Below, piece after piece: positions 1-32,253 of a DNA stretch of 32,253 nt. Position 1 is the stretch's first letter; every line of letters begins with the position of its first letter. The stretch is taken from contig NZ_BOOA01000089.1 of assembly GCF_016862995.1 (NCBI RefSeq), positions 1-32,253 of the forward strand. Reading direction: 5' to 3'. This stretch comes from Acrocarpospora phusangensis. Its GTDB lineage: Bacteria > Actinomycetota > Actinomycetes > Streptosporangiales > Streptosporangiaceae. The notes under the pieces were generated by a model, which saw only the letters and a list, made by a program, of their open reading frames with translations, was not told the DNA's origin and did not search any database. The position numbers and the translations under genes are program-made.

Positions 1-3000
1 GCTGGAGTCCACCGAACTGGTGAGCGTCAGCTGCGGCACCAGCACCGGGACGGTCTTGGCGCAGCGCGGGTCGGAGCCCCCGGCAGGGCAGTTGCTGCCC
101 GCGGTGGTGGAGGTGATCGTGTTGACCAGGCTCCTGTCGCCCGGATCCGGCGACCGCACGGTCACCGAGTACGTGATCGTCGCGGACGCGCCCGCCGACA
201 GGCCGCCGCTCCAGCTCAGGACGGGGTTGTTGTAGGTGGCCGTACCCGAGGTGGCGGTGACGTCGGCGTTGTAGGTCGCGTCGTCGAGCACGCCGGAGAG
301 CGAATCGGCGAAGGCCGCGGACGGGTACGAGGCCGTGCCGGTGTTGGTGACCGTGACCGTGTAGCGGACGGTGTCGCCCGGGGAGGCCGACTGTCTGTCC
401 GACGCCGTCGCGATGGTCAGTTCGAGCAGGCCCACGGAGGCGCGGCAGCGCGAGTCGGCGGTGCCGTCCACGCAGTTGGCGCCGAGCGTGGTGGACGTCA
501 CCGTGTTGGCGAGATCGCCGTCGCCGGGGTGGGCCTGCCGTACCGTCACGGAGTAGGTGATGACGGCGACCGCGCCCGGGGCGAGGGTGCCCGTCCAGGT
601 CACGTTCGGGCTGGCGAAGCCGGCCGTGCCCTGGGTGGCGGCCACGTCGCCGTTGTAGGTGGCGTCGTCGAGCACGCCCGTCAGCGGGTCGGTGAAGGTC
701 GCGCCCGTGAACGTGCTGGGCCCGGTGTTGCTGACCGTGATCGTGTAGTTGACCAGACCGCCCGCCGCGGCGGCCGTGGTGTCGGCCGTCTTGGTGATGA
801 TCAGCGGACCGGCGCCGACGGTCAGGGTGGCCGCCCGAGTGTCGCTCTGGTTGTTCGCGTCGGTGACCTTGATGGTGAAGGAGTAGCTGCCGGCCGTCGT
901 GGGCGTACCCGACAAAAGACCATTCGACGGGTTCAACGTCACGCCCGGCGGCAACGCGCCCGAACTCACCGACCAGACGAACGGACCCGTCCCGCCGGAG
1001 ACCGTCAGCGGGTTGTTGTACGGCACGCCGACCTGCCCGCTCGGCGGCGGAGGAAAGGTCAGCGCCGGGCTGGCCGCGACGACGATCGTCGCCGCCCTCG
1101 TGTCGCTCTGGTTGCTGGCGTCGGTGAGTCTGACGGTGAAGGAGTAGCTGCCGGCCGTCGTGGGCGTACCCGACAAAAGACCATTCGACGGGTTCAACGT
1201 CACGCCCGGCGGCAACGCGCCCGAACTCACCGACCAGACGAAGGGCGCTGTGCCTCCGGTGAAGGTCAGTTGGTTGCTGTAGGACACGTTCACCTGTCCG
1301 CTCGGCGGCGCGGGGAAGGTCAGCGTCGGGTTGGCGTTGGGCGTGACCACGGTGGAGGGCAGTGAGGCCTGACCGGGGCCGGCCGCGTTAACGGCCGTCA
1401 CCGTGAACGTGTACGCGACACCCGGCGTCAGGCCGGTGACGGTCTGGGTGGTCGCCGTTCCGGAGAAGGTCTGCGGGGTCTGCGCGACTCCGTTGATATA
1501 AGGCGTCACCACGTACGAGGTGATCGGGCTGCTGCCGTTGGCGGGTGCCGTCCAGGTCAGGGTGGCCGAGCCGTCCCCGGCGGTGGCCGCCGTGATCGTC
1601 GGCCGGCCCGGCACCGTGTACGGCACGACCGCGTTCGACTGCGGGCTGGCCGCGCTCGTGCCGATGGCGTTGATCGCGGCCACGGTGAAGGTGTAACTGC
1701 CACCGGCCGTGAGACCGGTCAGCGTCCTGGTGGTCGTCGAGGCGTTGAAGGTCTGCGGCGTCTGCGCGACCCCGCCCAGGTACGGCGTCACGACATACCC
1801 GGTGATCGGGCTGCCGTTGGCGCTGGGAGCAGTCCACGTCACCGTGGCGCTGGTGACGCCCGCCGTCGCCGTCGGCGCGGCCGGAGTGGCGGGCGTGTTG
1901 GTGTAGACGAAGTTCGCGGCACCGGCGACGCCCGTCGTGACGACGGTCACGGTCACGGTCTCCGCCGACGAGCGGGACGGCATTGAGGAGATGCTCAGCG
2001 AGCCGTTGGCGTTGACCGTGAAACAGTTCGGCGCGGGCCCCGACTGGCAGGGCAGCAGGACGACCGGCGTGCCGGCGCGCTGCTCGGCCACCGTGCCGAT
2101 CTCGATGGCCTTCGCCCCGGTGAAGTTCGAGCCGCTCACCGTCACGGCGACCCCGCCCGAGATCGTGCTGGTCGCGGGGCTGAGGGTGATGCCGGAAGGG
2201 GCTGCCGGGATCGTGCCCGCGGTCGTCGTCTGCGCGATGCCGGGATTGGCGTCGTTGGAGGACGCGACCGCGGTGGAGGACGACTGGATCAGCGCGGGCG
2301 TCACACTGCTGCCCGTGACGATGCCGATCACGTTGAGGACGGGCAGTGTCGTCCCGGCGGCGAACGGCGTGGAACTGTTGGTACAGGTGATCTTCTGGCC
2401 GACCGGCGCCTGGCACGTCCAGCCCGTCCCGAACGCGCCCACCGGCACGACACCCGCCGGCAGCGTCTCGGTCACCGAGATCGGCAGCGTCTCGTTCGCT
2501 CCCGAGGCGCTCACACTGGCGACCACGCTGTAGGTCACCGGGTCACCCGGCTGCGGCGACGAACCGTTGAAGCTCGTCTGCGTGACCGACAGCTCCGGAA
2601 CCGGGTTGAAGCTGGTCACCTCGACGTCGTCGATCTCGTGGAAGTCGGTGATCGCGCCCGTCGAGCCCACCCAGCCGAACGCCAGCTGACGCGGGATGCC
2701 GGCGGCGTTGGTCCAGGTGGTCGACGGGTAGAGGGTCGAGGGCACGGCGGGCAGCGTGCCGTCCAGCGTCCTGGCGGTTCCGCCCGGCGGCGTGAACACC
2801 AGCTTGTACGTACCGGCCGCGACGGTAAGGCCCGACGCGGTGACGATGCTGCTCGCCGTCGGGTTGATGACGATCTCGACGGGCACCTTGGAGTTGCCGC
2901 GGTTGGTGCCGCGCAGGTTGACCGCCGCCGAACTGGTGTTCGTCGCGGTGCTGTTGATCGCGCAGTAGCCCACGGTACCCGCGCCCGGACCGCGCACCAC

Positions 3001-3648
3001 GACCTGTCCCGGCACCCGGCCGCCGGTCGTGCTGATGTACGCGGGATTGGCGCAGCCGCTTCCCTGGTAGGTGCTGTTGCTGAAGTTCCCGTACACGTCG
3101 AAGCCGAAGCCGAGATAGGCGTTGGCCAGGCCCGCGCCGCCGCCCACCGCGGAGTAGCCCAGCGCGCCGCCGGCGCGGCCGATGTTGGCGGGCGGCAGCG
3201 GGTTGGCCGGATCCACCGCCGCGACCACGAAGGTGAGGCCGTCGGCGCCGCTGGAGCCGCCGTACTGGTAGGCGTTGAACTTCACGTCCAGTCCCTGCGA
3301 GGTCGGCAGGCTGGTGGCGCCGAAAAGGCCGCCCTCCTGGTTGGTGGAGTTGGCCGTGAGCCGTAGCGCGCCGAGGCCGGCGGAGTCGGTGCTGGTCGTG
3401 CAGCTGCGCAGGCCCGAGCTGGAGGTGTTGCCGCGCGCGGACAGACAGGCCACGTTCGTGCCGGCCTGGCCCGAAGGCAGCGCGGGCAGATTCACCGGGT
3501 AGGCGGCGTCCGCCGTGTTGTTCTTGAACGACTGGACGAAGAGCGTGGTCCCGGCCGCGTACGCGTACCGGGGGGTCAGGCCGGTGAGGGACGCGCCCAG
3601 CACGCCCATGGTGACGACCTGGGAGACCAGGCGGCGGGCGTCAGACAT
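1..3648 (-). CDS. Very large secreted multidomain surface protein (L-type lectin + TIG + FN3 + Ig + DUF11-like repeats), C-terminus off the left edge
   Basis: The minus-strand frame is open without a stop from ATG at 3648 to position 1 (1216 codons visible), so the gene is partial. Residues 1-33 are a signal peptide with an arginine pair and an AYA-A cleavage site. Residues about 34-345 look like an L-type (ConA-fold) lectin, with GADGLTFVV, a YLGFGFDVYGN strand and a closing LAFGWVGSTGAITDFHEIDD segment. Then follow a DUF11-like domain (350-476), an IPT/TIG domain (478-586), two FN3 domains (586-766), two near-identical putative Ig domains (769-944) and two DUF11/DUF7927-like repeats (944-1196), with a third starting at the edge. 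The ATG overlaps the stop of the upstream gene by 8 bases, so the two are probably translationally coupled. Likely role: extracellular adhesion or matrix protein (inference). A wall anchor, if any, lies outside the window. Domain boundaries are by eye. Confidence 0.88.
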   Translation of the reverse strand, partial: MSDARRLVSQVVTMGVLGASLTGLTPRYAYAAGTTLFVQSFKNNTADAAYPVNLPALPSGQAGTNVACLSARGNTSSSGLRSCTTSTDSAGLGALRLTANSTNQEGGLFGATSLPTSQGLDVKFNAYQYGGSSGADGLTFVVAAVDPANPLPPANIGRAGGALGYSAVGGGAGLANAYLGFGFDVYGNFSNSTYQGSGCANPAYISTTGGRVPGQVVVRGPGAGTVGYCAINSTATNTSSAAVNLRGTNRGNSKVPVEIVINPTASSIVTASGLTVAAGTYKLVFTPPGGTARTLDGTLPAVPSTLYPSTTWTNAAGIPRQLAFGWVGSTGAITDFHEIDDVEVTSFNPVPELSVTQTSFNGSSPQPGDPVTYSVVASVSASGANETLPISVTETLPAGVVPVGAFGTGWTCQAPVGQKITCTNSSTPFAAGTTLPVLNVIGIVTGSSVTPALIQSSSTAVASSNDANPGIAQTTTAGTIPAAPSGITLSPATSTISGGVAVTVSGSNFTGAKAIEIGTVAEQRAGTPVVLLPCQSGPAPNCFTVNANGSLSISSMPSRSSAETVTVTVVTTGVAGAANFVYTNTPATPAAPTATAGVTSATVTWTAPSANGSPITGYVVTPYLGGVAQTPQTFNASTTTRTLTGLTAGGSYTFTVAAINAIGTSAASPQSNAVVPYTVPGRPTITAATAGDGSATLTWTAPANGSSPITSYVVTPYINGVAQTPQTFSGTATTQTVTGLTPGVAYTFTVTAVNAAGPGQASLPSTVVTPNANPTLTFPAPPSGQVNVSYSNQLTFTGGTAPFVWSVSSGALPPGVTLNPSNGLLSGTPTTAGSYSFTVRLTDASNQSDTRAATIVVAASPALTFPPPPSGQVGVPYNNPLTVSGGTGPFVWSVSSGALPPGVTLNPSNGLLSGTPTTAGSYSFTIKVTDANNQSDTRAATLTVGAGPLIITKTADTTAAAAGGLVNYTITVSNTGPSTFTGATFTDPLTGVLDDATYNGDVAATQGTAGFASPNVTWTGTLAPGAVAVITYSVTVRQAHPGDGDLANTVTSTTLGANCVDGTADSRCRASVGLLELTIATASDRQSASPGDTVRYTVTVTNTGTASYPSAAFADSLSGVLDDATYNADVTATSGTATYNNPVLSWSGGLSAGASATITYSVTVRSPDPGDRSLVNTITSTTAGSNCPAGGSDPRCAKTVPVLVPQLTLTSSVDSS
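874..1242 (-). repeat. 108-bp perfect direct repeat inside the lectin/Ig protein gene
   Basis: Bases 874-981 and 1135-1242 are identical over 108 bp, offset by 261 bp (87 codons). Both encode the core of the two adjacent putative Ig domains, the stretch containing SSGALPPGVTLNPSNGLLSG. Flanking parts of the two domains have diverged, so only the core is identical. Recent duplication or gene conversion between neighbouring domains is the simplest explanation. Confidence 0.97.
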
Positions 3649-4570
3649 CGGCCCCGCCGTCGTTCATCGCGGCGGCCGCGGTGAGGACCCGGGCCCGGTA
3701 GCGACGCCGTACGAACCAGGCGAGCAGCAACAGCACCAGCAGCCCGCCGAGCAGCCCGCCGACCAGATGCACGGGAAACACGACGATCCGCACGGTACGG
3801 GCGGAGCCCGCGATCGACACCGTGGCATGGCAGACGCACATCAGCGGCGGGTTCCAGTCGAGGCTGACCTCGCGGGTCGCGCCGCGGACCACGGTGAAGT
3901 CGGGGAAGGGCACCTCGGAGCCGCCGACCTCGGCGTGCAGCCGGGTGGGCCCCCGGAAGTCGCGGTGCACCGTGCCGAGGCTGCGGATCCGCGCCGCGAT
4001 CGGCACCGGCCCGCCGAGGACGAACTCGGGAGCCTGAAGCCCGGCCACCTCGACCGAGCTGTCGATCACCCCGGGAACGGTGACGAAGACCGGCGTGGCG
4101 ATACCACGGTTGATCTTGATGTTCGCGCCGTTCTCACCCGCGGGGACCTTGAAGATCAGCGCGAACTGGTGGTCGCCCGGCTCCGGGACCGGCGGCACCT
4201 CCACCCGCACGGTCACGGTCCTGGTCGCCCCGGGAGCCATCCGGACGTTCGTCGGCGCCACGGTCGCCCACGCCGCCGCCGCGTACGGAGCCTGCGGCTG
4301 GAAGTTCAGCGCGCCGTTCTCACCCGCGACGAAGTCGGCCTTCTCCACGTTCACCTCGAACGGGGCACGTCCCCGGTTGGTGAGCTGGAACCGCTGCGTG
4401 GTGGCTTTCGCCCCGGCCGGGATGACCAGGCGGGTGGGGCTCACCTGCAACGAGAAGCTCGGCGGCCGGCCGGGATCGGCCAGGGCCGGGGTGCTGGGCC
4501 AGAGCAGGCACATGACCGTGCCCATGGCGAGCCGGCGCCGCCCGGCGCAGGGCCGAAAATGATTGTTCAA
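3641..4570 (-). CDS. WxL-interacting-like (DUF916-type) secreted protein with C-terminal membrane anchor
   Basis: A 309-residue protein. I chose TTG at 4570 as the start because GGAG (4579-4582) lies 8 bases before it and the result begins with a clean signal peptide: GRRRLAMGTVMCLLW followed by PSTPALA-D. A longer TTG start at 4594 is possible but has no good ribosome site. The mature part is all-beta, with FSLQVSPTRLVIPAGAKATT and a FQLTNRGRAPFEVNVE strand, as in the peptidoglycan-binding DUF916 domain of WxL-interacting proteins. Near the C-terminus a helix (VGGLLGGLLVLLLLAWFV) is followed by an arginine-rich tail, so the protein should sit in the membrane facing outward. It overlaps the giant lectin-repeat gene by 8 bases; the pair probably makes one surface assembly. 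The family call rests on architecture and pattern, not on a search. Confidence 0.8.
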   Translation of the reverse strand: MNNHFRPCAGRRRLAMGTVMCLLWPSTPALADPGRPPSFSLQVSPTRLVIPAGAKATTQRFQLTNRGRAPFEVNVEKADFVAGENGALNFQPQAPYAAAAWATVAPTNVRMAPGATRTVTVRVEVPPVPEPGDHQFALIFKVPAGENGANIKINRGIATPVFVTVPGVIDSSVEVAGLQAPEFVLGGPVPIAARIRSLGTVHRDFRGPTRLHAEVGGSEVPFPDFTVVRGATREVSLDWNPPLMCVCHATVSIAGSARTVRIVVFPVHLVGGLLGGLLVLLLLAWFVRRRYRARVLTAAAAMNDGGADV

Positions 4571-4585
4571 GTGAGACGCTCCACG

Positions 4586-4620
4586 GGTGATCAATCCCAG
4601 AACGTATCCACTTGATCACC
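4586..4620 (-). promoter_or_regulatory. 9-bp perfect inverted repeat in the leader of the surface operon
   Basis: GGTGATCAA (4586-4594) and TTGATCACC (4612-4620) are perfect inverted repeats around a 17-base spacer. The element lies 15 bases upstream of the TTG start and just ahead of its GGAG ribosome site. On the minus strand the spacer contains TACGTT, a possible -10 box. It could be an operator for a dimeric repressor or a leader hairpin. The rest of the 4571-4785 gap shows nothing else I can name. Confidence 0.5.
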
Positions 4621-4785
4621 AAGAGTTGCGCCAGGAAGCGGTCGTGGATTCCCTTCGGTAGACCTGGAAAAGGTTTTAGCTCGGAAAGTTTGGCTCTAAG
4701 TCAGGGTTTGCGCAGATCACGGCGACTGGCGGAGATTCTGCTTCTTTTCTGGTTTGACCTCATCCGCGCGAGTGATTCTGGCGTG

Positions 4786-5433
4786 TCAGGCCGATGCGGC
4801 GGGGGCCTTGGGTGCGGCGCTCTCGGGCACCGTCCCGTACAGGAGTCGCAGGATCGCGTCGGTGAGCGTGTCGAGCAGTTCGTCCTCGGTGTACTCCTCC
4901 GGGTTGGCGTACGCCTCGGAGAACATCATGATCCGCAGCTTGATGACCATCGCCGCGAGCAGGGCGGGCGGCCCGCCCACGGTCAGGCCGGCGCGCGCGT
5001 CGCGTTCGATGCGCCGGCTCACGATCGAGCAGCCCTTGGCGTTGAGGCGCTCGCGGACCTCCAGGACCTCCGCTCCCGGGTCGGGGTTGGCGAGGGCCTC
5101 GCGCAGCCACCGGCCGTCCACGCGCCACCGGCCGAGCGCGCCGGCCAGGCCCTGGCGCAGCGCCTCGCGGTCGAGGCCGTCGGAGGCCAGCCATTCGGCC
5201 ATGTCCTGGTCGTTCTGGCCGATGACCTCCTCGCAGAGGGCCGCGAGCACCGCCTGCTTGGACTCGAAGTAGAAGTAGAAGCCCGACCGGGCGATGCCCG
5301 CCGCGTTCGCCAGTTCGTCGATGGTCACCTGGCTGAACGGCTTCTCCCGGAAGAGGGCGCGGGCGGCTTCGAGCAGCGCGCGCTCCCGTTGGTCACCCTT
5401 CGTGGGACCCCGGCGGCTTCCGATGGCGGGCAT
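4786..5433 (-). CDS. TetR-family repressor, EthR-like
   Basis: A 215-residue regulator. The N-terminal helix-turn-helix (residues about 17-62) reads ALLEAARALFREKPFSQVTI then DELANAAGIARSGFYFYF-ESK, very like the EthR DNA-binding domain, including the FYFYF..K..V pattern. The C-terminal two-thirds is helical and would hold the ligand pocket; its ligand cannot be told from sequence. The gene is divergent from the MFS exporter at 5556, separated by 122 bases that carry inverted repeats, so by analogy with other TetR/exporter pairs it most likely represses the exporter and itself. A -10-like TAGACT sits very close to the ATG on the minus strand, so the transcript may have almost no leader. A tail of Ala/Pro/Lys ends the protein. 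Confidence 0.9.
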   Translation of the reverse strand: MPAIGSRRGPTKGDQRERALLEAARALFREKPFSQVTIDELANAAGIARSGFYFYFESKQAVLAALCEEVIGQNDQDMAEWLASDGLDREALRQGLAGALGRWRVDGRWLREALANPDPGAEVLEVRERLNAKGCSIVSRRIERDARAGLTVGGPPALLAAMVIKLRIMMFSEAYANPEEYTEDELLDTLTDAILRLLYGTVPESAAPKAPAASA

Positions 5434-5555
5434 GGCAGCAGTCTACCGAGACGTCACCTACGATCGACGTCGCATCCTAAATTTTCGACACAGTGTTGAG
5501 AACTATCGACCAGCTGTCTACGCTCAGCTGGAGCAACCCTTACGAAGGAGTCGTC
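5434..5555. promoter_or_regulatory. Divergent promoter/operator region between tetR-like gene and MFS exporter
   Basis: Facing the exporter, TTGAGA (5496-5501) and TACGCT (5519-5524), separated by 17 bases, make a plausible sigma-70-type promoter. The -10 box lies inside a perfect inverted repeat: CCAGCTG (5510-5516), 8-base spacer, CAGCTGG (5525-5531). A second near-palindrome, TCGACACAGTGTTGA (5485-5499, one mismatch), covers the start of the -35 box. Two copies of GACGTC (5450-5455, 5466-5471) lie nearer the repressor gene. Repressor binding at either element would block exporter transcription. This is inferred from position and symmetry. Confidence 0.6.
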
Positions 5556-7058
5556 ATGTATCAGGGCGCGCACGCGTCGCCGGCCTCCCGTTTCGCGCTG
5601 CCGGTCGCGGCCTACGGCGTCCTGCTGGTCTCCGCGCTGCAGACGCTGGTCGTGCCGGTGGTCGCGAACATCCAGGCGGACCTGGGCGTCTCGGCCACCG
5701 CCGTCAGCTGGGTGGTGACGGCCAACCTGCTGGCCGCGGCCGTCCTGACCCCGCTGATCGGCCGCCTCGGCGACCTGCGGGGGCGACGCCCGGTGATGCT
5801 CGGCGTGTTCACCGTCGTCCTGATCGGCTCTGTGCTCGCGGCGACGACCACGGACCTGACGCTGCTGCTGCTCGCGCGCGTTCTGCAGGCCTCCAGTTTC
5901 GGGCTGTTCCCGCTGGCCATCGGCGTACTCAGGGAAGAGCTGCCGCCGAGCCGCCTCACCGGCGCGATGGCGCTGGTCAGCGGCATGCTGGCGGTCGGCG
6001 CCGGGGTCGGGCTGGTGATCACGGGCCTGCTCATGCGGTCCGGCGGCGACTACCACCAGTTGTTCTGGCTGGCGACGCTGCTGACCGCGGTCGGGCTCGC
6101 CGGAGCCTGGATGTTGCCGCAGCGGAAGGCCGTGGCCGGCGGGCGGATCGACTGGATCGGCGCGGTGCTGCTCGGCGCGGGTCTCGTGCTGCTCCTGCTG
6201 CCGCTCCAGGAGGGCAACACGTGGGGCTGGGCGTCGCCCGGAGTCCTCGGGCTGCTCGCCGGCGCGGTCGTCGTCTTCACGGTCTTCGTGCTGGTGGAAC
6301 GGCGGATCGCGCAGCCGCTGGTCAGCATGCGCATGCTCACCTACCGCCCGATCGTCCTCGCCAACGTGGCCGGGCTGTTCCTCGGCGTCTCGATGTTCGG
6401 CGTCTTCCTGTCGGTCTCCTCCTTCGTGCAGACCCCTCCCGCCATCGCCGGGTACGGCTTCGGCGCCACCGTGCTCACCGCGAGCCTCGTCTACCTGCTG
6501 CCCGGCACCGCGGGAGGAGTCGTCACCGCGCCGCTGGGCGGACGCCTGGTCACCCGGTACGGCGCGAAGGCGACCCTGGTGCTGTCGATGCTGCTGGCCT
6601 TCGCGGGATTCCTCATGCTGGCCGTCCTGCATTCGGCGCCGTGGCAGGTCGTCGTCGGGACGTTCACGGTCAACACCGCCGTGACGTTCGGGTATGCGGC
6701 GCTGCCGACGTTGCTGATCGAGCATGTGGGGCCGTCGGAGACCGGGATCGCCAACAGCGTGAACTCCATCGCCCGGTCGACGGGCATGACGCTGGGCACC
6801 GCGTTCGTCGTCACGATGCTGACGCGGAACCTCATCCCGGGTCTGGAGCGGCACGTGCCGCACGAGTCGCAGTTCGTGATCGTGTTCGTGGTCGTGGCGG
6901 TCAGCATGTTCGTCGCCGCGGTGCTGGTCGGGTGGGGGTTGCCGCGTAACCGGCGGGCTTCCGGGGTGACGGCGGCCGAGGTCGAGGCGGAGGACGTGCT
7001 GGGGGCGGCCGGGCTCGACGTGCCGGTGGAGTTGGCGGGCCGGCAGCGAACCTCCTGA
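5556..7058 (+). CDS. MFS drug exporter, DHA2 (14-helix, EmrB/QacA-type)
   Basis: A 500-residue integral membrane protein. The ATG at 5556 follows AAGGAG with a 5-base gap, so it is preferred over a TTG 21 codons upstream. Motif A of the major facilitator family is clear in the loop after helix 2 (GRLGDLRGRRPVML), and helix 1 begins LPVAAYGVLLVSALQTLVVP. The hydrophobic pattern fits about 14 helices, as in proton-driven DHA2 multidrug exporters. A helix-5-like segment (AVGAGVGLVITGLLM) matches motif C of antiporters. The cytoplasmic tail is short and acidic. The divergent EthR-like repressor suggests induction by a substrate or related small molecule. Substrate unknown. Confidence 0.92.
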   Translation: MYQGAHASPASRFALPVAAYGVLLVSALQTLVVPVVANIQADLGVSATAVSWVVTANLLAAAVLTPLIGRLGDLRGRRPVMLGVFTVVLIGSVLAATTTDLTLLLLARVLQASSFGLFPLAIGVLREELPPSRLTGAMALVSGMLAVGAGVGLVITGLLMRSGGDYHQLFWLATLLTAVGLAGAWMLPQRKAVAGGRIDWIGAVLLGAGLVLLLLPLQEGNTWGWASPGVLGLLAGAVVVFTVFVLVERRIAQPLVSMRMLTYRPIVLANVAGLFLGVSMFGVFLSVSSFVQTPPAIAGYGFGATVLTASLVYLLPGTAGGVVTAPLGGRLVTRYGAKATLVLSMLLAFAGFLMLAVLHSAPWQVVVGTFTVNTAVTFGYAALPTLLIEHVGPSETGIANSVNSIARSTGMTLGTAFVVTMLTRNLIPGLERHVPHESQFVIVFVVVAVSMFVAAVLVGWGLPRNRRASGVTAAEVEAEDVLGAAGLDVPVELAGRQRTS

Positions 7059-7198
7059 CAAATACCGATTTATCGCCAAAAATCTTTATTTGCGTGAAGG
7101 GTTGTCTTTGGGAGGTTGATGTTGGTGACAGTCGCCCCTTAATGGGTAAATCCACCGAGAACGCGCATACGGGGGCGTGTCATCTATTTGGGGGAATA

Positions 7199-7744
7199 AT
7201 GGGTGGCCGGTGGATATGTTCGGCGGTTGGGTGGGGGATGGTGTTGCTCTTCGGCGGCTGGACGCCGGCGTACGCCTCCGAAGGGCCATCAGAGAGTTCT
7301 GGCGGGGAGGAAATCGGCTCAACGTCAGTCAAGGTGACGGTACGGGTGCTTCCACCGAGGGGTTCGGGTGAGAGTGGCCCGTCTGAGCGGCATCCGCGAT
7401 CGTCAGAGGGCGGACAGCCCTTCCAGAAGGGCTCGTCAGAAAACGGGCGACCCTTCGAAAAGGGCTCGTCCGGCCGATCGCACCACTACGACCCCGGAAC
7501 TCCTGACCAGGGCCGTTCTCGCTTCGGAGGCGGTTTCCGCCAGCACCACCCGGGTGACCCACGATCGTTCGGCGACGGCTCATCCACCTACGAACCCGGC
7601 GCCCCACGCTCCCGAGGCTTCGACATGCTGCCCTTCACCGGCTCCGACGAACGAACCCTCGCAATGGCGATATCCGGCGGCGTCGTCGTCATCCTGGCAG
7701 GCGGCATGCTCGTCCTAGCCTCCTCCCGCCGAAACGACATCTGA
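7199..7744 (+). CDS. Sortase-anchored (LPFTG) low-complexity surface protein
   Basis: A 181-residue protein. The ATG at 7199 is preceded by GGGGGA and yields a signal peptide (MGGRWICSAVGWGMVLLF, then GGWTPAYA-S); a GTG 35 codons upstream is less likely. The middle (residues about 30-135) is disordered and rich in Gly, Ser, Pro, Arg and His. It includes a short repeat, PFQKGSS and PFEKGSS, each encoded over a small DNA hairpin (7416-7433 and 7451-7464). The C-terminus is a complete sortase signal: LPFTG, a hydrophobic helix (MAISGGVVVILAGGMLVLA) and SSRRNDI. It should therefore be linked to the cell wall. No sortase gene is in the window. No enzymatic domain is visible, so a stalk or spacer role is a guess. 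The leader 7059-7198 is unusually AT-rich for this DNA. Confidence 0.85.
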   Translation: MGGRWICSAVGWGMVLLFGGWTPAYASEGPSESSGGEEIGSTSVKVTVRVLPPRGSGESGPSERHPRSSEGGQPFQKGSSENGRPFEKGSSGRSHHYDPGTPDQGRSRFGGGFRQHHPGDPRSFGDGSSTYEPGAPRSRGFDMLPFTGSDERTLAMAISGGVVVILAGGMLVLASSRRNDI

Positions 7745-7799
7745 GCCTTACAAACGACGACGGCAGCTATGAGAAATGGCAGCGGGAATATCCGGCCTT

Positions 7800-7837
7800 A
7801 AATCTGTACAGGATCGGCAAATCTGTACAGGATCGGC
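7800..7837. repeat. Tandem 19-bp repeat (two copies)
   Basis: AAATCTGTACAGGATCGGC occurs twice head to tail at 7800-7818 and 7819-7837 with no mismatch. Each copy contains the palindrome CTGTACAG. The repeats lie in the 252-base gap (7745-7996) between the convergent ends of the LPFTG protein gene and the Ro60 gene. They could be paired protein-binding sites or a simple duplication. The rest of this gap holds the hairpin at 7927-7975 and no gene I can support. Confidence 0.95.
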
Positions 7838-7926
7838 CAGCCTCTCTCGGCGCCGGTGCGGCGAGAAGCATCACCTGCGTTAACGGCGCCGGATAACGGC
7901 GAGAACCCTTTCCGATAACCCGGCCA

Positions 7927-7975
7927 TGGACCAGGCGATTGGGGACGCCTCTGACGTTCCCAATCGCCTGATCCA
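7927..7975 (-). terminator. Long hairpin downstream of the Ro60 gene, probable terminator
   Basis: The arms 7927-7943 and 7959-7975 pair over 17 positions with one mismatch (12 uninterrupted pairs: CAGGCGATTGGG with CCCAATCGCCTG), closing a 15-base loop. It starts 22 bases past the stop of the minus-strand Ro60 gene. No T-run follows on either strand, which is common for actinomycete terminators. Being symmetric, it could serve both convergent genes. Confidence 0.65.
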
Positions 7976-7996
7976 GCTCAGCCGTCCAGCTGTCGA

Positions 7997-9577
7997 CTAG
8001 AACGGCCAGCCGGCCGAGTTCCCCGTCTCCAGCAGGGGGATGAGCTTGAAGGTCGCGTCCGACATCCCGCCGAACTCGTGCCGGTTGCCGCTCCCCGTGC
8101 GCATCGCCGCGTGCCGGTAACCCTGCAGGTTGAAGCCGTACATCGGGATGTGCTGGGGAGCCGCTTCGGTGACGTTGCCGCCGTACCCGCTCATGGTCTG
8201 CATGTCGGACAGGATCACGACGCGGTCGTGGCCCTTGTAGGTGGCGCGGACGGAGTCACCGATCTGGGTGCCGTGACCCACCTCGCCCACCCTGTCGCAG
8301 AACTTCTCGACCTCCTTGAGGACGGAAGCCCTCTTGCCGATCTTGTGCCGGAAGACGCCGGTGGCGAAGCCGTACAGGTCGACCTGCTCGCCCTTGGCGG
8401 CGAGGGCGACACCGAACAACGCCGCCGCCTGCACCGGGCTGATCGTCGACCTGGCCGAGATCGCGCCCGTGCTCATCGAGCCGGACGTGTCCACCAGCAC
8501 GAGCGTGCGCCCGCCGAACGCCGGCAGGTTGCCGGTCGCCAGCGTCAGCGCCCGGTCCAGCGCGTGCCCCCAGCGCAGCGACGGAGCCTGCTGGTAGGCC
8601 GAGTAGAACCGGAACGGCAGCTGCCGGGACCGCGCGACCTCGTCCGGAGCCGACAGCTTCGCGATGACGGCCGCGGCGGCCTCGTCGCCGACTCCCGCCT
8701 CGTCGAAGTTCCTGAGGTTCCTCAAAAGTGCCATATACCCCATCGACGGGATGATGGCCTCCCACGCCTGGGCGTCCATCGGACCCTGCAGCCAGCCCGC
8801 CAGCGACTCCCACGTCATCCCCGCCGAAGCCAGGCGCGCGGTGTCGATGAGAACCGTACGCCGCTCCTCGACCGGCAGAGCCAGCAGCTCGGCGCGGGCG
8901 CGAAGCATGCGCAGCGACTCCGGGATGGGGTTGTCCCGCCCATGCCGCCGGTCGAGAGCGTGCGCGAACAGGTCGCCCTGCCAGCTCACCTTGCCGGCGT
9001 CCGGAGCCGGGTGCACCAGATCGATGACGTCCGCGAACCGGAAACCCCGGGACTCGCCGTCGTACTTGGCCAGGTTCCGCTCGGTGTAGAGCCGCCGCAC
9101 CGCGTCGGCCACACCCCTCTTGACCGGCTTCGGAATGGTACGGCCATAGCGCGACATCCAGTAGCCGAGCGCCTCACCCGGCTCGTCCGCCCGCTGAAGC
9201 ACCCCGGCGACCAGCTCCCGGTTCCCACCGTGCCGACCGGCGGCAAGGCGAGCCCGTACGGACTCGAGCGCCGCGACCACCGGCGCGGACCGCATGTTCG
9301 CCGTCCCGCGCAGCCACGGCAGGAACCGCGACATCCAGTCGAGGTCCTCCACGGCCACCCGGTGCACGAGCTCACGGAACCGCGCGTCCCGCGCGTCGGC
9401 CTTCTCGTAGAAGGTGTCCTCGCCCACCATGTTCGACACCGCGAGCAGAAAGAGTTCGCCCTTCGCGTCCCGTACGAATCCCGGCGCACCCTCGTGCGTA
9501 CGCCCGGTCGGAACCGCTTCCGTGGCAACCGGGCTGAATACGGCCGCCCGGGTGTTGCGAGAATTGAACTTGGACAT
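7997..9577 (-). CDS. rsr: Ro60 orthologue: TROVE and von Willebrand A domain RNA-binding protein (Rsr)
   Basis: A 526-residue protein. Residues about 20-345 are the helical-repeat TROVE ring that binds Y RNAs on its outer surface and misfolded RNA ends in its cavity (GYWMSRYGRTIPKPVKRGVA; IPSMGYMALLRNLRNF are family-typical). Residues about 360-520 are a vWA domain with a complete metal-binding MIDAS, DTSGSMSTG. Length and order match bacterial Rsr proteins. ATG at 9577 follows an AAGGGGG ribosome site. Only 25 bases separate this start from the end of the Y RNA-like structure on the same strand, so the RNA and the mRNA may share a transcript. In Deinococcus, Rsr works with Y RNA and PNPase in RNA decay and with ribonucleases in rRNA maturation; a similar role here is inferred. 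No rtcB/rtcA or exonuclease gene is adjacent. Confidence 0.95.
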   Translation of the reverse strand: MSKFNSRNTRAAVFSPVATEAVPTGRTHEGAPGFVRDAKGELFLLAVSNMVGEDTFYEKADARDARFRELVHRVAVEDLDWMSRFLPWLRGTANMRSAPVVAALESVRARLAAGRHGGNRELVAGVLQRADEPGEALGYWMSRYGRTIPKPVKRGVADAVRRLYTERNLAKYDGESRGFRFADVIDLVHPAPDAGKVSWQGDLFAHALDRRHGRDNPIPESLRMLRARAELLALPVEERRTVLIDTARLASAGMTWESLAGWLQGPMDAQAWEAIIPSMGYMALLRNLRNFDEAGVGDEAAAAVIAKLSAPDEVARSRQLPFRFYSAYQQAPSLRWGHALDRALTLATGNLPAFGGRTLVLVDTSGSMSTGAISARSTISPVQAAALFGVALAAKGEQVDLYGFATGVFRHKIGKRASVLKEVEKFCDRVGEVGHGTQIGDSVRATYKGHDRVVILSDMQTMSGYGGNVTEAAPQHIPMYGFNLQGYRHAAMRTGSGNRHEFGGMSDATFKLIPLLETGNSAGWPF

Positions 9578-9602
9578 GTCGAAGGCCCCCTTCCACTCGA
9601 AT

Positions 9603-9784
9603 GGAGGGGCTTATGACAGAAGTCGTACCCGAGATCAAAGGCGGCGACGGACACAGCGCTCTGCCAACTGAGCTACGCCCGGCGGGAGGGCCGGACGGCA
9701 GGACTCGAACCTGCGACCACTCGATCTCAATTCGAAGGAACCGTTGCCTGCGCACCGGGCACGCTTCTGACATCGTGCCCCTCC
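9603..9784 (-). ncRNA. YrlA-type Y RNA with circularly permuted tRNA-like module
   Basis: Read on the minus strand, the ends form a Ro-binding stem. GGAGGGGC (9777-9784) pairs with GCCCCTCC (9603-9610). After a small internal loop, AUG pairs with CAU. Then come a U-U mismatch, CAGAAG with CUUCUG, a bulged A (9623), and CGUGCCC (9757-9763) with GGGUACG (9624-9630). Further in, GGCAACGG pairs with CCGUCGCC with one mismatch. The head mimics a tRNA in permuted order. A perfect T arm (GCAGGTTCGAGTCCTGC, 9698-9714) comes first. Next is a 7-pair acceptor-like stem plus one extra pair (9676-9683 with 9690-9697), closed by a 6-base loop instead of ending in CCA. Then come U8-A9 and a perfect D arm (GCTCAGTTGGCAGAGC, 9658-9673) with GG in its loop. 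A 5-pair, 7-base-loop hairpin (TTCGA-ATTGAGA-TCGAG) precedes the T arm. Order, closed acceptor and location beside rsr all match YrlA RNAs. Exact ends and promoter are not determined. Confidence 0.88.
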
Positions 9785-10019
9785 GAGATCACATCGCATG
9801 ATGCACCGGAGAGATGCATATGAAGTTGTGCTGAAAGTCTCAGGCCGCAGAGGTCAAAGGCAGCGCCGGCACAGTTTCTATTGGAAGGAGAAGTAACCGG
9901 AACTTTCGCACCTGCAGCACTTCCTACGTTATCCACCCACGCGCGAAAGCACATCTGATTATTCGTGGATAGGGTTTCCCGGAATCGAGCCGTGGCTATG
10001 CGGGCCGCGCGCGCCTAGC

Positions 10020-12821
10020 ATGGGCGGGGTGGACGGCCTGTTCGAGCGTGGACGAGAGCTTGACGAACTCGACGCCCACTTCGTGCGGGTCACCGCAGGA
10101 GAAGGCCGCCTGGTGGTGGTCGAGGGGCCCGCGGGGATCGGCAAGAGCCGGCTGCTCACTGAGATCCGCCGCCGCGCGGAGGGTTCCATGCGCGTGCTCT
10201 CGGCCCGGGGCAGTGGGCTTGAGGGAGAGTTCGCGTTCGGCGTGGTCCGCCAGTTGTTCGAGGCGGAGCTGAGGGGTCCGGAGCGCAGGGAGGCGTTGCT
10301 CGCCGGTGCGGCGGCGCCGGCAGCGGCGATCTTCGGCGAGCTGGGGTCCGGCGCGGACGGCGGGGGCGCCACGTTCGCGTCCCTGCACGGGCTGTACTGG
10401 CTCGTGCTCAACCTGGCCGAGGACGCGCCGCTGCTGCTGGCCGTGGATGACCTGCACTGGTGTGACCGGCCGTCGCTGCTGTTCCTCGCGTACCTGGCCA
10501 GGCGGCTGGAGAGCCAGCCCATCCTGCTGCTCATGGGTCTGCGGGACACGGAGCCCGGCACCGATCCCACGTTGATCGGCGAGATCACGCACGACCCGGG
10601 CGCGATCAGGATCCGCCCCCGGCCGCTGACCGGGTCCGGCGTGGCGGAGTTCATCCGGGATCGCCTGGGCGTGGCGCCGGATGACGGGTTCCTGGCCGTC
10701 TGCCACGAATCCACTGGAGGCAATCCGCTCCTGCTCAGCCAGCTGGTGACGGCGCTGCGCAGCGAAGGCGTACACCCAGATGCCGGAAATGTCGGGCGGG
10801 TGACGGCCATCGGGCCCCGGGCGGTGTCGCGTACGGTCCTGCTGAGGCTTGCCCGCCTGCCGGCCGACGCGCGGGCGGTCGCCCAGGCGGTCGCGGTGCT
10901 GGGCGACGGAGCTGGCATCCCGGCCGTGGCCAAGCTAGCCGGGGTCGAGGAGGCACGCGCGGCCGACGCGACACGCGGCCTCGCCCACTCCGACATCCTG
11001 CGCCCGGAACTCCCCCTCTCCTTCGTCCACCCCCTGGTACGCGACGCGATCTACCACGAACTCTCCCCCGGCGAACGCGAACTCCAGCACGCGCGGGCGG
11101 CGGCGCTCCTCCGCGACCACGCCGCACCCGCCGAGCAGGTGGCCGCGCAACTCCTGCACACCTCCCCGCGCGGCGAACGCTGGGCCGCCGACCTGCTGCG
11201 GGAGGCGGCGCGCGACGCGACGCACGCCGGAGCGGCGGACAGCGCCGTCGCCTACCTGCGGCGCGCGCTCGACGACATGCCCGCGGGCCGGGACCGGGGA
11301 CGGCTGCTGCTGGAACTCGGCGCGGCGGAGGCGTTCACGAGCGGCCCGGCCGCGGCGAAGCACCTGGCCCTCGCCTACGAGGAGTTACCCGACCCCGCCT
11401 CCCGCGCCGCCGCGGCCGGCCTGCTCGGCAGGGCCCTGCTGTTCCTGGGCCGCCCCGAGGAAGCCGGCGCGATCGCGCTGCGGGCGGCGGGGGAACTCCC
11501 GGACGACCTGGCCGACCTTCGCATGGGCCTCGAAGCGCTCGAATTCATGACCATTATCTTCATGGCGGGCGACCCGCAACGCCTGTCGCGGCTCCGCCCG
11601 TACCGGCACCTTCCCACGGGAGGGCCCGGCTCGCGCATGCTCGCCGCCATGGCCGCGTGGGAGGCGGTCTGCACCGACGGCGACGCCTACGAATGCGCCG
11701 CGCTGGCCCTCGCGGCGCTCGCCGACGACCACCTCAGGACGGCCGATCCCGCTCTGATCGTGTTCGCGGCCATCGTCACCCTCGTCATCACCGACCGCCC
11801 CGAGGTGACCGACGTCTGGCAGCCGTTCATCGCCGACACGCACCGGCGCGGTTCCCTGTTCTCGGCGGCGTCGATCCACCTCTGGCACGGCTTCAGCCAC
11901 CTGCGCCGCGGCGACCTGGCCGCGGCCGAGGAGTCGCTGCGGGCGGCCGAGGGCCAGTTCACGCTCTGGGGCCACGCCGACGACTCCGTCGCCATCTGCC
12001 GTACCTTCCTGGCCGAGGTCCTGCACGAGCGTGGCCGCTCCGCCGACGTCTCCTCCCTTCTGGTACGCCTTGGAACGGTCGATCCCGGAAAGAACACGAC
12101 AGGCTGGTGGCTGGGCACCCGCGCGGTCCTGCTCCTCGCCGACGGCCGGGCGGAGGAGGCCGTGGCCGTGGCCGACGCGCTGGCGGCGTACAGCGAGGCC
12201 ATCCCGCATCCGGGCAGGCTCTGGTGGCGGTCGATGAAGGCCGAGGCGCTCGACCGGCTGGACCGCAGGGCGGAGGCGGTCGAGCTGGCCCGGCAGGAGC
12301 TGGAGGTCACGCGGGCGTTCGGCGCGCCCGGGTCGCTCGGGCGGTCCTTACGGGTGCTGGGCACGCTGGAGCGGGACGAGGATCGGCTGCGGGAGGCGGT
12401 GGCCGTACTCGAAAGGTCCACGGCGCGGCTGGAGTACGCGAAGGCGCTGGCCGCGCTCGGGTCCACGCTCAGACGGGCGAAGAAGCCGACCGAGGCGCGG
12501 GAGCCGCTGCGGCGCGCGCTGGAGGTGGCCAGCGCGTGTGGCGCGGAGCGCCTGGCCGAGCAGGTCCGGGCGGAGTTGCACGCCTGCGGGGCCCGGCCGC
12601 GGCGGGACGCGCTCAGCGGGGTCCAGTCGCTCACGCCCGGAGAACGCCGCGTCGTGGACCTCGCCGCCGCCGGGCGCACCAACCGCGACATCGCCCAGGA
12701 GCTGTACGTGACTCCGGGGACGGTGGAGGTCCATCTCTCCAACGCGTACCGCAAACTCGGGATCCGGTCGCGGTCCGAGCTCGACCGCGTGCTCACCGCG
12801 GCGGTCGCGAGCATTTCCTAG
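10020..12821 (+). CDS. LuxR-family regulator with N-terminal AAA/NTPase domain (LAL type)
   Basis: A 933-residue protein. Residues 10-250 form a STAND-type ATPase module with Walker A GPAGIGKS (36-43) and Walker B LLLAVDDLHW (about 138-147). Residues about 350-860 are Ala/Leu-rich helical repeats of TPR type. The C-terminal 65 residues are a LuxR helix-turn-helix (LTPGERRVVDLAAAGRTNRD, then VTPGTVEVHLSNAYRKLGI). Such proteins activate transcription after binding ATP and an inducer, as MalT does; the inducer here is unknown. ATG at 10020 is kept, but no ribosome site precedes it. TAGCAT at 10016-10021 could be a -10 box, giving a leaderless transcript starting at GTG 10029. The gene diverges from the Y RNA/rsr unit across 235 bases (9785-10019) in which I see no other gene. 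The flavoprotein gene lies 118 bases downstream and may be a target. Confidence 0.93.
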   Translation: MGGVDGLFERGRELDELDAHFVRVTAGEGRLVVVEGPAGIGKSRLLTEIRRRAEGSMRVLSARGSGLEGEFAFGVVRQLFEAELRGPERREALLAGAAAPAAAIFGELGSGADGGGATFASLHGLYWLVLNLAEDAPLLLAVDDLHWCDRPSLLFLAYLARRLESQPILLLMGLRDTEPGTDPTLIGEITHDPGAIRIRPRPLTGSGVAEFIRDRLGVAPDDGFLAVCHESTGGNPLLLSQLVTALRSEGVHPDAGNVGRVTAIGPRAVSRTVLLRLARLPADARAVAQAVAVLGDGAGIPAVAKLAGVEEARAADATRGLAHSDILRPELPLSFVHPLVRDAIYHELSPGERELQHARAAALLRDHAAPAEQVAAQLLHTSPRGERWAADLLREAARDATHAGAADSAVAYLRRALDDMPAGRDRGRLLLELGAAEAFTSGPAAAKHLALAYEELPDPASRAAAAGLLGRALLFLGRPEEAGAIALRAAGELPDDLADLRMGLEALEFMTIIFMAGDPQRLSRLRPYRHLPTGGPGSRMLAAMAAWEAVCTDGDAYECAALALAALADDHLRTADPALIVFAAIVTLVITDRPEVTDVWQPFIADTHRRGSLFSAASIHLWHGFSHLRRGDLAAAEESLRAAEGQFTLWGHADDSVAICRTFLAEVLHERGRSADVSSLLVRLGTVDPGKNTTGWWLGTRAVLLLADGRAEEAVAVADALAAYSEAIPHPGRLWWRSMKAEALDRLDRRAEAVELARQELEVTRAFGAPGSLGRSLRVLGTLERDEDRLREAVAVLERSTARLEYAKALAALGSTLRRAKKPTEAREPLRRALEVASACGAERLAEQVRAELHACGARPRRDALSGVQSLTPGERRVVDLAAAGRTNRDIAQELYVTPGTVEVHLSNAYRKLGIRSRSELDRVLTAAVASIS

Positions 12822-12939
12822 GGGTCTGTTAGAGGTCGTCGCTCGAAATCTTTGGGGTGCCTGTACGGGAACCGCCTCGATGCCCGCCTGTCCACCGTCG
12901 CCGGATGCTGGCGGAGACATCGAGCGAAGGGCACTTCAG

Positions 12940-14286
12940 ATGACAATCACCGATATTTCCCGAGGTCTCGGGCGTGTGGTACGGCCCGGCGACCCCGACT
13001 GGGACGCCGCCCGCGGAACCTTCAACCTGCTGATCGACCAGCGGCCCGAAGCGATCGCCTTCCCCGCCGACGACCGCGAGGTCGCCGCCGTGATCGCGTA
13101 CGCCCGCCGGCACGGCCTCCGCGTCGCCGCCCAGGCCACCGGCCACAACCCCGGCCCGCTCGGCTCCCTCGCGGGCACCCTGATCCTCAACACCTCCGCG
13201 CTGACCGAGGTCTCCATCGACGCCGACGCCCACCGCGTCCGCGTCGGCGCCGCCACCAAATGGGAGAAAGTGACTCCGCGTCTCTCCGAACTCGGCCTCG
13301 CCGCCCTCCACGGCTCCTCGCCGGACGTGGGCATCGTCGGCTACTCGCTCGGCGGCGGAATCGGCTGGCTCTCCCGCAAGTACGGCATGCAGGCCAACGC
13401 GGTAACCGCCCTCGAAATGGTCACCGCCGAAGGGCACCTGATCCGTACCGACCCGGTCCACGAGCCAGACCTGTTCTGGGCGCTGCGTGGCGGAGGCGGC
13501 AACTTCGGCGTCGTGACCGCGGTCGAGTTCGCCGTCTACCCGCTTCGCGAGCTCTACGCCGGCGCGATGTTCTTCCCCGTCGAGCGGACCTCCGAGATCC
13601 TGCACGCCTGGACGGACCTGCTCCCGTCCCTCCCCGACGAGATCACCTCGTGGGCCACCGTCCTGCACTTCCCCCCGCTGCCCACCGTCCCCGAACCCTT
13701 CCGTGGGCGGTCCTTCGTCATCGTCATGGCGGCTTTTCTGGGCACCGAGGCCGACGGGCGCGAGCTTCTGCGGCCGTTACGCGGGTTGGGCCCTGAGATG
13801 GACACGTTCGCGATGCAGCCGCCGGTGGGGCTGAGCGAGCTGGCGATGGATCCGCCGGAGCCGCTGCCGTACTGGACCACGACCGCGCTGGTGGACGAGA
13901 TGCCGTCGGCCGTGATCGAGGAGGTGGCGCGGATCTCGGGGCCCGGATCGGCGCTCACGATGGTGCAATTCCGGCACATGGGCGGCGCTCTCGCCCGTCC
14001 CGAGCCCGGCGCGGGAGCACGGGCGACCCTGCCCGGCACCATCATCGCCCTCGGCCTCGGCGTCATCCCCGTCCCTGAGGCCCACCCGGCCGTCATGGCG
14101 GATCTCGACGCCCTTTCCGCCGCTTTCGCCCCGTACCGCGTCGGCGACTACCCGAACTTCGTCGAGGAACCAGCCGACGTCGGCGCCTTCTTCGACCCGG
14201 AAACCTGGAACCGCCTCCGCCGCGTCAAGGCCCTGTACGACCCAGAGGACGTGTTCCGCGGCAACCACCACATCCCGCCGGCGTAG
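12940..14286 (+). CDS. FAD-linked oxidoreductase, berberine-bridge (BBE)/PCMH type
   Basis: A 448-residue flavoenzyme. ATG at 12940 has GAAGG nine bases before it and is preferred over an ATG 20 codons upstream. Residues about 38-205 are the PCMH FAD-binding domain (FPADDREVAAVIAYARRHGL; LGGGIGWLSRKYG; FWALRGGGGNFGVVTAVEF). The C-terminus carries the BBE motif (ALYDPEDVFRGNHHI). His69 in ATGHNPG is the expected site of the 8-alpha-histidyl FAD bond. The cysteine that gives bicovalent FAD in many family members is replaced: the stretch reads GSSPDVG with Ser127 where Cys is usual, so FAD should be held by one covalent bond only. There is no signal peptide, so it should act in the cytoplasm. 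Family members oxidise sugars, alkaloids or polyketide intermediates; no biosynthetic cluster surrounds it, so the substrate is unknown. Confidence 0.92.
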   Translation: MTITDISRGLGRVVRPGDPDWDAARGTFNLLIDQRPEAIAFPADDREVAAVIAYARRHGLRVAAQATGHNPGPLGSLAGTLILNTSALTEVSIDADAHRVRVGAATKWEKVTPRLSELGLAALHGSSPDVGIVGYSLGGGIGWLSRKYGMQANAVTALEMVTAEGHLIRTDPVHEPDLFWALRGGGGNFGVVTAVEFAVYPLRELYAGAMFFPVERTSEILHAWTDLLPSLPDEITSWATVLHFPPLPTVPEPFRGRSFVIVMAAFLGTEADGRELLRPLRGLGPEMDTFAMQPPVGLSELAMDPPEPLPYWTTTALVDEMPSAVIEEVARISGPGSALTMVQFRHMGGALARPEPGAGARATLPGTIIALGLGVIPVPEAHPAVMADLDALSAAFAPYRVGDYPNFVEEPADVGAFFDPETWNRLRRVKALYDPEDVFRGNHHIPPA

Positions 14287-14300
14287 GCGTTCGCTCTCCC

Positions 14301-14319
14301 GCCGGATTGTCAGTCCGGC
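14301..14319 (+). terminator. Short hairpin after the flavoprotein gene
   Basis: GCCGGA (14301-14306) and TCCGGC (14314-14319) are perfect inverted repeats with a 7-base loop, 15 bases after the flavoprotein stop. There is no T-run. It may be a weak terminator before the unknown gene that starts at 14367. Confidence 0.35.
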
Positions 14320-14366
14320 ATGGCAGGATCACCGGCGTCGGATCAGGGTGCGGACGGGAGGCAGCG

Positions 14367-14939
14367 GTGCCACGCGACAAAGGCTGGGGCCACGCATCCG
14401 CGAGCGACCTGGACTTCTTCGCGGATCTGCTGATCACCGGAACCGTGCTGGGGCTCGACCACACCAGCACGCTCGCCGAGGTCGAAGACACGTTGGGGCA
14501 CGACCGCCGATTCGCCGATCTGGTCTGCGACTTCGGGCTGGTCGAGTTCGGCTGGTGGCGGAAGCGGTCTGAAGACGACTGGGCGGTCCTCTACTTCGGG
14601 GCTCAGACGCATCGGTTACCCGGCTTCACCGAGGACGAGCCTGTTGAGGACGCCCTGGTGAGGCACTACGGGCCGTTCCGGCAGTGGCTCGATCTTGATG
14701 AGGTGCTCCATGCCGGCCTCTGCACCCCTCGCCCTCTGGACCCCTCCGACGTGCGGTTATCCCGCCGCCTCCGTAACCAGATCCACACGATCCAGCCCTG
14801 CCTCGCCTTCGTCACCTCTCCCGCGTTGATCGAGGAGATGCGGTCCTGGGTCGGGCTCAAACGATCCCTGTTACGCCCATTACCTCGAAGCGAATCGGTG
14901 GCGCTGCGGTTGTCCGGCCGGGATCAGCAGATCTTGTAG
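14367..14939 (+). CDS. Hypothetical protein, unknown function
   Basis: A 190-residue soluble protein. GTG at 14367 is chosen because GGGAGG (14356-14361) sits 5 bases before it; an in-frame ATG 20 codons upstream has no ribosome site. The N-terminal half contains DLDFFADLLITGTVLGLDHT and a FGLVEFGWWRK strand, patterns I associate with uncharacterised actinomycete proteins but cannot link to a function. Composition is acidic with many Trp and Leu. There is no signal peptide or membrane segment. The last 16 bases overlap the end of the convergent lamin-tail protein gene. An immunity-protein-like role is conceivable, but no toxin gene is adjacent, so no function is assigned. Confidence 0.72.
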   Translation: MPRDKGWGHASASDLDFFADLLITGTVLGLDHTSTLAEVEDTLGHDRRFADLVCDFGLVEFGWWRKRSEDDWAVLYFGAQTHRLPGFTEDEPVEDALVRHYGPFRQWLDLDEVLHAGLCTPRPLDPSDVRLSRRLRNQIHTIQPCLAFVTSPALIEEMRSWVGLKRSLLRPLPRSESVALRLSGRDQQIL

Positions 14940-15394
14940 CCGAGCTTCGTCGCGCTGTAGGAGCAGGAGTCCACGAGTTTGCCGGAGGCGTTGCGCAGGT
15001 ATCCGGTGTCCTTGTCCTGGTTCCAGATGTAGGCGAATGTGTTGCCGCTTCTGCCCCAGAAGACAGTGGTGGAGGTGTCGGTGCCCTTGCCGGTGCGGAG
15101 GGTGACCGTCTTGCCGGCTCGGAGGGTGAAGGCGTCGAAGGTGTAGATGTGGTCGGACCGCTTGGTCTTGTCGCGGATGGTCCAGCCTTCGAGGCTGATG
15201 GCCTTCTTGGTCAGGTTCTTGATCTGGATGTACTCACCGTTCAGGCTTTTGTTTCCGCCGTAGTCGGGGGAGCCGGGCGAGTCGTAGTAGATCTTGGTGA
15301 TCTGGACGGCCGGGGCGGCGGCGTGAGCGGGTTCGGCGATGGCGACCACGGCGGCGGCGAGTACGGCGGCTAAGAGGAGAGATCGGATACGCAC
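14924..15394 (-). CDS. Secreted lamin-tail-domain (LTD) protein
   Basis: A 156-residue exported protein. GTG at 15394 follows AGGAG with 8 bases between. Residues 1-25 are a textbook signal peptide (MRIRSLLLAAVLAAAVVAIA, then EPAHA-A). The mature protein is a single lamin-tail domain: VQITKIYYDSPG, NGEYIQIKNLTKKAISLEGW, TIRDK, FTLRAGKTVTLRTG. In bacteria this Ig-like beta domain is usually attached to extracellular nucleases or phosphatases; here it stands alone. Two cysteines near the C-terminus (CSYSATKLGYKIC) could form a disulphide. It lies downstream of the Ser/Thr kinase on the same strand, 159 bases away, and its 3' end overlaps that of the convergent unknown gene by 16 bases. Role unknown; a wall or matrix component is possible. 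Confidence 0.9.
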   Translation of the reverse strand: MRIRSLLLAAVLAAAVVAIAEPAHAAAPAVQITKIYYDSPGSPDYGGNKSLNGEYIQIKNLTKKAISLEGWTIRDKTKRSDHIYTFDAFTLRAGKTVTLRTGKGTDTSTTVFWGRSGNTFAYIWNQDKDTGYLRNASGKLVDSCSYSATKLGYKIC

Positions 15395-15463
15395 AGGGTC
15401 ACTCCTGAGGTGAGGAACGATCCAACGGATCCTATTGATGCCACTAGATATGCATTGTCCGCT

Positions 15464-15489
15464 CCTATATCGATTTGATATCCGATAGG
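15464..15489. promoter_or_regulatory. AT-rich nested inverted repeat upstream of the lamin-tail gene
   Basis: CCTAT (15464-15468) pairs with ATAGG (15485-15489), and inside it ATATC and GATAT are inverted around GATTT. The element is markedly AT-rich for this genome and lies about 70 bases upstream of the lamin-tail start and 65 bases past the kinase stop. It may be an operator or promoter part for the secreted protein, or a weak terminator for the kinase. Confidence 0.35.
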
Positions 15490-15527
15490 GATTCTTCTGC
15501 CCATTCGTTTCTGGCGACTGTGGTGCG

Positions 15528-15557
15528 GCGGGGCTGGATCACGCGGGGCTGGATCAC
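15528..15557. repeat. Tandem 15-bp repeat across the kinase stop codon
   Basis: GCGGGGCTGGATCAC is present twice head to tail (15528-15542, 15543-15557). The second copy includes the kinase stop codon (15554-15556), so the duplication leaves the encoded C-terminus untouched. Confidence 0.95.
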
Positions 15558-16972
15558 GGAGCTTCGATGGGCAGGCTGTCGAAGTGCCCGAGCGTGGGAA
15601 TGTCCACGTCCACCGTCACGGCCGTCTCCGGTACGTCGACATAGGTGTTGTAGAAGAAAGCCGTCTCGCCCTTCTTCCACTCCTTGTCGTAGAGCGGCGA
15701 GCACAGGCATCCGTTCTGGTTCGCCGTGGCGTGCCTGCGGCCGTTGGCGGTGTCGATCAGCACGACGCCATCGGTGCTGAACTGGAAAGGGCCGTTCCCC
15801 GACTTCCCGAAAACGTTGCCCGGCCTCCACACGCCGGCGGGGTCGGCCGGCTCGTACTTCACCGACCATTTGACCGTCACCGTCTTACCGGCCCGGCGTA
15901 ACGAGTCGATCTGTACGTCCAGGCGGTAATCGGCCCCGGACACCGCCCGCTGGGCCAGCGGACCGTCCTTCGTCTGGTCGAACACCCCGCCCGGCCGCAG
16001 CACGACCAGCAGCAACACCGCCGCCACCGCCACAGCGGCAAGAACCGCCGTGGCAGCGAGCCACCACTTCCGCTGCCGCCGCATGCGCAACGCGCCGGCG
16101 GCGATCTCGGTCGCAGGTCCTTCGACCGGGCTCCAGATGTCGTTGACGACCTCGGTGGCGGTCTCGATCGTCACCCTCTCCCGGCCGAGCAGCCGGTCCA
16201 GGAGCTGCTGCGCGGTAGGACGCCGAGCGGGATCCTTGTCCAGCGCCCGCTCCACGAGCGGCCGTAACCGCTCATCGAGCCCATCCAAACGCGGCGCATT
16301 GTGTACGACCCGGTACAGCAACTCGGGCGCTCCACCGACCCCGAAGGGCGATCGGCCGGTTCCCGCATAGGCGATGATGCCCGCCCAGGCGAACACGTCG
16401 CTCGCGGCGGTCACCCGCTCCCCCGTGGCGTGCTCGGGTGACATGTACGCGGGAGTCCCGATCACGGACTGGGTGGCCAAGGTATCGGCAAGTTGTGCGA
16501 TACCGAAGTCGATGACTCGTGGGCCGAGCGGGCTGAGCAGAATGTTCGAGGGCTTCAGGTCGCGGTGGATGACGTCGGCCTGATGGATGGCGACGAGCGC
16601 TGTGGCCACACCGACGGCGAGCGCCTCCAGGTTGGCGCCGGTCATCGGGCCCTGCGCCTCGACCACGGCAGCCAGATCAGGACCCTCGACATACTCCGTC
16701 ACAAGGTACGGCTGTCCGTTGTCCACCCCGGCGTCCAGAACAGGCGCGGTACAGAAGCGCGCCACGCGCCGTGCCGCTTCGGCCTCTTTCTGGAAACGGC
16801 GCTGGAAGTCCGCCTGGGTCGCCAGCTCTGGACGCATGACCTTCAGGGCGACCCGACGGCCCGATGCGTCGTTCGCCAGGTAGACCATGCCCATGCCGCC
16901 TTCGCCCAGCCGGCGTACGAGGGTGTAGGGGCCGATGGTCCTCACGGGCGGTACGGAGGCGTCGACATTCAT
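15554..16972 (-). CDS. Membrane Ser/Thr protein kinase (PknB-type catalytic domain, novel sensor domain)
   Basis: A 472-residue kinase. ATG at 16972, with AAGGGTGG upstream, is preferred over a TTG 12 codons earlier. The cytoplasmic kinase domain (residues about 15-265) is intact: glycine loop GEGGMG (23-28), Lys44 in VALK, catalytic HRDLKPSN (137-144), DFG (155-157), and an activation loop with Ser/Thr residues before GTPAYMSPE. One membrane helix follows (about 303-325, WWLAATAVLAAVAVAAVLLL). The outside domain (about 330-472) is a beta-rich module with a CLC pair and no PASTA repeats; I do not recognise it. It probably senses an extracellular signal, phosphorylating itself and cytoplasmic targets. 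The lamin-tail protein gene lies downstream on the same strand. Confidence 0.93.
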   Translation of the reverse strand: MNVDASVPPVRTIGPYTLVRRLGEGGMGMVYLANDASGRRVALKVMRPELATQADFQRRFQKEAEAARRVARFCTAPVLDAGVDNGQPYLVTEYVEGPDLAAVVEAQGPMTGANLEALAVGVATALVAIHQADVIHRDLKPSNILLSPLGPRVIDFGIAQLADTLATQSVIGTPAYMSPEHATGERVTAASDVFAWAGIIAYAGTGRSPFGVGGAPELLYRVVHNAPRLDGLDERLRPLVERALDKDPARRPTAQQLLDRLLGRERVTIETATEVVNDIWSPVEGPATEIAAGALRMRRQRKWWLAATAVLAAVAVAAVLLLVVLRPGGVFDQTKDGPLAQRAVSGADYRLDVQIDSLRRAGKTVTVKWSVKYEPADPAGVWRPGNVFGKSGNGPFQFSTDGVVLIDTANGRRHATANQNGCLCSPLYDKEWKKGETAFFYNTYVDVPETAVTVDVDIPTLGHFDSLPIEAP

Positions 16973-17371
16973 GACGGCCACCCTTCCGGATCTCCGGATC
17001 GCTCGCAATTGAACCTTTTATCCCAGTGAGAGTCGTACGGGTGAGCCGGTGACGCTGGGACGGGCGCCCTGACGCCTGGCGAGGTGGACTCCGGCGGCTC
17101 GGGGCCAGGGCACTGGAGACGAGGGCGTCACTCGCGTCGAAGAGTCCGAGTTCGCGTACGTCCTGTGATCAGCGCGACGGTGTTTAATCGTTCTTTGGCT
17201 GAAATTTCAGGCGATCTACCCCGCTGTGCAAGCAATTTGGGCGAAGCGAGATCGGACAAATTTCATTCGTATGCCCAATTACGGATATATACGACTTCGA
17301 GACGGTTTTCCTGGGGTCGTACCATCACGGCCCGAGGATTTTGGTTCGAACTCGCTCGAAGGGCGCATGCC
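16973..17371. other. Intergenic region between kinase and fmdB
   Basis: A 399-base gap between divergent genes. The kinase side has ATAAAAG near 17015-17021, a possible minus-strand -10, and a weak repeat TCCCAG/CTGGGA (17021-17026, 17055-17060). The fmdB side (17175-17345) is relatively AT-rich, with GATATATA near 17284 as a possible -10. A frame open upstream of fmdB across this region has coding-unlike composition, so I see no additional gene. Confidence 0.5.
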
Positions 17372-17653
17372 ATGGCGGTCTATGCCTACCGGTGTCCGAA
17401 CTGCTCTGAAATCGAGGTCGTTTTTCCGATAGGCACCGCATCCGCTTCGGCGTCATGCCCAGACTGCGGCGCGACCTCGGTTCGGGTGTTCTCGGCGCCG
17501 ATGCTGGCACGCACTCCGACCGCCTTGTCCGCCCAGCTACAACGCGCGGAGCGCAGCGCGTCCGAGCCCGAAGTCGTCACGTCCCCGCCGAGCCGGCGCG
17601 GCGGACCCAAGGTAGGCGTCCATCCGGCCACCAGTCGCCTGCCGCGGCCCTGA
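17372..17653 (+). CDS. fmdB: FmdB-type zinc-ribbon protein
   Basis: A 93-residue protein. ATG at 17372 follows GAAGGG and gives the family's usual N-terminus MAVYAYRCPNCSEIEV. Two CxxC knuckles, CPNC and CPDC, about 21 residues apart form a zinc ribbon (residues 8-35). The C-terminal half is Ser/Pro/Arg-rich and disordered. FmdB proteins are named for the putative regulator next to formamidase in methylotrophs. That arrangement is kept here, with fmdA starting 37 bases downstream on the same strand, so the two probably form one transcript. Regulation of the amidase or a chaperone-like role are both possible; the biochemical function of the family is unsettled. Confidence 0.9.
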   Translation: MAVYAYRCPNCSEIEVVFPIGTASASASCPDCGATSVRVFSAPMLARTPTALSAQLQRAERSASEPEVVTSPPSRRGGPKVGVHPATSRLPRP

Positions 17654-17690
17654 CCGTCTCTGTCTCCGCAGCGCCGAAAGGAATCCCGCC

Positions 17691-18947
17691 GTGCCCGAGT
17701 TGATTTTCCCGCTCGACTCCAATCGAAGGTTCATCGACCAGGCCAAGATCGGTCACAACCGGTGGCACCCGGAGATTCCCCCCGTGGCCTGGGTCAAGCC
17801 CGGCGACAGCTTCCGAGTCCACTGCCGGGAATGGTTCGACGGCGCGATCCACAACGACGACTCCGCCGAGGACATCCGCGATGCCCCGCTGACGACGGTG
17901 CACGCGCTCAGCGGTCCGTTCGGGGTCGAAGGAGCCGAGCCGGGCGACCTGCTGGTCGTGGACATCCTCGATGTGGGCCCGATCCCGCAGGAGGACAGTG
18001 GCCCGCTGGCCGGACAGGGCTGGGGCTATACCGGGATCTTTGCCACGAAGAACGGCGGTGGCTTCCTCACCGAACAGTTTCCCGACGCGTACAAGGCGAT
18101 CTGGGACTTCTCCGGTCAGACCGCGACGTCCCGCCATATCCCTGCGGTGTCGTTCACGGGCATCGTCCACCCCGGGCTCATGGGCACCGCGCCGTCGGCG
18201 GCGCTGCTGGCGAAGTGGAACGCACGGGAGTCGGCGCTGCGGGCCACCGACCCGACGAGGGTGCCACCGCTGTCCCTGCCTCCGGAGCCTCAGGACGCCG
18301 TCCTCGGCTCGGTGACCTCGCCCCAGTTCGAGCGGATCGCGGCCGAAGCGGCCCGTACAGCGCCGCCACGGGAGAACGGCGGCAACCAGGACATCAAGAA
18401 CCTCACCAAGGGCTCCCGTGTGTTCTATCCCGTATTCGTATCCGGCGCGAACCTGTCCGTCGGCGACCTGCACTTCTCGCAGGGCGACGGCGAAATCACC
18501 TTCTGCGGCGCCATCGAGATGGGCGGCTTCATCGACCTGCGGGTCGACATCATCAAGGAGGGCATGCAGACGTACGGCGTCGGTGAGAACACCATCTTCA
18601 TGCCGGGTCGTACCGGGCCTCAGTACAGCGAGTGGCTCGCGTTCTCGGGTGTGTCCGTGACTCTGGACGGCGAGCAGCGTTATCTCGACTCGCACCTGGC
18701 TTACCAGCGGGCCTGCCTGCACGCGATCGACTACCTGACGACGTTCGGCTACAGCCGTGAGCAGGCTTACCTGCTGCTCGGCGCCGCGCCGATCGAGGGC
18801 CGGCTGTCGGGGGTGGTGGACATCCCCAACTCCTGCGCCACCGTCTACCTGCCAACCGCGATCTTCGATTTCGACGTCCGCCCGAGCGCGTCCGGACCTG
18901 TCCAGATACCGCGGGGCAGCAGCGCGCCACATGCCCGCTTCGACTGA
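17691..18947 (+). CDS. fmdA: Formamidase (acetamidase/formamidase family)
   Basis: A 418-residue cytoplasmic amidohydrolase expected to convert formamide to formate and ammonia. GTG at 17691 follows AAAGGAA with an 8-base gap. Family signatures run the full length: FIDQAKIGHNRWHPEIPPVA, the GDLLVVDILDVG strand, HPGLMGTAPS, a NGGNQDIKNLTKGSRVFYPV segment, LHFSQGDGEITFCGAIEM, and MPGRTGPQYSEWLAF. Length matches known FmdA enzymes (about 405-420) and no key segment is missing. It follows fmdB directly. Its likely job is nitrogen scavenging from amides; no transporter gene is adjacent. The neighbouring acetamidase branch accepts acetamide, so the preferred substrate is not certain. Confidence 0.95.
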   Translation: MPELIFPLDSNRRFIDQAKIGHNRWHPEIPPVAWVKPGDSFRVHCREWFDGAIHNDDSAEDIRDAPLTTVHALSGPFGVEGAEPGDLLVVDILDVGPIPQEDSGPLAGQGWGYTGIFATKNGGGFLTEQFPDAYKAIWDFSGQTATSRHIPAVSFTGIVHPGLMGTAPSAALLAKWNARESALRATDPTRVPPLSLPPEPQDAVLGSVTSPQFERIAAEAARTAPPRENGGNQDIKNLTKGSRVFYPVFVSGANLSVGDLHFSQGDGEITFCGAIEMGGFIDLRVDIIKEGMQTYGVGENTIFMPGRTGPQYSEWLAFSGVSVTLDGEQRYLDSHLAYQRACLHAIDYLTTFGYSREQAYLLLGAAPIEGRLSGVVDIPNSCATVYLPTAIFDFDVRPSASGPVQIPRGSSAPHARFD

Positions 18948-19182
18948 ATCACTTCCGTGGTCGTGAATATTTCTCCATAGGATCTGTCGCAAATTATCGC
19001 CGCTGCCCTGGCCTTGGGAGTTCCATCGCGTTCCAGGACGTGACGAATCGACCCAGAAATGGAACATATATGACGTGATTTGTGCCGCATTTTATCTGTG
19101 GATTGTGGCACACAAGATTCCCGCTTCCTCTCTTTCAATGGCCGAGTCGCAACACAGGACTCCTCATTGGAAAGGGAGCGAC

Positions 19183-20016
19183 ATGAAAATCCTGCGAAAA
19201 CTGGTAGCGGCGGGTGTCGCGGCGGCCGGGGCATTACTGGCCCTGCCCCCGTTACCGGCAGCCGCGGCACCGCCGCCCGGCAGCCTGGTACCAGTGCAGC
19301 AAACCGTCTTCGGCCAGGTCGGCAGACGGGTGAGCGGGAATGTGGGCTGCCCGGTGAACACGCGGGTCGTGGCCGCGGGCATGCAGGGCAATGCCGTACT
19401 CAACGGGCTTGTCCCGCAGCCCAACTTCCAGGCCGTCATCGCGGAGGGAACCATCCAGCCCGGCCCCGCGGGCAGCAACTTCATGATTATTCAGGCAATC
19501 TGCGCCCCGGTGGCCACCTTGCAGGGCTGGATCCCGGTGCGGCAGACGTTCGCCTTCGCCGGCTCGAACAAGCGCCGGGCGATCCTGACCTGCCCGTCCG
19601 GCATGTACGCGGCCGGCGGTGGCGGCATCGTCCTGAACAACAGGGGCGTGTTCAGCACCACCAGCTTCGGCATGGTGGCCAACTCGATGACGGCGGCCGG
19701 CAACGCGTGGCAGGTCACCGTCTCCACCGGCGTCCCGAGCGACACCGTGGAGGTGATCACGATGTGCGCTCCGCTCGACGGCTCCTTCGTCGACCAGGAT
19801 CACGCCAACGTGGTCAACGGGACTGCCTCCAAGCAGAACCTGTGCGACAACGGCCGAACCGTGCTCAGCGGCGGGGTGTACCTGTCCAGGGCCGACGGGA
19901 CGGAAGCGGACGGTTTCATCACGCACACGGTGCCGTCCGGCACCAGGGGCTGGTTCGTCGGCGGCGGATCGACCACCCCCAACTCCAAGATCGTCGCACT
20001 GGCTCGCTGTTTCTGA
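19183..20016 (+). CDS. Secreted protein made of three cysteine-paired repeats, unknown function
   Basis: A 277-residue exported protein. ATG at 19183 follows GGGAG closely and gives a signal peptide (MKILRKLVAAGVAAAGALLA, then Pro/Ala-rich cleavage region). The mature part has three diverged repeats of about 80 residues. Each opens with a Cys near a Gly-rich turn (GCPVNTRVVAAG; TCPSGMYAAGGGG; LCDNGRTVLSGG) and ends with a strand carrying a second Cys (IIQAICAP; VITMCAP; VALARCF), suggesting one disulphide per repeat. I do not recognise a named domain. The upstream 235 bases (18948-19182) are AT-rich and carry GTTCCAT/ATGGAAC (19020-19026, 19059-19065) and TGTGCC/GGCACA (19081-19086, 19107-19112) inverted repeats, possible control sites. 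A strong terminator follows. Confidence 0.85.
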   Translation: MKILRKLVAAGVAAAGALLALPPLPAAAAPPPGSLVPVQQTVFGQVGRRVSGNVGCPVNTRVVAAGMQGNAVLNGLVPQPNFQAVIAEGTIQPGPAGSNFMIIQAICAPVATLQGWIPVRQTFAFAGSNKRRAILTCPSGMYAAGGGGIVLNNRGVFSTTSFGMVANSMTAAGNAWQVTVSTGVPSDTVEVITMCAPLDGSFVDQDHANVVNGTASKQNLCDNGRTVLSGGVYLSRADGTEADGFITHTVPSGTRGWFVGGGSTTPNSKIVALARCF

Positions 20017-20029
20017 GTCGTACTGCCAG

Positions 20030-20063
20030 AGGAGCCCGTCCCGATTCGGGGCGGGCTCCTTTT
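20030..20063. terminator. Strong rho-independent terminator, probably bidirectional
   Basis: AGGAGCCCG (20030-20038) and CGGGCTCCT (20052-20060) pair perfectly, and the loop can pair further (CCC with GGG). A TTTT run (20060-20063) follows on the plus strand. It lies 14 bases after the secreted-protein stop and abuts the stop of the convergent small membrane protein gene. Confidence 0.9.
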
Positions 20064-20455
20064 CAGACCGTCGTGCGCTCCCGGTAACGCTGAACGAGCG
20101 CGATGAGACCACCGAAGATCGCGCCTGCTATCAGCGCCATGATGGCGCAGCGGAGCAGGGTGAATTCGGGGTTGAGCGCGACGACCACGACGAAGAAAGT
20201 GCCCGTGAACGGGAGGGTGTTGAGCCAGGGATGGCGGCGGTACAAGACGGCGGTCTCTCTGCTCCACACCAGACCGGCGAAATAGAACGCGCCGAACACG
20301 GCCCCCGCCACGATGCCCGGGACGAGACCCTGCCGCTCGGTGATCATCGACGATATCGCCGCAGTGCCGAGCAGGCTCACGACGGCGTACGTCAGGGAGT
20401 GATTCGAGTCGGGCCGCCGACGGCCGGAGTCTGCGGGCTGCTCAGTTGTCGACAT
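20063..20455 (-). CDS. Small four-helix membrane protein, unknown function
   Basis: A 130-residue protein. ATG at 20455 has GGAGGAAA a few bases upstream; the frame stays open further but that part lies opposite the sigma gene and has no ribosome site. A hydrophilic N-terminus of about 23 residues precedes four hydrophobic segments: AVVSLLGTAAISSMI, IVAGAVFGAFYFAGLVW, TLPFTGTFFVVVVALN and CAIMALIAGAIFGGLIAL. The LPFTG string lies between helices and is not a sortase signal. The gene is divergent from the ECF sigma gene (127 bases between starts) and could be under its control, but nothing in the sequence proves this. No family recognised. Confidence 0.82.
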   Translation of the reverse strand: MSTTEQPADSGRRRPDSNHSLTYAVVSLLGTAAISSMITERQGLVPGIVAGAVFGAFYFAGLVWSRETAVLYRRHPWLNTLPFTGTFFVVVVALNPEFTLLRCAIMALIAGAIFGGLIALVQRYRERTTV

Positions 20456-20582
20456 GGGATTTCCTCCAGGCGGTTGTGTACCTGGAAGGCGTTCCATTCC
20501 GTTCCGCCGAAGTGCGGCTGTCCGTGACAACGATTCGAGCCTCCGCTGCGTGGTGAAGGGTGGGAGACGGGAGGAGGCGGGC

Positions 20583-21161
20583 ATGAATCCGGAGCCAATT
20601 GGCCTACCCATGGCTGAGGAGCCCGGCGCGGAACGCAACGACGTCGCTGTTCTCCGCACCGATGTGGCCGGCGGCCGCGACGAGCAGTTCGCCGCGTTCG
20701 TCGACGCCGCCGGGTCGTACCTGCTGCACACCGCGGAACTGCTGTGCGGCGACCGGGCCCGCGCCCAGGACCTGGTCCAGGCGACTTTCGAGCGCACCTA
20801 CCGATCCTGGGGCAAGGCACGCAACGGCGACCCCAGGGCGTACGCGCGGCAGATCCTGATGAACCTGCGCATCGACGGCTGGCGGCGCACCCGCCGCGAA
20901 CTCCTGGCGGCCCCCGGCGACCTGCCCGCCCCGGCGACTCCCGACCACGCGGCCGCCGTCACCGCCCGCAGCACGGTGGTCCGCGCGCTCGCCCTCCTGC
21001 CCGTCGCGCAACGACGGGTGGTCATCCTGCGCCACCTCCTCGACCTGACCGAAGCCGAGGTCGCCCGAGAACTCGGCATCTCAGTCGGAACAGTCAAATC
21101 CCACAACGCCCGCGCGCTGACCAAACTGCGCGAAATCCTCTCAGAGGGTGATCGGTCATGA
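20583..21161 (+). CDS. ECF sigma factor, SigE family
   Basis: A 192-residue RNA polymerase sigma factor. ATG at 20583 follows GGGAGGAGG. Region 2 (residues about 32-100) contains LLCGDRARAQDLVQATFERT and ILMNLRIDGWRR, binding core polymerase and the -10. Region 4 (about 130-187) contains LLPVAQRRVVILRHLLDLTE and ELGISVGTVKSHNARAL, the -35-binding helix-turn-helix. The pattern is that of the actinomycete SigE subfamily (ECF type with short linker). Its stop overlaps the next ORF as ATGA, so it is translationally coupled to a membrane protein that is probably its control partner. Confidence 0.93.
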   Translation: MNPEPIGLPMAEEPGAERNDVAVLRTDVAGGRDEQFAAFVDAAGSYLLHTAELLCGDRARAQDLVQATFERTYRSWGKARNGDPRAYARQILMNLRIDGWRRTRRELLAAPGDLPAPATPDHAAAVTARSTVVRALALLPVAQRRVVILRHLLDLTEAEVARELGISVGTVKSHNARALTKLREILSEGDRS

Positions 21162-21943
21162 GCCCCCCAACGCCGGATGACGTCGTCGCCCGCCTACGCG
21201 AAGGCGCTCACACGATCCCCGACGTACGGTTCGACGCTTCCGCCGTCCTCGCCACGGCCCGCCGAGCACTACACCGCCGACGCCGACGCCAAACCCTCGC
21301 CGGCCTCGTCACCGCCAGCCTGATCGCCCTGACCGTGACCAGCCCGGTACGCCTCCCCGGCGTCGGCACCCTCACCATGCCCGGCAGCCAGCAGGTACGC
21401 ACCCTGCTCGGCTTCGAAAACGCGACCGCGACCCCTCCGGCACCACCCGGCCTCGACCTGAGCGAACTGTTCAACCTGTTCAACACCGAGCCGCCCTCAC
21501 CCGAAACAATGGCCAGAGAGGTCGCCGGCCTGCAAACCCACGTCCTCCCCGTACTCAAGGAAATCCAGCCCACCTGGTACGAGGACGCGCCCTGCCAGAT
21601 CCTGGAATACCCGCGCGGCACCTTCAGCGACAACGGAACCTGCGGGGGCCGCCCAGGCGAACGCCCATTCGACGCCGTCGCCCGCGCCGACCTCAACCGA
21701 ATCCTCGACGCCGTCGACCGCAGCGGCGTCCCCACCAACGAACTCATAAACGCGAGGTACGCCCCCGACGGCACCGTCGAATCCGCCGGCTTCCTCCGCG
21801 CCGAGAACGGATGGGAGTGGAACTACGCCTACCTCTACTCCCCCAACGAACAACCACGCACATGGGAAAGCGGCCTGGGCCCAGTCACCATCACCCCCAT
21901 CGGCACCACCAACTGGTGGTTCGAAAAATCCCCAGACGACTAA
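21158..21943 (+). CDS. Membrane-anchored partner of the ECF sigma factor, possible anti-sigma
   Basis: A 261-residue protein whose ATG overlaps the sigma stop (ATGA). The N-terminal 40 residues are cytoplasmic and end in an arginine cluster (LHRRRRRQT). One membrane helix follows (about 45-62, LAGLVTASLIALTVTS). The outer domain (about 65-261) has two Cys (CQILEY, CGGRPG) that may bond, and several Trp-rich strands (ENGWEWNYAYLY; TTNWWFEKSP). The layout and coupling match membrane proteins that sit next to SigE-family sigma factors. There is no zinc-binding anti-sigma motif (HxxxCxxC), so inhibition of the sigma factor is an inference from context. An 89-base gap to the convergent multicopper oxidase holds nothing notable. 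Confidence 0.8.
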   Translation: MSPPTPDDVVARLREGAHTIPDVRFDASAVLATARRALHRRRRRQTLAGLVTASLIALTVTSPVRLPGVGTLTMPGSQQVRTLLGFENATATPPAPPGLDLSELFNLFNTEPPSPETMAREVAGLQTHVLPVLKEIQPTWYEDAPCQILEYPRGTFSDNGTCGGRPGERPFDAVARADLNRILDAVDRSGVPTNELINARYAPDGTVESAGFLRAENGWEWNYAYLYSPNEQPRTWESGLGPVTITPIGTTNWWFEKSPDD

Positions 21944-22032
21944 CCCCAACCACCGCAACGGCCCGCTGCCCCTCCCCCAGCACAAAGAGTTAATCCGCAA
22001 AGCCGCGCAGCCGAGATGATCAATGCGGCTCT

Positions 22033-23496
22033 TCACTCCGGCTCGTTGCCCTCCGTACCGCCGATCATGAACGGTGTGGTCACTCCCTCGTACATCAGGT
22101 GAGCGACCAGTCCTTCCGCCGCATGCGGCAGGTTGTGGCAGTGGTCCATCCAGATGCCGGGATTGTCGGCGACGAAGGCGATCTCGTACGACTCGCCGTC
22201 GGCGACGTTGAGTGAGTCCACCCACCAAGGGCTCCCGGCGGCGGGGATTCCGTTGCGGCTGAGGACCACCGCGTGGTGGCCGTGCAGGTGCATCGGGTGC
22301 ACGTCGCCGCTGTGGTTGGAGATGCGCATGCGTACCACGTCGCCCTCGTTGACGACGAACATGGGCACATCGGGGAAGATGCTGCCGTTGACGGTCCACC
22401 ACAGGCCGGGGCGGCCGCGAAGGAAGCCCGGCCGCCGGCCGATGTCGTAGTCGAACCGTCGATCGGGCCGGTTCGGGTCGAATCCCAGCGATGCCCTCAT
22501 CCCGTACGAGAGCAGGTCCAGCGTGGTGGCCGGTGGCCGGACCACGGGCGCGTCGTACGACTTCGATCCGAGTACGACGGCCGTCGTGCCACCGAGATGG
22601 ACCCTAACCGGGGAGCCGTCCTCGGGCATGGTCACTTCGACATCGGCGCGGCCGCCCGCGGTGACGAGAACCCCGGTGTCCCGTACCGGATCGGGCCTGT
22701 TCAGGTCCGTGCCGTCCACGGCGACCAGCCGGTACGAGGCACCGCCGACCCATGCCGACATCGGACCGTTGTCGGTGTTGACGATTCGGACACGGGCCCG
22801 TTTCCCAGGCGGCACGGTCACCCGCACGTCGCCTTCGTTTCCGTTGACGGTACGGACTCCGTCGTACAGGTGCACTAGCGCGACGACGTCGACGGTCTCG
22901 GCGGGCTGTTCCGGTGGGGTCACCACCAGGGCGCCGAGCAGACCTCCCCGGACCTGCTCGTGCGACATCTGATGGGAGTGGTACCAGAAGGTGCCGGCCT
23001 GGTCGGCGATGAACCGGTAGACGTGCTCTTCACCGATACGGACCGCGTCCTGGGTGACGCCCGCCACGCCATCCGCCGCGTTGGGCACGTCGACGCCGTG
23101 CCAGTGCAGCGTGATGCCGTCCGGCACCGACCCGTTGACCAGCCGTACCTCGACCAGTTGTCCCAGCGTCGCGCGGATGACGGGCCCGGGTGACCCGCCG
23201 TTGAGGGTGAACCCGTCGAAAGCCCGCCCCGAAGGCAGCCGGAATCGTTCCTTCCCAGCGGCCAGCGTGACGGAAACATCGGCCGGACGACGCGGATCGG
23301 CGACGAGCGACGTAACGCTGCGCCCGCCCGCGACCTGCCCCCCGTGACCGCCGTGCTCCGCGTACCCCATACCCATCACGGAGTACGCCCCGGGAAGCAG
23401 ACTGTCCTGCCAAAGCCAGATCAGCGGCCCTAATACAGCTGCGGAGGCACCGCAAGCAACGGCGAGACGGAGGCCCCGGCTGTTCAGACGACCCAT
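22033..23496 (-). CDS. Multicopper oxidase, secreted or membrane-tethered
   Basis: A 487-residue enzyme with an N-terminal hydrophobic segment (LAVACGASAAVLGPLIWLW) that is a signal peptide or anchor. A His/Gly/Met-rich stretch follows (MGMGYAEHGGHGG), possibly a copper-collecting region. All four copper-ligand motifs are present: HWHG, FWYHSHQ, HPMHLHGHH and DHCHNLPHAAEGL. The usual axial Met of the type 1 site reads Leu in HAAEGL, which in other family members raises the redox potential. Three cupredoxin domains fit the length. It should oxidise a metal ion or phenolic substrate outside the cell, reducing oxygen to water; the substrate is not evident. It starts 3 bases after the stop of the small membrane protein gene and is probably cotranscribed and coupled to it. 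Confidence 0.93.
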   Translation of the reverse strand: MGRLNSRGLRLAVACGASAAVLGPLIWLWQDSLLPGAYSVMGMGYAEHGGHGGQVAGGRSVTSLVADPRRPADVSVTLAAGKERFRLPSGRAFDGFTLNGGSPGPVIRATLGQLVEVRLVNGSVPDGITLHWHGVDVPNAADGVAGVTQDAVRIGEEHVYRFIADQAGTFWYHSHQMSHEQVRGGLLGALVVTPPEQPAETVDVVALVHLYDGVRTVNGNEGDVRVTVPPGKRARVRIVNTDNGPMSAWVGGASYRLVAVDGTDLNRPDPVRDTGVLVTAGGRADVEVTMPEDGSPVRVHLGGTTAVVLGSKSYDAPVVRPPATTLDLLSYGMRASLGFDPNRPDRRFDYDIGRRPGFLRGRPGLWWTVNGSIFPDVPMFVVNEGDVVRMRISNHSGDVHPMHLHGHHAVVLSRNGIPAAGSPWWVDSLNVADGESYEIAFVADNPGIWMDHCHNLPHAAEGLVAHLMYEGVTTPFMIGGTEGNEPE

Positions 23497-23499
23497 CTG

Positions 23500-23961
23500 T
23501 CAGGCGCGCGACGCGAGACGATCTCCCTGATCCGCGGTACGGCTTCGGCGCACCAGGCGCGCCGCGTAGAACGCCGCACCGAGCAGAAGCAACGCGTTGA
23601 GGCCATGCAGGGCGCCGAGCACGGGCAGGCCGGAAGCGGACATGCCCAGGGTGATCTGCACCGCGACGGCCAGCAGGACCAGGCTCGCCCACTTCACCGC
23701 TCCGGGCACTTTGGTGAAGAAGGAGGAGACCAGCAGGATCAGCGCCGTCAACGGGATGAGTATCGTCCCGTTGAGACCGTGGATCAGGTAGCCGATGACC
23801 TCGGGGAACACGAATTCCCGGGCCTCGATGACCGCCTTGTCGAGCACACCGCCCTCCTGGATCCACTTGCCCTGACCCGCGATGCCGAAGACCACCGACA
23901 TCGACTGGATGGCGACCTCGACCATGACGGCGATGGCCGAGATTCTGTAAACGGCAACCAT
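23500..23961 (-). CDS. Four-helix membrane protein, DUF6220-like
   Basis: A 153-residue protein. ATG at 23961 follows GGAGAAGG. There are four hydrophobic helices: VYRISAIAVMVEVAIQSMSV; IHGLNGTILIPLTALILLVS; WASLVLLAVAVQITLGM; and LHGLNALLLLGAAFYAARLV. The conserved HGLNG and HGLN histidines in helices 2 and 4, plus Gln in helices 1 and 3, resemble DUF6220 membrane proteins. The paired histidines could bind haem or metal (inference). The gene sits between a LuxR-type regulator and a multicopper oxidase, all on the same strand, suggesting a shared redox or copper function. Family assignment is from pattern memory. Confidence 0.82.
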   Translation of the reverse strand: MVAVYRISAIAVMVEVAIQSMSVVFGIAGQGKWIQEGGVLDKAVIEAREFVFPEVIGYLIHGLNGTILIPLTALILLVSSFFTKVPGAVKWASLVLLAVAVQITLGMSASGLPVLGALHGLNALLLLGAAFYAARLVRRSRTADQGDRLASRA

Positions 23962-24045
23962 ATTCGCCTTCTCCTCTGGCTACGCTGCGGCATGCAGAAC
24001 GTAATTCGAGGATTCGCCCGAGGAATCGGGTGTTTCCCTATGCGC

Positions 24046-26817
24046 TCATCCGGCGATTCGCCGGCCGAGTTCGGCACGGGAGTGGATGCCCAGCTTGCGA
24101 TAGACGCGGGCGAGGTTGGCCTCGACGGTTTTCGGGCTGATGAACAGGGCCGTGGCCACCTGACGGTTCGTCATTCCACTCGCGGCCAACTCGGCGACCC
24201 TCCGTTCTGACGGAGTCAGCTCCGTACCGCCCGAGGGGCCGGTGGCGACCCGTTCGAGTTCGCTCCTGGCCCTGGCGCCCCACAGCGACATGCCCAGCTC
24301 GTCGAAGATCCGGACAGCCTCTCGGAGAGCGGTGCCGGCGGCGCGCTTCTGGGTGCGCCTGCGCTGGATCTGACCCAGCACCAGCTGGGTGCGGCCCAGT
24401 TCGAACGGCATCGGCAGCCGCTCCATCTCGGCCAGAGCCCGCGATGCCGCATCGAGCGCGGCGTCCAGATCGCCCTGCGCGGCCAGCAGAAGGCTGCGGC
24501 ACCGCGCGCCGAGCGCCTGAGCCCAGGAACGATCCAGCCGACGGCCGCTGGCCTCCAACTGCTCCACCAGCGCGGCCGCCTCCGCCAGCCGCCCCACGCC
24601 GATGAACGCCTCCACCAGGTCCGGAGCGAAGGGCGCTGCCGCGGGTTCCCCGTACCCCATGTCCTGCGCGGCGGCGGCGAGCGGCCCCAGGATCGCGGCG
24701 GCCGCCTCATGGTCGCCCAGCGACACCTCCAGAAAGCCCAGAGTCACCATCGGCCACACGGTCACCGCGAGACAGCTGCCCCGCTGGAAGATCTCGAGCG
24801 CCTCCCGCGCGGCCCGGCGCGCCTGATCGGGCCGGCCGGTGTACGCGGCGAGGTTCGCCTCCGCCGACAGCGCGATCGCGAGGGGGAAGTCGGTGTCCAG
24901 CTGCAACGCCCGCTCTCGGGTGTCCTCCACGAGCGCGCCTGCCGCGGCGAGGTCGCCCCGCCGGCATTCGACGACCACGGTGTGAAAGGCCAGGAACATC
25001 AGGTCGCTCTCCTCGCCCCGGTCCAGGCAGTGCCGGCGCAGCGTGAGCAGCTGTTCTCTGGCCTCGTCGAGCCGTCCCGTCCAGGCGAGCAGCAGGCTGT
25101 CGATCAGGGCTGGGCGCAGCATGACCGGGCTCGACATGTCGGGATTCTCCAGCGCGAGGGCGCGCCGCAGCATGGGCCCGTCCAGTCCTTGGCCGCTCAG
25201 GAAGCGGATCATCACCGCGGAGGCGAGGGCTTTGGCCAGCAGGCCGGAATCCCCCAGTCGCTCGCTGTCGGCCACGGTGTCGTCCACGATGCGCAGTGCG
25301 TCGGGGATCCGGCCCAAATTGACCAGCACGTACAGCAGCTCGATCAGGATCTGCACGCGGAGCCGCAGGTCATCGTCCACTTCCGCGAGCGCCTGCTCCA
25401 GGTAACCCACCGCCTCCCGGTAGCTGTCGTCATGGAGACGCACGGTCGCCAGCAGGAGCAACGCGTCGGCACGGGTCCGCCCCGGGCCGAGCCCGTCGAC
25501 CACTTTCTCCACCATCACCCGAGCCCGCCCCGGGTCTCCGGCGTCGAAGTGGTGCCGGGCCGAGCGAATCAGGCGCTCAGGCGTGTCCGCGCCGAGCCCG
25601 ACCGCCAGATCGAGCAGTTCGGCGGCGGCAGCGGGCGCCCCCCGAGAACGCGCCCGTACGGCCGCCTCGTCGAGCGCGGCCACAGTGCCTTCATCGGCAC
25701 GTACGGCGGCGAGCGCCAGATGGCGAGCACGTTCCTCCGGATTCGCCACGACCTCGGCGAGGCGACCGTGCATGGTGCGCCTGGCGGTCGCCGTCGCGCT
25801 CGCGTACATGCCGGTGGCGAGAAGCGGATGCGTGAACCGGATCCGGAGGCCGTCGATCGTGATCAGACCGGCCTGTTCGGCCTCACCGAGCAGGCGGTCA
25901 CGCTCAGCCGGATCGGCTCCCACAGCGAGCTGGACGGCCTCGACGGTGGGCTCGGCAAGCGCCGCGACGGCCAGCAGCGCCTGCCGCAGGTCCGCGAATC
26001 CCCCGATCCGCGCCTGTACGAGCTGGGCCAGCGTGCCCGGCAACGACGACGTCACGTCGGTCGGGCCATCCGGACCGATGTCCCGGGCCAGCTCCAGCGC
26101 GTACAGCGGATTGCCGCCGGACACCTGCTGGATGCGGGCCATCGTCGGCCGGGGAAAGGAACGGCCGATCGTCCCGCGGAGCACTCCATGAAGAACGGCC
26201 GGGTTCAGAGGTCCCACCCGTAATCGGTGATTGGCGTCCGGATCCAGCAGCCGTAACCATGACGTGGCAGCACCGTGCTCCCTGGCGCCGCTCTCGGTCC
26301 GATCCTCGGTCCGCAGCGTCGCGAGCATGCCGACCCGCGCGCGCAGCCGCCTGACCGCGAACTGGATCGCCCCGGCGCTGGAGCTGTCCACCCACTGCAG
26401 GTCATCGATCGCCAGCAGCACCGGGCCTTCGTCCGCCAGCCGCTCGATGACCGACAGCAGACCGGCCCCGGTCGCGCGCCGATCCGTGGGCACGTCATCG
26501 GCCCCGTCCCTCAGCAGAAGGACGTCGATCGCCCGGCGCTGCGGCTCGGGCAGCGTCGCGAACACCGAACTCTCCACGTGCGCGAGCAAGTCCGCCAGCG
26601 ACGCGTACGACAACTGCGCCTCGGCCGTGGCGGGAGCCGTCGTCAGGACGCGAAACCCCCGCCGACGCGCCTCCTCCACAGCCGCCAGCCACAACGTCGT
26701 CTTGCCGATACCGGCTTCGCCTTCCAGAACCAGACCCGCCGACCGTACGGCAAGCGAATCAAGGAAACCCGCGACCGCCCGAAGCTCCTCCTGGCGGCCG
26801 ACGATGTCCGCGCGCAT
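24046..26817 (-). CDS. LuxR-family regulator with N-terminal AAA/NTPase domain (LAL type)
   Basis: A 923-residue protein, the second of this type in the window but not closely alike. The ATPase module begins at VGRQEELRAV; Walker A is GEAGIGKT (33-40) and Walker B LLAIDDLQWVD (about 132-143). The middle (about 340-850) is made of TPR-like helical repeats. The C-terminal 57 residues are a LuxR helix-turn-helix (LTPSERRVAELAASGMTNRQ; ISPKTVEANLARVYRKLGIH). Only 84 bases separate its stop from the small membrane protein gene on the same strand, so it may be transcribed with, and control, the membrane protein/multicopper oxidase pair. No clear ribosome site precedes the ATG at 26817. Confidence 0.93.
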   Translation of the reverse strand: MRADIVGRQEELRAVAGFLDSLAVRSAGLVLEGEAGIGKTTLWLAAVEEARRRGFRVLTTAPATAEAQLSYASLADLLAHVESSVFATLPEPQRRAIDVLLLRDGADDVPTDRRATGAGLLSVIERLADEGPVLLAIDDLQWVDSSSAGAIQFAVRRLRARVGMLATLRTEDRTESGAREHGAATSWLRLLDPDANHRLRVGPLNPAVLHGVLRGTIGRSFPRPTMARIQQVSGGNPLYALELARDIGPDGPTDVTSSLPGTLAQLVQARIGGFADLRQALLAVAALAEPTVEAVQLAVGADPAERDRLLGEAEQAGLITIDGLRIRFTHPLLATGMYASATATARRTMHGRLAEVVANPEERARHLALAAVRADEGTVAALDEAAVRARSRGAPAAAAELLDLAVGLGADTPERLIRSARHHFDAGDPGRARVMVEKVVDGLGPGRTRADALLLLATVRLHDDSYREAVGYLEQALAEVDDDLRLRVQILIELLYVLVNLGRIPDALRIVDDTVADSERLGDSGLLAKALASAVMIRFLSGQGLDGPMLRRALALENPDMSSPVMLRPALIDSLLLAWTGRLDEAREQLLTLRRHCLDRGEESDLMFLAFHTVVVECRRGDLAAAGALVEDTRERALQLDTDFPLAIALSAEANLAAYTGRPDQARRAAREALEIFQRGSCLAVTVWPMVTLGFLEVSLGDHEAAAAILGPLAAAAQDMGYGEPAAAPFAPDLVEAFIGVGRLAEAAALVEQLEASGRRLDRSWAQALGARCRSLLLAAQGDLDAALDAASRALAEMERLPMPFELGRTQLVLGQIQRRRTQKRAAGTALREAVRIFDELGMSLWGARARSELERVATGPSGGTELTPSERRVAELAASGMTNRQVATALFISPKTVEANLARVYRKLGIHSRAELGRRIAG

Positions 26818-27009
26818 GCCGAGATCGTCTCAAAGCTCCGTACAAACAGGTAGCTCCCAAACGTCGATGGTCCGCGCTTACTCATTCGATATCTGGCTTT
26901 GGGACCTTGTTCGGAAACATCTGCTCGGCGAAGCGAGGGCTGCATGTGACGGGACGGGATCCGCGCGGCGGGTTGGATACTCCTGGGCCTGACCGCGCTG
27001 GGCGTATCC

Positions 27010-29175
27010 GTGAATGTGGTGGTCCAAGCGATCAACGCCGACGCCGGCACGTTCGGAGACTGGGTGGGGTGGGCGAATGTGTGGTCCCTGCCGGTCGGTG
27101 CCACCGCGCTTGCCGTCGTCGCCTGGGAGAAAGCCACGCGCCGTGCCGAATTGGCGACGGTCGACCTCGAACAGGCCGAGCGGGAACTCGCGGCGGTCAT
27201 GCTGGCGCAGAGCCAGGTCGCCCGTGCCCGATTGCTGGGAACGGACCAGCCCGAGGACACGTACGCGAATGTGAAGTTCATCCGCGGGACCGGCCGTTTC
27301 CGCGAGGTGGGCGGCGCCGATGTAGGGGATATGGCCTCCGTGCTCGAGTATTACCGGACGCTGACTCCGGGCCGACTGGTGATCCTGGGGGAACCGGGAG
27401 CGGGTAAGACCGTATTGGCGCTGCAACTGCTGATCCGGTTGCTGGAGGAGCGTGAGACCTCCGGACAGCCTGGTCCGGTGCCCCTGCTTCTGAGTGCTGC
27501 CTCCTGGCCGGCGGATCACCCGCTTGAGCAGTGGCTGGCGCAGCAGATAGCGCAACGGTTCGCACTGAGTGAGCAAGCGGCCGTAGGGCTGATCCAGAAG
27601 CGGCGGATCCTCCCGATCATCGACGGACTGGACGAGATGGGTGTCGCGGGAATGTCCCGCCGGGCCGATTCGGCAGTGGCCGCGCTGAACGGGTACATGC
27701 GGGCGCGAGAGCGAGCGGCCGTGGTGGTGACCTGCCGCAACACGGAATACGCGCAGTTGACGACGCGACTGGACCGCGCGACCCACGTGGAGATCAGGCC
27801 GCTCGACGGCAGGAAGTCGGCGTCCTATCTGAGTCAGCAACTGCGTGATGAGAGCGACCTGAACCGGTGGGCTCCCGTGCTGGCGGAACTCGACGCGTAC
27901 CCGGCAGGGGTTCTGGCGGCTGAACTGGCCACGCCCTGGCGGTTGACCCTCGCTACCGCCATCTACCGCGCGGACGGCGATCCGAGCGAGCTGCTGCCGG
28001 AGAAAGACGTAGGTCAGACCGGCCGGGAAAAATATGCCGAGCGCGTCAACTCATTGTTGCTCAGCAGGTACGTCTCGGCCCTGGTACGGGTCTCCGACGA
28101 CGACCGCTATTCGGCCGAGAACGTGGAACGATGGCTGGGGAAGATCGCGGTTCATCTTGACTGGCGAGCTCGCCACGGGCTGTCGGGGACCGATATTGTA
28201 CTCAGCGAATGGTGGCGCATCAGTGGCTCGATAAAGGCCACTTTGGCACATTTCACGCTGGCGAGCCTCCCTGCCCTACTCGCGCTGCTACCCGCTCTGT
28301 CCGGCGAACAGGAATTCTTCGTGGTAGCCGCCGTCCTACTCCTATTGGCCAGCGGCGCCATACGGCACCCGAGCCCACATCATTTAACCTTTCGCCTTGG
28401 CACCAGCCATGCTTTCCGGCGGTTCAAATCCGGTTTCTTCAGTGGAATCATGACCACGTTCCTGGGCATGATCGTGGCAGGTTTCATCGGCTCCTTCCTG
28501 CCGAGTTCCGTGCAGAGTTCCGCGATGGTCTTCATCTTCGTACTCGTCACCGGCCTCGCGGGCGGCTTTGTAGGCGATCAGGTGGGCGGTGTTGGAGCCG
28601 GCGTATTACTCGGATTAACAGCCGGTATATTCGGCATCTTTTCCTTCGGGGTTGCGACACAAATCGTGGGCGAGCTCCAGCCCGATTCCATCACCACGCT
28701 CGTGGTCATGCTCGCCGGCGGAAGCGTGGTAGGAAACGTGATAGGACTCGTTGTCATGCTCAACGATTCTTCACCACAGCCTGTTGGACCATATGGCGTC
28801 ATTCGGGCAGACGGGCTTCATGGTCTGGCGATCGGGCTGGTGACTTGGCTCCTGTTCAACCTCTTCGGCATCACCCTCGGATTGAACGCCGAATTTTCGT
28901 CCGGGATCAGGGTCGGACTGATCAGCGGGTTCGTCGTCTCATGGGTGCTCGTGATCTCATTTGGGTCCCATACTTGGTGCCGTTATCACCTCGCTCGCGT
29001 GCTGGCCGCACAACAGCGGCGGTCTCCCATGCGGTTAGGAGGCTTTCTCGAATGGGCGAGCCAAGCCGGACTGCTGCGGATCTCCGGGATCTCCTATCAG
29101 TTCCGGCACAGCCAGCTTCAGCATTGGCTCGCACGAGGCGCGGCGGCTGAGGAGGATGTACGCCGTCAGGCATAA
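27010..29175 (+). CDS. NACHT-family NTPase with multi-helix membrane domain; 5' end probably frameshifted
   Basis: A 721-residue frame counted from GTG 27010. The NACHT/STAND ATPase (residues about 118-330) has Walker A GEPGAGKT (127-134), Walker B ILPIIDGLDEMG (about 200-211) and a VVVTCRNTEY sensor strand. From about 415 to 690 there are roughly eight hydrophobic helices (for example TTFLGMIVAGFIGSFL and LVTWLLFNLFGITLGL), and the tail ends in a helical segment with FRHSQLQHWLA. Upstream of GTG 27010 the same frame encodes a further hydrophobic stretch (AGWILLGLTALGVSVNVVVQ) but has no ATG, GTG or TTG before a stop at 26947. A good GTG start with GAGGG ahead (26935-26946) lies in another frame. 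The true start is thus uncertain. STAND ATPases are signal-sensing switches, some of them antiviral; here no effector gene is adjacent, and a function is not assigned. Confidence 0.85.
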   Translation: MNVVVQAINADAGTFGDWVGWANVWSLPVGATALAVVAWEKATRRAELATVDLEQAERELAAVMLAQSQVARARLLGTDQPEDTYANVKFIRGTGRFREVGGADVGDMASVLEYYRTLTPGRLVILGEPGAGKTVLALQLLIRLLEERETSGQPGPVPLLLSAASWPADHPLEQWLAQQIAQRFALSEQAAVGLIQKRRILPIIDGLDEMGVAGMSRRADSAVAALNGYMRARERAAVVVTCRNTEYAQLTTRLDRATHVEIRPLDGRKSASYLSQQLRDESDLNRWAPVLAELDAYPAGVLAAELATPWRLTLATAIYRADGDPSELLPEKDVGQTGREKYAERVNSLLLSRYVSALVRVSDDDRYSAENVERWLGKIAVHLDWRARHGLSGTDIVLSEWWRISGSIKATLAHFTLASLPALLALLPALSGEQEFFVVAAVLLLLASGAIRHPSPHHLTFRLGTSHAFRRFKSGFFSGIMTTFLGMIVAGFIGSFLPSSVQSSAMVFIFVLVTGLAGGFVGDQVGGVGAGVLLGLTAGIFGIFSFGVATQIVGELQPDSITTLVVMLAGGSVVGNVIGLVVMLNDSSPQPVGPYGVIRADGLHGLAIGLVTWLLFNLFGITLGLNAEFSSGIRVGLISGFVVSWVLVISFGSHTWCRYHLARVLAAQQRRSPMRLGGFLEWASQAGLLRISGISYQFRHSQLQHWLARGAAAEEDVRRQA

Positions 29176-29597
29176 CGCATGATCGCGATGGCGTGGCCTG
29201 CGTCGCGGGAAGATTTCGGCGGCGGGCGGTCGAGCGGTCCTGAAGGCTGAGGGGCATGGATCCCCTCGATGTGCGCCACTCCTGCCGTCGTTTCTTGAGC
29301 GCTCCGCCGCAGCACAGCATGCCGAAGTGGTCCAACGAATCGGCTCGATACTCGCTCGGTGACAGCCGCCGCGGGCGGTCCACCCCGTTCCGCCCTCCTG
29401 TTCCGTACCGCCTCAGGGGATGCGCTCCGACCGCTAGGCCAGCTGGCCTACAGCAGGAACCACGACGGCCGCGACGTCAGGCCGCCCGCTCAGCGTGGAG
29501 GCCCCGGGTCGGCTTCCCCTCCGCCCAGGGCCGTGGATCATCGTACCGCCATCCGAACGTATGGTCGATATTTGTCGGATATTTATCGACACGGCGG
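29176..29597. other. Intergenic region between NACHT gene and GntR regulator
   Basis: A 422-base convergent gap. GAGGGG/CCCCTC (29249-29254, 29262-29267) is a 6-pair hairpin and a candidate terminator for the NACHT gene. Near the GntR end an AT-rich patch holds two GATATTT copies and a TCGATA/TATCGA inverted repeat (29565-29570, 29584-29589). Open frames here have unusual composition and no ribosome sites; I support no gene. Confidence 0.5.
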
Positions 29598-29975
29598 TCA
29601 TGGCGAGGCCGGTGCCACCGAGCCGGCCGTCAGAGCCGCCTGAACGATACGGATCGCCTCGCCCGCATCGATGCCGACGCTGGCGATCACAGCCACGTAG
29701 GCGGCGGCGGCCCGGCGGGCCCGCTCCCGGCCCTCCTCACCGGCGGCCGACACGAACGAACCCGCCCGCCCACGTGTCTCGATCAGCCCCGCCTCCTCCA
29801 GCTCCCGGTAGGCCCGGCCGACCGTGTTGACGGCCAGGCCAAGGTCAGCCGCGAGGTGGCGGATGGTCGGCAGCCGGGCGCCCACGGCCAGCGTGCGGTC
29901 CTGGATCTGCCGGGCGAGCTGGGCCCGCAGCTGCTCGAACGGCGGCACCGGCGAGGCGGCGTCGATGACGATCAT
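29598..29975 (-). CDS. GntR-family repressor, YtrA-type
   Basis: A 125-residue regulator. The winged helix (residues about 12-78) reads PPFEQLRAQLARQIQDRTLA, GARLPTIRHLAADLGLAVNT, VGRAYRELEEAGLIETRGRA, typical of GntR proteins. The C-terminal part is only about 45 residues and helical, the short effector domain of the YtrA subfamily, whose members usually control membrane-transport operons next to them. Its ATG overlaps the stop of the upstream membrane protein gene (ATGA, 29972-29975), so the two are coupled. It probably represses its own operon through the inverted repeat at 30796-30845. The C-terminus AAYVAVIASVGIDAGEAIRI fits the subfamily. Confidence 0.9.
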   Translation of the reverse strand: MIVIDAASPVPPFEQLRAQLARQIQDRTLAVGARLPTIRHLAADLGLAVNTVGRAYRELEEAGLIETRGRAGSFVSAAGEEGRERARRAAAAYVAVIASVGIDAGEAIRIVQAALTAGSVAPASP

Positions 29976-30787
29976 CGGACGCTCATGGCCCGCCGGGCCA
30001 TCGTCGCGCTCGACGGCGTCCTGGCATGGATCGCAACGAACGCGACCAGACCGAGGAGCAGGTAGGCGACCGCAGCGGCGCTCCACCAGCCGGGCGCGGT
30101 GCCGAACAGCAGCACCATGGGCAGCGACCACTGCACGCCTGGCGTGATGAGGTCGCGGGCGTCCTCGACGCGCATGATGACGTCGGCGGTCAGCGACTCC
30201 TCGTCCTCCGCCACGACCGGGCGCCTGAGCAGGTGGCGCAGCTGCATGGCGATGATGGCCGTCACACCGAGCAGGCCGATCAGCAGAACGACGGCCAACT
30301 GCCGCACGGTGGGGTCGGGAACGGCCAGGGCGCTTCCGGCCAGCACCAGCGCACCGGCGAACGTGACAACCGCGAAGACGGCGTACGGCTGGCCGAGCAC
30401 GTCCCTCCAGCCCGGCTGGATCACATGGGCGGCCCTGCGGGACAGCGTCGCCGCCGCCCGCTGGTCGACGCGTCGCACCCACCAGTCGAGCATCGACTGC
30501 GCCAGCAGCAGCCCGGCCACCAGCGCGGTCAGGGCCAGCAGCGGCAGCGGGCGCTGCGGCTGGGAGCCGCCGAAGGCGGACGTGGCGGCGAGCGCGCTCG
30601 CCATGATCAGCACGGCCAGGATGACGGCAGCGGCGATGCGGGCGCGTTTCCGGACCACCAGCCGGCTGGCCAGCAGCGGGGTCGGGCGGAGGCCGGTGAG
30701 GTCGTGCTGCGCCAGCCACTCGCTGGCCAGCCGCAGATCGGCCGCACGCGCCGACGGGCCGTCGTCTGATAACGGTTCACGAGTCAT
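29972..30787 (-). CDS. Integral membrane protein coupled to the GntR repressor
   Basis: A 271-residue protein. ATG at 30787 follows an excellent AAAGGAGG. A hydrophilic N-terminus of about 45 residues (SEWLAQHDLTGLRPTPLLAS) is followed by about six hydrophobic segments: IAAAVILAVLIMASALAAT, PLLALTALVAGLLLAQ, YAVFAVVTFAGALVLAGSAL, LAVVLLIGLLGVTAIIA, SLPMVLLFGTAPGWW and AAVAYLLLGLVAFVAIHA. I do not recognise the family. YtrA-type operons often code for ABC transporters, but no ATPase gene is here, so this one may encode a stand-alone membrane stress protein. It is first in a two-gene operon with the repressor second, a reversal of the commonest order. Confidence 0.85.
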   Translation of the reverse strand: MTREPLSDDGPSARAADLRLASEWLAQHDLTGLRPTPLLASRLVVRKRARIAAAVILAVLIMASALAATSAFGGSQPQRPLPLLALTALVAGLLLAQSMLDWWVRRVDQRAAATLSRRAAHVIQPGWRDVLGQPYAVFAVVTFAGALVLAGSALAVPDPTVRQLAVVLLIGLLGVTAIIAMQLRHLLRRPVVAEDEESLTADVIMRVEDARDLITPGVQWSLPMVLLFGTAPGWWSAAAVAYLLLGLVAFVAIHARTPSSATMARRAMSVR

Positions 30788-30795
30788 GACGCCTC

Positions 30796-30845
30796 CTTTG
30801 TCGCAAGCTTTGTATCAATATGTTGCGCCATACCTTGCGACAAAG
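30796..30845 (-). promoter_or_regulatory. 12-bp inverted repeat and promoter of the membrane protein/GntR operon
   Basis: CTTTGTCGCAAG (30796-30807) and CTTGCGACAAAG (30834-30845) are perfect inverted repeats with a 26-base spacer. On the minus strand the distal arm contains TTGTCG, which with TATTGA 17 bases on makes a plausible -35/-10 pair. The proximal arm then falls between the -10 and the ribosome site. Each arm could bind one GntR dimer half or dimer, bracketing the promoter. This is an inference from symmetry and position. Confidence 0.7.
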
Positions 30846-31167
30846 TCAACGCCCCCTGGGTCCCGTCGCCTCGGCGACGCGAGCCCCGGCCCAGCGGCCG
30901 CCACCGTGACCATCAAGCGGACCGCGGCCCGCGGGGGTGCGTGCCCGGACGGGCCGAAACCGAGCTCCGCGAACGTCCCGCCGAGCGGGGGCTCAGCCGC
31001 CGGAACGCCTCCCCTAGCCGGAACGCCAGGACATGCCGCATCCGGCCTCGCCCAGGACAGGTCCGGCAGCGCAGCCACGGTCATACCAGATCACTCCGGA
31101 AGGCAGTCACAATTAACGCCAAACTGGCACAATCGGGACATCCGCCCCCGCCGGAGGTGACTTCCAG
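30846..31167. other. Intergenic region upstream of the small winged-helix-like gene
   Basis: A 322-base gap between divergent genes, mostly very GC-rich. A minus-strand frame of 89 codons (31084 to 30815) has a GGAG ahead of its ATG, but its Pro/Ala/Gly-rich product resembles nothing and it runs into the promoter repeat at 30834-30845, so I do not call it. Near 31110-31140 the sequence becomes more AT-rich and may hold the promoter of the plus-strand gene. Confidence 0.45.
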
Positions 31168-31407
31168 ATGACCAACCCTCGTCCGCGCCGGCCCACGGCC
31201 GCGCAGCGCGCGGTTCTGCTCCGGATCCGCGATGAGGTCGTACGCCACAACCCTCTCTCACCGCGGCGTTCAGGCATCCCGGCCGCGACGCTGAGCATCC
31301 TCCTCAAATCCGGATGGATCGCACATGACGACGCCGACGCGGACCGGGAGAACGGAAGGCGGCTGATTCTCACCGACGCCGGCGAGGCAGCCCTGGCCGA
31401 GGGATAG
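31168..31407 (+). CDS. Small winged-helix-like protein, unknown
   Basis: A 79-residue protein. ATG at 31168 follows GGAGG by about 10 bases. Helices AAQRAVLLRIRDEVVRHN and IPAATLSILLKSGWIAHDD, followed by a RRLILTDAGEAALAEG wing and helix, resemble the compact winged-helix fold of MarR/PadR-like regulators (the LTxxGxxAL pattern is typical). There is no dimerisation domain, so it is either a minimal DNA-binding protein or a remnant. It stands at the edge of the debris region that follows. No partner gene is evident. Confidence 0.65.
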   Translation: MTNPRPRRPTAAQRAVLLRIRDEVVRHNPLSPRRSGIPAATLSILLKSGWIAHDDADADRENGRRLILTDAGEAALAEG

Positions 31408-31432
31408 CCTCGACCAAGTCGATCAAATCCCC

Positions 31433-31777
31433 ATGACGGGCTATCACGCGGTGGCCGGTGGGACACCCGCCTACCGGAAGGAATTCGTCCGTAGCGACAT
31501 CCCGGACGGGCCAGCGGATTTCGACGACTGGGTGATCAGATCCGTGTTGAAGGCCGAAGTCCCGCTGTTCAGGGAGGCCCGCTACCTGTTGGCGGAGGAG
31601 ACGGAGATCCGCGACCCGTCGCTCTACCACTCAGTCCTCGCCGCCGTCGCCGACGGCAACACGACGTCGGGAGGGATAGTGCTCACGTGCTATTCGGGCG
31701 CCGGATTCACCCAGGAACTCGCCACCAAACCCGAGTACGACGTACGCCTGATCACCATTGACGACCTCTACGCTTGA
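31433..31777 (+). pseudogene. Internally deleted remnant of an archaeal-type (DUF234) ATPase
   Basis: A 114-codon frame. Residues about 5-80 match the linker after the AAA domain of archaeal-type ATPases: a GGTPAYRKEF turn, then PLFREARYLLAEETEIRDPS and YHSVLAAVADGNTTSGGI. Residues about 82-114 match the extreme C-terminus of the DUF234 domain: CYSGAGFTQELA and DVRLITIDDLYA. The ATP-binding N-terminal domain (about 200 residues) and the middle of DUF234 (roughly 100 residues) are missing, and the join falls near GGI-VLTCYSG. No ribosome site precedes the ATG. It is best read as gene debris left by two deletions, although a translated short protein cannot be excluded. Recognition is from family memory. 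Confidence 0.7.
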
Positions 31778-31781
31778 TCGC

Positions 31782-31893
31782 TTACCCTTCAGGTCGCCCT
31801 TGTCCTCGTTGAGATGGTTCGCTGATCACGTGGGCGTAGACACGAAGTGTGAGAGCAGGATCGGAGTGCCCGAGGCGGGTACGGGCCTGCGGC
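31782..31893 (-). pseudogene. Tyrosine recombinase (phage-type integrase) C-terminal fragment
   Basis: On the minus strand the frame ending in TAA at 31782-31784 encodes ARTRLGHSDPALTLRVYAHV, the hallmark C-terminal motif of actinomycete tyrosine recombinases with the LGH box and the catalytic Tyr. Upstream of this the frame loses similarity (no HxLRH box), so only about 35 residues of the enzyme remain. It indicates a past integrative element here. No intact integrase, tRNA attachment site or direct repeats were found nearby. Confidence 0.72.
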
Positions 31894-32008
31894 CTGGCCA
31901 CACCGGATGCCGCTGTCCGCCCATCTGCTCGCCAAGCCCAATCCGGATGCCAGCGAGTAGGGTCGTGGGCGCGACCCCCTGACACGGTATTCACACCGAA
32001 GGTGAGAC

Positions 32009-32251
32009 ATGGCGGAACATGAGATACGACCCGCCCTCCAGGAGGCGGCGCGCCTGCTTCACGTCGATGCGCCGACCCTCGAATGCTGGCTGGAACAGCG
32101 CGACGTACATGCCATGGAAAGCGCCGGAATGGAAGCCGGGATCAATCCGCGCGCTATGAGTGGATTGATCAAACTACTGATAGAGGACGAGGCTCGGTAC
32201 CTGGGGGCGGAAGAACGCAATTCCCGGCAAGATCGCCCTGACGCCTTCTAA
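32009..32251 (+). CDS. Small helical protein, unknown function
   Basis: An 80-residue protein ending with TAA two bases before the window edge. ATG at 32009 follows GAAGGTGAG. The sequence is acidic and predicted helical (EIRPALQEAARLLHVDAPTL; ECWLEQRDVHAMESAG; AMSGLIKLLIEDEARYLGAE), with a spacing that could hold a helix-turn-helix. I do not recognise a family. It lies next to the recombinase fragment, so it may be cargo of the lost element or belong to genes to the right. Confidence 0.65.
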   Translation: MAEHEIRPALQEAARLLHVDAPTLECWLEQRDVHAMESAGMEAGINPRAMSGLIKLLIEDEARYLGAEERNSRQDRPDAF

Positions 32252-32253
32252 GA

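Follow-up and report, generated by a model that had tools for sequence, protein, structure and literature searches.

A probable Ro60-associated Y RNA of Acrocarpospora phusangensis that resembles a complete, permuted tRNA

In known bacterial Ro60 particles, the stem of a Y RNA holds the Ro60 protein Rsr, which is tethered by this RNA to PNPase in Deinococcus (excerpts of PMC4726728 and PMC8394870). The closest described relative of the RNA reported here is Salmonella YrlA (PDB 6CU1, as cited in PMC8394870; Rfam RF02553), with which it shares a Ro60 neighbour and a stem formed by the terminal strands, and whose tRNA-like domain has been suggested to be a competitive inhibitor of an anticodon nuclease (PMC7790460, in part). 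Our object of study was a 32,253-nt stretch of the A. phusangensis genome (contig NZ_BOOA01000089.1), which in its entirety we call the window. The original prediction had placed here, beside the Ro60 gene, a Y RNA with a permuted tRNA mimic that tRNA finders would miss, and this was supported, with neither ARAGORN nor the Rfam tRNA model calling a tRNA at the Y RNA. An rsr gene adjoins the RNA, a long bulged stem of the Ro60 type is formed from its 5′ and 3′ ends, and between these lie a permuted T arm, a closed acceptor stem and a D arm. From the comparisons below, we think it likely that this is a Ro60-bound Y RNA of the YrlA kind that mimics a complete tRNA, with four arms and a closed acceptor, opened at positions 26/27.

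On the minus strand, we confirmed each of the predicted tRNA-like elements (T arm, acceptor hairpin, U8-A9 and D arm), along with the interrupted outer stem of 24 pairs (counted by eye) and its U-U mismatch and bulged A, to which we add a small internal loop (Table 1). The 5′ strand of this stem shows one compensatory G-C/A-U change, noted by eye, relative to the same-genus locus L007. The acceptor loop had been given as six bases, which is right if an eighth C-G pair closes the stem, as happens in the minimum-energy fold; with the tRNA-like seven pairs, the loop is 8 nt. Where the original prediction went wrong was in having the tRNA cut at the anticodon. The GGUUNCUUC motif is followed, ahead of the T arm, by a five-pair stem with a seven-base loop, which is an anticodon arm (9736-9720), and then by a variable loop (9719-9715), placing the opening at 26/27. 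The order of anticodon arm, variable loop, T arm, acceptor hairpin and D arm includes every arm of a tRNA, and the arrangement reads as a whole tRNA opened between nucleotides 26 and 27, with the Ro60 stem apparently entering at the opening. Our covariance model R1 matched the window Y RNA, which itself belongs to the R1 training set.

Table 1. Positions of the rsr gene, the Y RNA and its parts, and neighbouring Y RNA features in the window
Feature	Position	Strand	Basis or remark
rsr, Ro60 homologue, 526 aa	7997..9577	-	TROVE PF05731, E 1.5e-14
Y RNA, delimited by outer stem	9603..9784	-	5′ end near 9784, 3′ end near 9603; ends approximate; R1 match 9628-9759
Conserved unit CCCGGUGCG...GAUCUCGGG	9628..9759	-	alignment with 24 other units
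Outer stem, 5′ strand	9757..9784	-	partner 9603-9630; strand reading, fold
Outer stem, 3′ strand	9603..9630	-	strand reading, fold
Inner Ro60-type helix, 5′ strand GGCAACGG, one A-C mismatch here	9741..9748	-	covariation
Inner Ro60-type helix, 3′ strand CCGUCGCC	9643..9650	-	covariation
Anticodon arm UUCGA-AUUGAGA-UCGAG	9720..9736	-	triplet UGA 9729-9727, U33 9730
Variable loop UGGUC, 5 nt	9715..9719	-	strand reading
T arm GCAGG-UUCGAGU-CCUGC	9698..9714	-	strand reading, Rfam YrlA match
Acceptor stem closed as hairpin, CGUCCGG-CCCUCCCG-CCGGGCG, no CCA	9676..9697	-	strand reading, covariation
U8 A9, D arm GCUC-AGUUGGCA-GAGC, G26	9657..9675	-	D arm 9673-9658
Candidate remnant of a third Y RNA, effector domain gone, Ro motifs kept	9780..9822	-	comparison with L007
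Second small Y RNA, no tRNA domain (YrlB-like), upstream	9847..9915	-	R1 31.7 bits, E 6.2e-5; Ro-stem motifs read in sequence

The product of the window rsr gene scored below the cut-off of the vWA_Ro60 model, and a profile built from 13 homologues matched Ro60/Rsr structures (e.g., 2nvo, E 1.5e-9). The closest rsr genes belong to a same-genus relative (85%) and to Planobispora and Planomonospora (79-80%). The label YrlB for the small upstream Y RNA is taken over from the Salmonella rsr-yrlBA operon, and the run of Y RNAs together with rsr may form one transcription unit; neither a sigma-70-like promoter nor an intrinsic terminator was found within 9500-10100. The candidate remnant of a third Y RNA drew a weak R1 match (9782-9810, E 0.47 only), and the same-genus relative L007 carries a longer version of it. 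The genome also holds a second, diverged Ro60-like gene (L233, G000:C7:16369-17334; about 42-44% identical), in the 7 kb around which R1 and our parser of tRNA-like units found no Y RNA; ARAGORN made one tRNA-Gly call near it. Another ARAGORN call, an undetermined tRNA at 3972-4054 (-) of the window, looks like a false positive.

The 3′ end of the Y RNA stands 25 nt ahead of the rsr start codon, directly ahead of which an imperfect hairpin at 9582-9612 (-) masks the Shine-Dalgarno sequence. Because the 5′ arm of this hairpin shares nucleotides with the outer stem of the Y RNA, only one of the two can form at a time, and 9603-9610 could pair either with the 5′ end of the Y RNA or with the Shine-Dalgarno region. 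This proximity would suit a regulatory part of the rsr leader that acts in cis on rsr expression and is not a separate RNA at all, as would the finding that, at 57 of 72 named loci, the region from -16 to -6 of rsr was paired to a greater extent than its shuffled versions (mean 0.71 vs 0.56). Among the loci listed, however, tandem Y RNAs often precede rsr, and such arrays of several units, like the units lying away from any found Ro60 gene at L232, fit separate RNAs; we consider a purely cis-acting element quite unlikely.

Near rsr genes, we observed two topologies: class 1, in which the anticodon hairpin is kept, and class 2, which is opened at the anticodon loop as Rfam models it. A parser that looked for the T arm, acceptor hairpin and D arm only returned 70 units, 62 of them with the Ro motif; most parsed units were class 1 or class 2, and several genomes carried both. 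A motif-only list of 145 units, which includes false ones inside genes and joined neighbours, was excluded from the counts. The open-loop stem of class 2 (27-31/39-43) has three of its five pairs in the window unit, which falls outside that class. The expected match to the Rfam YrlA model was indeed obtained (9721-9655 (-), E 3.1e-4), but at 35.2 bits it lies below the gathering cut-off of 69 bits, and with the anticodon arm retained and the open-loop stem incomplete, the plain YrlA assignment is not supported in the form first proposed. The Rfam model itself seems narrow, because its gathering score was reached in none of the 20 rsr loci searched; the best score in 12 loci was 48.8 bits. At L051, L053, L079, L237:2141-2284 and L235:2292-2423, units combine a D arm like that of tRNA-Leu with a long variable region, and these may mimic the class II tRNA shape too.

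The Y RNA region folded better than its shuffles (z -5.0, 0 of 200 as low), and the compensatory changes anticipated by the original prediction were present. Across an alignment of 25 whole units, picked partly for pairing, 96.0% of cells were paired, compared with 39-54% in slid controls, and two-sided changes occurred in 19 of 33 pairs; the inner Ro60-type helix (helix 2) has them in five of its eight pairs. The anticodon arm is the part that would set this RNA apart, and it could instead be a neutral spacer on a plain YrlA that resembles an anticodon arm by chance. The Rfam YrlA structure, which shows T, acceptor and D arms only, agrees with such a spacer, and folding programs omit the hairpin: RNAalifold on A1 found the Ro, T, acceptor and D helices and no anticodon arm, and on the hairpin segments (A4) it likewise predicted none. 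Single-sequence folding prefers other structures, with 6 of the 32 proposed pairs in the minimum-energy fold of the window sequence; the corresponding fold of one L028 unit contained 33 of 33.

We took as our measure 118 units chosen by the Ro motif, T arm, acceptor and D arm, with the hairpin not a criterion, loci from L168 on excluded and identical units counted once. In 81 of these, the distance from UUC to the T stem was the 21 or 22 nt typical of class 1; the 37 without this spacing again speak for a spacer, though about five of them hold a shifted hairpin. Within the 81, pairing at four or five of the five stem positions was found in 73, whereas re-dealt 3′ strands gave a mean of 46 and a maximum of 58, and the loop frame was largely constant (U33 in 70, R37 in 75 and A38 in 73). 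For 51 distinct segments with a spacing of 22, 88.6% of anticodon stem cells were paired, a level that none of 500 shuffles reached and that compares with 25-57% in slid controls, and 29 cells carried two-sided changes vs 12 in shuffles. Pair 30-40 alternates between C-G and G-C (24 and 21 sequences), two of the five pairs vary on one side only, and one departs only by unpaired cells; the count of pairs with two-sided change was not above shuffles (341/500). Most of the 81 units have a seven-nucleotide loop with U33, R37 and A38 at a constant spacing from the T arm, the stem switches bases while preserving pairing, and the design recurs in one Deinococcus plasmid and in some phages. All of this argues against a chance resemblance, and we judge a neutral spacer to be unlikely. 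The class-1 pattern occurred once in the whole window with both strands scanned, and was absent from 80 reversed viral contigs, 80 reversed named loci and 52 stretches around the ordinary tRNAs of the genome.

We tabulated the anticodon triplet in 90 distinct class-1 units, a set limited to units with Ro motifs on either side and to loci numbered below L168. The 84 with U33 showed 28 triplets, of which GUU was the commonest (15), and which included A34 triplets such as AGG and one UCA; L008 and L089 are counted among the six without U33 through a frame shift of the parser, and ARAGORN reads both as CUC. In two groups of eight units, which we took as orthologous, positions 32, 33, 37 and 38 were invariant. 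Ranked by entropy, positions 34 and 35 came 5th of 105 columns in the putative Streptomyces group, where 36 was invariant, and positions 34, 35 and 36 came 2nd, 8th and 8th of 102 columns in the Lentzea group, which consists of seven Lentzea and one genome titled Nocardia. Fourteen named loci held two or more class-1 sites, and in every one of them the triplets differed. G36 went together with G37 in 7 of 8 distinct U33 loops, vs 7 of 31 for the remainder (Fisher p 0.0014, uncorrected for relatedness), a coupling that resembles real tRNAs.

We also considered that each unit mimics one particular tRNA species, and rejected this. With the triplet masked and units without U33 additionally dropped, the best match of the body among 56 tRNAs of its own genome predicted the amino acid of the anticodon in only 7 of 85 units (4.2 expected; 598 of 5000 shuffles as high); among Glu-bodied units, 5 of 11 had a Glu triplet. 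Since the triplet varies, its neighbours are fixed and the body does not predict it, what appears to be kept is the frame of the anticodon loop (mostly U33, R37 and A38) and not an amino acid identity.

This uncoupling of body and anticodon bears on whether the locus could be a working circularly permuted tRNA gene, with both junctions processed and ligated to give a tRNA. All arms are present, such genes are known from algae and archaea (PMC3978253 and PMC3218864, in part), and ARAGORN called 90 of 90 units tRNAs once they had been un-permuted by script, although these were selected for their arms and had ACCA appended. However, the genome has 57 ordinary Rfam tRNA matches, Ser-UGA among them, and ARAGORN run on the fetched tRNA stretches gave 57 distinct sequences, one undetermined and again with Ser-UGA. 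The acceptor strands stand 6-8 nt apart with no CCA, the Ro60-type stem is conserved, and other units bear A34 triplets such as AGG. The Ser anticodon of the window unit sits on a body without the long variable arm that Ser tRNA requires. The unit thus supplies neither a missing anticodon nor a chargeable tRNA, and we consider a functional permuted tRNA gene very improbable.

The association with Ro60 was strong across genomes. Ro60 was found in 44 of 120 genomes of the family and in 37 of 296 genomes of the class, and when R1 was run over the latter, 35 genomes had a match of 60 bits or more, namely 34 of the 37 with Ro60 (29 of 32 after dropping five training genomes) vs 1 of the 259 others. 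That one genome, G252, matched at a tandem tRNA-Asn pair, and the Ro60 genomes without such a match were G086, G129 and G253. R1 also matches class-2 units. Four weak R1 matches away from Ro60, at 52.5-60.7 bits (G252, G224, G345 and G261), each lay at two tandem tRNA-Asn genes, and a fifth, of 40 bits in G147, lay at a tRNA-Glu/Asp pair; G224 has Ro60 elsewhere. In 43 loci searched from outside the family, 58 R1 matches reached E 1e-7 or better.

Of the 572 named rsr loci found, the best 80 were scanned, and 56 of these carried full class-1 units, for which the hairpin, T arm, acceptor and D arm were all required. When class 1 was instead defined by the Ro motif, hairpin and T arm, the count was 58 of the same best 80 of 572, with frequent occurrence in Lentzea (10/10), Rhodococcus (3/3), Saccharothrix (2/2) and Actinomadura (10/13), a lower one in Streptomyces (3/11) and none in Catenulispora or Catenulisporales (0/5). 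Among rsr-bearing viral contigs, which may include host stretches, 43 of 80 (the best 80 of 228) carried class-1 units, 51 in all and 45 with U33. Phage-record loci had them in 3 of 16 cases (Gordonia phage VanLee, Xanthomonas phage Olaya and Bacillus phage G), the strict scan finding none in the other 13; a Caulobacter phage unit that the scan misses is class 1 by eye. One of four plasmid loci had a class-1 unit (Deinococcus taeanensis), and a unit on a Deinococcus gobiensis plasmid is class 2 by eye.

Several observations were made in passing at these loci. L232:707-985 holds a pair of Y RNA-like units, of which one has a class-1 hairpin, and the 5′ motif there is a different one (GGTTATC); the Ro60 matches found in this genome, of the same family, are diverged and on another contig. 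Four annotated phage tRNA features adjoin Ro60 and overlap Y RNA model matches (L171:2704-2775 and L168:2769-2843, tRNA-Arg; L240:2274-2347, tRNA-Ser; L174:2745-2835, tRNA-Pro), and these may be misannotated Y RNAs. The Rfam tRNA model barely passes its cut-off (30.1 vs 29 bits) over part of the Y RNA at L010:3192-3263 (-), which is another route to misannotation. In Streptomyces phage Kela (L241:1729-2481), an annotated RNA ligase gene stands directly ahead of a Ro60-like gene.

Taken together, the comparison of sequences points to a permuted four-arm anatomy, linkage to Ro60 genes, covariation, and a conserved loop frame around a varying triplet. From this we infer that the RNA is transcribed, would bind the neighbouring Ro60, would adopt the L fold and could serve as a platform for proteins that read the tRNA body. 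In such a particle, the long bulged stem would be the handle for the Ro60 encoded just downstream, and the closed acceptor end would preclude aminoacylation. Held by Ro60, the RNA would present a whole tRNA body, including the anticodon loop, and the added anticodon arm should thereby attract proteins that read this loop. Candidate readers would be PNPase or another effector nuclease, enzymes that modify tRNA, and anticodon nucleases. We give recruitment of an effector about an even chance, which makes it more likely than a role as a decoy.

As a decoy, the RNA would be held by Ro60 as a target for anticodon nucleases, and its triplet would vary as the attackers vary. On this account one would expect what the two orthologous groups of eight show, with the triplet among the most variable columns and its neighbours in the loop invariant, and also the different triplets at each of the 14 named loci that hold two or more class-1 sites, but within-locus differences are expected from diversity alone, and free variation could simply reflect missing constraint. 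Hughes et al. proposed a competitive-inhibitor role for the tRNA-like domain of YrlA (PMC7790460, in part), yet according to the same excerpts, tRNA cleavage in Salmonella yields no detected YrlA fragments. The Ro60 genes of five phages sit in tRNA clusters, and one adjoins an RNA ligase gene; the strict scan, however, found no class-1 unit in those five phages, and the analysis identified no nuclease. We thus regard a decoy role as somewhat unlikely. More speculative still is a broader picture, which we hold to be rather doubtful, in which actinomycetes, at least one deinococcus and many phages or proviruses would all possess Ro60 Y RNAs that copy a whole tRNA and whose anticodon changes fast. 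Ro60 would hold these RNAs out to enzymes attacking or editing the anticodon loop, as bait or as sensors, in conflicts that involve tRNA cleavage.

Should a widespread class of Y RNAs indeed retain the anticodon arm, with the triplet varying inside a constant frame, then the anticodon loop is probably what its partner reads. Were this true, it would narrow the search for the function of the Ro60 particle and could tie Ro60 particles to tRNA damage, and class-1 Y RNAs may account for some of the phage 'tRNA' annotations beside Ro60 genes. No report of an anticodon arm in a Y RNA appeared among the titles and abstract openings of the matches listed, and its novelty is provisional; an anticodon-arm-bearing Y RNA may possibly be familiar to specialists already, though we lean towards thinking it is not.

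Compared with known systems, the RNA described here is closest to YrlA, having the same permuted sequence of T arm, closed acceptor and D arm. For YrlA, however, D, T and acceptor arms are described (PMC8394870, in part), whereas the window RNA adds an anticodon hairpin and is opened at 26/27. The Rfam structure line for YrlA likewise has no anticodon hairpin, from which it follows that in YrlA, as modelled, the Ro60 stem stands where the anticodon arm would be. YrlB-like and other short Y RNAs have the same Ro-stem motifs as the window RNA but lack its tRNA domain. The circularly permuted tRNA genes of algae and archaea also have the 5′ and 3′ parts of the tRNA swapped, but they yield functional tRNAs (PMC3978253, in part), whereas the window RNA has a Ro60-type stem at the junction and no CCA, in a genome that does not need such a gene. 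Finally, tmRNA is likewise a bacterial tRNA mimic, but while its acceptor end can be charged (PMC3985003, in part), that of the window RNA is closed.
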